Origin: Trissonchulus latispiculum
Taxonomy: Eukaryota > Nematoda > Enoplea > Enoplida > Ironidae
Assembly: GCA_030248195.1 (NCBI GenBank)
Contig: JASAND010030736.1
Span: forward strand, 61,807 to 125,806
DNA: 64,000 nt
Direction of reading: 5' to 3'
Shown: positions 1 through 64,000 of the stretch, one piece after another
Layout: the number at the start of each line of letters is the position of its first letter
Position numbering within the stretch: position 1 is the first letter of the stretch
Notes under the pieces: generated by a model
Databases searched by the model: none
The model's input: the letters and a program-made list of their open reading frames with translations, nothing else
What the model was told of the DNA's origin: nothing
Translations under genes and position numbers: made by a program

Positions 1-29
1 GGCTGATTAAAGAAAAGCCAAAAACGACA

Positions 30-425
30 ATGACTGTTAAAAGGGAGTCATCTCCCCAGACTGACAGCATTATTGTGGATAACCTTCCACCAGCAGTCCA
101 AACGAAAGGTAGAATGCTTATCCAGCATTTGCAAGGCATTAAGGGTTTTAGAGTAAACGATAGGGGAGAAATTGAGTATAAAGGACAAATTGCCCCTGAC
201 TCACGGATATTTGATCTTATTAATGACTTTGTCAGGAAACGGAAGACAAAATCGTCTCAACCTGGCGACGATTTATTTGTCGAAGCTCTACGAGATAGCA
301 ATGTACCCCGCGAATTTATAGGTAACTCAGCCCGATGGGCTGATATTCGAAAGCATAAAAAGCAAATTGGACGCGGATCTAATATATCCAGTGCTCTAAA
401 ACGTTTAAAATGGAAGCGATCTTAG
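30..425 (+). CDS. Polinton-associated conserved small protein (131 aa), function unknown
   Basis: I recognise the general look of this protein from small ORFs that sit just upstream of integrase or capsid genes in animal Polintons, but no function is known to me. It is charged. An N-terminal third carries a LPPAVQTKGRMLIQHL stretch, followed by a GEIEYKG beta-like segment and a LINDFVRKRK helix; the C-terminus is strongly basic (RLKWKRS). It ends 16 nt inside the start of the integrase gene, so the two reading frames overlap, which fits co-transcription in a compact viral-type gene block. The ATG at 30 is the first in frame; the window edge lies only 29 bases upstream, so an N-terminal extension cannot be excluded. 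Family assignment is from memory and inference. Confidence 0.7.
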   Translation: MTVKRESSPQTDSIIVDNLPPAVQTKGRMLIQHLQGIKGFRVNDRGEIEYKGQIAPDSRIFDLINDFVRKRKTKSSQPGDDLFVEALRDSNVPREFIGNSARWADIRKHKKQIGRGSNISSALKRLKWKRS

Positions 426-1474
426 ATGAACTATATTATAACCCTAGCAGAAACACTGCTTTCACAGGTCAACAGGCACTGCTGAGTAAAGCTGCCGGTG
501 CTACTACCCAAAATGTGCGAGACTATCTCAAGAAGCAGTATACCTATACTATGCACAAACCCATCAAGCGAAACTATAGAAGAAGGCGCTATGAAGTTGC
601 TGGAATAGATAAGCTTTGGCAGGTCGATTTGGCCGACATGGTTAGAGTAGCAGATGACAACGATGGGTACAAGTATCTACTTACTTGTGTTGACGTCTTC
701 TCCAAGTACGCCTGGGTTGCTCCAGTGAAATCAAAGGCAGGTACAGATGTAGCCAATGCCTTTAAAACCATTCTGGACGGCGGGCGATTTCCTAAAGCTC
801 TACAATCAGACAAGGGAAAGGAATTTCTCAACAGCACTTTTCAGAAACTGCTGAGGGAAAACGACATTCACTTTTACACATGCAACAATCCCGATATCAA
901 GTGTAGTCTTGTTGAGAGGTTTAACAGAACCATAAAGACAAAACTATTCAAGTACTTTACCAAAAACAGAACCTACAAATACATAGATGTGCTACCTCAA
1001 CTGGTAGCAGGATATAACGATTCCAAACACCGAAGCATTAAAATGAGTCCAAATATGGCCTCGGATCCACAAAACCAGTATAAGGTCTTCAAGAACCTAT
1101 ATGGTAAAATAGTACCATTTAAGGCCCCGACATTTAGTGAAGGAGATATTGTGAGAATTAGCCGATCAAAAGGCATTTTTGAAAAGGGATATCTCCCAAA
1201 TTGGTCAGAAGAACTGTTTAAAATTACCAAACTTTCTCCAGGCCAACCTCCAATGTACAAACTAAGTGACATGCAAGGGGAACCAATTGAGGGTGGTTTC
1301 TATGAGGAGGAGCTTCAGGCAATAACTGAACCAGAGACGTATTGGATCGAAAAGATCATAAAAACTAGAGGTAGAGGCAAAAATAAGCAATATCTGGTCA
1401 AGTGGTTAGGATACCCTGACAAATTTAACAGCTGGATTAACGAAAATGACGGATTTTTACCTTCATCTACCTAG
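410..1474 (+). CDS. INT: Polinton integrase, retrovirus-type DDE core with C-terminal chromodomain
   Basis: This enzyme would insert the element into host DNA in the nucleus. The rve-type catalytic core spans roughly residues 60-225. The acid triad is visible as D73 in WQVDLADM, D134 in LQSDKGKEF and E169 in LVERFNRTIK, giving a D-61-D-35-E spacing, the classic DD35E. A beta-rich domain follows (about residues 245-300). A chromodomain-like C-terminus starts with YWIEKIIK (about 311) and contains YLVKWLGYPDKFNSWI. Cellular chromodomains bind methylated histone tails, so targeting to chromatin is an inference. The 354-aa length is normal for Polinton c-integrases and all key residues are intact. 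The 3' end overlaps the penton gene by 29 nt. Confidence in family and activity motif is high. Confidence 0.95.
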   Translation: MEAILDELYYNPSRNTAFTGQQALLSKAAGATTQNVRDYLKKQYTYTMHKPIKRNYRRRRYEVAGIDKLWQVDLADMVRVADDNDGYKYLLTCVDVFSKYAWVAPVKSKAGTDVANAFKTILDGGRFPKALQSDKGKEFLNSTFQKLLRENDIHFYTCNNPDIKCSLVERFNRTIKTKLFKYFTKNRTYKYIDVLPQLVAGYNDSKHRSIKMSPNMASDPQNQYKVFKNLYGKIVPFKAPTFSEGDIVRISRSKGIFEKGYLPNWSEELFKITKLSPGQPPMYKLSDMQGEPIEGGFYEEELQAITEPETYWIEKIIKTRGRGKNKQYLVKWLGYPDKFNSWINENDGFLPSST

Positions 1475-2282
1475 CAATACAAACAACTTTAACACTTTAA
1501 GCAGTTTTAGCGTAAAGCTACCACACCGTATAGATCTGGACGGCCAATGGGAAGTTGCTCTTGTTGAGTTTATTTATCCCGTGACATGGGCTAATCTAGG
1601 CAGAAAAGTTGACGCTATAGCGAGTATTCATTTCTCTGATGACAGCTCAAAGGCTAAAGCTCTTCCTGCAAGACATTACGCAACAGTGGAAGATTTATGC
1701 GAAGGCATAAACAAGAGCATTCAGTATATGAAAAATGAGACCGGTGAAGTGGCTGAGTGCAAGTTCTACTTTGACAAAGACCTACATCGTGTAGTGTTTA
1801 AAGTGTTTGAAAACCCAGACAATCTTGAGCACCCAAACTTTTTCAGTATCAAGTTTAGCGAAAAGTTGGCGTATATGTTGGGATTCAATGAAAGACTGCT
1901 AGATTCTCAGCCGCCTACTGAGGAAAGAGAAGATATTGACGACTGGGATTCTCTCACGTCAAGCGTCGTTACAAAACACAAGATTATTGCAACTGGGGAA
2001 CCCGATATGAGAGCTGGATTCTATTCCATGTACGTCTACTGTGACATTGTAGCACCTCAAATCGTCGGAAATACAACTGCGCCCATTCTGAGAGTCGTTC
2101 ACGTTGAAGGTGAACACGGAGACATTATAGATAAGATATACAACAACCCGCACTACGTTCCAGTACTAAAAAAGGAGTTTGACACAATCGAAATCAATAT
2201 AAACGACGATAATGCTAGACACATTGCATTTAATTACGGAAGAGTGTTTGCAAAACTGCACTTTAGAAGACAGCAATTATGA
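1446..2282 (+). CDS. Polinton/adintovirus penton-like minor capsid protein
   Basis: The 278-aa protein begins MTDFYLHLPSNTNNFNTLSS and continues with WEVALVEFIYPVTWANL, features I associate with the single jelly-roll minor capsid (penton) proteins of animal Polintons and adintoviruses. It would form capsid vertices. The sequence alternates short hydrophobic beta strands with polar loops and has no signal peptide or membrane segment. The start lies inside the end of the integrase gene (29-nt overlap in another frame) and the stop overlaps the ATG of the next gene by 4 nt, so the position between integrase and the other virion genes supports the call. The assignment rests on N-terminal pattern recognition and gene order; a structure prediction would decide it. 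Confidence 0.85.
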   Translation: MTDFYLHLPSNTNNFNTLSSFSVKLPHRIDLDGQWEVALVEFIYPVTWANLGRKVDAIASIHFSDDSSKAKALPARHYATVEDLCEGINKSIQYMKNETGEVAECKFYFDKDLHRVVFKVFENPDNLEHPNFFSIKFSEKLAYMLGFNERLLDSQPPTEEREDIDDWDSLTSSVVTKHKIIATGEPDMRAGFYSMYVYCDIVAPQIVGNTTAPILRVVHVEGEHGDIIDKIYNNPHYVPVLKKEFDTIEININDDNARHIAFNYGRVFAKLHFRRQQL

Positions 2283-2692
2283 GAACTCCATATTATCCCG
2301 AAAGCGTGAAAACCTGGGAGCACAGTTTGCTTCAAACAGGTGGGGCATTTTACAAAGGTGTGCCCTATCAGCGTGGTGGTGGATTCGGTAAGGTACTTGG
2401 TGGCATCTTCAGAGCTATATGGCCGACAGTCCGAAAAATTGGTGCTGAAGTAGGCAAAGAAGCACTACGGACAGGCTCAGAGGTCGCGAGAGACTACTTG
2501 AATAGAGGCGAAGACATTGGAACGTCGTTTAAACGACACTCAAAACAAGCCGTCGGTCGAGTCTTGGAAACCACGGGTAAGGACTTACAGGAAGGAAGAG
2601 GCCTCGGATCAAGAAAGCGCGCCAATAACATAAAAACAATAGGCAGAAGCAAAGCTAAGCGTCGAAAAAGAGACATTTTAGACTATGACTAA
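2279..2692 (+). CDS. Small basic virion-type protein (adenovirus pVI/pX-like position), 137 aa
   Basis: The protein is short, glycine-rich near the N-terminus (YQRGGGFGKVLGGIF) and very basic at the C-terminus (SRKRANNIKTIGRSKAKRRKR), with an amphipathic helical middle (residues about 40-75). In Polintons and adintoviruses a protein of this kind lies between the two capsid genes and is compared with adenovirus core or membrane-active proteins pX/pVI. The GG-containing N-terminus could be a cleavage site for the protease encoded downstream, but no exact adenain consensus is seen. The ATG overlaps the penton stop by 4 nt and the stop overlaps the major capsid ATG by 8 nt. The role is inferred from position and composition only. 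Confidence 0.7.
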   Translation: MRTPYYPESVKTWEHSLLQTGGAFYKGVPYQRGGGFGKVLGGIFRAIWPTVRKIGAEVGKEALRTGSEVARDYLNRGEDIGTSFKRHSKQAVGRVLETTGKDLQEGRGLGSRKRANNIKTIGRSKAKRRKRDILDYD

Positions 2693-4022
2693 GCGACTTG
2701 ACGCAAATTCTGTTCCCGGTTTCAAGAGTGAACTGGACTTATTCTCACTCCCACCCACTCAGGTGGCCGTTGAGAAAGGATACTGGTCAGAATATTACCC
2801 TCAAAACCCTGTAACCAATTCTGGTCCATACAGGATATTCGTCCCAAGGGACGCGTACATGTTAGACCTCAACAAAAACTACCTTTACATAAAACTCAGA
2901 GTGGTAACGGATGCTGGCGCAGCTGTGACTCAGACGGCAGCTGCTGATGGAACTGTAGACGCGGATGACTTTCCCGTTGCTCCCATCAATTTGATTGGGA
3001 AAACCCTATTTGAGCGCCTTATAGTTAAACTCAGCGACAAGGAAATTTACAACTCTGGCCCACTTTATGCATACCAAGCGTACTTGGAGACTCTGCTAAA
3101 CTACGGATGGGACGCCAAAAACTCTCATCAACAACTAAGTTTGTTTTACAAGGATGACAATTTTGAACTAGCCTCGAAAGCAGCCGGAAAAAGAGCCAAA
3201 CCGTTTCTAGATAACAACGCGGTTGAACTACTGGCTCCACTGCATTGTGACTTGTTTAAGCAGGAAAGATACTTGCTGAGCGATTGTGAGCTAGCACTGG
3301 AATTACACAGAAACAGTGATAATTTCTGTCTCATCAGTAACGGTACAAAGTACAAGATATTAGTAGACGATATTAGATGGTACGTCTGGAAAGTAAAGCC
3401 ACAAGAGTCCCTTTCCCTAGCAATCGAACAAATCTTGCAGACGCCAAATACGGCAAAATATCCTATACGAAGGATTAAAATGGCTACAAGACATATAGCT
3501 GCAGGATCTCAGCATATAATTGAAAACTCAATTTATAGTGGTCAATTACCACGAAGAGTGGTCATAAGCCTTGTAGATGCTGAAGCATTCAACGGATCTT
3601 TCACAAAGAACCCTTTCAAGTTTGAACACTGCAATGTCACAGAAATTGCCCTTAAATGTGGAGACGAATATGTGCCCAAGTATCCCTTGAAGATGGACTG
3701 GAAAACTTATCAGTACAGTTTTCCATACATGTACCTCTACGAAAACTGCGACATGGCCAACTTGGATAGGGGCATGGATATATCCTACAACAACTTTGTT
3801 AAAGGATTCACCATGTTCACCTTTAGTCTAACTGCCGATAACGTGGATACTGGAGCTATGGAATTGATTAGAGAAGGCGACTTGAGCCTCTGCATGAATC
3901 TGAAGGAGCCTTTGCCTGCTGCGGATTTCCCTCAAGGCATCGTCATAATCATATATGGAGAATTTGATAACTTGATTGCCATTGATGCCAACAGAACACC
4001 ATTCTTTGACTACGCGATATGA
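2685..4022 (+). CDS. MCP: Polinton major capsid protein (double jelly-roll, hexon-like)
   Basis: The 445-aa protein carries the SELDLFSLPPTQ motif near residue 15, followed by KGYWSEYYP, a hallmark of a large family of Polinton capsid proteins that are often left in animal genomes as uncharacterised F54H12.2-like genes. By family it is the double jelly-roll major capsid protein that trimerises into pseudo-hexagonal capsomers. Two beta-rich halves are visible, the first including PINLIGKTLFERLIVKLSD and the second including KYPIRRIKMATRHIA and PRRVVISLVDAEAF. There is no internal stop. It overlaps its upstream neighbour by 8 nt and the protease gene by 4 nt, so the virion genes form one uninterrupted block. 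Intactness suggests a recently active element. Confidence 0.93.
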   Translation: MTKRLDANSVPGFKSELDLFSLPPTQVAVEKGYWSEYYPQNPVTNSGPYRIFVPRDAYMLDLNKNYLYIKLRVVTDAGAAVTQTAAADGTVDADDFPVAPINLIGKTLFERLIVKLSDKEIYNSGPLYAYQAYLETLLNYGWDAKNSHQQLSLFYKDDNFELASKAAGKRAKPFLDNNAVELLAPLHCDLFKQERYLLSDCELALELHRNSDNFCLISNGTKYKILVDDIRWYVWKVKPQESLSLAIEQILQTPNTAKYPIRRIKMATRHIAAGSQHIIENSIYSGQLPRRVVISLVDAEAFNGSFTKNPFKFEHCNVTEIALKCGDEYVPKYPLKMDWKTYQYSFPYMYLYENCDMANLDRGMDISYNNFVKGFTMFTFSLTADNVDTGAMELIREGDLSLCMNLKEPLPAADFPQGIVIIIYGEFDNLIAIDANRTPFFDYAI

Positions 4023-4507
4023 ATACTAAAGAGATTACAGAAACGATGAAACGATGTAAAGACTTCATTGGGGTATTTGCCAGTGATTGTCTACCAAACA
4101 TCAAGTCAAGACCTGCCTGCTTTATTGCCAACACCGACCCCGCAGATCAACCTGGCCAACACTGGGTCGCCCTCTATGTTGGAAACAATATAGAATACTT
4201 TGACAGTTATGGACTGCCTCCCATTGCTGAATTTGGCAAGTACAATGTTAATAAATACAACCCTTATTGCCTCCAGAACTTTGATACTAACGTTTGTGGA
4301 GAATACTGCATCTACTTTCTACTCAAACGATGCCAAGGGCATAGTCTCGAATCTATTGTGGAATACCTGAGAAGGTGTGACAACGACCGGGTTGTAAAGA
4401 AGTTTGTGGACAGGATACGAGCAACGTGTGAAGCTGGTGGACAGTGCTGCAAATGCCGATCGTCAACGTTGTGCTTACTGGAAAGCTTGGTAAAGAAATT
4501 GCCCTGA
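4019..4507 (+). CDS. PRO: Adenain-like (ULP1-fold) cysteine protease of Polinton
   Basis: This 162-aa protease would cleave virion precursors during maturation. The catalytic set is visible: H48 in GQHWVALYV, D62 in EYFDSYG, the oxyanion-type Q86 in CLQNFD and the nucleophile C93 in NVCGEYC. Order and spacing match adenovirus adenain and ULP1/SENP proteases. A cysteine-rich tail follows (GGQCCKCRSSTLC). Its final 64 nt are shared, in another frame, with the start of the TBP-like gene. The position right after the major capsid gene fits Polinton gene sets. It could be mistaken for a host SENP, but the length and the neighbours argue against that. Confidence 0.93.
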   Translation: MNTKEITETMKRCKDFIGVFASDCLPNIKSRPACFIANTDPADQPGQHWVALYVGNNIEYFDSYGLPPIAEFGKYNVNKYNPYCLQNFDTNVCGEYCIYFLLKRCQGHSLESIVEYLRRCDNDRVVKKFVDRIRATCEAGGQCCKCRSSTLCLLESLVKKLP

Positions 4508-4947
4508 CGAAGCTGGATGATGTCTACTATCAACCTAAACGATTCAGCGGGGCTATACTGCATGATGGCTGCACATTTCTGATATTCAAGAGTGGATCTT
4601 TCAACTGTGTTGGTTCAACTTCAACCTCAGATGCGATAGAAAATGCCCATAAACTCGCAGAAAGGTTGGATGCTAGCTTGGAGAATTATAGGATATGCAA
4701 CCTTGTATTCTCAAACAAGGCCAAATCAGCTGTGGACTTGGACTCGCTCTATGAATACCTGCGCCCCTACGGTTATGTTATGATGGATCATGAGCTCTTC
4801 AGTGGAATCACCTGGAAACTCAATGGAGCTACTGTACGACTATTTCACAATGGCCAGTACTTCATCACTGGACTAAAGACGGAAGAGCATGCACAGCTTG
4901 CTGATTGCACTGTGCAACAACTATGTGATGAATTCATGAAGAAGTAA
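4444..4947 (+). CDS. TATA-binding-protein-like (TBP fold) protein encoded within the Polinton gene block
   Basis: The 167-aa protein aligns by eye with the saddle-shaped core domain of eukaryotic TBP. Repeat 1 (about residues 5-75) has IVNVV, LGKEIAL, YYQPKRFSGAIL and FLIFKSG, echoing TBP IVN-V, LGC-LDL, YNPKRFAAVIM and LIFSSGK. Repeat 2 (about 82-166) has YRICNLVFSN, HELFSGITWKL and VRLFHNGQYFITG, echoing KIQNMV, PELFPGLIYRM and LIFVSGKVVLTG. All four DNA-intercalating phenylalanines have counterparts (F34, F48, F119, F134), as do the two central asparagines (N8, N86), so minor-groove binding is plausible. It starts 64 nt inside the protease gene; M4 at 4453 is an alternative start. The stop codon overlaps an AATAAA signal. 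Inference: the element supplies its own promoter-recognition factor. Confidence 0.88.
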   Translation: MLQMPIVNVVLTGKLGKEIALTKLDDVYYQPKRFSGAILHDGCTFLIFKSGSFNCVGSTSTSDAIENAHKLAERLDASLENYRICNLVFSNKAKSAVDLDSLYEYLRPYGYVMMDHELFSGITWKLNGATVRLFHNGQYFITGLKTEEHAQLADCTVQQLCDEFMKK

Positions 4948-4951
4948 TAAA
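4946..4951 (+). promoter_or_regulatory. Polyadenylation signal AATAAA overlapping the TBP-like stop codon
   Basis: AATAAA begins on the second base of the TAA stop codon (4945-4947), an economical 3' end typical of compact viral genomes. It would place cleavage of the virion/TBP transcript near or inside the start of the next ORF at 4985. Seen directly; use is inferred. Confidence 0.5.
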
Positions 4952-4984
4952 AGGCGCTAAAATCTGACAAGAAACTGACTGACA

Positions 4985-5272
4985 ATGGAATATCAGACGA
5001 AACGAGATTATATCTTATCCACTGCCAACTTGAGGTGTGTGGAAGCGGAACTTACAGCAATCAATGGTGACACTGTGGAGTCATCAGATATCAGAGATTT
5101 TATGCTGCTCAAGTTCCAAAACTGGACGAATGATGACAAAATGTACTTGCTTATCACGGATGAATGCTACCATATTCTCTTTAAAGGATGGGTCGAGAAG
5201 TCAACAGTTGCTGACGTTTGCTCATTTCCTGAAAGAAGGAAGCTGACGGTGCTGGCTATTCACCTTGACTGA
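4985..5272 (+). CDS. Unrecognised 95-aa ORF at the 3' end of the Polinton plus-strand block
   Basis: I do not recognise this protein. It is soluble-looking and acidic, with a central KFQNWTNDDKMYLLITDECY segment suggesting alternating beta strands and a hydrophobic C-terminal strand (KLTVLAIHLD). It starts 37 nt after the TBP-like stop, on the same strand, and has no overlap with a better candidate. A second ORF in a neighbouring frame (5037-5246) is probably a shadow. The codon texture resembles the upstream genes and differs from the A+T-rich non-coding DNA further right, which supports it being a real gene. No function is proposed. Confidence 0.55.
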   Translation: MEYQTKRDYILSTANLRCVEAELTAINGDTVESSDIRDFMLLKFQNWTNDDKMYLLITDECYHILFKGWVEKSTVADVCSFPERRKLTVLAIHLD

Positions 5273-5284
5273 ACGGAAACATCA

Positions 5285-5324
5285 AACCTCTTCGGAGGTT
5301 CCGCCTGAAGCCACAGAGTGGCGG
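5285..5324. terminator. Paired GC-rich hairpins between convergent genes
   Basis: AACCTC-TTCG-GAGGTT (5285-5300) is a perfect 6-bp stem capped by the very stable TTCG tetraloop, followed at once by CCGCC (5301-5305) and its partner GGCGG (5320-5324). It lies 13 bases after the 95-aa ORF and 80 bases past the stop of the opposing zinc-finger gene, so it could shape both 3' ends. It differs from the histone-type 3' stem-loop. The role is inferred. Confidence 0.45.
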
Positions 5325-5403
5325 ATGGTTTTACTTCAGACATACATACAGTTTACATAGTTGAACAAGTTTAATTGTTATTCAGTTTCGGCTTCGTTAG
5401 TCT

Positions 5404-6232
5404 TCATCGTTTTGTTGTTTGTTTGTTGTTGTTTGTCGTTTCGCTGGTTGTTGTCGGTGGTGATTCTGGTGGTGTTGTTGTTTCAGGTCTCCGCTTCTTT
5501 GTTCCATGTGAATGAATTCGTTTGCAATGTGCCATTAGGAGATCCTGCCTGGCAAACACGTGACCACATTTGCCCATGCTGATCCCTGAGATGGCGCTGG
5601 TAGGTATCTGTTCGCAGAAACGTCTGGGAGCAATGACCGCACTGAATCCTGACCTGAAACAAAAGAAGTCGACACATGAAATAAGAACCCGACTAAAGGC
5701 AAGACATACCTGCACTCAATCAAAATGTGGTACTATCTGTATTGCAGCCACATCGAATTACCTTTTTGAAATGCTTGGTGTCCATGTGCCGCACCAATGC
5801 ATCTTTCCGGCCGAATGTCATTCCACATATGTTGCAGTTGCTCTAAAATAAAACGGTGCCGGAGAATGTCGGAGTACCTCAGAGCGAGTAAAGAGAGGCA
5901 ACATCTAAAACTCTTACCTCAAATCCGATTATCGCAAAACCTCTAATCCTCTTATCTCTAAACCACTAATCCGCTTATCTCTAAGCCTCAAATCCGCTTA
6001 TCTCTAAGCCTCAAATCCGCTTATCTCTAAACCTCTAATCCTCTTATCTCTAAAACATTAATCCTCTTATCTCTAAAACATTAATCCTCTTATCTCTAAA
6101 CCACTAATCCTCTTATCTCTAAACCACTAATCCTCTTATCTCTAAACCACTTATCTCCCAACCTCTACCTCTAAGCTCAAAACCTCAAAACCTCTGTAAA
6201 ACTATTACCTGAACATTGGTTTCTCCTTCCAT
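5404..6232 (-). CDS. Spliced C2H2 zinc-finger gene (three exons), possibly frameshifted in the last finger
   Basis: A minus-strand gene can be assembled from phase-0 exons. Exon 1 (6232-6209) encodes MEGETNVQ and ends at a GTAATA donor. Exon 2 (5842-5762) follows TTATTTTAG and encodes a perfect finger, CNICGMTFGRKDALVRHMDT-KH. Exon 3 starts at 5653 after TTTTGTTTCAG with a second perfect finger, CGHCSQTFLRTDTYQRHLRD-QH. A third finger (CGHVFARQDLLMAHCKRIH) is in the +1 frame relative to finger 2, lacks its first cysteine and has too short a linker, so a small deletion or sequencing error is likely. The finger-2 frame stops at 5483, the finger-3 frame at 5404 after a Thr/Pro/Lys-rich tail. DNA binding is the expected role. 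The gene converges on the Polinton block and diverges from the CARD gene. Confidence 0.6.
5922..6151. repeat. 23-bp minisatellite, 10 units, inside intron 1 of the zinc-finger gene
   Basis: Ten head-to-tail 23-bp units of the form AATCC[G/T]CTTATCTCTAA + CC[A/T]C[A/T] can be counted exactly (boundaries 5922, 5945, 5968, 5991, 6014, 6037, 6060, 6083, 6106, 6129). Variants are phased, with adjacent units most alike, indicating recent slippage or unequal exchange. There are no spacers, so it is not CRISPR-like. Confidence 0.9.
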
Positions 6233-6287
6233 TGTATTGTCACTGCTAGAGCCAAATGATCGTTTTAAAACCGTTTGAAATTTTGAG

Positions 6288-6362
6288 GCAGGTGCAAACA
6301 CAGCAGGGAACCCAAGCGTTAAATTTTTAATATGGACAGGTGCAATCACAGCAGGGTGCCTC
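6288..6362. repeat. Direct repeat in the divergent intergenic region
   Basis: CAGGTGCAA[A/T]CACAGCAGGG occurs twice about 49 bp apart, between the start of the zinc-finger gene (6232) and the CARD gene (6531). The position in a short bidirectional promoter interval suggests paired binding sites, which is inference. Confidence 0.5.
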
Positions 6363-6430
6363 AATGTTAGTTTTGCAGTGTGTTGTTCGTTATTTCAAAT
6401 GATGTAGTGTGTTGCGTTTTCTTCTACTTG

Positions 6431-6546
6431 ATGCTATTATACACTTGTCATTTTTTTTGTAGCTATTATGGCTCTTGTTAACGTTGCTTACTAGATGCTA
6501 TTATACACCTGTCATTTTATTGTAGCTATTATGGATCTTGTTTACG
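6431..6546 (+). repeat. Tandem duplication of about 62 bp covering the CARD-gene leader and start codon
   Basis: GATGCTATTATACAC[T/C]TGTCATTTT and TGTAGCTATTATGG[C/A]TCTTGTT occur in both copies. The first copy also has an ATG in the same relative position, which opens an 8-codon ORF ending in TAG; the second copy opens the full CARD protein. The pyrimidine tract plus TGTAG in each copy looks like a splice acceptor. Confidence 0.7.
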
Positions 6547-7034
6547 ATAACTTGGTGCTATTTTGTAATGACATGAAAGCGGAACCGATATTGGATTACC
6601 TGGTGGAAGTGGGACTATTTACCACAAGCGTTGCAGATAAGCTCAGGCTTTGCACGCCTGAACACGATAGAAATTACGAACTGTTAACGACTCTTAATCG
6701 CTACGGAGCCAATGCCTCAATTCTACTTAGAGAAGCATTGAGAACATCAGGACAGAACGACCTTATGATGATTTTGCCGGAACCTGATCAGCCATTGCAG
6801 AGAGGTGTTACTTGGAAGATTTATTCCCGCCTAAAGATGCTTCAGCAACAAAGTCATAAAACGTTTCAGTCTATGGATGCCGCACGGTTGGATGTTGTAT
6901 TTGTTCTGGGACCCATGGACTGTGATGCTCGAACTGTGGAATTCACGGAATGGTTGGGAAATCATCCCTGCAAGCGATGGACTGTTCCCGAATGGTTTAT
7001 AGCACCGTGGAACCATTATGATTGTAGTCATTGA
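6531..7034 (+). CDS. CARD death-fold domain protein (167 aa)
   Basis: Residues 1-84 from the ATG at 6531 have the six-helix CARD pattern: DNLVLFCNDM, a ILDYLVEVGLFTTSVADKL segment matching the helix 2-3 region, a HDRNYELLTTLNRYG segment matching helix 4, then AL-TSGQNDLMMIL matching the final helices. CARDs mediate homotypic assembly of apoptosis and inflammasome adaptors. The C-terminal half (about 90-167) is unrecognised and contains FVLGPMDCDARTVEFTEWLG. The ATG at 6495 would add 12 hydrophobic residues, but 6531 is preferred because the domain starts there and the leader duplication centres on it. It has no caspase or NB-ARC domain, so it resembles a CARD-only regulator; ranaviruses encode comparable CARD proteins. 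Membership in the Polinton is unproven. Confidence 0.78.
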   Translation: MDLVYDNLVLFCNDMKAEPILDYLVEVGLFTTSVADKLRLCTPEHDRNYELLTTLNRYGANASILLREALRTSGQNDLMMILPEPDQPLQRGVTWKIYSRLKMLQQQSHKTFQSMDAARLDVVFVLGPMDCDARTVEFTEWLGNHPCKRWTVPEWFIAPWNHYDCSH

Positions 7035-7104
7035 ACTTACCGTAACTGTATTTATACCTGGTATAATATGTAGTCACTTGTAAACCCTGCTGTATACTGC
7101 TTGA

Positions 7105-7110
7105 AATAAA
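7105..7110 (+). promoter_or_regulatory. Polyadenylation signal AATAAA of the CARD gene
   Basis: AATAAA lies 70 bases past the CARD-gene stop, a normal distance for an animal or viral mRNA 3' end. It supports 7034 being the true stop in the terminal exon. Confidence 0.55.
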
Positions 7111-7157
7111 ATTTTCCGCCAGTTCGCCTGGCTTAACATTATCTCTACAGCAATCAT

Positions 7158-7607
7158 GGTTCCGGCCATACACAGCACGGAGCTTACTTTGCAGAGAAAA
7201 ACTTAGCTCATATTTGAATTCTGCATGGTCGAAAACCCCTATACACAAATTTTTCCCGTTGAAAATTGATGAGTTTAAAATTTAAGCTAGGGTTAGCCTT
7301 GGTTCCGGTCAAGGGTCATGTGCAGGACGGAGCTTAGCTAGCAGAGGAAGGCTAAGCTCATATTGGAATTCTACATGCCTGAAAACCCTATAGATAAGCT
7401 TTTCCCGTTAAAAATAACGAATTTTCAATTTTAAGCTAGGGTCAGCAATGGTTCCGGTCATGGGTCACTTGCAGCGCGGAGCTTAGGTTGTAGAGGAAAA
7501 CTAAGCTCATATTTGAATTCTACATGGCCTGAAAACCCTATAGATAAATTTTTCCCACTTAAAATAGAGAATTTTCAAATTTAAGCTTGGGTCAGCCATG
7601 GTTCCGG
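7158..7607. repeat. Tandem repeat, about 143-150 bp unit, three copies
   Basis: GGTTCCGG recurs at 7158, 7301, 7450 and 7600, each time followed by conserved blocks CGGAGCTTA, AGCTCATATT-GAATTCT and GAAAACCC-TATA. Copies are about 80 percent alike. No ORF persists through the units. Confidence 0.8.
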
Positions 7608-7619
7608 GCGACAGAAGCT

Positions 7620-7800
7620 ACAGCTGAGCCTCCTCCTCCACCAGCGCCGCTTCGCCGCTTTCGCCGCTCACACCACCACCCCCACCAGGCCGCTTGGCGC
7701 TTTCGCCGCTCACACCACCACCACCCCCAGGCCGCTTTCGCCGGCTTCGCCGCTTTCGCCGCTTCGCCGCTTTCGCCGCTCACACCACCACCCCCATTTG
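7620..7800. repeat. GC-rich minisatellite of CCGCTTTCGCCGCT and CACCACCACCCCCA modules
   Basis: The stretch is built from alternating TTCGCCGC and CACCACC modules and stands out by base composition from A+T-rich flanks. Both strands are open only because of the low-complexity sequence, so no protein is called. Confidence 0.75.
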
Positions 7801-7859
7801 TAGCTCTAAGCGAGACATATTGGCCTAAATATTCAAATTCAATTTGCAAGCATTTGAAC

Positions 7860-8736
7860 CCAAATTTCTTTTAGCTGAGTAGACGCTGGACTCTAAAAAT
7901 TTGTCTTATTTCTGGAGACATATTGAGGTATGTTATGGCTAAAAATGAGCTAAATCGTTGACTATGAGATTTGGTTCCCGGTGTGAACTATTTCGCAATG
8001 AATCTTCTAATTTTTATTCTAAATTATGAAAATGTACTGCTATTTTCACGGATGATAAATGTAAACTGTCCTTCTGTGTAAGGACCTCGGTTTCTTTAGC
8101 TAATACTAAAGATGGCTGAAATTGGGCGCGCGTGAGTTCAGTTGATTGATGGGAGTCTGAGTTTGGCGGGTTTCTCCTTTATTGTGAGTTTTGTCCCATA
8201 TTGTTTTGTGTCGTGTTTGAATTTTGTAAAGTTTATATTTTTCTGGTGCCTTTGTAAAGTGCTACTTATAACTCCGTGGATTTCCTGCTATCGTTGAAAA
8301 GTATTTTGTTCCCTTTTTACAGTAAACTCGCGGTACTTTTTAGATTGCCGTCGGCTTCTGCAGTCCGTTAGGGTAAGCGGACTAGTTGAGTTAGACTTGC
8401 ACATACTCTCGGGCCTTCAACCTTCGTTTACTTAAATTTGTTCATTTACTGAGATAAGCGAAACCTCTACACCGGCGTCCCCCTTCTAAAGAATGAAAAT
8501 TTAGTCCCAATCCAAGCTCAATTTGAACCAAAACCCCTGAAAACAGTCGATTTAGAAATATCCAACCAGGGAATTAAGTTAAAAGTTTCTCGGGCTTGAC
8601 GTTGAGAGCTCGTGTACCCGAGTAATGATGCAATGACTCGACATAGGGCGTCGGATAGAGTTTTGGACCTATGCCAATGCCTAATTTGGATAAATGTTTA
8701 ATTTATCAATTGGCAAAGCAAAATCGCGGTGTCACC
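7860..8736. other. Gene-free stretch, no recognised element
   Basis: No ORF above background, RNA gene or repeat family was recognised on either strand. Base composition is mixed, with T-rich patches. Confidence 0.5.
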
Positions 8737-8851
8737 GTGCAAATCTCCCCCGTGCAAGTCTTCCCACCTGAAGATTTGCACAGGTGCAAATCTTTCCCCC
8801 GGAAATTTTGCACCGGTGCGAAACTTCCCCCGGGGGAAGATTTGCACCAGC
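8737..8851. repeat. Palindrome cluster built on GGTGCAAATCT and CCCCC modules (left member)
   Basis: It contains several short perfect palindromes, including CTTCCCCCGGGGGAAG and AAGATTTGCAC paired with GTGCAAATCTT. The same modules recur in inverted order at 11551-11630, so the two clusters bracket a 2.9-kb interval. Confidence 0.65.
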
Positions 8852-9347
8852 TTTCAGAGCGACTGTGAAGTTAGCAACACATGATCCAAAAGTTTTGTGT
8901 GCTATGTAAGGTGATGGTAGTGCAGTGATTTTATGGTGATTTTTAAACGTTACGACTTTCGCAATTTTGAGAGTTGGAAAGAGCTTTATACATCGTTTTA
9001 ACGCTTATAATCAGCACATTTACATACATGAGCTTACGAAACTAGCAAAATTGGCAAACTTTTTCTGACATAGCGGCTAAATATAGACCAAATATTTTTG
9101 AACATCGATTTATCAAAACTGTAGAATCGGCCAAAAGCTCTTTTTGTGCCATCATATGAAGGACATATGTACGTTTTTTAGATTTGGCATAGTCATTTTG
9201 GCAGGTCTTAGCGGTCCAAAAGCTCGACCAAATGCGCGGTAACTTCGCGTTGTGTTTTCTTGCCACTCGAAACGTGCCCAAACCAAGAAAAATGACCCTC
9301 CGCAGAAGTGCGAATTTCCACTCTGCCAGAAATCTTTAGAATCCGTC

Positions 9348-9740
9348 GAATAGTTTTTGAAAAATCGATGTTCAGAACAAAATAATAGCAGTTTTGCCAA
9401 AATGGTTTCTCGGTGAAATCTCTAGCTGAAAGCAACGAACTTCAGCAAATAGCCAACGGTAAAATGTGCAATTAGACTGCGTATCGATTGAGTAATAATG
9501 AACCAAAATTGCTCTTAAGATTTGGCAGTAATTTTGAAAAAAAGATTTCCTCGAAAATACATATTTTTGAGCCTCAAAACAAATTTTTGCTCATACTGAC
9601 TTAATCACTTTCGATGGCTCAAAGCTTGTAAAAGCGAAAATGTTCATTTTTGTGTCCTCTTTCCATCCATAACAACAAATCCGCTTCCTACTGGGAGCCT
9701 TAGGCCAAAAACCAAAACATTCTAATAAAACGTCGAATTG
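9348..9740. repeat. Dispersed repeat, paralogous to 28996-29375
   Basis: Long blocks are shared with 28996-29375, such as TTTGA-AAATCGATGTTCA, AAAATGTGCAATTAGAC and AGATTTGGCAG-AATTTTGAAAAA, in the same order and orientation. Divergence is roughly 20-25 percent by eye. No coding capacity is seen. Confidence 0.75.
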
Positions 9741-9805
9741 TTTGAGTTATCAATAGGTACTATAGTCTAGCAAACTTAAACTGGACCAAAAGAGTGAATT
9801 TTGCG

Positions 9806-11395
9806 GAGAGTTTATAATTCAAGTTAGGTATGACAATGTATATATTTTCTGAAATCTCAGAAATCAGAGATTTCAAAAATTTTTAAAAACTTAAAAATTT
9901 TTAAATTTCAAATTTCATAAATTTAAAAAACGGTAGGAAAAGAAATGTAGTCGAGTTTGGTATCAAAAAAGATCTCGTTCAGGAGAACACGAATATGTAT
10001 AAATTAAGTGGATTTGGGGCGGCATGTGGTTCCAGAGGGCCCATATCCCGAAAAATAAAAGTTGCTTCGTTCGCTACAGGCTTAGGCTCATTTAAAAGCT
10101 CTCATCACGCTGAGTGAAAGTTATAATTGGGTCATCGCTCAAAAATGCTGTCTGCGAAAGTTAATCCTATTTAAACACCAAAATGGGTAGTTCTAACACT
10201 TTTGCTGGGTTTAATCCAGGCTAGCGAAAGCTGTGAGCTGAATCAAGTCAAGCCAGTGCGCTACATTTTCACCCGATTGCACCAAATGTGTTTAAAATCT
10301 AATTAGCTAAATTAGATTTTAAACAGATCTTAAATGTATTTAAGTGAACAGAGCATTGCACCAACCTAAATATATTTAAAATCGGTTTAAAATCTGATTA
10401 CCTATTGAAACTTAATTAGATTTTAAACATGCCTCATACTATGTTTAAAATCTGTTTAACGTGAAAATCTAGCAATTTGCAAGAATTTTCTGGGAGTTTT
10501 CACGGAATTTTTCTCCATTATTTTTCTTGAGCGCCTAATTTAGTTTGTGTATTTATATACAAGTAAGAAATCTAATAAATCTAAAATTTGAAGAGATTCA
10601 TTTCCTTGTACAAGTTTGCAAAGAAACAATTTTTGGTTGATGTAATAGCTTACTAAATGAAATCCTGAAAAAAGCTGCATTCATAACTGTTACTGATAAG
10701 AACAGTAGGTTGCCACAGTTTGTTACCATCAAATAAGCAAAATCGTTTTTTCTAAGAGTAAACTAAGGCTAATCTTAGCTAACCTAACTAAGAATGTAAA
10801 GAGAAAGAAATAAAGTTTTGAAAACACAAATAATTAGATTTTAAACAGTTTCACACTATCGTGACATTAGTATTTTATCATTGGACAGAGCTACTACTTC
10901 AAAGGTGCCGCTCGGTGTCTGATAGGCTGTTTTAGTCACGTGACCCTTAATTAGATTTTAGTAAAACAGATTTTAAACAGAAGTTAAAAAGATTTTACGC
11001 AAAAACATTTTGGTGCAATGGAAAATGTGTTTAAAGTTAAAATCTTTCTAGCTAATAAGATTTTAAGATAATTAGATTTTACGTAGAAACATTTGGTGCA
11101 ATCGGGCGTTTGTGTCTCATCATTGTACACAACTACGGAAAATTACAGATTTCTATCTTTACGCATGCGTAAGATAAGCTAATTTAATCCAACTTCAAAG
11201 GAACCGACACGGCGGCTTTTCTGAGACCAAACTCGACTACTTTTCGCTTATTATTTCTTTTCCTACCGTTTTTTTAATTTATGAAATTTGAAATTTCATA
11301 ATTTTTAAAATTTTTAAAATTTTTTGAAATCTCTGATTTCTGAGCTTTCAGAAAATATATACATTGTCACACCTAACTTGAATAATAAACTATCC
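9806..11395. mobile_element. Foldback element with arms of about 160-170 bp
   Basis: The arm at 9806-9964 (from TTATAATTCAAGTTAGGT to GTAGTCGAGTTTGGT) is matched in reverse by 11223-11395. The arms have an A/T-only core with AATTTC steps. The interval between them holds a second TIR element (10272-11106), so this looks like nested insertion. Confidence 0.75.
10272..11106. mobile_element. TIR element (835 bp) with 18-bp perfect terminal repeats, nested in the foldback
   Basis: The left end CCCGATTGCACCAAATGT is exactly complemented at the right end (11089-11106). Subterminal AATCTAATTA and GATTTTAAAC motifs recur many times on both sides. No transposase ORF is present, so it is non-autonomous. 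No convincing target duplication was found. Confidence 0.75.
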
Positions 11396-11550
11396 ACAGC
11401 AACCGAAAATGTAAAACCGGTCGTTTTCAATGGTTGACTCTAAGAAAATCCTGTCATGAAAGGGTTAACCAACTTATTTTTATTATGCTTTTTCATTATT
11501 TCCAAATTATAAGACAAAGCTTAGCTAACTGCTAATAACAATGAAATTGA

Positions 11551-11630
11551 GCCGGTGCAAATCTCCCCCTCGGAGGGAAAATTGCACCCGTACTCCGGGG
11601 GAGGGGTTTACACGGGGGGAATATTTGCAC
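11551..11630. repeat. Palindrome cluster (right member), inverted partner of 8737-8851
   Basis: It carries GGTGCAAATCTCCCCC near its left edge and GGGGGAATATTTGCACC at its right edge. In reverse complement it resembles the cluster at 8737-8851, though with substitutions and indels. Confidence 0.6.
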
Positions 11631-11639
11631 CGTGACAGC

Positions 11640-12170
11640 AGCATTAAATGTGTATTTGCCAACTGAATAGTTGAGCACATTCTCTTCCAAAACAACAGCT
11701 TATTCCATGGTCCCTTTAGCACAATACTGACACTGTGATGTACAACCAAATTACGAGTGGAAAAGTCACTGTTCTCCATTCTTCCAGTACTCTAGTACTT
11801 CTAGTTCGACTACTACTTAGCAACCACCCCTACAGCTGGAGTTTCAACTCAACATTGCGTCACTAAATAAATCATATATACTCCGAGTCTACTCTACTTC
11901 TCTATATTGGCTAGATTAATATTTTAGCATAGAACAGGATACATTGTGAAAACAAACACATTAAGCTAGTGATGCTCCTAGCTTACAGAAATACAGACTG
12001 TTCTAATAAATTTCAATACCGGCGCTGCCCACCAACTAAGGCGTTTTCCAACAAACCGATTAAAAATCCAAATTTAGCTGGATTAACAAACATATCCATC
12101 GATAGTCCCGAAAGTAGAAAAGAGCAATGGGCCATTTAGGGGTCAGCTTGCTCTGCTTTGCGGGTGCGGG
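11640..12170. other. Gene-free stretch, no recognised element
   Basis: No coding or repeat structure was recognised between the palindrome cluster and the 375-bp direct repeat. Confidence 0.4.
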
Positions 12171-12545
12171 GAGAGGAATCGCAACACTAATTCAGTTAGT
12201 AACTGCCTATGGCGTGAAAGTAACGCCGTTTTCTTCTGACTTTACCAAACAGAGGTAAGGGGCTTCCATTGATTCTCCAAAGACAATCTTAATTTTTATG
12301 TATCCGGTTCCTCTAACGAAGATTGCGGACTCAGTAGGACAGACAGAGACAAAACAGTATCGAAATCTAACGGTATCAGGAATTGGCTCCCCCTCCATGT
12401 GATTCCCAGGAACGATAGCAGAGAGCGAAGAATCGCCTAAGCAGATTTCAACCGGTTGTGAAATAAGGTTCGTTCAACTCTGGGTGCACATGTTTAGATT
12501 TTCATTTCTGAAATTGATTCAGCCATTCATACCACCAAGAGTACA
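12171..12545. repeat. 375-bp direct repeat, copy 1
   Basis: It is near-identical to 13677-14051 (one substitution noticed, AACTGCC versus GACTGCC). It ends with ATACCAC plus CAAGAGTACA, that is, exactly 10 bp inside the terminus of the MITE that follows copy 2. The intervening 1.13 kb has repeated GACGCACTTT motifs. A short conserved minus-strand ORF (63 aa) is present in both copies but shows no family features. Confidence 0.85.
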
Positions 12546-13676
12546 TATAGTAGATGCGCCCAATCTGCGTCACCTTTTGTCCACGCATAAAGTGTGTTCA
12601 CTTTGATTAACTGTAACTTTTGAAAGATCAAAGCTTATGAAATGAAACTTTACAGAAGTGTCAAGTACATCTACTTCTACATTTCTTTAAAATTTGACTG
12701 TTTTAGATAGAGCATACCGTAAGTTATAGCTGTTTTTTGCCAAAAAAGTGCAGTTTTTCGCTGTCAAAGGATTGTTCCCTAAAGTGCGTCGGTCGTGTCT
12801 TAAAGTGCGTCATTTAAAAACTCCTATGATTTGCATTAAAAAACTAAACTTTGAGACGTTATATCTTCCATTTCCTACAATTTTATGCTACGAAAATTTT
12901 TTATATGGTAGTTGGCTTGTTCATAAACAATATATATCAAAATCAACAAAATCTGTGATCTTCGAAAAATTTTTTAAAATGCTACTACTGTGTTATTTCA
13001 AACGAATTTCAGTTGCAAATTAAGCTTTGACAATTTATAAAATGTAATTTTATGCTTTAAAGCCCGAAACAATGACTTTTACTAAAAAAATAAAATGCCA
13101 TAAAAACAGAAAATTTGGTATCAGATTGCTCAGAATTATTCCGAGGATAGTGTTTTTCCACTTATTTTTGTCTTAGGTTAAGTTATGGAGCCAGTATTTG
13201 CATTTATTTGAAGCAAATTTACATGTAAAAGATACGAACGCACATTAGGGATATTTGCGCAAAGAGTTAATTTAGAGCGACGCACTTTAGGGACTGATCA
13301 GTGGTTCCAGCAAAATCGGAATTTCTCAGTTCTAGTACAGTGAAATCGGGAATTGTTTATATTTTTAGAATCAGCAGATTCTAACGAACAATTTGATAGC
13401 TGACACTTTAAAAGTTGTTAGGTATTAAGGTTGTTAGGTGCATAAAACTGAATTTGGGACATTGCTTAAACTTTGGCGGACAACGGGTGTTTTATTCAAA
13501 GTATATTGAATTTTGTAGTATTGTGCACGGTCAAAAAACTTTTAGGAAATATTTTTTACACCATTGCATAGAGCTTGAATAGACCTGCTCAGAAATGTAA
13601 AAACTTTAGAATATCTTCCATTCTGTAGTGCACCAGATAACTTTAAACGGCTGAGTGACGCACTTTGGGGTATGAC

Positions 13677-14051
13677 GAGAGGAATCGCAACACTAATTCA
13701 GTTAGTGACTGCCTATGGCGTGAAAGTAACGCCGTTTTCTTCTGACTTTACCAAACAGAGGTAAGGGGCTTCCATTGATTCTCCAAAGACAATCTTAATT
13801 TTTATGTATCCGGTTCCTCTAACGAAGATTGCGGACTCAGTAGGACAGACAGAGACAAAACAGTATCGAAATCTAACGGTATCAGGAATTGGCTCCCCCT
13901 CCATGTGATTCCCAGGAACGATAGCAGAGAGCGAAGAATCGCCTAAGCAGATTTCAACCGGTTGTGAAATAAGGTTCGTTCAACTCTGGGTGCACATGTT
14001 TAGATTTTCATTTCTGAAATTGATTCAGCCATTCATACCACCAAGAGTACA
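13677..14051. repeat. 375-bp direct repeat, copy 2
   Basis: Same length as copy 1. Here the repeat runs on into the complete foldback MITE at 14042-14460, which identifies this copy as the likely source of the duplication. Confidence 0.85.
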
Positions 14052-14460
14052 GAATGATAAGAGTATGACAAGCCTAACTAACACTCTATGCAGTGAAGGC
14101 CAAAACTATGCTATGCACGCTATCGGCTGACCCCCCCCCATGAATTGACCCCCTCTCACACCGACCCTATATGGGTACATAGTCCCAAGCGGGGGTCACT
14201 CACTCGCTTAGCATGTTTTTTACATACAAGTGTTAAACATACACGGTTAAACCCCCTCCCCAAATTGGGCCGCTATTAATTTTAACGTGTAATTATGCAA
14301 AGCAGTGAGCGACCCCCGTTTGGACCACGTTCCCATATAGGGGCGGTGTGAGAGGGGGTCAATTCGTGGGGGGGGTCAGCCGATAGCGCGCATAGCATAG
14401 TTTTGGCCTTCACTGCATAGAGTGTTAGGCTTGTCATACTCTTATCATTATGTACTCTTG
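14042..14460. mobile_element. Foldback MITE with CAAGAGTAC termini and 7-bp target duplication (chain A, member 1)
   Basis: The element begins CAAGAGTAC and ends GTACTCTTG, with long inverted arms that include GATAAGAGTATGACAAGC and GGGGTCA blocks. It is flanked on both sides by ATACCAC (14035-14041 and 14461-14467). There is no coding capacity. It belongs to the same family as the elements at 62788-63873. Confidence 0.88.
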
Positions 14461-14467
14461 ATACCAC

Positions 14468-14858
14468 CAAGAGTACATAATAACTAAGAGTGTGACAAGC
14501 GTCACACTCTTAGTTACTAAGCTTGAGACATCATCTGCACGATAACGGCCCACCCCCCACAAATTAGACTCCAGTGACCCCCCCCCCCCACAAATGAGTA
14601 CCTAGTACACATTTGTGTACCATCACTCGCTTGTATCTTTGTGTTGAAGCTCGAAAGTGGCCAGCTGCTGATAGAACGTTTTTGGCTTCAACACAAGATA
14701 CAAGCGAGTGATGGTACACAAATGTGTACTAGGTACTCTTTTGTGGGGGGGGGTCACTGGGGTCTAATTTGTGGGGGTGGGTGGGCCGTTACCGTGCAGA
14801 TGATGTCCCCAGCTTAGTAACTAAGAGTGTGACGCTTGTCACACTCTTAGTTGTCTTG
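14468..14858. mobile_element. Foldback MITE of the CAAGAGTAC family (chain A, member 2)
   Basis: It starts immediately after the ATACCAC that closes member 1 and ends in TCTTG followed by ATACCAT (14859-14865). Arms include TAACTAAGAGTGTGAC and TACAAGCGAGTGATGGTACA. It would fold into an almost complete hairpin around a short AGCTGCTGATAG centre. The right tip is slightly eroded. Confidence 0.85.
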
Positions 14859-14865
14859 ATACCAT

Positions 14866-17800
14866 TTAGAACCGGACAGCTATCTAAGACTTGACATGTC
14901 AAAACGGGTTCCTCTCAAATTCAGAAATCCCAGGAAAAGTTGAATTGGCAGACGACAGAATTTTTAACACCCACGTCCAATAGCATATTGCTGGTATACC
15001 TTCAAAGAAAAACGATCAAATAAAACTGCAAACATACTGTATACGAAACCTACTGAATTTCAGAATGGTTTTCCAATAAATTTCATGAAGTACAAGAAAC
15101 CGGTACTACCTCGGTTTTACACCTTATTTCCTCTTCTCTCCTTCTGCCTAAACATCTAATCTGTCTCTACCTAAGGCTGAATAAAGGAGACAACCTATTC
15201 CACTTTTATTCTAACGTTATATCCACCGCACTCCAAAAACAAATAGGACAAATTTCACCGGACCACAAAAATATAGTTACGTACGTATATTACACAAACA
15301 CCACCGCACCACACTAAAATTACGTATAAGTGTGTAACTGTAAAAGCAATTGTATACGCCTGTGAAGAAAAAATAAATAAAACATAACTCTTGTTTTTTG
15401 CAGCGAAATGTTGCGTTGGAATAAACAAACCTGTGCGTAAATTTCGCCTAGCTTACTCGATTACAAAGAAATTTGCTGAGGACGCATCCTACAGAACAGC
15501 TAGACGCCTGCGATTCAATAAGGAAATTAATGACAAAATTTAGTACTTCAAAAATCAGAGGTTTTACTTTATTGTATTTCAGCTACTTTCACTTCACTAG
15601 CTTTCCAGAAAGTTAAATTTTTCTTAGGTAGGTAGTGCATTTATCATCAGTAAATTAAACAGTTTGAACTTTACACAATGTATATACATGGAGGTTTTCA
15701 AAATTTCAAATCGTCAATTAAAACTTCAGCGCAGGTGTTACTGCACTTTTCCCTACCAGAAAAAGTAAACAAGTTCGCATTCCAAAGTGAAAGTTATCAT
15801 AAACTACTACGTATGAACAACCAACAATTATATATACGTGTACGTGAGTGTACTAAAGTTGCGCCCAGAAATTTGCTCTCGTTCAAGGATAAGCCGCTAC
15901 AAATTTTGTGGTTTCAAATGTTAAGACCTAACTGCAAGAATAAAAATTTGTGCCACTACACAGTACTTGCACTTTTTAAGCATTTTTGGCATGTAAACGG
16001 TCACACAATTAAAGTTTTCATGGGACGGTACACAGAGGCTGACAGAAAAATTAAGGTTTGTGTTTAAACTACGGGAGTTCACAAGTATGTATATACGCAG
16101 TTGGTTGGTATATATAGATGCACAGAAAACATCAACATAAAAGACAAAAGATATAAACCAAATAATATACCCGCTGACCAAACAATACTAAGAAAGCCCA
16201 TAATAAAGACGGTAGATAAGTATAAACATATTAGTTAGAATTAGTATGCAATAGAGTAAACTAGCTCTTCTAGCTCAGTACAGAAAATATCTTTCAGAAA
16301 AACCTTTCAGTAAACCTGGAACTCAGAAACCCGATATTCAGAATAGCCAAAATTTTGAACCGGACCTCGCCAGACCCCACCTATCCCCTTTTAATCCCTC
16401 CGAAAAGTTTTGACAACATTAAATTGCAGACGAAATCAAACAATAAACACATTGAAATATTACACATGAATACAATAGTAGAATTCTGCAGTGAAAATAA
16501 GCAATGCTTGAATAGGGCAGCACAAAACAGCAAAACTATTATATATATACGCCTAAGAAAATATTCTAGAACGAAACTACCTACCTACACTTTGTAACAT
16601 AAGTCTAAGCTGAATAAGATAAAATATCAAACAGTCATGTAATCTAAATCATTACGCATATACATAAAATAGATATAATCACAACAAACATTTGGAAGGG
16701 CATACGTATTATAATTTAGGGGAAGCATGGAAGAATTTTTAATGAAATAACAACAAATTTAAAATCAAAATCGGTACCACGTAGATATGTGTATACGCAT
16801 ATATATATATACTTCAAAATGTTTGGTGCTGCTAAATGACAGAAAATTGTAAACCACAAAAGCAATTTAAAGGAATATAAGAAAATAGAATAATAGTATA
16901 TAATAATCTAACCACAACTGACTTGTTGAATTATAATATATAATATAGCTAGAATGCGGGCGTACAGCGGCCATAACTATAACATAACTAAAAAATAGAC
17001 GACTTAAACACTGAAGAAAATAACAACACTAAGCAATAATAACAAGAAACGTAAACAAAAAAGTTCTGATAAGAAATTAAGAATAAACTATATAAATATT
17101 GTAGAATAAAGAAATAGACAAATTAATCCTACCTAATTAGGCCCAGAAGTGCGTAGCATACAAACGTTAAAAAATAGGATATAAAAGAAATGTTGCGTCT
17201 AGCTGGTGAATAACGTTTTAGCGATTTTGTCAAAATGTCACTACTAACACCAGCTTTTAAACGAGATGGAGAAAAAATGGGATTTTCTTGAAATGAATCG
17301 AGAAAAGGCAAAATTAGGACAGGACAGACTAAACAGACAAACAAAGTAAGATATAGACAAAATCTACGAGTTAGATTAATCTAATTTCGGGTTGCATTCA
17401 CCCAAATGGAAAATTGTATATATAAATGTTAAAACACAAAATAGTTTTAACATTTTTCTAAAATATCTGCACCAATCACAATCACTAAATGGTTGTGTTT
17501 GTTTTGCAACGACAAGTGAAAAATAAAACGGATGCATATAGGCTTCAAGGGGAGAATTCCCATTGATACTACCTATAGCTTCGAATAAAACCTTCGAATA
17601 ATAAATATATACATTTTTAAAATACCTGTAGCCGGGGTCAGGCGCCCAGACGTACCGAGAATTCTGAAAAGGAGCGGTTTGGCAATAAATTGAAAATAAA
17701 TTTTTATATATACCTTTTGCAATGCAATTGATAAAATTTTCATTTGAACAACCAAAAAGGAAACCCCCAAAACCCCTCCCCTGAATGTATATATACGCCC

Positions 17801-19498
17801 AAGACTTGTAGTAAGAAAGTATATATAAGCGGACACTGTTACAAGACGATTACAAGAAGCGACAAACTGCAAAGCATATTATCATAGGTTTTAATTACTT
17901 TACATGTAAAAAGTTGCACAAGATGCAACTTTGAGGTACCAGGAATGCAGAAAAGTTATCCTGATTCCTGCTGCACTAAATATACGTATATGGTTACATA
18001 ACAAGATATACTATTATGAACAAAATAAAGAATACTATACGGATCGACTGAATGTTATTGTATATACTAAGCTAGGTACCTATATGATACCTACATTCAG
18101 CTACGTGTAAACGATGTTTTACATAAAAACAACTAAAAACCTTAAGAAACAACTTACAGCATTATTAAAAACAAACTTACTATCTCCTCCTAAAAAATTG
18201 TACGGCCAAATGAGAAGGGGGAACAGTAATTAAAAATAAATAAAATATTTTCCAAAATCAATTACGAAAACAACTTGAAATATGGCGGGTGCAACAGGGA
18301 AAACTCTAATAGATTGTTGTAAGACTTTTGAAAATTAAAAAACTATTAGGATCACTTTGGGTTTATTAGTTTCCAAATATTTTAGAGCTTTTATACGTAA
18401 TTTAAAATAAGAGCCTCCGAAAAGGTAAACGAATCCTAAAAACCAAACATAAAGCTACAGCTTTTCAAACTCAGCGCACTATAAATTGAAGTAAACTACA
18501 GATACGTACATTTAAACATATAGACAGGGAATATGCAACATTAAAACAGTTCTAAACATAAGCTTTGCATTTACCATGAAACGCAAACAAAATAGCATAG
18601 ACGTGCAGAAAAGCCATAAGTACAACAAACTTGTTACACTTATACGGAAAGGGAACTAGGATGAAGTGGTATATAACAGCAATATATATAATTAAATTAT
18701 GGTTGAAACAGACAATCTAATAAAGTTAAGAAATAAAAATAAAATATTTCAAAAACAAAACTGTGAAAAAACCATTATTATTCAGATCGCCTGTAATCGC
18801 CCACAATTTATATCGTAAAAACTCCAGAAATAGCAGGCGCCTGCGCATCAAAAGCTGTACAAATTTTATCCTTAAAAATAAAATTAGAAGCGTCGGAAAC
18901 AAGCAATCAGCATCAAAATATGAAAGCCTACAACCAACAACGACGAAAGAATTATGAACCAAACATAATGAGACAAAAGAACATGGTTATAATCACACCA
19001 AATGCAAAAATTATTTTAGTGGTATATTTATGTTTAGCCTACAAACAATTGCTTTAAGTGCGCCAACAACATTAATCACAAAAATTAAATGTCCAATATT
19101 ATTGAATAAATAATCTACATCTACGTACGTAGTGTGAAATATATATTGAAGAAAACCAGAAGTATAGGAATATGTATGCATATCACGATGCTAAAGAGTC
19201 GCTCCTATATGAACAAAATCTAAAACAAAGAATTAGGAATTAGAATAGCAGTGTAAAAGTTTGTGAGGAACAACATTCAAACAGAAGCAACGACCGTCAA
19301 AAACCATTTTTAAAACTAGATTAGACAGTACTCATTCAGAAGACGCCAACGAACGAACGTAAACGTTTACGATGTTGATGATGTTGGTAGCTGCGCTCAA
19401 CGTCACAAAGTCATCCGTCTCCAAAAAAGCAAGGCGCAGACTAACTTAAGAAATTCACCCCCCCCACGGAAAGAAGTTGGTCACAACAACTCAAGTAA
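14866..19498. other. A+T-rich gene-free interval with TATATACGTATA motifs
   Basis: About 4.6 kb of strongly A+T-rich sequence with scattered TATATAC and ACGTATA motifs. The longest ORF (15678-16067, 129 aa) has no family features or coding texture, so no gene is called. It could be intergenic DNA or a long UTR or intron of an unseen gene. Confidence 0.5.
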
Positions 19499-19858
19499 GG
19501 TGCCGCGATGGTCGAGTGGTTAAGGCGTTCGACTTTGGATCCGATAGTCAGAGGTTCGAATCCCTGCTGCCACAAGGCTTTCGCAAATCCTCTTGACCAA
19601 GGGACTAAGCACATATCGGTTCGCCGTGGGCTCTAGCCAACCCAGTTATCCATCCTTCATTGGTCGGTAAATGGGTACCAAAATTGTGGGAAGGTACCAG
19701 GAGTCCGTGTAGGGCGTAAAGCCATGAAGGGCCGGCCCCCACTTCCACGGATGCAGTCATCATTTGAGGTGATACTACTGGCTCTACGGCTGTGTATCCG
19801 GGGATGAGCACCTGAAGCAGGGGTGGAGATATGTATTCTGATACTCCAGGGGTCACCT
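19499..19858 (+). repeat. tRNA-derived SINE, copy 1
   Basis: The head (19499-19574) has an A-box-like TGGTTAAGGCG and a perfect B box GGTTCGAATCC, but its arms pair badly, so it is not a functional tRNA gene. The body shares GGTCGGTAAATGGGTACCA, CTTCCAC-ATGCAGTCA and CTCCAGGGGTCAC with copy 2. The family is an unnamed Pol III SINE of about 360 bp. Confidence 0.85.
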
Positions 19859-20161
19859 AAGGCGCTAGAAGGAGTCTCTTTCTAAGCGTGGGCACTGTAT
19901 CACCATTTTTAGGAAGCAGTATCATAAAGGGGTTTTATCGAGTTCTCCAATCCAGCAGCTATTAAATTACCATGGCTGGAAGCTCAATCGCAAATCGCAT
20001 TGTCAATAGTGTGCCGTTCAAAACGACCATAACTCAAATTAAGGCAGCTGTTTGTAGCAAAGGCTTAGGTCCGTAGCAGGAAGGAGAAATGAGGGGTGTT
20101 CATATACTTCTATTCAGAAATTAAAACTTTCACAAGAAACGCATATCAGCAGAAATTACTA

Positions 20162-21040
20162 ATGTGGAAGTCATATTGGATTTTCAGACAAATCTGATTT
20201 GACTGAACATTCATTTCAGTCAAACTGGATTTGACCTTCAAATTGAACTTTCTTTTGTTAGAAGACTTGAAAATCCAGTATGACTGAAATATATTGAGTC
20301 AAATCCAATTTGACGTTTTTCGTTTCAGTCACACTGAAATTTTGTAAGGATTGTCACTTTTATACTTGAAATACATTAGTTAGTAAGCTTATGCAGTAAT
20401 GCAGAGTAAGAGCAGGTCTAGGTAAGATGAAGTGTCTGGCACAATACTTCATTTTGTCTCTGGCATCGTGTCCTGAGTTAATGTGGGCTTACTTCGTCGT
20501 AGATATCTTCAAAAGGCAGATGATACAAGACATCGGCGTTAGGGTTTCTTTGTTTTTATAATTTTCAGAGTATTTCCGACGGTAAGAACATCATACTTTC
20601 TTAAAAGGTTTTTCTCCCGATTTGATTGGTCTGACGAATTCTTGGTCTGTGCGAGCTGAATTGCTTCAGCAGTCGCACAATATGCTTCTTGATTCCATGG
20701 TCGTTTCAACTGACATTTATGCTGCGTATAGTGTTCGTTCAACTGTCTGTAAAACTAGGATTTTTCGTCGTATGCATCGGTCATGCTAACAAGTTAACAA
20801 GTATAACTAATTGTTAGCAAAATTTCATGATACAAAGTTAAAAATTTAATATCTTCATTGAATTTCGGTGTGACTGAAACGAAAAACGTCAAATTGGATT
20901 TGACTCAATATATTTCAGGCATACTGGATTTTCAAGTCTTCTAACAAAAGAAAGTTCAATTTGAAGGTCAAATCTAGTTTGACTGAAATGAATGTTCAGA
21001 CAAATCAGATTTGTCTGAAAATCCAATATGACTTCCACAT
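20162..21040. mobile_element. Foldback element (879 bp), arms of about 184 bp
   Basis: The left arm from ATGTGGAAGTCATATTGG to TTTCAGTCACACTGAAATT (20162-20345) is mirrored by 20857-21040. The arms are rich in TTTGACTGAA and TCAGTCAAA motifs, themselves short inverted repeats. No ORF is found in the loop. It lies downstream of the CNBP-like gene. Confidence 0.85.
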
Positions 21041-21162
21041 ATACGTACATTATATACTTACAAATAAAAATAGAATATATTATTAATATTCATAATAGCA
21101 ATGTTTGAACTGGAGGACCCCGCTGAGACAGATAGAGACGACAACAACGGCTGGGTTTGTAT

Positions 21163-21223
21163 TTAGTCAACTTCGTCCTCAGGCTTGGGACAGTCCTTTG
21201 CGATATGATCAGACCCGCCACAG
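21163..21223 (-). CDS. CNBP: CNBP-like exon 5 (completes knuckle 8, acidic tail, stop)
   Basis: After TTGATTTTAG the exon reads C-TGT-GGC-GGG. Joined to exon 4 it completes [14 protein letters not shown], a perfect knuckle, then PKPEDEVD and TAA (21165-21163). The exact restoration of a zinc knuckle across the junction is strong evidence that the exon is real. Confidence 0.82.
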
Positions 21224-24200
21224 CTAAAATCAACACACACAGAAATAAGCAGAACTGTTTGAAATATTCAACTAATTAAGCATACAGACAACCTGGAATT
21301 TAGGAAAACAGCCGGAGGTGTTTCGTCTCAAAAGAATACAACTTATGCTGGCAGCAAAACGGTAGGCAGTGAGGGGAGGGAAAACCTAAAGTAAAGAGTT
21401 TATTTGAATTTTGAAAAATATCATCTCCCGCCCAAATTGCTGTTCCACCTAAGACGCTGGTTCGGGTTTGCGTATTTTTGGATTTAAACGCACATTGTTG
21501 CCGTTGAAATTCATTGTTTATCTAATTGCGGTTGCACTTGCTTACAGTGCACACTGCACTCAACCAACAAAACACGACAAAGTTACAGTATATACGTAGA
21601 CACAACACAAGCGATGTTGGGAGAACATTTCAGTTACGCGACTGTGGCGCCGCAAAGGCCGCATGGTTAAGGCGATCGACTAAGTATCGAACAGTCCGAG
21701 GTTCAAATCCCGACGGCCACAATGCTTTTACAAAATATCTTCTTGAGCAACGGCCAAAGCACATATATATGGCTCCAGCCAATCCAGCAGTCTATCCATA
21801 ACTGGTCGGTAAATGGGTACCACTGTGGTGGGTGGAAGGTAACAGGAGAGGAGTCTGCATTCTGGCTTAAGCCTAATGAAGGACTGCCCCCTTCCACAAA
21901 TGCAGTCAACACTTGAGTTGTGATTCCTGGCTTCGGGCTGAGAATCCGGAGATAAGCACCAGCACCCTGTAACCGTATGTAGGCCGGAGTTCTCTCCAGG
22001 GGTCACTCTAACTTTTCCTTACTTTACATACGTATATATACATGGATAAGCTGTATATACCTACTTAGAGCAAGAAAAGTTCAGTCCAGCTCCACCACCG
22101 CCACCAGCACCGGCAGTCTCATCGCCGGCTTCCTCTCCAGATCCTTCCTCTCCTTCTCCCGGTTTGGCCCCTTCATCCTCCTCTCCCTCATGCTTGTCTC
22201 CACCCGAGGGCGGCGGCGGCGAATTGTGAGCCACTCCGCCCTGGTCACACTCCCGGGCAATGTGGCCAACCTCACCACAGTTGTAGCAACGGGGGCCGCC
22301 CTCACCACGACCACCCTCACCACCGCCACGCTCCGTACAGTCCCGGGAGATGTGGCCCATACGACCACAGCTGTAGCACTGCAAAATACAAAACGTTGCA
22401 TACACACAGATGTTGCATACACACATACGTGGCGTAGATAGATCTTTGCTTCGGGGAGGGCGGATCTTTGGCAAGTCAGGAAGGTGTGGGTGTCCCCGGA
22501 TATTGAGCAATTATTTTACCGTGCACAATCGTATCTTTCAATTTTTTTGAAAATAAAATTGAGTTTTTCAATCAAAAACTGCTAGAGAACCTAATAGTAA
22601 ACATCATATACAGGGATACATACCACGCATCCTATTTTGTCTTGGTGTCGATTAGGAGCCATGGTAGTATTGTAAGAACAAATGAAAGCTACATTTGTTC
22701 ATACGCCAAAACATTGCTTATAAGCAGGTGCACATTCATGGCAAATTAACAAATCAACATCCAACAACCTATGTTAGTAAGTGCATGCGACCTCTGCCAG
22801 ACCAGAGTTCACGATACAGGCGGCTCATCAATTTACATATATAATTCTTTAATACTAAAGTTGAAATTTTTAACATTTAAAACTTTTTAAAGCTGTTGAA
22901 CCCGCAGAAGTTGAGAAGTTTTGAAAATTTAGACACGAAAGCAATTTTTTCTAAGCACTTTCTTGCTGTTTTATTTCAGATCAGCAAATAACATCGTTAG
23001 AGCTAGTATTGTACGTGTGGTCGGGCAGTGGAGAAACCAATGTCGCGAAGAAATAGGACCTGCGGATATTAAAAAGGGGGTGTCCACGGTAAAACGCAAC
23101 GAGGGGTGTGGGCGGTGGAGCCCATCAGAAGTTGAAGAATTTTTCAAATTTAGCCTCCCTGAGGAATTAATTCTGAGCACGTTCTTTATTAAGGAGGGGC
23201 TACTAAAATCGACTTGCCCCGACTTTGTCCGATTAGCCTACTTTTTGGCGAATATATAGAGCATGCGTGTGGTCAAAAATTATCGGGTGCTGAAAGCTTA
23301 GCTGCCTTCCAGCCATGTGCAGCCGTCGCCATTCTTCTTCTGTGGCAGCCGGCGGACGAATCCATATGGCCGTCGCCTTTATGTGCCCGACACCCCTTTC
23401 ACAACTACCAACATAATTAATTAAAAATCGTTGCTGGCTTAGCTACCTACTTTCAAGGCTGTCACTTGCCAATGTGATTTGGCACATGTGCCCCTATCCA
23501 GGCCCGCACCCAGGATTTTGAAAAGGAAGGGTCCAAGGTAAAATGCAAGGGGGCTCTGGGGGGCTCTGGCTCCGCCCCCCAGAAGTTGAAGAATTTTTGG
23601 TTTTCTACCAAAAAACGGTGTATTGGATGTTTATTTCTTGCAAGAAGTAAATTAACGAAAATGTTTGAAAAATAGCCGTTGTTGCCATAAAAATAGCAAA
23701 AAATTTTCATTTTGCTACTCCAAAAGGGAGGGGTCTAGACCCCTTGAACCCCCCTGGGTGCGGGCCTGCCCCTGTCCGAAAAAATACTAGAATCTGTATC
23801 TTATCTGCATCTAAGGGAACTCTTCAAAGTTGAAGTTTCGGCAAAAATTCAAAAATTTTTGGCTAACGAAAGGAAAATTTTACTACTAGTGCGAGCTATA
23901 AGGCTGTAATTTGGCATATACAGTGGCCCAATAGCTGCACTCATTTGTGCCAAATGGCAAGAAATTCTGCCTCCAGAAAAAATTTTTCAACTTTTAATCT
24001 TCAAAAATTGCCAAAATCGACAATCTTAGTCTGGCGTATCCTAAGTAGAAGCTTTCTGCAGCCGTAGAAGTCACAAACCTTCACTGATCGAGCTGAAATT
24101 TGATGTGGGTGTATTTTCCACCATACTGAGTTCAAATATCTTAAAGAATTTAGTTTCAAAAAATTTGATTTTTTTCGATTTATATGGTACCATTGCCCAA

Positions 24201-27200
24201 AAAAGGCGATTTGGCAATTTTTGAAGATTAAAGTTGATAAAATTAAAGAAATGAAACTAAATTAATGAAATTAAAAAGAAATATGGTCCAAAGGCGTGAA
24301 ACTGTTTCTAAAAATGGAGACTGAGTCTGGCCAACAATATAACATTTATGTACGTATGTACCTTGATACGCTCAGCCGGTCCTCGATTGCATTCCCTGGC
24401 AAAGTGGCCAGGACGGCCGCAGTTGAAGCAGCCGTCTCTCCCGCCTCCACCGCCACCGAAGCCACCACGACCACCACTACCACCAGAACCACCACTTCGA
24501 CGATTACAGTCACGGGCAAAATGACCTGAACGTCCGCAGTTGTAACAATCTGAAAAATGTGAGATAAGATGACATAGGAAAGAAAAAGTAGGAGAGGAAA
24601 AGTATATATATACAGATTCAAAGAAATATTCGTATATACGTCGTTAGTTTTAGTTTATGATTTGTACGTATTTTAATCTGTACTCTATTCAAAGAATAGA
24701 CAGTAGATCAGCAAAGATAATCGATAGAACAGCCGCTAATTCACGGATCCACAAGGGATACAAAGGAATCAATAAAATATCAGTCCAAAACGTGAATACC
24801 CAAAACAACGTTCACCTTTCTTCACGGACTGATGGTTCACCGGTTCACCTTTGGGCTGATATTTTACTTAGTAGACAGTAGATCAAGTGCTACAAAAAGG
24901 CAGTGTGTCATGTGACTAACTTCCAGGTGCTCCTCCAGGACCCCCAACAGAGTCATAGTCCTGCTGCTGAGTGCAGTCTCTGGCCAGGTGTCCAGTCCGA
25001 TTGCAACGATAGCAGCGATCCTCACTCTCCGAACAGTCACGTGCCAGATGACCCGATCTATTGCATCGATAGCAACGATCTGGAAAACAAACAATCATAT
25101 TATACATTTATATACAATAGTAAACACCATAAAACATAGATATGCCGTGTTAAAGAGTGAATATATACGTACGGAACGTTGCACAATACCGGTTTGCAAG
25201 TAGTCAAGAGGCACACATAGGGGGCCCCGCCTCCCCAGCTCAGAAACCAGACATACAGGAAAATGTTTGTTGGCTACGCGCTGCGTGCGCGTGCGCGCTA
25301 CTGTCGTGCCTTCGGAGCAAGCTTAACTCATTTTTAGTTAATTTATAGCGCGGCTGGAAAAGAAAACCCATCGGCAGTGTGAGACAGCCATATGAGCTAG
25401 ATCAGATTATGATAGCCTATCTTAAAGAGCGTCCAAAACTACCCTAGGGGGTGTATTATTGTAGTCTCCGGTGCTTCTCAGCAAATTTTTTGGGGGTTTG
25501 AAAATTTTGAAATTTTTGGTCCCAACATGGGGGTCAGACAGGGTCAACTTTGGTGTGTCACCCTGAACTACTGGAAAGACCTAGGGCAAAACGGATTATA
25601 GTGATACAGAGGTTATGTCTTAAGCTTCACGACGACATATGCTGTTTGGTTCTAATGCCTGTAGTGCGACCTGGGGGTTAACTTCATTCGGCGGGAAAAG
25701 AAACCCACATGCGGGAAAAGAAAACCCAATTTTCAAAATGGAATATTTTTCAAACCGTTAGCAACAAAGGTCATATTAACAATTAAATTTGTTTAACAGA
25801 GCCTCTAGATTGAATTGGTGGAGGCTTTACCTGTCATCATTCCATTATGTGTAGCCCAGATGATCAAATTGTGGCATGCTGCCATTTCAAGCCAAATTTG
25901 CAATTTTGGCCAAAAATGCTTATTTGCGTTAAAATGGTCTAGTTTGGCTCAAAATACAACAAAAGCTTGACTGCTATACGACAGAATGTTCAAACTGCAG
26001 AAAATAAGCAAATCTAAAAATTTTCCAAAATTTGCCTATCTTTTACGTGTTAAACATACGAAATTTTGAAATATTAATTTGGCTTACATTTTCGCACAAA
26101 TATTGATATTTTTCGATGCAGACGTAATATATAAAAACAACCTGCTCTTTCGAATGATGCAGTCAAAATAGTTCTGGCACCCTTCTAGCAAAAAATTCAG
26201 AATGGGTTTTCTTTTCCCGCATATGGGTTTTCTTTTCCCGCATTGGGTTTTCTTTTCCCATCTGTTTCGTCGAAAATTTCCCACTAACGGTAAGTGCTAG
26301 AGATATTTTATGGCTCATTTTGAAGCTCTTCGTAAGGCCTCATGGTAGTTATCGTTAGATTTTCGATTTGTAGCTTAATAAAAAAATTACAGCGAAAATT
26401 GGAAAATTTGGGTTTTTATTTCCCGCCGCGCTATAGTTTCTTAGTTTTAGTTTATAAACCTTTCCATACCATTTTAACATTTCAAACTTCTGAAGGGGCT
26501 TCGGTACCAGATCCCTCCAAACGCTTGTAGGTGCTGGCTTACTTCTACTGGGGGGGGGTGGTGGGCAGTGGCGCAGCCGGGACTTTGTGACGGGGCATGC
26601 GGACATGGGTGTATCCAAGGGGGGGGGGCTGGGTTTTCTTTAGTGGGGGGTGGGGGCGCCCCCCCCACTTTTTTGGGCTTCCCCCCACTCTCTATAAGGT
26701 GCCCGGAAAATGCCAAATTTGAAGGATTTTTGGTCAAAAATTTTCCGGCTTTGTCTACATGTTTTGGTCAAAAATCGTCTATTTTGGTACTAAAACTTGA
26801 TTTTTGAGCACTTTCGAGCTTAGTTGTAGCAGTATGTAGAAAACACGCAATTTTTACGATATTTTTAGCATTTTTAGTCCATTTTATCCCCCCCCCACAA
26901 GTAAGTGGGGGGGAGCTCCCCCCCCCCAATTGTTTGGCCTAGAGAAAACCAGGAGGGGGTCAGGAACATCCTCTTTCCGTCCGAGCCCTCTGGATTTTGG
27001 GGGGAGATAATAAAAAAATTGAGCTCTCTTCTGATATTTTTTAAGACTTTGAAACTGGGAAGCTCGCCTCCCCTACACGGGGGAAATGGGGGATGTACAA
27101 AAAATAATTGGAGGCCGAGCAAGATCAAGGCACAGTATACCTAAATTTTCATCTAAAAAGCTAAAATGCGCTTTATAAATTAGCTAAAAATTGAGGAATC

Positions 27201-30200
27201 TTTGAAAATTTTACCTCGCAAACTTTTTCGACACGTTTGGGCGACAGCAATTACTAATTACTAATTAACGACAGGACCTAGAGAGGCGATTTATATACCA
27301 AAATGACAGTCTAGACAGGGCTTGATAAGACAATAATTTATAGCCGGATCGCTCCATTGGGTAGTTCTGCAGAGTCCAAAAAGTGATACCTTGGTTTTTT
27401 CCCCGACCTCTATACATGAGGCATTGCGAAGAGCTTCAAAGTGAGCCATAAAATATTGCTCTAACCCTTACAGTTGATGAAATTAGACCAAACCGCGACT
27501 GAAAACCCAATGCGTTGAAAACCTCACCCCGATGTCTTTTGCTAGAAGTTTGCCAGAACAATGTTGGCTGCTCCATTCGAAATAACGGGTTGTGTTTAAG
27601 GTGGTAATTCCTGTTGGAGACATCAACTTTGAACCGTTATTACACACTCATTACTTGGAGTTAAGGGGGGGGGGGTCCACCATGAAAAATTTTATGGTCA
27701 CGGATTTTGCTCATTTTCACACAAAATTTTGTCACATATGTCCTGCATATCGAGTTTTAATTTCGAGTAGTTTCGTTCAGTACTTAACGAGTAACCTGCT
27801 ATTGATTGCATGCAATTTGAAAACAAGTGAAAACGGCGGTGCCGCAGCAAATAAAGGCACTTTACACCTGAACTTCCTTGAGAATGGAGCTTCATTCGGT
27901 TGTATGTTTGTTATCTGATGCAAACAAAGAAGTTAGGGTAGCTTTTAATGGGAAAACTTTTCTTTATTACTTTATTTTGTGATTTTAGGGAGTAGCACCG
28001 GCGCTGGAAAGCCTTGAAAACGAAAATCATTTAACGGCCGATAACTTGAATTTGGTGCATTTTCGGGCAATAGTCCAAGAAGAAAAAATGTTCAGGACAA
28101 TGAGAGCTTTCGATTGATATAAAATTTAACATATTTCGAAAAATTTGAAAAATCGCTATTTTTGAGATTATAGTTGTCAGACCCCCATATTTAACCACAG
28201 CGACCGACTGGGTGCACTATCCTGCACCATTTGTGCCCAAACTTGACCTAAAGTCATCAATAATGGTGCGCAAATAGATAGTTTAACATTTTACAGGTCT
28301 GTGTTGCCATAGCTCTATGTTATTTGCCAAAAATCGGAAATTTTCAAAATTTTGCTAAATATTGAGATTTCTGCGCCAGAGAAATCTCGAAATCGGACAG
28401 AGCTAACCAGGATCAATTGGTAGCGTTCGAATTGTCCTGTCATAAGCTGTGATTTGTAGGAAGTAGAATTTTTAATTAGGCCTTACAGCTTTCAGAATAT
28501 TTCATCAAAGTTGCTGACCCCCAATTCCATCGTTGCAAAACAGTCAAATTTGGCTGTTCGCAAACTTAAAAAATTAATTAAAAATTTTTGAAGGCCTAAA
28601 TTAAAATTCTGCTTCCTACAAATCACCCTTCTAGATCGTATTTATGATATAAGATGGACGTTGAAGTGATCCGTTTTGTCGTTGGCGAGATTTCTCTGGC
28701 GCACGGAAAAAATCACCACTTTTTCCGTTTCCTATGTTTAACACATACTGACATCAACTTTGAGGCGAAATTACTCGCTAACCGTAAGAGCTCCGACCTT
28801 CATTTCAAAAACTCGTTAAAATATACCAATTGGACAACAAAATATGTGAAAATGAGCAAAATCGGAGATGGTCGAAAAATCGGCCAAAAATGGACCCCCC
28901 CCCCCTTAAGAAACCATTTTTATATCAAAGTGTAGCTTAAGGTGCTGGTATCCTTTTGTGCAGTGCTTTTGTGGTGATTTGGGTCCATTGGGTAGTTTTT
29001 GAGAAATCGATGTTCAAAACAAAATAATCGCAGTTTTGCTAAAATGGTTTTTCGGGAATTCTCTAGCTTAAATCAACAAACTCCAGCGAATAGGCATTGA
29101 TAAAATGTGCAATTAGACGATGTGTCCATTGAGTATAAATAAGTCATTGTCTGTAAGATTTGGCAGCAATTTTGAAAAAGCTGACTTCTTCAAAAACGGC
29201 CATTTTTTGACCCCAAAAATAGTTTTTGGCTCATACTGCCTTTACCACTAGAGATAGCTCAAAGGTTGTAAAACAATAAATGTTCATTTTGGTACCCTCA
29301 CTCCAGCCTTAACAACCAATCCGGTGTATCGACTACGTACTGAGAGAATAATGGCAAAAACCAAAACTTTCCTATCTTTACACCCAAAAATCCGGGACTG
29401 GTCCCAGAATGTGAAAGAGCACGAAAATAATGTATATATTTGGAAAGATTCATCCACTTTCATAAAGAATTGAAGCTTGTAGTGTTGAATTTACACAAAG
29501 CGATACCAGCACCTTAACATTTTCCCTTTTTAATGAATATATAGGTATACAATGAAACTTTGATTTGAGAAACGTTTTTAACGGATTCTTGAAGAAGTGC
29601 AATTTTTCCAGATCTTTCGCAGACTGAAGTAAATTTTTTCGTGAGACATCGGTTACATCGTTCGATGCGGCTATCAAATAGTTGAACACCCTTTTTAATT
29701 ATTCTGAAAACGCTCTTCGTTATGGAGGAATTAGCTAAAACGTATGCGCAACCTACATTTTGCCTACTTTTATCAACTTTAATTTTGATTATGCAGTTTT
29801 AATTTAAACTTAATTAGCGCCGACGGCGCAAAATTATTGCTTTTCTTCTTGCTCTGTTTTGTAGAAAATAATTTTTTACCTCCGAATCCTGACGGGGCAT
29901 GCGGCCGCATGCCCCGCATGCCCCCTGGCTGCGCCCCTGGTGGTGGGGTCCCCCATTCGGCGACCTCCCCCCCATTCGAGGAGCCCCCCATAACCCCAAA
30001 AATTGCCATTTTTACCATTTTTAGCCTAAATTTCAAAAAATCTTCCGGCTTCGCCGGATTTTTACCTAATTTTCCACTATTTTAGCTTAAAAACACCAAA
30101 AATTAGTTATTTTTAGCGATTTTTAGCAATTTTTACACAAAAACTTAAAAATGTGTCAAAAAATATGCCCCCATATTCGGTGAGCCCCCCTCCATCGATG

Positions 30201-31783
30201 GGGGGGCTTCTTCGAGCCCCCCCCCCATAAATTTTGGCCTAGAAGTAAGCCAGCAGGTGTGGTCTGCCCACCTCAAAAAATGTTTTATGGGCGCCACTAA
30301 TGTATATGTAATGTAATGTAAACACATGCAATCAGTCTATTAAGCTTTAACTCATGCTATTAAAGTTTAATCGAGTGTATCTGTACGTTATATGTAAGTT
30401 TTTCTGGACGACAATGTTTCCTGGGCTTATTCTAGTGGGGGGTGGGTGGGGGCCCCCCAAAATTCGGCCCCACCCCAAGAAAAATTCCCTAGAATAAGCC
30501 CAGGTTTCTGGACACAAAACAATTGCGAATAATGATTTACACAAAATGGACAAAAATTCCACAAAACAAAATTTTCGTAATGAGTTTGGCTACAAAATGC
30601 TTAATGTCAGCTTTATAATCCATTGAATATTCTATTTTGTAAAAACACGAACATAATACTTATGCAATCGTTCGTAGTTAATACGTCTCAAACAAAGCGT
30701 AAATACGTACATTTAAACATGCAATAAGCAAAACCGACATATTATATGTACTAGGTTTTCCGGAAAAAAGTGGAGCGGAAAAAAGAGCTTTTTTCGGTTT
30801 TCTCGACAAGTCAGAGCCTCACAAAATTTGTTTCAATCATCAATCCTCAATCCGTCATACCAAAAATTTCTGGATGAAAACCTCAGTCAGAGACAGGGGC
30901 GCACCCAACTTCTGGGGGGCTGCGCGTGCGCCCCCTGCTTTCGCATTTCTGTGAATGATTAATTATATTTAACTACCTCAGCCAATGAAACCAACTACTA
31001 CATGTTTGTTCTCAAAGCACAAAACATGTGTAGAAATTTAAAAAATTTCAACATTGTTGCCGCCCCCCTGTCAGAAAACTCTGGGTGCGCCACTGGTCAG
31101 GAGACTAAAATTTAGATTTTCTAAGTGGAAAATTAAATCGTTTTTCACATTTCCACATTAAACAGCATCGAAGCTTAGTACAAATTACAATGTCAATAGA
31201 GCGGGAGTTTGTTGGTTGCAGCCCCAGAAGAGAAATTTTTAAAAATAACTATTTTATATTGAACCATAGTAGAAACTTGCAGTCTTGATAAATTTGAGAT
31301 TCACTTCCGCATTTTGGCTTCGTCATTCAATTTTTTCACATTTTTACATTCAAAATTTTTCCGACAGAAGAGCGCCCCTCCCACGATTCCATAATTTTAC
31401 CAGATTCCATAAATAAATTTAATCTAAAAATAGTTCAATTTTTAGCTCAGAAACAGTTAAAACATGCCGCACTGAACCATTTTTGAAAAAATTTTAGCCC
31501 CCCCCCTCTCTCACAACTCCTTCCCTCCCGAAACTTTGGCCTCTTTCTAGGAAAAAGAAGCACAAACCTGGTTACGAACACACTTAGTGCATGCACACTT
31601 TATATATATAATATCCCTACACCTCAGACACACTATAGACTCACCCCGAACCACGGAACCTCTTCCACGACCACGAAACCCACCACCAGAACGAAAACCA
31701 CCTCGATCACCACCTTCCGCCGGCGCGTTCCGACATTCCCGGGCAAAGTGACCCTTCTGATGACATCGATAGCATTCACTCAT
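21163..31783 (-). CDS. CNBP: CNBP-like multi-CCHC zinc-knuckle nucleic-acid-binding protein, five coding exons (about 286 aa)
   Basis: Joining exons 31783-31645, 25079-24921, 24549-24362, 22378-22065 and 21223-21163 gives an 861-nt frame; all splice sites are GT-AG and the phases agree at each junction. The protein has eight CCHC knuckles (C-x2-C-x4-H-x4-C): one in exon 1, two each in exons 2, 3 and 4, and one created at the exon 4/5 junction. Knuckle 1 is followed by an RGG-type segment ([15 protein letters not shown]), the architecture of vertebrate CNBP, which binds G-rich single-stranded RNA and DNA and acts in translation and transcription. Differences are a glycine-rich spacer in exon 3 and an acidic Glu/Gly-rich insert before the last knuckle. 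Intron 1 is about 6.6 kb and full of transposons. A TTTCAG just before the ATG suggests an upstream non-coding exon. Confidence 0.9.
21643..22006 (+). repeat. tRNA-derived SINE, copy 2, in intron 4 of the CNBP-like gene
   Basis: The tRNA-like head (21643-21721) has GTGGC/GCCAC acceptor-like pairing, TGGTTAAGGCG and the B box GGTTCAAATCC. The body matches copy 1 through GGTCGGTAAATGGGTACCA and CTCCAGGGGTCAC. It is inserted antisense to the host gene. Confidence 0.85.
22065..22378 (-). CDS. CNBP: CNBP-like exon 4 (knuckles 6 and 7, acidic region)
   Basis: It follows TATTTTGCAG and encodes [14 protein letters not shown] and [14 protein letters not shown], then a Pro and Glu/Gly-rich acidic stretch. 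A GTAGGT donor (22064-22059) joins it in phase 2 to exon 5. If the intron is retained, the frame ends one codon later at TAG (22063-22061), giving a protein that closes with FSCSK. Confidence 0.85.
23499..23768. mobile_element. hAT-type MITE (TIR CAGGCCCGCACCCAGG), copy 1
   Basis: The 16-bp ends CAGGCCCGCACCCAGG and CCTGGGTGCGGGCCTG are perfect inverted repeats, flanked by 8-bp CCCCTATC and CCCCTGTC. An 8-bp duplication and CAG-start termini are hAT hallmarks. It lies in intron 3 of the CNBP-like gene. A diverged relative is visible at about 23040-23190. Confidence 0.88.
23987..24235. repeat. Small inverted repeat in CNBP intron 3
   Basis: CTTTTAATCTTCAAAAATTGCC (about 23989-24010) is complemented at about 24208-24235. 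The interval has TTTTTCGATTT and AAAAAATTT tracts. It may be an old MITE. Confidence 0.45.
24362..24549 (-). CDS. CNBP: CNBP-like exon 3 (knuckles 4 and 5, glycine-rich spacer)
   Basis: It follows ATTTTTCAG and encodes [14 protein letters not shown] and [14 protein letters not shown] separated by a Gly/Ser-rich linker. It ends in phase 0 at GTACAT. Confidence 0.9.
24921..25079 (-). CDS. CNBP: CNBP-like exon 2 (knuckles 2 and 3)
   Basis: It follows TTTTCCAG and encodes [14 protein letters not shown] and [14 protein letters not shown]. It ends in phase 1 at a GTTAGT donor (24920-24915). Confidence 0.9.
25344..26435. mobile_element. Non-autonomous TIR element (1.09 kb) in CNBP intron 1
   Basis: The ends TATAGCGCGGC-GGAAAAG and CCGCCGCGCTATA form terminal inverted repeats of about 27 bp with few mismatches. 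GCGGGAAAAGAAAACCCA repeats occur subterminally on the left (25691-25735) and inverted on the right (26200-26265). TA on both sides would fit a TA target duplication. No transposase is present. Confidence 0.78.
26629..26952. mobile_element. G-rich MITE with CTGG-TTTTCT-TAG termini
   Basis: CTGGGTTTTCTTTAG at the left is approximately complemented by CTAGAGAAAACCAG at the right. Long G and C runs sit just inside each end. It is related to the CTGGGCTTATTCTAG family at 30421, 35293 and 56238. The target duplication is obscured by flanking G runs. Confidence 0.6.
27145..28448. other. Intron 1 sequence with no recognised element
   Basis: A+T-rich DNA within the long CNBP intron. An isolated GAGCTTTCGATTGATA copy of the satellite core motif lies at about 28107. 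ORFs here lack coding features. Confidence 0.45.
28449..28625. repeat. Small MITE-like inverted repeat with 35-bp arms
   Basis: GTGATTTGTAGGAAGTAGAA at the left is mirrored by TTCTGCTTCCTACAAATCAC at the right with few mismatches across about 35 bp. Total length is 177 bp. Confidence 0.65.
28996..29375. repeat. Dispersed repeat, paralogous to 9348-9740
   Basis: It shares ordered blocks with 9348-9740 (GAAATCGATGTTCAAAAC, AAAATGTGCAATTAGAC, AAGATTTGGCAG). Together they define a dispersed family without recognised ends. Confidence 0.72.
29895..30257. repeat. G/C-run-rich dispersed repeat
   Basis: Poly-C and poly-G tracts surround a CTTCCGGCTTCGCCGGAT hairpin and a CCATCGATGG palindrome. The right edge reads GGCCTAGAAGTAAGCCAG, a variant of the CTGGGCTTATTCTAG MITE terminus. 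The same layout recurs at 36200-36552. Confidence 0.55.
30421..30503. mobile_element. CTGGGCTTATTCTAG MITE (83 bp), 5-bp target duplication GTTTC
   Basis: Perfect 15-bp ends CTGGGCTTATTCTAG and CTAGAATAAGCCCAG are flanked by GTTTC (30416-30420 and 30504-30508). It is the shortest copy of the family and lies in CNBP intron 1. Confidence 0.88.
30894..31095. mobile_element. hAT-like MITE with CAGGGGCGCACCCA termini
   Basis: The ends CAGGGGCGCACCCA and TGGGTGCGCCACTG are inverted repeats with one mismatch. Flanks GTCAGAGA and GTCAGGAG look like a decayed 8-bp duplication. No ORF. Confidence 0.7.
31645..31783 (-). CDS. CNBP: CNBP-like exon 1 (start codon, knuckle 1, RGG box)
   Basis: ATG at 31783-31781, then [14 protein letters not shown] and an Arg/Gly segment. 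The exon ends in phase 1 at a GTGAGT donor (31644-31639). Confidence 0.88.
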
Positions 31784-31859
31784 CCTGAAATCTCCTCTCT
31801 TCTTCTTCTGCTTCTTACTACGTAATCTTTACCGCTGATCAAATGCCTTTATTTCAGTA

Positions 31860-32838
31860 ATGGATGGTTGGATACGTATCTCTCAACAGGTCGGTGTATA
31901 GATTAGGACAGAGTTAGACAATATCTTCCCAATAAGTATGTGAAGTTGCGAAACAAGTCTTCCAACTTAAACGTTACGTAACACACGGCAGTTGTTACTG
32001 TGTACTGGATCGGATCGATTTCTCAACGATCAAAACAATTCACCAACTTCTAAGGACAGGAGTTGTCGCATCAACTGCTGGTTCAGAGACGGCGACCTTG
32101 TGGGACACTTCTTCTTCTTGGTTGGATTGTATAGAGACTGGAGCCTTGCTAGAGACAATTATTCTAGTGCTCTCGGGGCTCAACTGGATGGACAGGACGA
32201 CGAAACAACGTCACAGCAACGACGACGACAACACCAACCACTACTCAACACTCCAAATGCCTCAGGCGACGCCAGGCCAGGCAAATCTCTCTAAAATATT
32301 GATTGTACAACCAAAAATTGAGGGTAAAATTATAATATAGAAATATATTCACAAAAAATAAAAATTTTGCCATAGGTGTGTTAGGGGCTGGAGGACCATT
32401 CTCCCAAAAGGACAGTCCCCCGACCAAAAATGTTTGGCTACCTACCCCCAAATCGGCAAGACGGGCCCCACCCCTTAGAAATTTCAAAACCCCTACGTAT
32501 ATACCTAAATTTTAAAGATCTTTTAGCCAAAACTTTCAAAAAATTACCATCTTGCGGAAAATTGTTAAAAGTCGCTTAAGTGTATACGTATAGCAAGCTT
32601 AACAAAAAAAATCAAAATTAGGTTTTTTTGGCTGGAACTTTCGCAAAAATAAAACCAAATCGATTACTTTGATGAGGAACCATGGTATGGATAGGTCTTG
32701 GGCTAAGCTTTAAAACCACCCCAGTTTCGTTGCTCTATGACCTACCAGTAAGTAGCAGTAGACGAAAATGTGTGATTTTTTTGTTAAAGGTTTAACAAAC
32801 CCCCCCCCCCCACTCTCCCCACCCCCACTTTTTTTCGC
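31860..32838. other. Upstream flank of the CNBP-like gene and old repeats
   Basis: The stretch just upstream of the CNBP start could hold its promoter and a 5' non-coding exon, but none is definable. At 32577-32610 a TATACGTATAGCAAGCTTAACAAAAAAA motif-type segment is repeated in variant form near 36960-37005. A C-rich MITE end, CTAGAAAAAGCCCAG, abuts the RTE-like remnant at 32855. Confidence 0.4.
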
Positions 32839-35800
32839 CTAGAAAAAGCCCAGTTCCCTGATGGCAGCGTTAGAGATACGGGCAGCATAGTCAATTCTAA
32901 GGATCCGACGGATGGAGCGCATTTCAAAGCCAGCGAGGAGGGAAATGTCGGACTGTTTTAGGGGCCACGTTTCGCACCCGTAAAGCAGCACTGACATGAC
33001 CGCAGCGTCAAAGACCTTCATTTTGACCGTGAGTGAGATGTCGTGATTTCGCCATAGTTTATCGTCGAGAGATGTGAACGCTGCCCGCGATCTGGCTATC
33101 CTGTACCGTATTTCGTTGGTGACAGAGCCGTTGCTGCTTATCTCTGAGCCAAGATATCGGAAGGCACTCACATTTTCTAGTTGTTCGCCATTGACCAGGA
33201 TAGTGGGCGGAGGGCATCGACTGTACAGGACTTTCGTTTTCCTGACGTTCATAAAAAGACCAACTCGTTTGGCTGCTCCAGAGACTGCGTCAAACAGTCG
33301 CTGAAGCTTATCCTCAGTTTCCGCGAGGACAGCTATATCATCTGCGTAATCGAGGTCTGAGATTTCAGTGCCGTGAATGAAAGTGGCATCCTGTCCTATC
33401 TCTGCCAATGCGGTTCGCATCACCCAGTCTACAAGACAGTTAAAGAGTAACGGCGAGAGAGGAGCACCCTGGCGAACCCCGGTTCGGACAGAGAAACTGT
33501 CAGACAGTAAACCGTGCGCACGCACACAAACAGTTGTATTTGCGTACAGCATTTTCACCAGTCTGATCAGTTTAGTTGGTGCGCCATCAGCCTTCAGGAT
33601 GGATAATAGGCCAGACCTGTCACCAGAATCAAATGCAGATTTGAAGTCTATAAAGCCAATCAGGGTAGATTTTCCATACTCATAACGCGACTCCAAGATA
33701 CGGCGCAAAGAGAATATCTGGTCAACGCAGCTACGGCTGGGCCTGAAGCCAGCTTGATTTTCTCGAAGCACTTGTTCATACGCCCTGCCCAACCTTCGAA
33801 GGATTACGAACTCCAATACTTTATATGCAGAGCACAAAAGAGAAATCCCACGATAATTGGAGCAGTCGGATCTGGAGCCTTTCTTGTGTAAAGGTATAAC
33901 AATAGAGTTATTCCATTCACCAGGCATTTCTTCCTTGTCCCATATGAGATGGATGAGATGGTGTAGTTGATGTGTTACCGCGGCGCCTCCAGCAAACAGC
34001 AGCTCCGACGGTATGGCGTCAGGGCCTGCAGCCTTTCTTAGCTTCAGGCATTTGACGGCATCCTCCACTTCACGTAAAGATGGCGGGTCACTGCTACAGG
34101 ACAGGAAGCCTAGAAATGGCAATTCTTCCGATGACAACGGGTTTGCAGGCGGATCACAGTTTAGGAGGTTGTCGAAATGCTCCTTCCATCTATCTATCTT
34201 GGCCTGGTTAGCCGAGATGGGATCTCCTTGACGGTCATTTAGGACTTCACTTGGCTTGGATCTGGGCAGGCCGAGTTTCTTCATCAGTTTGAAGACACTG
34301 TACCACTTACCACTGTTCAGGGAGTTGTTGATTTCGGCAGCAATGGATCTCCAATAATTATTACGATCTCTCCTGACATTGTTTCTGATCTGCCTGTTGA
34401 GATGTCGATGCTCAGCACTACCAATTCTGTGCCTGTATGGGAAACGAACTCTGCGGTCTTCGACCAGGTCTAATGTATCACGTTGCAAAACGATGTCTTG
34501 ATCCCTGTTCACCGAGCCCAGTACATGACCCGCAACGTTTCTGACGTTCTCAGATAACTCAGTCCACGCTTGATCAGTGTCATTAATTTGATGGTCCCCG
34601 TTGGTAAGGCCCTCCAATTCGTTGACGTACTGATTTCGGATGGCGGGATCAGCCAGTCTGGACACAGCATAGGTCTTAGGTCTTCTGCTGACTTGGGCGC
34701 TGAGCTTGAGCTTTACCACACATTTCACCAGCGCGTGATCAGATTGAAAATCAGTGCCCCAATATGATCGACAGTTCAGGGCTGACCCCCTCCATCGGCT
34801 TCGGCATAAAATAAAATCAATTTGATTTAACGTCTTTCCGTTTGGGGATACCCAAGAAACTAGGTGCCTTCGTCGGTGCCTGAAGTTGGTAGACAGGGCA
34901 AATAGGTCAAACCTGGCCAGAAGTCCCATAAGACGATCTCCATTCGCAGTTCTGCGGCCAATGGCAAATCTACCTGCATACCGACGTTCAGCCGGATCAG
35001 TTGGGCCGAGCTGGGCGTTAAAGTCACCCATCACTAACAAGTAGTCACGCTTCGGCACGGAGGACAGCAAGGAATAGAGCTCCTGATAAAACACGTCGTT
35101 TATTGCTGGGTCACTGGCTTCTGTTGGAGCATAAACAGAAATAACTGAGGTGTTGAAAGGGTGGGTGCATAGCCTTATATAGGCCAATCTGTTAGAAATA
35201 GGTCTCCATTCTAGAACAGATTTCGAGATTCGCGGAGACAGACAAAATCCAACACCTCCGTACGCATCCACACCACCAGAATGATATAGCATCTGGGCTT
35301 ATTCTAGGGATTTTTTCTTGGGGGGGGGCTTCTTGGGGGGGGCCCCCCCCCCAAAGGTCCGAGGGGCAAGGAATTTTTGGGGGGGGGGGCGAAAATTTTT
35401 CGAAAAATATGCTAAAAATAGCGCTATTTTTCTGGCATATACTATAAAAGTTGATTTTCATAGCAAAAATAAGCAGATTTAGTGTTGAAAAGGGCAAAAA
35501 TTGAGTAAAAATCTCCGGCGAAGCCGGAAAATTTTTGAAAATTTGGCCTTCTGAGCGATTTTTTCAGGGCAAAAGTTGGTACCAAAAGGGGCACCCACTT
35601 TTTTTGGGGGGGGGACGATTTTTGGGGGGGGGGGGAACGATTTTTGGGGGGGGGGGAAGGGTGTTTATGGGGGGGGCCCCCCCCCCCCCCCACCCCCCCC
35701 CACTAGAATAAGCCCAGAGCATGTAGTGCGGCCAGGATGGTGTTTCATTGGCACTACATGGAATGGACAAGTGTCGGGTCCCACTTCCCGCGATTCTAAC

Positions 35801-35944
35801 TTCCGATAAAGACGCTAGCTCTACACCGTAACGGTACAGAGAGCGGGCCGCCAGGCTCTGTGCGTCAGGATCTAGAAGGCTACGAACGTTCCAGGCACCC
35901 ACAGCGAGTTGGTTGGAGGCGAGATTTTGTAGAGGCAGCACCAT
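32839..35944 (-). pseudogene. RTE-like non-LTR retrotransposon (endonuclease plus reverse transcriptase), split by a MITE and 3'-truncated
   Basis: The ORF begins at 35944 with an AP-endonuclease domain: AWNVRSL, LSEVRI, LLVMGDFNAQLG, QIDFIL and SDHALV. The reverse transcriptase follows with FIDFKSAFDS (motif A), GVRQGAPLSPLLFN (motif B), YADDIAVLAE (catalytic YADD) and FRYLGSEI. A 425-bp MITE at 35293-35717 interrupts the endonuclease; discounting it and one copy of its 5-bp duplication, the frame is continuous for 892 codons. The C-terminus stops at IRELGFF, where another MITE end (CTAGAAAAAGCCCAG) cuts in, so the last part of the protein is missing. Apart from these insertions there is no stop or frameshift, so the copy was young when it was hit. 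Copying would be by target-primed reverse transcription. Confidence 0.9.
35293..35717. mobile_element. CTGGGCTTATTCTAG MITE (425 bp) inserted in the RTE endonuclease, target duplication AGCAT
   Basis: Perfect 15-bp TIRs CTGGGCTTATTCTAG and CTAGAATAAGCCCAG are flanked by AGCAT (35288-35292 and 35718-35722). The interior has long G runs, a CTCCGGCGAAGCCGGA hairpin and a GGTACCAAAAGGGG block shared in reverse with the copy at 56238. The interrupted coding frame confirms the boundaries. Confidence 0.93.
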
Positions 35945-36199
35945 AATAATAGTAAATCCGAAAATAACAGGACAGCAGGATATTAATAGAATAAATAAAT
36001 CACAAGTGGCATACGATCATAAGGCTCCAAGTGATTCCTTGATTGGATATTACTGGCTAAATTTTACGAGGGCTCGGTTGGTTGGCTCGGCTCACCAGGT
36101 TGGACTCCAAAAAGAGTCATGCAACCTCAAAAACGGGCTTAAAAACCTCAAAAACGGTATATAAGGGTTTTCGAGGTCGCTGAGCTCGATTTTGAGGTT

Positions 36200-36552
36200 T
36201 TAGGCCAAAATTTATGGGGGGGGGCGATATGGGGGGCTCAAAGTTGCCCCCCCATCGATGGGGGGGGCTATATTTTTGGAAAAAATTTTGCAAATTTTTA
36301 CGTTTTTTTTGTGTAAAAATTGCCAAAAATCGCTAAAAATTGACTAATTTTAGGTGTTTTTTTACGCTAAAATAGCTAAAATTTCGTTAAAATTCCGGCG
36401 AAGCGGAAATTTTTGAAAATTTAGGGTAAAAATGGTGAAATCTGGCAATTTTTTGGCTTATGGGGGGGCTTTTATGGGGGGGAACCTCGAATGGGGGGGG
36501 AGGTTGCCGAGTGGGGGCCCCCCCCTCCCCAGTAAAAATAAGCCAGGTTTTG
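36200..36552. repeat. G/C-run-rich dispersed repeat (relative of 29895-30257)
   Basis: It contains CCCCCCATCGATGGGGGGG, a TTCCGGCGAAGCGGAA hairpin and many G runs; the right edge is AAAAATAAGCCAG. The left boundary is not clear. Confidence 0.55.
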
Positions 36553-37018
36553 CTCTAGCTGCTGTTCTGACTTCAGTAACGAAACATTAAAATGATTTTT
36601 TATTTGTTAAAATTTTAACAAAAAAATCACCCACCCCAGGACGGCTCAGAGGTCCGACTGGGAACTTCTATATGTATCGATAGCCCACAGTCAGGACATG
36701 TCACATGCACAATATGGGTTGCCTAGGGTTTTCCCTTAGTAAATATAAATATAAATTCCCTTAGTAAGTAAATATAAATTCGAACTTTGGTCACGAACGT
36801 TTTTGAGGTCACTTTTGGGTACACTCACTTAAAGGTCTGCCCTGAACGCATAGAGAGGGCCTGGCTCAAACTCACAGGCTGTAATGTCGAGATGTGTGGC
36901 TATCACCATGCGAAAAATTGGGTCTCTGCGACTTTCCTGTGAGTCAGGGTGGGGTGATTTTTTTGTTAAGATTTCGGGTGATTTTTTTGTTAAGCTTGCT
37001 ATACTATGTATACATATA

Positions 37019-37821
37019 ACAAGAAAGTAAAATACTCCTCCGGAGCATCGAAAAGTAATAGGGTAAATGGGGTGATGTTGCGAAATCAATTGGACTAGCT
37101 TTGAAAACGCTTAATATGGGCTAGGTTCTAAAAGAAAGGAGGACTAGGTTGTGGGCGAACTAATATGGGCACAGCGTCGCCGAACAACCCATATTCGCTG
37201 GTAAATATTATACATTCATCTATATCGATTTCTAGACTTTAAATTATAGCTCCAGATTCTAAATTAAATGATATAATCTATATCCGAATATTCGTACTTC
37301 CATGTATTATATATAGTCAGACTTTTCCTCCGAGAAAGTCTAAGCTTACTAGTGTTCATTTTATGACTTATACGGACAGCATATTTACGTAAAGAATAAT
37401 TTCATAGCGATTGTCATTGACTGCAATCCTGCCGGATTGATATGAACCAATGGTTTTACCGCCACATCCCTATCTTTCTGTCCGATACTTGTCATAGTCC
37501 AACTAAATTTAAGGTATATATGGCTAGCCTAAAACTGACCAGGCAAACTACTACGTTCTCGCAGATTACCTATTCAACATTTTTACTCTAATGTTGACCG
37601 TTCTATATGTGACAAACGCTGAAGCGAAGCGTGCAAGCCCGCGAATATGGGTTGTTCGGCGACGCTGTGCCCATATTAGTTCGCCCACAACCTAGTCCTC
37701 CTTTCTTTTAGAACCTAGCCCATATTAAGCGTTTTCAAAGCTAGTCCTCTTGATTTCGCAACCTCACCCCATCCACCCATATTACTTTTCGATGCTCCGG
37801 AGGAGTATTTTACTTTCTTGT
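37019..37821. mobile_element. Foldback element (803 bp), arms of about 180 bp
   Basis: The arm 37019-37198 (ACAAGAAAGTAAAATACTCC to GAACAACCCATATTCGC) is mirrored by 37641-37821 with few differences. The loop is about 440 bp and A+T-rich without an ORF. A degenerate single-arm relative lies at 52238-52425. Confidence 0.9.
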
Positions 37822-38139
37822 CCTCTTAGCACTTTAAAGATTCTCTGACAATATTCCAATATTGTTAAACATTGGCCTTAAGATTAGCTCGTATGTCGAG
37901 GCCGAGGGAGAATTGGCAAGGGAAGGCCTCCATGAACGAACTTCCCCATCAAAAAAGTAGATCCCCATTTTGGTACCAAATTTTGCAGTGAAAAAATCAG
38001 AAAGCGAATTTTTCAAAATTTCTCTTGTTTAACTTAACTAGTTTAATTGGTTGGCATAGCTTAATTTTCCGGCTTAATGATGGATGCGTTTCCAGTGAGT
38101 ATATACAATGAGTTAAGAAGGAGCCGGGCATCCCGCACT

Positions 38140-38570
38140 TTTTGTGGGTGGCATAATGACAAAAGTTGATCGCCTCGCCAAGGGCTTTCATTTGATACCA
38201 AAATTGACCAGTTTCGAAGACTTTCATTTTTGAGCCCCACCGGGCCCACTGGGGGTGGGCACCAGGCCCGCACCCAGGATTTTGAAAAGGGGGGGTCCAA
38301 GGCCAAATGCAACAGGGGGTCTGGGGGGCGGAGCCCCCCAGAAGTTAAAGAATTTTTGCATTTTTGCCCAAAAATCGTACAGTGGATGTTTAATTTTTTA
38401 AAAATAGCTGTTTTTGCTATTTTTATAGCAAAAACAGCTATTTTGTCACCCCAAAAGGGGGGTCTAGACCCCATGAACCCCCCTGGGTGCGTGCCTGGTG
38501 GGCACCCACCCACAGGTGGGTGGGGCCACTTTTTGTGGGTGGCATAATGACAAAAGTTGATCGCCTCGCG
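38140..38570. repeat. Satellite S1, detached units interrupted by a hAT-type MITE
   Basis: Sequence with GGGCTTTCATTTGATACCAA and GTGGGTGGCATAATGACAAA matches the 149-bp units of 39290-40860. A MITE at 38263-38497 splits a unit, and a 0.73-kb insertion separates this block from the main array. Confidence 0.85.
38263..38497. mobile_element. hAT-type MITE (TIR CAGGCCCGCACCCAGG), copy 2, inside satellite S1
   Basis: Terminal CAGGCCCGCACCCAGG and CCTGGGTGCGTGCCTG are flanked by a perfect 8-bp duplication GTGGGCAC (38255-38262 and 38498-38505). The interior matches copy 1 at 23499, including GGGGTCTAGACCCC. Confidence 0.93.
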
Positions 38571-39298
38571 CCACGGTTTTTTTTGCGTAAAATACTGCGT
38601 ATTTACGCAGTCGAGCTTAAAAATACGCAGTCAAAAACAAAAATACGCACCAAAATACGCAGCCGAAAAATTCGGTAGTAGGAATTCCTAGAGTGCTCTA
38701 AATTAATTTCTTGAGACAATTTACCGTAGTTTGGGCTCTGGCTTCTTCAGGGGGGCTTCCGCCCCCCAGACCCCCGCATCTCTCTTCGATTCTCCTTCCG
38801 CCTACATTTGATTTGTACTTTCTGCCTAAGCCCACGTTGTACCACGCGATGCTTTTCATTCTATTTGATTTGATATCGTATATAAATTAAAATCGTCTAT
38901 ACGTATATATATATGTGTTCAATCAAGGGAACAGTAACTCTATTTGTCTAACCAAATATTGACTTACCTATTAAACTGTTCAAGGCAAAGAATTCAAAGT
39001 TTTAAGAGCAAATTTACTCCAAAATTTAAAATTTTCTTCAACTTCTGGGGGGCGCATCGTCACCTATTAATTCATACTCTTACACCACAAAGAGAGCACG
39101 CAATTTAAACTGGAGCTAAGATTCTTAACGTTGTTTAAAACTCTTAAAAACAGCATTAATTCGACGCTAAATGCGTTTATAGCTTTTATAACGTTGAGAA
39201 GCGATTTTTGTAATTTTACGCAGTCGAAATTAAAAATACGCACTCGAAAACAAAAATACGCAAAATTTACGCAGGTCCGATTTTCAAAAAAACCCTGG
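38571..39298. mobile_element. 0.73-kb insertion in satellite S1 with CCA-GGTTTTTTT termini
   Basis: The ends CCACGGTTTTTTTT and AAAAAAACCCTGG are short inverted repeats; the interrupted satellite sequence CCTCGC occurs on both sides (38564-38569 and 39299-39304), consistent with a target duplication of at least 6 bp. The interior has the same TACGCAGTCGA / AAAAATACGCA module near both ends as direct repeats. No ORF of note. Confidence 0.75.
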
Positions 39299-40860
39299 CC
39301 TCGCCAAGGGCTTTCGTTTGATACCAAACATGACCACCTTTGAAGACTTTCATTTTTGACCCCCACTGGACCCACTGGACGTGGGGCACCCACCCACAGG
39401 ACGATGGGGCCACTTTTCGTGAATGGTGCAATGACAAAAGTTGTTCGTCTCGCCAAGGGCTTTCATTTGATACCAAACTTGACCAGTTTTGAAGACTTTC
39501 ATTTTTGACCCACACCGGACCCACTGGGGGTGGGGCATTCACCCACAGGTCGGTGGGGCCACTTTTTTGGGTGGCATAATGACAAAAGTTGATCGCTTCG
39601 CCAATTGCTTTCATTTGATACCAAACATGACCACTTTTGAAGACTTTCATTTTTGACCCACACCGGACCCACTGGGTGTGGGGCACCCACCCACAGGTCG
39701 GTGGGGCCACTTTTGTGGGTGGCACTATGACAAAAGTTGATCGCTTCGCCAATTGCTTTCATTTGATATCAAACAGGACCACTTTTGAAGACTTCATTTT
39801 TGACCCACAACGGACCCATTGGGGTGGGGCACCCACCCACAGGTCGGTGGGGCCACTTTTTGTGGGTGGCATAATGACAAAAGTCGATGGCCTCGCCAAG
39901 GGCTTTCATTTGATACCAAACATGACCACCTTTGAAGACTTTCATTTTTGACCCACACCCGACCCACAGTGGGTGGGGCACCCACTCACAGGTCGGTGGG
40001 GTCACTTTTTGTGGGTGACATAATGACAAAAGTTGATCGCCTCGTCAAGGGCTTTCATTTGATACCAAACATGACCACCTTTGAAGACTTTAATTTTTGA
40101 CCAACACCGGACCCACTGGGGGTGGGGCACCCACCCACAGGTCGGTGGGGCCACTTTTTGTGGGTGGCATAATGACAAAAGTCGATGGCCTCGCCAAGGG
40201 CTTTCATTTGATACCAAACATGACCACCTTTGAAGACTTTCATTTTTGACCCACACCCGACCCACAGTGGGTGGGGCACCCACTCACAGGTCGGTGGGGC
40301 CACTTTTTGTGGGTGACATAATGACAAAAGTTGGTCGCCTCGTCAAGGGCTTTCATTTGATACCAAACATGACCACCTTTGAAGACTTTAATTTTTGACC
40401 CACACCGGACCCACTGGGGGTGGGGCACCCACCCACAGGTCGGTGGGGCCATTTTTGTGGGTGGCATAATGACAAAAGTTGATCGCCTCGTCAAGGGCTT
40501 TCATTTGATACCAAACATGACCACCTTTGAAGACTAATTTTTGACCCACACCGGACCCACTGGGGGTGGGGGGGGCACCCACCTACAGGTCGGTGGGGCC
40601 ACTTTTTGTGGGTGGCATAATGACAAAAGTCGATGGCCTCGCCAAGGGCTTTCATTTGATACCAAACATGACCACCTTTGAAGACTTTCATTTTTGACCC
40701 ACACCCGACCCACAGTGGGTGGGGCACCCACCCACAGGTCGGTGGGGCCACTTTTTGTTGGTGGCATAACGACAAAAGTTGATCGCCTCGCCAAGGGCTT
40801 TCATTTGATACCAAACATGACCACCTTTGAAGACTTTCATTTTTGACCCCCCCCTGACCC
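39290..40860. repeat. Satellite S1 main array: about 10.5 units of 149 bp, part organised as dimers
   Basis: GGTCGGTGGGG recurs at 39548, 39696, 39842, 39991, 40140, 40289, 40439, 40589 and 40737, giving periods of 146-150 bp. Units alternate between CACCGGACCCACTGGGGG and ACCCGACCCACAGTGG variants over part of the array, indicating a higher-order dimer of about 298 bp. Each unit carries GGGCTTTCATTTGATACCAA. Long ORFs on the minus strand are an effect of the repeat and are not called as genes. Confidence 0.92.
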
Positions 40861-40874
40861 CCGACCCGCAGGCC

Positions 40875-40965
40875 CTGGGGGTCAGGGGTCACATCCACCG
40901 ACCTCAGCAGTATGCTCATCGTTTTCAGCGACCCCGATTTACTATAAATGGGTATCACCCCAAGG
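40875..40965 (-). repeat. Single reversed fragment of satellite S4 at the edge of the S1 array
   Basis: GCTCATCGTTTTCAGCGACC and CCGATTTACTATAAATGGG are the reverse complement of the S4 unit found at 52961-53735. It directly abuts the last S1 unit. Confidence 0.75.
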
Positions 40966-40979
40966 CCGAAAAACACCAT

Positions 40980-41544
40980 TTTTAGTGACTTTTAGGCCAT
41001 TTCTAGTAAAAGTGGGACTTGAAACTTTTCGCCAAAACAGGTGAAAAAATGCAAAGTTTGAGCCTATCTCCTGAAAACTACAGAGCGAAATTACAAAATC
41101 CCCCTCGCTACTTTGTGTGCATTGGCCGAAATATTCAAATAAAATAAACCAAACCGATCTAGCTGCTAGCCTGAGAAAAAAAGTCCACCACAACCGAAGT
41201 GCCAAAATAGCGAAAGTCCGACTTTGGGGCCTTGGCACAGAGCCAAAATTGGCCAGGTGCCAAAATGACCAAAAAAGGTAACATGGGGGATACTGTCTAC
41301 CAACATATCACAGTAGTATTGGACCAAAATGCCCACAACGTTCCAACACTTCGCTAGAAAATGCACTTCCGAAAAGCGTTATTCACCTAGAAAAAAAGCA
41401 AACGCAAACTAACTGTTGCCAAGTGCAAAAATTTGAAGTTTGGAATTCGAAACAAAAGTATGGTGATACTTGTAGTACTACTCGAGTACTTTACGATGGT
41501 AACATTTTTACCCCTCCCGAACCTCTAATTAGCTGGCTCCAGGC
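40980..41544. other. No recognised feature
   Basis: Between the satellite edge and the 3' end of the second RT there is A+T-moderate sequence without coding texture or a recognised repeat. Confidence 0.4.
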
Positions 41545-41583
41545 TAACTTGTACTTGTACTTACTTACTTGTACTTATCGCCG

Positions 41584-43458
41584 TCAACCAGTGTTTTGGT
41601 TATGGCTCGCCATCCCGTCCGTCACAATCTGACGCCACTGAACACGATCTTGAGCGATATTCTGAGAGATGTCCAGCCAATTTCTGTTCCATATGGCGGC
41701 ACCAAACGCCCGTTTTTGGTGTGAGAGGTCACTTTCCACTAGGTTCAGCCAGAGCTTCTTGGGCGCGTTTCGGGTGCATTTCCAGCCAAGCGGCTTCGGA
41801 TCGAACAGTATTCTCTTCGGCAGGCGCTCATTGCTCATCCTACAGACGTGGCCGAACCATCGTAGGCGACGCGCTGCAACCTGTGCCGAGAGGCTACTCT
41901 GGTCAAGGCATGCTTTTCGGATTGCACTGTTGGTGTGGCGTTGCAACCTCGAGACTCCCAGGATCTGACGCAGGCAAGTCATCTGAAACACTTCCAACCG
42001 TCGTTTATCTACGTCTAGTAGCCTCCACGTTTCGCTGGCGTACAGAAGGATAAACAGAATGATGCAATTGTAAACCCGCATCTTGACGGCAACGCTAACT
42101 GGACGACTCCAGAGACGGGGACGAAGTCTGGCAAAGGCAGATGTTGCTTTGGCTATACGACTTGTTACATCCTCGGCAGGAGAGATGGTGTCACAGCGGA
42201 TTTGTGAGCCCAGATAGTTAAAGCAGGCAACTTCTTCAATCTGGGTGCCATTCAGATGGATGTTGCTACTGCCAAAAACCTTCGTTTTTGATGGATTTAT
42301 TTTTAGACCCAGTTTGGAAGCTGAAAGTGCTAGGTCGTCTAAAAACGCCTGAGCATCGTTTTCAGATTCTGCAAACAGGATTAGGTCGTCCGCATAAGCC
42401 AAGAACGATATTTCCAAGTTTTCAGCAACCTTGATACCTGGCCGATGTAATTTTCCCATAATCCAGTCAATCACGACATTAAAGAGAAGAGGAGATAGCA
42501 CACAGCCTTGGCGTACACCTGTGTTAATTCCAAATGACGGGGACAGGTGAAGACCGGTTCTTACACAGCTGCGGCTTTCCAAGTAAAGATTGCGCAGGAG
42601 ATCCACAATTTTGCGTGGCACGCCTTCGACAATCAGGGCATTCCACAGTGACGGTCGATGGATACTGTCAAAGGCAGCCGCAAAGTCCACAAACATAGCA
42701 ACGAATTTCTTGCCATGCCGTATACGCCTTTCCATAGCCTGCCGGAGAGTGAAGATGTTGTCAATGGTGCTTCTACCTGGACGGAATCCCGCTTGCTGCT
42801 CGGAAGCGTTTCTTTCTCGCGCCATTCTTAGCCGAGCTTGAATGATGGCTACCAATAGCTTGCCACAGACAGAGAGTAAAGTTATACCTCTATAGTTCTT
42901 GCATTCAGAATGACTGCCCTTCCCTTTATAGATTGGGCAAATTACACCATCCTTCCAGTCAGCGGGAATTCTGCCAGTTCTCCAGACGGCACAGATAAGT
43001 TGGTGTAAGGGAAGTAGAACAGGGTCACCCCCATGCTTTAAACATTCAATAGGCACTTCGTCGATTCCAGCTGCGGTGCCAGGCTTAGAGTTTGAAATGG
43101 CCCTTTTCACTTCTTCCAACGTTGGCTCATCCGTCGAAATTTCCCCATTAGACGTTGCTGAGGATGCCTGCGTAATCAGGTCCTGGTCCAACTCCGGAGG
43201 ATCGGGACGGTTAAGTAGCTCGCTGAAGTATTCGGACCATCTATTCCGACGCCCTTCATCCGATGATATTAGATTTCCTTGTGCATCCTTCAGGGAACTG
43301 TCGGCCACGCAGCGGCCGGACGGACCGGTCATTGCATTGATGGTTCGGAAGAGTGTCCTTTGATCTCCTATATTAGCTGCCTGTTCCACCTTCGCACACT
43401 GGTTAATCCACCAGTTCTCCTCATCGTTTTGAAGACTTGCTTTGATTGCTCGGTTCAA
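41584..43458 (-). pseudogene. RTE/CR1-like reverse transcriptase, 5'-truncated copy of a second family (624 aa)
   Basis: An uninterrupted minus-strand frame has the reverse transcriptase motifs YRGITLLSVCGK, AGFRPGRSTIDNIF, FVDFAAAFDS (A), GVRQGCVLSPLLFN (B), FLAYADDLILF (C) and CFNYLGSQI, then a C-terminal RLRWFGHVCRM segment usual in RTE-type elements. The endonuclease domain is absent: the copy starts abruptly near 43458 close to the palindrome at 43509, typical of 5' truncation during reverse transcription. It differs clearly from the family at 32839-35944. After the stop there is an AGTACAAGTA-type microsatellite (41545-41580), a tail style known in RTE elements. No disabling mutation lies within the remaining frame. 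Confidence 0.9.
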
Positions 43459-43508
43459 CTGATTTCTTCGTCACGGTCTCCAGGGGGCCGCGCAGACGCC
43501 TTTACACC

Positions 43509-43548
43509 CATATTATGTAGGGGCGCTATCGCGCCCCTACATAATATG
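43509..43548. repeat. 40-bp perfect hairpin (18-bp arms, TATC loop)
   Basis: CATATTATGTAGGGGCGC, then TATC, then GCGCCCCTACATAATATG. There is no mismatch. It is one of four hairpins here with a CGC-NNNN-GCG apex. Confidence 0.9.
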
Positions 43549-43782
43549 CTAAAATTGCTTAAACATAGCTGAAAATTAAATTGTTTTCAATTTGTTATCA
43601 AAAAACGATTTTTTTGCCGAAACCCCCTAGAAAATTTTACCATTTCCCCGATCCTAATCGGTGCAAAAATCGGTTGCCGAAGAGGTTGGCTATATTTCCT
43701 CCCACATTTTGGACCCATTCCCTCCCAATTTTAGATTACCTTACCTTGCCCCAACTTTCGGGACCGCCCCCCACAGGGTTGG

Positions 43783-44035
43783 GAGTCTCGGTCTCGGTCT
43801 CGCCCAAAATTTCAGCAAAAATTTTAAATAAATGTTTTGAAAAATATACGTATAACTAATGAGGTGCGGAAACCGTATGCTTATGTGTTAATGACTCTAA
43901 AACTGAGACTAAGTCTCAAACACTGCAAGAAACTAAGTTTAAGTCTAAAATTGCTAGTCTCTGTCTCGTCTCGCCAAAAGCCCAGACTTGGCCAGTCTCG
44001 GTCTCGGTGAAATATCGAGCTCGCCCAACCTTGCC
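43783..44035. mobile_element. MITE-like inverted repeat with GTCTCGGTCTCGG ends
   Basis: GGTTGGGAGTCTCGGTCTCGG near the left has a rough inverted match in CTCGCCCAACC on the right, and GTCTC modules recur inside. No clear target duplication. Confidence 0.5.
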
Positions 44036-44489
44036 CCAACCCACAAGTGGGGAAAAAGATAGGGGTGGGGGGGAAGATGGTCGTTCATTTATCACCATAA
44101 CATCAATCCAATAATGGACCAACATTGCCAGGAAATTAAGATATTTCATCTACAAAATCGTGTTTTCTCCTGTAATTTATTATACATTAATCGTCTTCTG
44201 TGTTAACTTGCAATGATAAAAAACACCTTTTGCAATATTAACCTGAAAAGAAATTGAGTGTTTTACATATGATGGGTGGCAAAATTGCAGATATCCACAA
44301 TTATGAAACTGTCTGGAATGCCCACAGTTCATAATCACAAATATGTTGTTTATGGACCCTAATTTTCTTGTTATCCGCATGATTTGCGTTGCCCCCTTAG
44401 GAATATTTTGCCAACATTCCTCCACAGGGACCGGTCATATGGCGTTTTTCAGTAAAGTAAACAGTAAAGTAGTAAACTCACGCATGGGC

Positions 44490-44778
44490 AACGCCTACAC
44501 CGGTGTAGGCTGGACCCACGCACCCACGCAAGGCAAAAAGAAGGACCCACGCAGAGGCAAGGCGCGCTCCGCGCGCCGTCGAAAGACTCGCGCAGATAAA
44601 AGGAGCACGCAGCGCGTCGTCGAAATACCCACGCAAACGCAGGATGCGCGTCATCAAAATAAACCCCAGGCGCAGGATGTGCGCTGTCAAAATACTCACG
44701 CAGACGCAGGACGCCCGCTGCCGAAATACCAACGCAGAGGCAGAACCCGCGCTGTCTGCCCACGCAGACGCAAAAACT
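44490..44778. repeat. Degenerate minisatellite of CACGCAGACGCAGGA modules
   Basis: About six imperfect units of roughly 35-50 bp share ACGCAGACGCA and GCGCGC or GCGCTGTC. Frames on both strands are open only by composition. It directly abuts the foldback at 44774. Confidence 0.65.
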
Positions 44779-45929
44779 AGGGGGGAAAATGCCCTCGACG
44801 GGCAACCAACTTGGTAGAATAGGGAAAGACTTGAATGTTAAATACACGGTGCATGGTTACAACTGAGTTTCTGCTGAAGCGGAAAAATGCCGTTTCTCAG
44901 CGACTAAAATGACAGAAACCAGCTTTGTGCGCCGAATAGGGAATCTACTCGGCGACTAAAATGAAAGAAACCAGCTTTGTGCGCCGAATAGGGAATCTAC
45001 TCGGCGACTAAAATGAAAGAAACCAGCTTTGTCGCCGAATAGGGAATTCCCTCCTTCCGCCCTATTCGCGCGAACTTATCGTCTTTCGGGAGGAAATATA
45101 TAGGTAATTATTCTGTTAGGAACTGCAAACGTAAGCATTGCTCTCAATATGACATTTCCCGTACCGGTTGCGTGGTGACTAGGGGTGGCGCTAGATTAAT
45201 TTCTTTTTGAGCTACCTGATCCGTAAAAATTTTATGCATACAACCGGTAGCAGGACCAACAGAAAGCAACAATAAGAATATATGCAGTTTAAACAATTTG
45301 TGGTCGACAGTCCTTGTGCTAAAACATATACAATCAATCGCATTTCATTTTATATATATATATATATATATATGTTTGATTGTATCAATTCTCGGCAAGA
45401 TCAGCACAGAGCACACCTATCACAGGGGTCGCGGCAGCGACCCCTATAATATGTGTTATATATGCTCTCAATGTTTCTGATAGCACATCGAAGACATCGT
45501 ATTTATGTCTGTGAAAACCTTGACTTACGTAAGTGCTTGATAAAACTGTTGTTTTGCATTCTGAAGTAATTCTGCCATTCTGAAGCTCTCTCATTATTTA
45601 GCAAAGCAACACATAACAGGCTTCAAAGTTCGCGCGAATAGGGCGGAAGGAGGGAATTCCCTATTCGGCGACAAAGCTGGTTTCTTTCATTTTAGTCGCC
45701 GAGTAGATTCCCTATTCGGCGCACAAAGCTGGTTTCTTTCATTTTAGTCGCCGAGTAGATTCCCTATTCGGCGCACAAAGCTGGTTTCTGTCATTTTAGT
45801 CGCTGAGAAACGGCATTTTTCCGCTTCAGCAGAAACTCAGTTGTAACCATGCACCGTGTATTTAACATTCAAGTCTTTCCCTATTCTACCAAGTTGGTTG
45901 CCCGTCGAGGGCATTTTCCCCCCTAGTTT
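44774..45929. mobile_element. Large foldback element with equal 304-bp, nearly perfect arms
   Basis: Arm 44774-45077 (AAACTAGGGGGGAAAATGCC to CGCGCGAACTT) is mirrored by 45626-45929. Both arms are 304 bp and no mismatch was noticed. Each arm contains three tandem 52-bp units (CGACTAAAATGA-AGAAACC and GCCGAATAGGGAAT). The 548-bp loop holds a (TA)n run at 45350-45373 and a GTCGC hairpin at 45424-45445, but no ORF. Arm identity implies recent origin or ongoing gene conversion. Confidence 0.93.
45424..45445. repeat. Perfect hairpin AGGGGTCGC-GGCA-GCGACCCCT
   Basis: A 9-bp stem with a 4-nt loop in the loop of the foldback element. The same stem with loop TGCC occurs at 59205-59226. Confidence 0.85.
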
Positions 45930-46084
45930 CGCTTATTTTTCCGCTGCAGAGAAAATCATGTCAGAGAAGTTGCATATATACACAATGTAAGCAAAGCTAG
46001 CTGCCGCAAACAGGCTGGATGAAAACGTTCTAGTTCAACTCAATGTATTTGCTGAAGCGGAAAAATGCCTGTTAATAGCCTTTT

Positions 46085-46358
46085 CAGAACTTTATACACG
46101 GTGCGTCATCTTAGGCTGGAAGGCCACTGTTCACGGCCTCTACAGAACATTATACACGGAGCGTTATCTTAGGCTGGAAGGCCACTGTTCATGGCCTTTT
46201 CAGAACTTTTTACACGGTGCGTTATCTTAGGCAGGAAGGCCACTGTTCATGGCCTTTTCAGAACTTTTTACACGGTGCGTTATCTTAGGCAGGAAGGCCA
46301 CTGTTCATGGGCTTTTCATAACTTTTTACACGGTGCGTTATCTTAGGCAGGAAGGCTA
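46085..46358. repeat. 58-bp tandem repeat, about 4.7 units
   Basis: CAGAAC recurs at 46085, 46143, 46201 and 46259 with exact 58-bp spacing, each followed by ACACGG-GCGT-ATCTTAGGC and GGAAGGCCACTGTTCA. Confidence 0.9.
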
Positions 46359-46399
46359 TTTTAAAAGCCACCCAGCACCGTAACCTTGGATATGCAGTT

Positions 46400-47560
46400 A
46401 TATACGTACATGACAAAAGTTGCTCTGCTCATTTAGGGCTTTCATTTAAAACCAAATTTGACAACTTTTGGAAATTTTAATTTTTGACCAATTAGGACCC
46501 CTTGCCAGGCCGCCACAGGTCGCTAGGGACCAGTTTGGAGGGGTCCTCCAATGAGATAAAATGTTCGCCTCACCAAGGGCTTTCATTTGATACCAAACTT
46601 GAAAACCTTTCAAAAAATTGATTTTGGACCAGTCCAGACCCTGGTCAGGGCGCCACAGGCCGCTGGGACCAGTTTGGAGGGGTCCTCCAATGAGATAAAA
46701 TGTTCGCCTCACCAAGGGCTTTCATTTGATACCAAACTTGAAAACCTTTCAAAAAATTGATTTTGGACCAGTCCGGACCCTGGTCAGGGCGCCACAGGCC
46801 GCTGGGACCAGTTTGGGGGGGGGGGTCCTCCAATGACAAAAAATGTTCGCCTCGCCACGGGCTTTCATTTGATACCAAACTTGAAAACCTTTCAAAAAAT
46901 TGATTTTGGACCAGTCCAGACCCTGGTCAGGGCGCCACAGGCCGCTGGGACCAGTTTGGAGGGGTCCTCCAATGAGATAAAATGTTCGCCTCACCAAGGG
47001 CGTTCATTTGATACCAGACTTGGCCACTTTTGGAAAAATCGATTTTTGGTCATTTTGGACCGGTCCGGAGCCTGGTCAGGGCGCCACAGGCCGCTGATTC
47101 CACTTTGGAGGGGTCCTCCAATGACAAAAAATGTTCGCCTCACCAAGGGCGTTCATTTGATACCAGACTTGGCCACTTTTGGAAAAATCGATTTTTGGTC
47201 ATTTTGGACCGGTCCGGACCCTGGTCAGGGCGCCACAGGCCGCTGGGGTCACTTTGGAGGGGTCCTCCAATGACAAAAAATGTTCGCCTCACCAAGGGCT
47301 TTCATTTGATATCAAACTTGACCACTTTTGGAAAAATCGATTTTTGGCCATTTTGGACCGGTCCGGACCCTGGCCAGGGCGCCACAGGCCGCTGGGGCCA
47401 CTTTGGAGGGGTCCTCCAATGACAAAAAATGTTCGCCTCACCACGGGCTTTCATTTGATACCAGTCATGGCCACTTTTGGAAAAATCGATTTTTGGCCAT
47501 TTTGGCCACGGTCCACGGTCCGGACCCCTGGCCAGGGCGCCACAGGGGTCCGGGCGAAAC
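46400..47560. repeat. Satellite S2: about 7-8 units, period 139 changing to 149 bp
   Basis: GGTCCTCC occurs at 46542, 46681, 46824, 46963, 47112, 47261 and 47410. The first units are 139-143 bp, the later ones 149 bp, marking a switch of unit type inside the array. Each carries GGGC[T/G]TTCATTTGATACCA, the core motif shared with S1. ORFs run on both strands for compositional reasons only. Confidence 0.9.
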
Positions 47561-48380
47561 CTACTATAGCCTATGCTGTAGTGCCCCCGCACCCCACCCC
47601 AAACCCCAAGTAAGAGAGACCTGCTCACCGTAGATATTTCTGTAGAAGAGGTTAAAGTTGGAGTTGCGACACGGTAGGGCCCACCACCATCAGGGTGCCC
47701 CCCAGCCACATGGATAGGTCCTAGAGCGAAACTAATGGGCCCTTTAGATTCACCATATAGGGGTTCCTATTCGAATACGAAACCTCAGCCCAGCAGCTCT
47801 TATGTATAGGGCTGCCTACTCCGTAGGCCTAGACCCCCCTTTTACACGTTAACTAGTGACCCCTGGCCAGGGCGCCACAGGAGACCTGCCGACATCTAAT
47901 ATAGCCTATGCAGTAGTCCACCCTTGGGTCATGCCAAAACCCCAATATGAGAGCCCAGCTTCGCGCGCTGCGTTCTATTTCGAAGCTACAAAATTTTCGG
48001 ACTTAGTTTTTTTTCGGGGGTCATTTTGGGGGTCCCCACCGGGGGGGTGGGGCCATCTGGGGGGATCCGGGAACCGCGGAAAGTAATTTCCCCGGAATTG
48101 AGGAACTTTTTGTACAAAAAAAACCTAAAATAGTATGGCTCTGAAGGGTCTTCCGACCTGCACCCCTGGGGGGAAAAAAAAAATGGAGAGAAACGCGACC
48201 TGCGCGGGGGGCCAATTTTCATATCTCAAGATCCACCCGGCCGATCCGGCTGAAATTTTCACAGCATGTACCCCTGCCCATAGGCTCTTCACACAAGAAG
48301 TTTCAGCCCGATCGGTCCACTCCTCCGCTGGCCCCAGGCCAAACAATGTCCAGATTATACACATTGCGTCAAATTTTCCC
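47561..48380. other. Mixed sequence with S2 fragments, no gene
   Basis: CCCCTGGCCAGGGCGCCACAGG fragments of S2 recur at about 47525 and 47865. The rest includes G/C runs and no supported ORF. Confidence 0.45.
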
Positions 48381-48386
48381 TATTCT

Positions 48387-48412
48387 AGGGGGAGCGCTAA
48401 CGCGCTCCCCCT
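48387..48412. repeat. Perfect hairpin AGGGGGAGCGC-TAAC-GCGCTCCCCCT
   Basis: An 11-bp stem with a 4-nt loop and the same CGC-NNNN-GCG apex as hairpins at 43509, 45424 and 59205. Confidence 0.85.
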
Positions 48413-48540
48413 AATAGTTTTTTCCAAGCCGAGTCCAAACATTTTCCGGAAAATCGCCCAAGAAGTCGGTGGGTATACCGCCGCCCGCCATCAAACGTGC
48501 GGGAAGAGACAGAACCTTCAGAAAAGTTGGTGGTGGGGCT

Positions 48541-48705
48541 CATGGGCGTATCCAGGGGGAGGGTTTTGGGGTTGAAACCCCTCCTTTTGCGTTAACTTTT
48601 ATCAATACTCCATTACAAAAAGCTCAAATGTTTGTCAAAACCCCCTCCTTTTCAGTAAATTTTAGTTAAAACCCCCTCCTTTACAAAATCCTGGATACGC
48701 CCCTG
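48541..48705. mobile_element. hAT-like MITE (165 bp) with CA-GGGCGTATCCAGG termini
   Basis: The left end CATGGGCGTATCCAGG and right end CCTGGATACGCCCCTG are inverted repeats with one mismatch, flanked by the perfect 8-bp GTGGGGCT (48533-48540 and 48706-48713). The interior repeats AACCCCCTCCTTTT. Confidence 0.9.
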
Positions 48706-48979
48706 GTGGGGCTAGCCGACTGCTGCAATTAGGGTGGATGTAGGAAAAACTTGCGATTTTGCTAAAAATACGATAAATACGTTCAGTACCGCGCAATATA
48801 CAATATATACAGCCTTCACTGAGTTGTTAAAAAGTTTGTCAAAAAATTTGGGTAAGTTCCACGTTCCCCCCAAAAAAGTTCTAATGCTTTTTATCATAAA
48901 CTGTGTACAAACGTGGCATTGACTTAAAAAGCTTTCAATTCACTTTCGCTTCCAAAACTCAAATTCCGTCGTCGTCGTC

Positions 48980-49530
48980 TTCGGTGGCCGATCAGGATGG
49001 ACAATACTATACTCGATGGACTCTAAGGAGGCCACTGCTACCCAAGAAGCGAAGAACAGGCTCAGGGTCGGTGGAGGTTTGGAGTCGGGCCTAGGTCGGC
49101 AAGACGTAGGTTGGTTAGTGTCGGGCAATGCAGCAAACAGGTGGTCAACGGTATCTGGGAGGCTTCAGTCACAGCAGGTACAGTTGGGAGACGGGAATCT
49201 GGTTGGGACAATAGCTCGCTGAAGTAGCCACGTATCCCGGCGCGAAGTAGTCCGACCACGGACTGTGCGTCAGTACAAATTCTGACTCTGCAGTTCCCAG
49301 GCAGTAGGTGGGAGTTGTCGGTAAGCCATTGGAGTGCCGTGTGCATCGCCAGCAGTTCAGCGCGGAAGCTGGAGCAGAGTTGTCCCGCGGGCTTGCAGAT
49401 TTTAACCGGCTCATTCCATCTGTGAATGTTAGCAGGGTTCCACTTCCACCGTTTGAGACTGCGCCCTTGGCTGAACCATCAGTCCAGATGATAATATCCG
49501 TCTGCAGACTATGGGATAAGCGGGGAACTT
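48980..49530 (-). pseudogene. Decayed RNase H domain of a non-LTR retrotransposon
   Basis: On the minus strand, frame pieces read IIIWTDGSAKGAV (first catalytic D), then after a frameshift SSFRAELLAMHTALQWL (catalytic E) and VRICTDAQSVVGLL (second D). Further left, remnants of a C-terminal zinc-type tail appear in yet other frames (TVDHLFAALPDT). The order DGSA, AELLA, TDAQ is that of R1/I-type element RNase H. At least two frameshifts make it non-functional. Confidence 0.75.
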
Positions 49531-49611
49531 TTACAAGTTCTTAGCGCTTTTTGTAACTGGAAGAAGACAGAGAGTAAAACTAAATGATTCATTTTCGAAT
49601 TGGGCTTCGGT

Positions 49612-49682
49612 CATCAGTGGGGTTCCACAGGGATCCATCTGTGGACCTACGTACCTTATTTCTCATTTATATTAATGAAGTG
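49612..49682 (+). pseudogene. Reverse transcriptase motif-B fragment
   Basis: ISGVPQGSICGPTYL, then in the next frame LFLIYINEV, matches the GVPQGS-LGP-LF-IYIND block of CR1/Jockey-type reverse transcriptases. Only about 70 bp survive with one frameshift. It lies opposite in strand to the nearby RNase H relic, so it comes from a separate insertion. Confidence 0.65.
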
Positions 49683-49879
49683 TGAATTTTTGATTGAATT
49701 TTGGTAGATAGGAATTAGGAACTAATACAAAAGAACAGCACACTCTCGGGCAAAATACTCTAAACCAAACTAATGGGTGCTCCGACTCAGGTATATATAA
49801 ATCGCGTTGCAAATAAAGCTATGTCTGTGCTGTCATTAATTCTTCGGAATTTTGTGTATGTAGCATAGTGTATGGCTGG

Positions 49880-50070
49880 GCAAAAAATCTGGGGGGCGGG
49901 GTGTTCGACTCGAGAAGGGGGGAGGGTACCCAAAACTCGCCAAAAAACCCTGATTTTGCAATATTTGGCCAAAAATTTGGGTGGGGGTCGCCAAAATCTG
50001 AAAATCGGGGGGAGCGCCAAGATTTGTCATTTTGGGGGGGGGTCCCCTCCCCCCCTCCCCTAACACACCT
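49880..50070. repeat. G-run-rich dispersed repeat, relative of 57365-57590 (inverted)
   Basis: GGGCAAAAAATCTGGGGGGC, CTCGAGAAGGGGGGAGGGTA and TTTGGCGA-type blocks recur in reverse at 57365-57590. Confidence 0.65.
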
Positions 50071-50076
50071 ATGCTG

Positions 50077-50220
50077 GACAGGTTTCATAAAGTTTAACGC
50101 ATATAAATATATATACGTATATATATATACACATAAACAGGGCGATTTTTGAAAAATGCAAAAACGATGAAATTTGATAAAACTTATTAGTCTATCGAGT
50201 AGAGAATGGTTTTTTACTAA
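50077..50220. repeat. Dispersed repeat that is the empty-site paralog of the hAT insertion at 54709
   Basis: CAGGTTTCATAAAGTTTAAC, CACATAAACAGGGC and TAGTCTATCG-GTAGAGAATGG are shared with the two flanks of 54709-55468, but here without the element. Confidence 0.85.
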
Positions 50221-50738
50221 AGTCTGACACAAAAATGTGTGTAAAAAATCTGTAAGGCATCCAGTGAACTAAATATACGTCGTAACCCCATAAAACCATA
50301 TATTTTCGGAATCCTTGCAGCGAGACAAACATTTTTATAAAATTTAAATTTTTTTAAAAATTCAAAAATTTTAAAATATTGGTTTTTCGGGGAATTTTTT
50401 CGGACCGTTCAAGGTATTCAGCTCATTCATTCCGACAAATTTTCCCATCCGAAGACGCATCGATTGACACAAGAACGGAAAAAATCGGTTGAGAAATAAG
50501 CATTTTATTCTAAAAACTCGTTTTTCCATTTTCTTTGATGTTTGCCGCTTTTTGCAGCTTTGACTGGTTGTTACTCACGACTAGCTCAACGGAAATTTTT
50601 TTCGATTAGATTTTCAGGACCGCCTAGGCGTCCGCTTTCACCTGATATATATATCGTCGCCGTCGCGCAAAATGGCATATACTTTTTGCAATGCTTCGCT
50701 GAGTTTTTAAAAGCTTTTCTGGCCAAAATTTTTGGGCA

Positions 50739-51340
50739 CTTATTTAGATGGGGGGGGGGGATTTCGCCTTGGCCCCCCTTATGGTTCGAAAAATTTTTTG
50801 TCTCCGATTTGGCTGAGGTGCCCGGTAAATCGAGGTCGCTGATTTTAAAAATCGAATCGAGAGATCGATCCGATCGATCGATCGAGCACCAGAATCGATC
50901 GATCAAAAATTTTTTGTCACCAATTTTCGCGAAAAGTCGCCCCTGGAATAATTCGGGGGCGCTGATTCCAAATCTGCAGTCGAAATTTCATAAAAATCGA
51001 TGGTTCGCCCGCAAAAAAATCGATTTTCATTGATTTTTCAAAATTCGTCAATATATATATAACTCGATTTTGGCAGCTCGAATCGAAATTTCGACTGCAG
51101 ACTCGGAATCAGCGCCCCCGAATTACCCTAGGGGCGACTTTTCGCGAAAATTGGTGACAAAATTTTTCGATCGATCGATTCTGGTGCTCAATCGATCGCT
51201 CGATTCGATTTTTGAAATCAGCGACCTCGATTTACCCTGGCGGCACCTTCTCAGCCAAGTCGGAGACAAAAAATTTTTTCTAACCATACATAAGGGGGGA
51301 CCAAGGCGAAAAAATCGCCCCCCCCCCCAATCTAAATAAG
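50739..51340. mobile_element. Foldback element (602 bp), arms of about 260 bp
   Basis: CTTATTTAGATGGGGGG at the left is complemented by CCCCCCAATCTAAATAAG at the right; inner blocks such as GGTGACAAA and CGAAATTTCGACTGCAG also pair. GATCGATCGATCGA runs in the arms are palindromic themselves. The loop is about 80 bp. Confidence 0.88.
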
Positions 51341-51359
51341 TTTTTGTGTGACCTGAAAT

Positions 51360-51840
51360 TTGCCTGCTCCGGACATAGGTGAGGCTGGCGAAAAAAGTGG
51401 GGGTGGGGGTTCAGGAAAAAGTAGGGAGGGGGGTTTGGCGAAAAAAGGGGGAGGGGGGAGTCGCGAAAAGTCGATTTGGGGGGGAGGGGTAAGCAAAATT
51501 TTTATGGGGGGGGGGGGTCGGCGAAAAATTTGAAAAAAGTCGGTTTTTCGTTAAAAAATAGAAAAATTTTCTCAATTTACAGCTATTTTTAACGATTTTA
51601 AGTTTAAATAAGTGAATTCTAGCAATGTTTCGCTAATTTTTGAAATTTTTTGGAAAAATTTCGAATTTTTAGCTAAAAATTAAAAAAAATTTAGGTAGGG
51701 GTTTGAAAATTTTTAGGGGGAGGGGTCTGAAAAAATCGATTTGGGGGGAGGGGTAGGAAAAAATTTTTAGGGGGGGGTTGGCGACCCCTCCATTTGGGGG
51801 GAGGCGTCTCCCCCCACCCCCCCCCCAAACACACCTATGG
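51360..51840. repeat. G-run-rich sequence, no gene
   Basis: Dense runs of 6-12 G with GGCGAAAAAA and AAATTTTTAGGGGG spacers, similar to other G-rich repeats in the window. Confidence 0.5.
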
Positions 51841-52237
51841 CTCCGGAGCTCCGACTGTTAGTGGAAGCAAAATTGTAAAAAATTTGATGTAAGCTAAAAA
51901 GGTTGTTCATTCAATAAAAAGCATGTCTACTTTTTTGCTGTATACTTTTATCGCTTAACTTTTTATTAAATGCTAATTTCTTTGTTACATTCGAATAAAC
52001 ATTATAGCTGTATTTTGTTCAAATAAGTTCAAGATTTTGACAAATATTTCATAGAATGTTTGGGTTAATTTATTGTGATGCTGCTGCCTAAATGTCCAGG
52101 TTAGTTTACAAGGCAGTGTATGTTTAATGTTTCACTTTTTCAAGGTTTGGCAAATTTAAATTCCACATGATATATATACTCGAAATTTCTTGCAGGAATT
52201 TCATCAATTCATGTATATATGTACAGCAATAAAAATG
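51841..52237. other. No recognised feature
   Basis: A+T-rich DNA without ORFs or repeats that I can identify. Confidence 0.4.
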
Positions 52238-52425
52238 CCCCGATGGAGCATGAAAAATCCAATATGGGTGACAATGGGTTTTAAGCGGACATAGGACTAG
52301 GTTTTAAAATGTTAATATGGGAGGGCAGGCGCAGGGCAGGTTACAAATGACAAAGAGGACTAGGTTTAAAGCGAACTGGCACTAATATGGATCAGCTTCG
52401 CTGAACCCATATTTGCGCAAACTGC
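52238..52425. repeat. Degenerate single arm related to the foldback at 37019-37821
   Basis: GATGGAGCATGAAAA, AATATGGG, AGGACTAGGTTT and CACTAATATGG occur in the same order as in the arm at 37019-37198. A TCAGC-TTC-GCTGA hairpin replaces the GCGTCGCCG segment. Confidence 0.6.
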
Positions 52426-52484
52426 CCTGACAGTTGCTGGGGGCAGTTCTTTAAAAAATTTTACAATTTGTCAGCATATCATGG

Positions 52485-52511
52485 GGTAGCTCGGAGAGCA
52501 CCCCATAATAT
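52485..52511. repeat. Imperfect hairpin ATGGGGTAGCTC-GGA-GAGCACCCCAT
   Basis: A stem of about 11 bp with one bulged base, flanked by CATATC and AATATG. Confidence 0.65.
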
Positions 52512-52960
52512 GAGCTAAAACGGTCAAATGCAGCCTTTGAAAACGTTAATTAAGCAAAACTAATTAACGGTAAGGAGTTGAGAGCTAAAATTTGCATTTC
52601 TGAAATCTCCAGGCCAAGAGCTTTCGATTGATACCAAACTTGCCCGGAAAAAATGAACTTTGAAAAAATCGACTTTTCTGACCACTTTGTATGTGTGGTT
52701 TTTTTCTGTTGTGTTCATCCTTTACGCTTTTGTACAATTTTGTGTCCAACGGATTTTTCACATGGCTTATGGTGGTAACCTTTACCTATTATTATCTTGT
52801 TAGCATAACCATGAACCTGTTCACTATTGATTATTTTTGCCCAATTTTGCTCCTAGCGATTTTTACAGACTGTCAAACATGGGGTTGCGAAGCGTTTGGA
52901 CTTAGAAATTTTTCGAGGCCCCAACATAGAAAATTGTCAAAAAGTCGTCTAAAATAGCGT

Positions 52961-53735
52961 TTTTCGGCCATTTGGTGGTGCGCATATATAAAATAATAAA
53001 ATAATAGTAAATCGGGGGCGCTGAAAACGATGAGCATATCGCCGAAACCGACGGATGTGACCCTCGGGTTGCATGGCGCCCGTGGTTCCTCGCCCAGGGT
53101 CAAAGTTGGGAAAAGTCCCCAAAAACAGCTATTTTCAGCCGTTTGGTGGTGCCCATATATAGGAAATCGGGGTCGCTGAAAACGATGAGCATATCGCCGA
53201 AACCGACGGATGTGACCCTCGGGCTGCATGGCGCCCGTGGTTCCTCGCCCAGGGTCAAAGTTGGGAAAAGTCCCCAAAACAGCTATTTTCGGCCATTTGG
53301 TGGTGCCCAAATATAGTAAATCGGGGTCGCTGAAAACGATGAGCATATCGCCGAAACCGACGGATGTGACCCTCGGGCTGCATGGCGCCCGTGGTTCCTC
53401 GCCCAGGGTCAAAGTTGGGAAAAGTCCCCAAAAACAGCTATTTTCGGCCATTTGGTGGTGCCCATATATAGGAAATCGGGGTCGCTGAAAACGATGAGCA
53501 TATCGCCGAAACCGACGGATGTGACCCTCGGGCTGCATGGCGCCCGTGGTTCCTCGCCCAGGGTCAAAGTTGGGAAAAGTCCCCAAAAACAGCTATTTTC
53601 GGCCATTTGGTGGTGCCCATATATAGTAAATCGGGGTCGCTGAAAACGATGAGCATACTACCGATACCGTCCGAAGTGACCACCGGTCAGCATGGCTCCC
53701 GTGGTTCCTCGCCCAGGGTCAAAGTTGGGAAAACT
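52961..53735. repeat. Satellite S4: five units of about 155 bp
   Basis: CAGGGTCAAAGTTGGGAAAA recurs at 53095, 53250, 53404, 53559 and 53714. Units hold GCTGAAAACGATGAGCATA and CGACGGATGTGACC and are about 95 percent identical except the last. The 237-aa minus-strand ORF is a by-product of the repeat. Confidence 0.92.
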
Positions 53736-53739
53736 TCAA

Positions 53740-54660
53740 AATAAGGCTTTTTTAACGTTTATGTAGGCATTTCATACCGAACGCGATTTAAAGCCAAAAT
53801 TTGAGAACATTTCCAAAACACCCCATTGTTAGCCAAATTTAGCTAGCTTTCTGCGTCCAAAAAGTGGTTTGGTGGAGAGGGGAGTGGCTGAACGTTGGGG
53901 TAAGCCGGGCATTGGTGCTGGGCGCCTACTGGGCATTTTAGAAAAAATAGGAAAAAATAAAGGAATTTTTCGCGAAAAAATAGGAAAATACAGGAATTTT
54001 TCAAGCAAAAAATAGGAAAATATAGGAATTTTTCCAACGCAAGTAAGTCGTCAATTTTGGTAAAATTTCTCAAAATTTCAACGACAAATGTCAGTAACCT
54101 AGACTTATAATACGGAACTTTTCTCGAGGGGAACTTGAGGGGATTTTCGAAAATTTTCTAATAATATGTTAAAAATTTTGTGGCATCATGGATAAAGTTC
54201 GTGGATAAAGTTTTTGATTTTAGTTCAAGCAAAAATCAGGTAACCGGCAAAGCCGGAAAATTTTTTAAAATTTAAACTTCTAAGTGTTTTTTCGTGGCAA
54301 ACTTTGATATAGTCATGGGGAGAAACCCACATTTTCGGTTTTTGGCTGGAACTTTTTTATTATAAGGGCTAGATGAGAACTTTACATACCATCGTACTTG
54401 GCGTACTTAGATCTTTCTTTTAAGCCAATTTGCACTTTTCTAGGTATAATGTATAATGTATAATGTACTTGTTAGGCCGGTATAATGCAAAAAGTAGCGA
54501 GGGGAAAACCCAAATGGGGAGGGAAACCCACCCCTCACAGGTCTCAAAAATTGTCGTAGCGCTATTCTGACACTTCCGGTGTAAAATTCAACTCTTTTTA
54601 GCTAGTATAAATCAAAAAACCCGATCTAGGTACCTTTTTTGAGTTTTCATGTGCCATTGA
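53740..54660. other. No gene; decayed MITE fragment
   Basis: About 54230-54340 resembles the interior of the CTGGGCTTATTCTAG MITE (CCGGCAAAGCCGG hairpin followed by AAATTTTTTAAAATTT and TTCTAAGTG) but lacks the ends. Confidence 0.45.
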
Positions 54661-54708
54661 AAATGCAGCATCAAACGTACAGGTTTCATAAAGTTTAACA
54701 CATAAACA

Positions 54709-55468
54709 CTGAGTTGGCGCCGGGTCCGGGTACCCGCGGGCCGGGCCGGGTCCAATTTTAGGACCCGCGGGTCCGGGTACCCACGGGTCCAGATCCGGGT
54801 CCGGATCCAAAATCCTGAAGAAAACTGGATTTTGGTACATTTGGGGATGTTAAAACATTGCAATTTGTAGTATTTCTAATAAAAAGTTGGTGGAACCGGT
54901 GTCTTAGGCATTGAGATACAATGTTTAGTTGACTAGTTGAGGTCTTTCTGATCTATGCTGCTCTGCTGGGCTAGAAACACAATATGTAGTAACTAGAATT
55001 GGAAGTAGAAATATGACAACTCGAATTGATAAGTTAGCATAAAGTTTTGCAGTGCACGCAAAACTTAATCTAGTAAACAAGCTCAAGGACATTGTTTTCA
55101 AATACATGCCACCAAAAATGTGTTCACATTCTTTCCTCCAAAGCATTGGTAACTTGTGCGAAGGACAGTCTCACACTGTCTCTGGACTATCACATAACTG
55201 CTACTGCTTTTGTTAGCCCTAGCATTCAAAATTGTCGTGAGGCGTAAGATATCAGTTAACCTAAACCTTATCACAGGTTTTATTCGCGGCTGGGCTATTA
55301 CAGTAGTAAAGTTGCAATGAAATTTAAGAATGCAGTGAATGTTTGAAATGCAAACTGGTTCGTGTTTTAGAACCGGGTACCCGGATCAGGGTCTGGACGG
55401 GTCTGGGTCCGGCCTAACGGGTCCGGGTCCGGGCCGGGACCGAAAATTTGGACCCGGAGCCAACTCTG
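54709..55468. mobile_element. hAT-type non-autonomous element (760 bp), target duplication CATAAACA
   Basis: The left end CTGAGTTGGCGCCGGGTCC and right end GGACCCGGAGCCAACTCTG are inverted repeats. The flanking 8-bp CATAAACA (54701-54708 and 55469-55476) is perfect. CGGGTCCGGGTACCCG blocks fill the subterminal regions. The paralogous repeat at 50077-50220 has CACATAAACAGGGC uninterrupted, which confirms the insertion. No transposase ORF. Confidence 0.94.
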
Positions 55469-55804
55469 CATAAACATAGGGCATTTTTTGAAAAATGCCG
55501 AAAACGATGTAATTTGATAAAACTTGTTAGTCTATCGTGTAGAGAATGGTTTTTACGTTCAATTGGCTGTTAAAATCCACAATTGGACCTGTCCTGAGTC
55601 CTCCAATACCGAAATGGCACTTTCAGGATTTTTGGCCCCTAGCTAGCCAGAAAAGCAAAATTATCCAAATCTGATACCATAGGATGATGCAGCGTATTAG
55701 ATAGCACCGTGCTATAGTGTCGAATCGATTCCCTGTTTGGTTGTTAAAAAATTTTCAGAAAAAATTGGGTGCGTTTTCCCCCGCCACATTTGGCAATGTG
55801 CCAG

Positions 55805-56922
55805 ACTAACGGTGCATCGGATCGGTCTAATTTTTGCTGTGTGCAAAGAGGAAGACTTGCCATCATTGCAGATATTTGCAGAACGTTTCTAGCCCAACGC
55901 AGTCAAAAGTTACATCGGCCCAAACTTTTGCAAAATTTTGGCATGGTTGAACCAAAAAGTGCCATTTTCAAAATGTCAAAAAATGAGGAGTGAACCAAAT
56001 AACTTATCTTCGCACACGTAGGTTAGAAAGAGTCGCGCTTTCTGCTGATATGTTTTGGAGCTCATGCCTCCAATCGTTGACCCAGGAGGCGGGTGGGTTT
56101 TTTTCACCCCATGGCTATAATATCTGTATATTATATAGTTATTTAGTTACTTACTCTGCACAGAGGCATATGCACCCTGTTTTCGTTTCGTGTAGACGGC
56201 AGCCTCCTACTTTTTCCACAGGCAGATTATGAGTACGCTGGGCTTATTCTAGTGGGGGGGGCATAAACACCCTTCCCCACCAAAAAAAGTGGGTGCCCCT
56301 TTTGGTACCAACTTTTACCCTGAAAAATCGCTGAGAAGGCCAAATCTTCAAAAATTTTCCGGCTTCGCCGGAGATTTTTAGCCGATTTTTGCCTATTTAA
56401 GCACTATTTTTTGCACTAAAAACGAACTTTTTTGGCGATTACTATATATAAAAATAGCGCTATTTTTAGCATGTTTTTAGAAAAATCTTCGTCCCCCCCA
56501 AGAATGACTCGCCCCCCGAGGGCCCCCCAAAGAGCCCCCCCAAGAAAAATTCCCTAGAATAAGCCCAGAGTACGTATTGTCATGGGGTGAAAAAACCGAC
56601 CCCCTTTTGCGGGGAAAACTCGGGAAAACTTGGATTGGAGCGATAGTTCCAAAACTTATATACCCGCAGAAAGCGCGACTCTTACCTACGCATGCAAAGA
56701 TATATAGTCATTTGGTTCACTCCTGCTCATTTTTATGGTGTTTTGAAAATAACTCCTACTTTTTGGCCCAACCACCCAAAAATTCTACCACAAGTTTGGG
56801 CCAACGTAACTTTTGACTGGGTTGGGTTTGGGTAGAAAAGTTTTGCAAACATCTGTAATGATGGCAAACTCTTCCTCTTTGCACAAAGCAGAAATTATAG
56901 ATCGATCCGTTGCACCATTAGT
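55805..56922. mobile_element. Foldback element with arms of about 310-340 bp, loop occupied by a MITE
   Basis: Blocks CTAACGGTGCATCGGATCG, TGCAAAGAGGAAGA and TTTTTTTCACCCCATGG in the left arm (55805-56115) are mirrored in the right arm (56580-56922) with about 15 percent divergence. The MITE at 56238-56568 lies in the loop. Confidence 0.82.
56238..56568. mobile_element. CTGGGCTTATTCTAG MITE (331 bp) in the loop of a foldback element
   Basis: Perfect 15-bp TIRs are flanked by AGTACG on both sides (56232-56237, 56569-56574). The interior matches the copy at 35293 in reverse, including the CCGGCTTCGCCGG hairpin and GGTACCAAC. Confidence 0.92.
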
Positions 56923-57331
56923 AGTTAAGCAATTAAGCGATTTAAGATTTTTAAAGATTTTGGCTAAAGATCAAATTTTTCCAAGCATATTTTGACTCAA
57001 AAATTTCCGCGTACTGTGGCGAAACAGCCCTCATATTTTTGCATAATATATTTCAGAAAAAAGTTGGATAATTTCCCGATTTGTGGCGCAAAACGAAAAC
57101 CCTGACTATACGTACGTACATACGTATATATATATATATTAACCATTTAAAGCAGTCAAGCGGACGATGGTTGGTTTAACGCAGATAGGAACAACTTTAG
57201 ATAAGTGTAGAGACAATAAGTGTATATATGTTTTTTGAATGTAAAATATGCGTTAATTTCCGAGTATTGAAATATATATAATATTGAGTATATATTACAC
57301 TACAGTTGGTTCTTTATATTAAATTTAAACG

Positions 57332-57350
57332 ACCGCTATTCGCGCGGTCT
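57332..57350. repeat. Short hairpin GACCGC-TATTCGC-GCGGTC
   Basis: A 6-bp GC-rich stem at the left edge of the G/C-run repeat 57365-57590. Confidence 0.55.
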
Positions 57351-57364
57351 CAAAGTGTTTTCCC

Positions 57365-57590
57365 AAAATTTCCCAACCATTTTCGGACTGACTCCCACAA
57401 AAACGACTAATTTTGGCGACCTCCACACCAGGTTTTCAGAGTTTGCTACACCTCCCCCCCCAATTTCAGGCCAAATTCGCAAATTTAGAGGGTTTTTGGC
57501 CATTGCTGGGTACCCTCCCCCCTTCTCGAGACGAACCCCCGCCCCCCAGATTTTTCGCCCAGCCACACCTATGAACCCCTGTATCTCCGC
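57365..57590. repeat. C-run-rich dispersed repeat (inverted relative of 49880-50070)
   Basis: GGGTACCCTCCCCCCTTCTCG and CCCCCCAGATTTTTCGCCC blocks match 49880-50070 in reverse complement. Confidence 0.65.
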
Positions 57591-57889
57591 TAGTAACACA
57601 CCCCATCTTTGTTGGGCAATCTTCTACTCCAAATTTCAGGTCCATGACCTACAGTATATATATAGGTATACAACATGTATGTGCATATGCATGTGCATAT
57701 ATGCATATATATACACACACACACAAGTAACAAAAATGCTCCGCACATAAGAGGATAATATGTGTGTTGGGCCTATATCTCTCTATCTATCCTTTAAATT
57801 CCGGTTGAGAAAGTAAAGGCATAAATCCGACACAGCAACTTTTGGTTGATGGTTCCATGGCGAAGGTTCTTCTATTCGCTTCAGGCTTT

Positions 57890-58180
57890 AAGTCCCCACC
57901 CCACCCTACCACAGCACTCTACAGCCACTTTGGATACGCAGTTCTATGACAAAAGTTTCTCAGCTCACTTAGGGCTTTCATTTGGTACCAAATTTGACCA
58001 CTTCTGAAAAAGATTTTTGACCCAAAATCGCCTAAGTTGCCACCCCACCCCACCACAGCACTCTACAGCCACTTTGGGTATGCAGTTCTATGACAAAAGT
58101 TGCTAAGCTCACTTAGGGCTTTCATTTGATACCAAATTTGACCACTTTTGAAAAATTTTATTTTCGACCACTTGGCCTCC
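57890..58180. repeat. Two satellite-like units carrying the TTTCATTTGATACCAAATTTG core
   Basis: CACAGCACTCTACAGCCACTT and GACAAAAGTT-CTAAGCTCAC each occur twice about 148 bp apart, with GGGCTTTCATTTG-TACCAAA in each. They extend the core-motif family of S1 and S2. Confidence 0.75.
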
Positions 58181-58189
58181 CACCCGACT

Positions 58190-58600
58190 GACCCTACAAA
58201 CGGCAAACTGGAACCAGCCCAGCAAAATAGGTACGTCGGACGGCAAAACGGACACCTGGAATGAGCTGGGTGCACCAGCAAACCCCTATAGACAAAGTTT
58301 TGAGAGGCCAGGTAGAGCCTACTATGGACCTCCAGGACGCGGCTTCCGAATTGATCTTCCGACGGCAAAGTAGAACCAGCCCAGCAAAATAGGTACGTCG
58401 GATGGCAAAATGGATACCAGGAATGAGCTGTGCACACCAGAAAACCCTATAGGCAAAGTTTTGAGAGGCCAGGTAAAGCCTACTATTGACTTCCAGGAAG
58501 CGGTTTCCGACTTGACCCTCCCGACGGTAAAGTGGAACCAGCCCAGCAAGATGGGTGGGTCTGACGGTAAAACTGACTGCGGGAATCGATTCTCCGGGTC
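58190..58600. repeat. 162-bp tandem repeat, about 2.4 units
   Basis: AACCAGCCCAGCAA recurs at 58212, 58374 and 58536, exactly 162 bp apart. Units share AAAGTTTTGAGAGGCCAGGT and AATGAGCTG. Since 162 is a multiple of three, frames stay open across units without implying a gene. Confidence 0.85.
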
Positions 58601-59204
58601 AGAAAACCATTGTATGGAAGATTTGAGCTTTCAAAGTTGCATAGATAGCGAGAAATTTCGATTTTTCATTTTTTGAATTTTCGCCATTTTTGACGGGCCA
58701 CTGTGGTCGCTAGGGAAGACATAGAGACACGAAACCTGGACCGTTAGTTAGTTCAATATATGTAATTTCTGAATATAAAAAGAAATCAGATCCAGCTCGT
58801 AACGTTCGACCTGAGCGACGACCACAAAAATGGTCACTTTTCGCTCAGAGCCGACTTTGCGGCGCCACTGCGGCGCTGTGGCGCAGCTGCGGCGCAAAAA
58901 AGTTGCGATTCTTAAATTCTTTAGAGGGTACTACTAGACCCTATAGCCCTTTAGGTTGGCTCACCGCTGCAGTTCACGTGAAAGCGGCGAACAGTATATA
59001 TGTACAATACAACCATCAAATAGGAGAAACCGGAAAAAATAAAAAACATAACTTTCATAACCGGTCCGAGGTGCAACTTCCCAGATATACTAAACTCGAT
59101 GTGCTCTACAATTTGCGCATGAAATCTGCGCAGGATCTGGGCAGGATTTTGCGCAGCTTCTGCGCAGCTTATTTTACACTGTCTCCAGCCACTTTTCACA
59201 CATA

Positions 59205-59226
59205 AGGGGTCGCTGCCGCGACCCCT
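59205..59226. repeat. Perfect hairpin AGGGGTCGC-TGCC-GCGACCCCT
   Basis: The same 9-bp stem as at 45424-45445 with a complementary loop. Confidence 0.85.
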
Positions 59227-59267
59227 ATGATACATACAGTACATTCATAAAAATAGGACCCTTTCGC

Positions 59268-59526
59268 GATTTGTCGCGAAGATTGGTTTAGCCGAAATAA
59301 ATAGTTTGCAAGATTTTGCCGCAGAAAAAAGCAGTACAGTCAATAAAAATACACACATTTCGACAAATATCGCCAAGATTTCGCGATATGTCGCGAAGAT
59401 TGGCGATATTTAGCCGAAATAAATAGTTTGCAAGATTTTGCCGCAGAAAAAACAGTATATACAGTCAATAAAAATACACACATTTCGACAAATATCGCCA
59501 AGATTTCGCGATATGTCGCGAAAAGG
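59268..59526. repeat. 122-bp tandem duplication, about 2.1 units
   Basis: TTTAGCCGAAATAAATAGTT recurs 122 bp apart (about 59288 and 59410), followed by GCAAGATTTTGCCGCAGAAA and CAAATATCGCCAAGATTTCG in both. TCGCGA and TCGCGAT motifs are frequent. Confidence 0.88.
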
Positions 59527-59529
59527 TCT

Positions 59530-60240
59530 TTACAACGAAATTTGAATGAAAATTTAATGATTTTTAATGAAATTTTAATATTTTTTAATGGATTTACAAT
59601 GATTATATCCGCTTTTGCCATGAGAGTATAACGGATTTACCATGGTTTTACATCGATTCTTATTATACGCATTTACAATAATTTTACCGCGTTGTAAAAT
59701 TGTGGTAAATCTGTTGTAAAATCGTTGTAAATGAAATTGGACCAATTTACAATGTGTTTACAACTATTACAACGAATCTACAAACGTCTTTATAACGATT
59801 TTACCACATGGTACATTTGTTTTAAAATCATAGTAAATATCTAAAACGTTTTTACAACAGTTTTAAAACAAACGTACAACGTGGTAAAGATGTTGTAAAT
59901 TTGTTAAAGCTTTTTCAAAAGCATTGTAAAAACGTTGTAAAAATTTACAATTATTTTACAGCAAATTTACTATATGGTAAAATCGTTGTAAATTCGTTGT
60001 AAAAGTTGTAAAAACATTGTAAATTGGTCCACTTTCATTTACAATGATTTTACAACAAATTTACCACAATTTTACAACGCGGTAAAATTATTGTAAATAC
60101 GTATAAGAATCTATGTAAAACCATTGTAAATCCGTTAAACTCACATGGTAAAAGCGGATATAATCATTGTAAATCCATTGAAAAATATTAAAATTTCATT
60201 AAAATTTTGTTGTAAAATCATGGTAAAATCGTTGTACCAA
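59530..60240. mobile_element. Foldback element made of TTGTAAA / TTTACAA modules
   Basis: Arms of about 210 bp pair from AATGAAATTTTAATATTTTT outside to GGACCAATTTACAATGT inside (59739-59755 with 60014-60030). The modules TTTACAACGATTTTAC and GTAAAATCGTTGTAAA are themselves inverted repeats, so the whole element is a nested palindrome. Confidence 0.82.
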
Positions 60241-60539
60241 ACAGTATATACAGCAATTTACCACGCTAAATATTTACGCGTTGTACGCAGCAATTTACAA
60301 CGATTTTACCCACCAAAGTTCTTCCTGTTTGAAACTTCGTGAAAATATATACATATAAATTTTTAAATAACTGCATACTAACTGTACAAGCATATTCAAT
60401 ACGTATATATTCAGTAAAATTAGCCTGTTTTCTAATATAACTAAGTAAAACATATTCTCAGTCAGTTTTAGCATCAAAAGTAGACGGTTATGGAACAAAA
60501 ACTTCCGGTGAGGCCGGAAAACTTGAAATCATAGTTTCC

Positions 60540-61000
60540 CTGGAAATTTTGGTTGGGGGAGGGGTAAGCTATGGAAATTTGGTGGTCGACCCGCGAAATG
60601 TAATGGGGGGTACCCCCCCCCCGAACCCCCCCCCAAACTGGGACCTCAAAAAATCCAAAAAATGGCCTAAAAATGCAAAATTTTCTGTATTTTAATGCTT
60701 TTTCGGAGAAAACAAGGCTTGTTTTGACAGTTTTAGGCGTTTATACGCGGTTTAAAAGCGATTTTAAGTCAAAATTTGAGAAAAATTTTTCAAAAAATGA
60801 CCATTTTTGGGCAAAATTTAGCTAACTTTTTGGCTCCAAAAACGGCCGGGAGGGGTTGGGTGGGGGTAGCCGAAAGTTGGGGGAGGGGATGTCGAAAATT
60901 TTTGGGGGGGGGCAAAGGGGGTCGAAAATTTTGGGGGGGAGTACCCCCCCCCAACCCCCCCCCCCCCCTGGGGAAACTATGCTTGAAATTTTAACCAAAA
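60540..61000. repeat. G/C-run-rich repeat
   Basis: Runs of 7-12 G or C separated by AAAATTTT spacers and ending in CCCCCCCCTGGGGAAACTATG. No coding support. Confidence 0.5.
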
Positions 61001-61169
61001 ATTCTTAAAAATTGACAATTTTCGAGCATCTCAACAAGAAACCTATGGAGAGGAATGGGCCGAGTGGGGGGCAACCCGCCAAAATGAGGGGTTTGGATAT
61101 TGACAACAGCAGAACGAATAAGAAAATCGGATACCAGGGAATTAATTTGGGGGAGTAAGCTTTCCCTTT

Positions 61170-61440
61170 GGAAACCATTAGAAATAATTTAGAAAACATT
61201 AGAAATAAATTAGAAAATAATAGAAACCAATTAGAAAATTACCACTTCTGCAAGAAAACAATTAGAAATAAATGAGAAAACAATGAGAAATTAATTAGAA
61301 ATTAATTAGAAAACATTTAGGAAGTGGACACTGGTTTTGCAGAAAACAATTAGAAATAAAATAGAAAATAATTAGAAAATAATTGGAAAATAATCAGATA
61401 ACATTTCAGAAAAAAATGAGAAAATAATGAGAAAACAATT
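61170..61440. repeat. Short-period repeat of AATTAGAAA / AATGAGAAA
   Basis: More than twenty variants of AATTAGAAAA or AATGAGAAA are strung together with a loose 9-13 bp period. Confidence 0.75.
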
Positions 61441-62780
61441 GACACATTTTCTGTTTTCAAAAATGGGCTTCGTCTTCGTGTGCTTTGGGCTGTATATATA
61501 TAATATGGTATATCTCTAGCATGTATGCAAATTTGGAACCAAAAAGTTAGCTAAATATGGCAGCAAAATAGTTTTTTGAAAAGTTTTGCTGCTGAGCTAA
61601 AAATTATGCAATTTTTAATCTAATTTTAAGCTTAAAATAGCTGAATAAACCTAAAAATCCGTCGAAACCACAAACATTTTTGAAAACTTACCCTCACAAG
61701 TCACAAACCTATTTTTCCTGGCACTTCTGGGTACTGGAGGGGGTAAGGCCCGCATCCTGGGGGGGGGGCAATTCTTAACGGAATTTCTTAAATCTTCTTT
61801 CTATCTTAAATTTTTGGGGAATCCCCCATTCCCTACATGGACGCACAAGCCAAACAGCATAGTACATTAAATTTATGTATTTTGCTTTATCATTTCAATA
61901 TAACGAGTAACTAGATTAAACCAAATTTTAGACTGCTACCAATCTTAGTCTTCTCACTTATTAGTTTATGCTTCTCGCTAGAGGCAGTACGTTTAGCTTA
62001 TTGTGTTTTCACAAGCTTAAAGTAGTATTTAAATAAAAAAATCAAAAAGGAGATTTAGGGACAAGAGCATCTGTTTGAAGGGATAAAAAGGTCTGTTTTA
62101 CAGTATTTTAATGAAACAGGATATAGCTTTTTCGTTTCACGAACGAACGCATGCGAACATTGCCAGCAAATCAAGGATTTAACACCTCGCTGTCACTGTG
62201 AGCCAAATAGGTGCCGGGAGGCAAGCGTATATTTATTTTTAACTTCGATAAGCTGAATGTTTTATATATTTTAATTTTAAATAGACGTGCTGTGTAATAT
62301 ACGCACGTAATACGTATATACTACGTATTTACTACTACATATAGTACGTATATAGTACGTAATATACGTGCTATATTAGAATAGTTTCTACGAAGTCTTT
62401 TCTGGGTCTAGGATTGTAATTTTGTAACACTACCGTGTTGAGCTAACTTTACTCTGTTTCTTCTGTGTATAATCACTGGTTCTGGCAGCTTTGTGACTGA
62501 CAGTTGTTATAGACTGATACAAGTATGCAAATTAGCTTGAGTTGATATAAGACATTGTTTATGTCAGTTCATATGATTTTGCTGTGAAGTCACGTCTGTT
62601 GTTTAGTGTGCAGCCATATCGTTTTCTGTTTTGATTTATGTTTGCAATTCCTGTCTTCTTCCGTAGCTAAGTATAACATCAATATAAGTCAACCATCACA
62701 TCGCCAGTTATGCGATTGATCAACAATATATCTATATTTACAATAATATATATATATATATCTGTTTTGATAACACAACT
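61441..62780. other. A+T-rich stretch without recognised genes
   Basis: Contains an ACGTATATA-rich low-complexity palindromic patch at 62290-62375 and a (TA)n run near 62745-62762. No ORF is supported. Confidence 0.45.
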
Positions 62781-62787
62781 GTAAAAC

Positions 62788-63139
62788 CAAAGTACATCAT
62801 GATAAAAGTGTGCCAATAGGAGATCTCTGTTATCAGAGCAAAAACTAGGCTCTGCTGGCAAACGGCCCACCCCTCCCCTCAAATCAGGCTCTAGTGACCC
62901 CCCCCACTCAAATCAGTACCTAGTCGAAACGGAGGTACGCTAATTCGCTCTATGTTTACGAACTTATAGCAGAGTTAACAAATTTTGTGCCTGCTTCGAA
63001 CTTTGGGACGCAAACATAGTGTGCTAGTTTCTTTGATGTGATGCGAGGGGGTGGACCGTTAGCGAACAGAACATAGGTTTTGTTCTGATAACATAGAGCT
63101 TGCCTATTGGCACACTACTCTTATCGTTTTGTACTCTAG
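62788..63139. mobile_element. Foldback MITE, CAAGAGTAC family (chain B, member 1)
   Basis: It begins CAAAGTACATCATGATAA and ends GTACTCTAG, preceded by GTAAAAC (62781-62787) and followed by GTAAAAC (63140-63146). Arms include GCCAATAG and TGTTATCAGAGCAAAAAC. Confidence 0.85.
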
Positions 63140-63146
63140 GTAAAAC

Positions 63147-63497
63147 CAAGAGTACATTACTCTCTGACATTACAAGTCTGACCAAAAAGTCAAGGGAGCG
63201 AAATTGTTTTGTTTATACTGAATTACCGGTACATTTTTGCTGCAGCAATGTATATATTTTCTGAACCGTCATAGCATGAACCTTCTTTTGGTTGAGAAAT
63301 TTTTTAAAAATTATAATTCATCAAAAAAGGCCGATTTTTTAAGTTTAGAAAGATCAGTGCAAGCCAGGAACTAGCCGTAAGCCGGAAAATTAGCCCATGT
63401 CCCAGACATTATACATTATACATTGCTGCAGCAAAAATGTACCGATTCAGTAAAAACAAAACAGTTTCGCTCCCTACATTTTTTGGTCAGACTTTAG
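63147..63497. mobile_element. Foldback MITE, CAAGAGTAC family variant (chain B, member 2)
   Basis: It starts CAAGAGTACATTACTC right after the shared GTAAAAC and ends in CTTTAG before the next GTAAAAC (63498-63504). Inner arms AGTCTGACCAAAAAGT and ATTTTTGCTGCAGCAATGTA pair with the right half. The interior is unlike members 1 and 3, so it is an independent insertion. Confidence 0.82.
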
Positions 63498-63504
63498 GTA
63501 AAAC

Positions 63505-63873
63505 CAAGAGTACATAATGATAAGAGTATGCCACAAGGCAAGCTCTATGTTATCAGAGCAAAAACTATGCAAATAGCGCCCCCCTCCGCAAATCAGACCC
63601 TAGTGACCCCCGCCCCCGCAAATCAGTACCTAGTCGAAACGGGGGTACGCTCACTCACTCTAAGTTTATGTGCTTAAGCTCGAAAACACAAGCAGTGCGT
63701 GAGCGAATTTTGTGCCTGCTTCGAGCTTTAGAACACAAACATAGCGCTGAAAATTCCTTGAAGTGATGGGTTTGATTTGCGGTGGGGGGTGGGCCGTTAG
63801 CGAGCAGAGAATAGTTTCTGCTCTGATAACATAGAGTGTGCCTAGTGGCACACTCTTATATTATGTACTCTTG
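63505..63873. mobile_element. Foldback MITE, CAAGAGTAC family (chain B, member 3)
   Basis: It begins CAAGAGTACATAATGATAAG and ends TTATGTACTCTTG, followed by GCAAAAC (63874-63880), one base off the GTAAAAC in front. It closely resembles member 1 in its arms. Confidence 0.88.
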
Positions 63874-64000
63874 GCAAAACTGATAAATCGAAAAGTTCAT
63901 GACATGAACAGGCTATACAAAAGTATGACGCTAAGAGCTACCATATAGACTAAGGACTGGCAGAATGTTGGGTTCTCCTTAAATAAAAATTTTAAAATTA

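Follow-up and report, generated by a model that had tools for sequence, protein, structure and literature searches.

A TATA-binding protein gene in a Polinton-type element of the nematode Trissonchulus latispiculum

The open reading frame (ORF) that follows the protease gene of an endogenous Polinton (Maverick)-type element in Trissonchulus latispiculum probably encodes a viral TATA-binding protein (TBP) that serves the promoters of the element itself. In cells, TBP marks the places at which genes start. The element was analysed in a stretch of 64,000 nt of contig JASAND010030736.1, hereafter called the window, and its features are listed in Table 1.

The frame is open from position 4444 to 4947 of the plus strand (167 codons, with a GTG at 4444), and translation from its first in-frame ATG (4453) yields a protein of 164 amino acids. 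It had been described from the DNA alone as containing both TBP half-repeats, and two stretches indeed match the Pfam family PF00352 (86.8 bits against a cut-off of 22.9, E 8.6e-25). The best of the NCBIfam TBP models reaches E 6.5e-15, with 55 bits far below its own cut-off of 181. Among 35 sequence matches in the PDB (best E 2.7e-11), 34 are named TBP, TFIID or TBP fusion and the remaining one is the ECU04_1440 protein, while a plain search of a large protein collection returned a single weak relative (E 0.03). The AF2 model (pLDDT 91.6) predicts the two-lobed saddle, and Foldseek and VIA gave matches to TBPs. Identity to known TBPs amounts to about 22-28% over the fold and to about 24% for human TBP. 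The four phenylalanines F34, F48, F119 and F134 and the two asparagines N8 and N86, which we take to be the residues that TBP inserts into DNA and those at its centre, all align with their human equivalents, as the preliminary description had proposed. The TBP-like factor TRF2/TBPL1 has lost its DNA-inserting phenylalanines; an identity as TRF2/TBPL1 was rejected, as the window protein keeps these aromatics. A chance frame is excluded by the E-values, by the model and by further copies in the genome that are open and under selection.

Table 1. Features of the element within the window (positions of the window; E-values are from Pfam unless stated otherwise)
Feature	Position	Strand	Evidence and remarks
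Unknown ORF ahead of integrase	30..425	+	33% over 89 aa to L002:4170-4970
rve integrase with chromodomain	410..1474	+	PF00665 6.4e-14, PF00385 2.1e-8
Minor capsid protein (penton-like)	1446..2282	+	name inferred from position; 30% to L002 ORF; no Pfam match
PW-like small virion protein	2279..2692	+	name inferred from position; 42% over 125 aa to L002 ORF
Double jelly-roll major capsid protein	2685..4022	+	PF21738 1.8e-6, over cut-off
Adenovirus-type cysteine protease	4019..4507	+	PF00770 E 0.032, under cut-off
TBP gene	4453..4947	+	PF00352 8.6e-25; AF2 pLDDT 91.6; Foldseek and VIA TBP matches
Overlap of protease end and TBP start	4453..4507	+	55 nt, from ORF coordinates
TAATAAAAGG box	4945..4954	+	at TBP stop codon, 30 nt ahead of next ATG
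Unknown 95-aa ORF after TBP	4985..5272	+	phmmer matches in L022-L026, L043, L047-L049
Right terminal inverted repeat	5592..7795		about 2.2 kb, ends approximate
23-nt tandem repeat	5922..6155		within right inverted repeat
CARD-domain ORF	6495..7034	+	within right inverted repeat; PF00619 1.4e-8

The right terminal inverted repeat matches, in inverted orientation, a stretch of C20841 near 55324-57589 in the leftward sequence (L063, L062), and the two repeats are 92.9% identical over 1656 columns (outer part, 88.7% over 345 columns). As these repeats of about 2.2 kb flank the whole gene set, the element measures about 14.3 kb. Polintons generate a target duplication of 6 bp. Their end motifs are given as AGT/ACT in a study of vertebrate Mavericks (PMC8097293). 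The ends of the present element lie within a G-rich minisatellite, where a target duplication is not clearly readable. Read inwards from the left end, the element contains a CARD ORF, a C2H2 zinc-finger ORF and small ORFs, followed by a C2H2 plus NADAR protein, a packaging ATPase (L062:4799-5446, PF04665 7.9e-6, over cut-off) and a 112-aa ORF. The left CARD ORF (L062:349-888, 1.6e-8) is the counterpart of that in the right repeat, so that this ORF is carried twice, in opposite orientations, one per terminal inverted repeat. In the C2H2 plus NADAR protein the zinc finger is fused to the NADAR domain (L062:4035-4727, PF08719 8e-32). The major capsid protein has 869 relatives. When the search with the 95-aa ORF was iterated, it strayed into TBPs, apparently owing to broken copies in which both frames are fused; this result was discarded and the first-round matches were used. 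Farther along the window, two long ORFs on the minus strand (32839-35292 and 41584-43458) were judged by eye to be reverse transcriptase-like.

Classical Polintons carry PolB, which is of the protein-primed type. No PolB was found in L062 (largest ORF 309 aa; 8 of 11 ORFs of at least 100 aa scanned), among nine window ORFs scanned with Pfam, or on C20841 among the 77 of 935 candidates scored in the PolB family search of the genome. The element is classed here as a PolB-less Polinton-type element and not as a complete classical Polinton, which qualifies the "Polinton gene block" of the preliminary description: no PolB lies among the sequences scanned between the inverted repeats. In at least eight other places of the genome, a lower bound set by the same 77 scored candidates, PolB (PF03175) is located 9.1-10.1 kb upstream of a TBP match on the same strand (contigs C8536, C10462, C19086, C12783, C1853, C10649, C3984 and C3560 of G000), and a capsid match is also present on the contig in two of the eight. 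Each pair would represent a single element, and PolB-bearing Polintons presumably carry TBP too. These places are likely to hold PolB-bearing relatives of the window element within the same genome.

The TBP gene recurs throughout the 734-Mb assembly. All 150 candidates scored, out of 882, were matches (at least 150, since the counts are lower bounds), with identities from 100% down to 41%; 123 of them, some partial, lack an internal stop and 27 contain one. The capsid protein search likewise gave at least 95 matches (95 of 95 scored among 1639 candidates, 68-100%), and at least 67 of these 95 are followed by a TBP match within 3.5 kb on the same strand, at a distance of 350-519 or 889-896 nt in 65 of the 67 pairs. 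Examined stretches comprised 20 of the 67 capsid loci with a TBP match and 20 of the 28 without. The protease was present in all 40 and followed by TBP in 36: each of the 20 stretches of the first set has an unbroken gene, and 16 of the 20 in the second set have one, which is unbroken in 10 and broken in 6. The ten unbroken genes of the second set indicate that at least ten missing matches are unscored candidates, the rest being broken or absent genes. TBP is absent from four of the 40 stretches (L042, L044, L045 and L046), whose protease frames encode 148, 135, 159 and 137 plus 80 aa, respectively, compared with 165 in the window.

The start of TBP lies 10-55 nt upstream of the end of the protease frame in all 31 unbroken copies, namely 30 fetched ones and that of the window, which together encode 30 distinct proteins. 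The overlap in the window had been put at 64 nt; this count began at the GTG and the length is 55 nt from the ATG, the overlap itself being upheld. It encodes the conserved first strand (MPIVNVV...) of TBP. The C-terminal ends are altered in L024 and L058. For 18 representatives, with the protease-TBP overlap left out, dN/dS ranged from 0.07 to 0.35 (median 0.12) in the 14 of 153 pairs with enough synonymous divergence to be usable; TBP is thus under purifying selection. When residues were matched by alignment to the human TBP core, N8, F34, F48, N86 and F134 were identical in all 32 rows (in-genome copies, human TBP and L002, a relative described below), and the F119 site held phenylalanine in 12 and tyrosine in 20. 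TBP is more variable than the capsid protein (e.g., 45% vs. 70% identity). Together, the constant overlap and the selection support the view that TBP regularly belongs to the gene set of the element and holds an integral position there, as had been claimed against a captured host exon.

In the prokaryote genome set, the capsid-protein profile had a sole match, an 11.6-kb contig (L002) that is assigned to a Planctomycetota MAG, in our view through mis-binning. Its gene order equals that of the window's element from a packaging-ATPase-like ORF (PF04665 0.0047, under cut-off) through the protease, which shares 36% identity over 120 aa with the window protease and itself matches PF00770 at 7.4e-4, under cut-off. 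The TBP of this contig (L002:2559-3077, PF00352 3.4e-45) lies on the opposite strand and adjoins the ATPase-like ORF, so that TBP does not keep one position throughout the wider group. It is 46% identical to the human TBP core and groups with two eukaryotic TBPs in the tree (95/87), a eukaryotic TBP being the likely ultimate source of the L002 gene. The window TBP, which shares 23-26% identity with that of L002, is found on a very long branch (4.36); a clade of both with the two eukaryotic TBPs (p-AU 0.59) and a clade of the window TBP with L002 alone (p-AU 0.43) were not rejected, and the divergence of the window protein prevents its placement.

Single-sequence scans of IMG/VR with TBP, major capsid protein and integrase, as well as a scan with the capsid protein alignment, found no relative. 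TBP alignments retrieved 12 loci on 11 contigs (L001, L003-L013), none of which matched the profiles of the major capsid protein, integrase, penton, PW, protease or orf1 at E 0.05. Of these, L001 was read through and, by eye, resembles an archaeal tailed virus. The phage collection gave no capsid protein match and just one weak TBP match (E 0.09), and PHROGs gave no TBP match.

In L002, the motif TATAWAWR is enriched (13 sites against 3.5 expected, a count that none of 200 shuffles reached), and a palindrome, GAGTGTCNNGACACTC, is present at seven sites when one mismatch is allowed (0.28 expected when three are allowed). For four of the seven palindromes, a TATA box is located 4-15 nt away, an arrangement that suggests an operator-like promoter unit. 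The window lacks this palindrome, its positions 1-5400 contain no TATAWAWR (1.9 expected), and no k-mers upstream of 17 starts exceeded shuffles. ATAAAA boxes precede the major capsid starts at 8 of 12 loci, the penton starts at 10 of 12 and the PW starts at none of 12; they are situated within coding sequence, which could account for them.

Another box, TAATAAAAGG, occurs once in the window, which alone is not significant (0.40 expected in 64 kb), and three times in L062 (0.04 expected). These four sites are situated in the last 19 nt of one gene or up to 31 nt past it, with a same-strand ATG 22-54 nt downstream of each. The box is present in element orientation in all six window-like copies (window, L022-L026); in L024 it falls inside a longer TBP frame and none follows the stop of that frame. 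As it lies at gene ends, precedes an ATG and contains AATAAA, TAATAAAAGG may equally represent a poly(A) signal or a variant TATA box, a variant TATA sequence having been suggested, for the late capsid block, in the preliminary description.

Hammerhead-type ribozyme cores are found 38-68 nt past the last TBP sense codon in 9 of the 31 unbroken copies (L034, L037, L051, L054, L055, L056, L057, L059 and L060). Three of the nine were run against Rfam and matched Hammerhead_3 below its gathering score (L051 E 1.4e-5, L056 0.0017, L034 0.051); at gathering cut-offs, nothing was found in 11 sources. L028 and L030 share, by eye, a GC-rich hairpin-like stretch (GACAGCGG...GTGCTGTCGTTAAGG) after the TBP stop, which occupies the hammerhead position of other families and has no ribozyme match in Rfam. 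No link between ribozymes and Polintons was seen in the literature searched, PMC6431247 dealing with other elements.

A gene kept in the same place under selection in many elements suggests that these elements make their own choice of promoters, and the kept saddle, the kept DNA-inserting residues and purifying selection point to DNA binding. The simplest role would be promoter recognition for element genes together with host TFIIB and RNA polymerase II. In this model, TBP would be expressed together with, or shortly after, the capsid-protease block, and its two-lobed saddle would insert the aromatics into the minor groove at TATA-like sequences within the promoters of the element, bend the DNA and recruit host TFIIB and RNA polymerase II. 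An element that recruits these factors through its own TBP would be less dependent on host TFIID. It is conceivable, and proposed here tentatively, that a promoter system of this kind extends over the whole clade, combining a TBP-specific preference with element-specific boxes, and that PolB-less elements are satellites. The viral TBP could then owe a shifted DNA preference to the Phe/Tyr change in its C-terminal stirrup, and satellites would keep the capsid and TBP module while depending for replication on relatives of the same genome that have PolB.

The main rival to a function at the element's promoters is a decoy that binds host TFIIB, TFIIA, other partners or TATA boxes and thereby shuts down host or antiviral transcription, without starting the genes of the element. 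The protein is a bare core that lacks an N-terminal domain and has a shorter inter-repeat stretch than human TBP, so that host regulation may be lost, and other genes of the element (CARD, NADAR) may face the host; both would suit a decoy. However, a decoy acting on partners only would have no need of the DNA-inserting residues, which are strictly kept, and the TATAWAWR enrichment in L002, with TATA boxes beside its palindromes, also argues for a function at promoters. We therefore consider a decoy unlikely. TBP-like folds recur outside transcription, and the protein could have been repurposed to bend DNA during packaging or integration or at a replication origin. This would fit a gene that closes the virion-gene block and overlaps the protease, and the lack of TATAWAWR in positions 1-5400, but is improbable given that the two-repeat saddle is complete and keeps its DNA-inserting residues, and that the L002 gene lies outside the virion-gene block. 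Recent capture of a host TBP exon or pseudogene as a chance passenger, to which the probable eukaryotic origin of the L002 TBP might point, has next to no probability in view of the low identity to both L002 and human TBP, the many stop-free copies, purifying selection and the invariable protease overlap.

Polintons are small and integrated, and some authors place them close to where several groups of eukaryotic DNA viruses originated. With TBP as a selected Polinton gene, two questions become accessible to tests: do such elements control their own initiation of transcription, and do the TBPs of large viruses have a history in common with those of Polintons? The preliminary description knew of no TBP as a Polinton or adintovirus gene, and this held within the passages of literature searched, among others those of PMC11071296, PMC11410667, PMC4028283 and PMC12220804, a set outside which the original adintovirus and first Polinton papers fall. 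TBP and TATA, the terms searched, are absent from PMC11071308, PMC10120064 and PMC4642659, and unused in the main text of the vertebrate Maverick study (PMC8097293).

In the portions of that study consulted, the second module of vertebrate Mavericks consists of integrase, minor capsid, PW, major capsid and protease genes, and the same order is found here (PMC8097293); unlike Polintons/Mavericks and adintoviruses, the window's element has no detected PolB. With eukaryotic and archaeal TBPs (PF00352), the window protein has in common the two-repeat saddle, the DNA-inserting residues and the core length. It differs from them in its shorter inter-repeat stretch, in the location of its gene on a mobile element and in the tyrosine at the F119 site of 20 of 30 in-genome relatives. 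Virus-encoded TBPs are known, in the parts of the literature consulted, from large DNA viruses and mirusviruses, with TBP reported for 59% of mirusvirus genomes (PMC10132985). In an alga, TBP genes occur sporadically in elements of putative mirusvirus origin, described in the section consulted as devoid of double jelly-roll capsids (PMC10675990). Structure matches of the window protein include Heterosigma akashiwo virus, Ectocarpus virus and Terrestrivirus, and 8 of the best 40 are named TBP/TFIID. The TBPs of Nucleocytoviricota and mirusviruses are likewise virus-encoded but reside in large viruses, whereas the carrier described here measures about 14 kb, is integrated and has an rve integrase.
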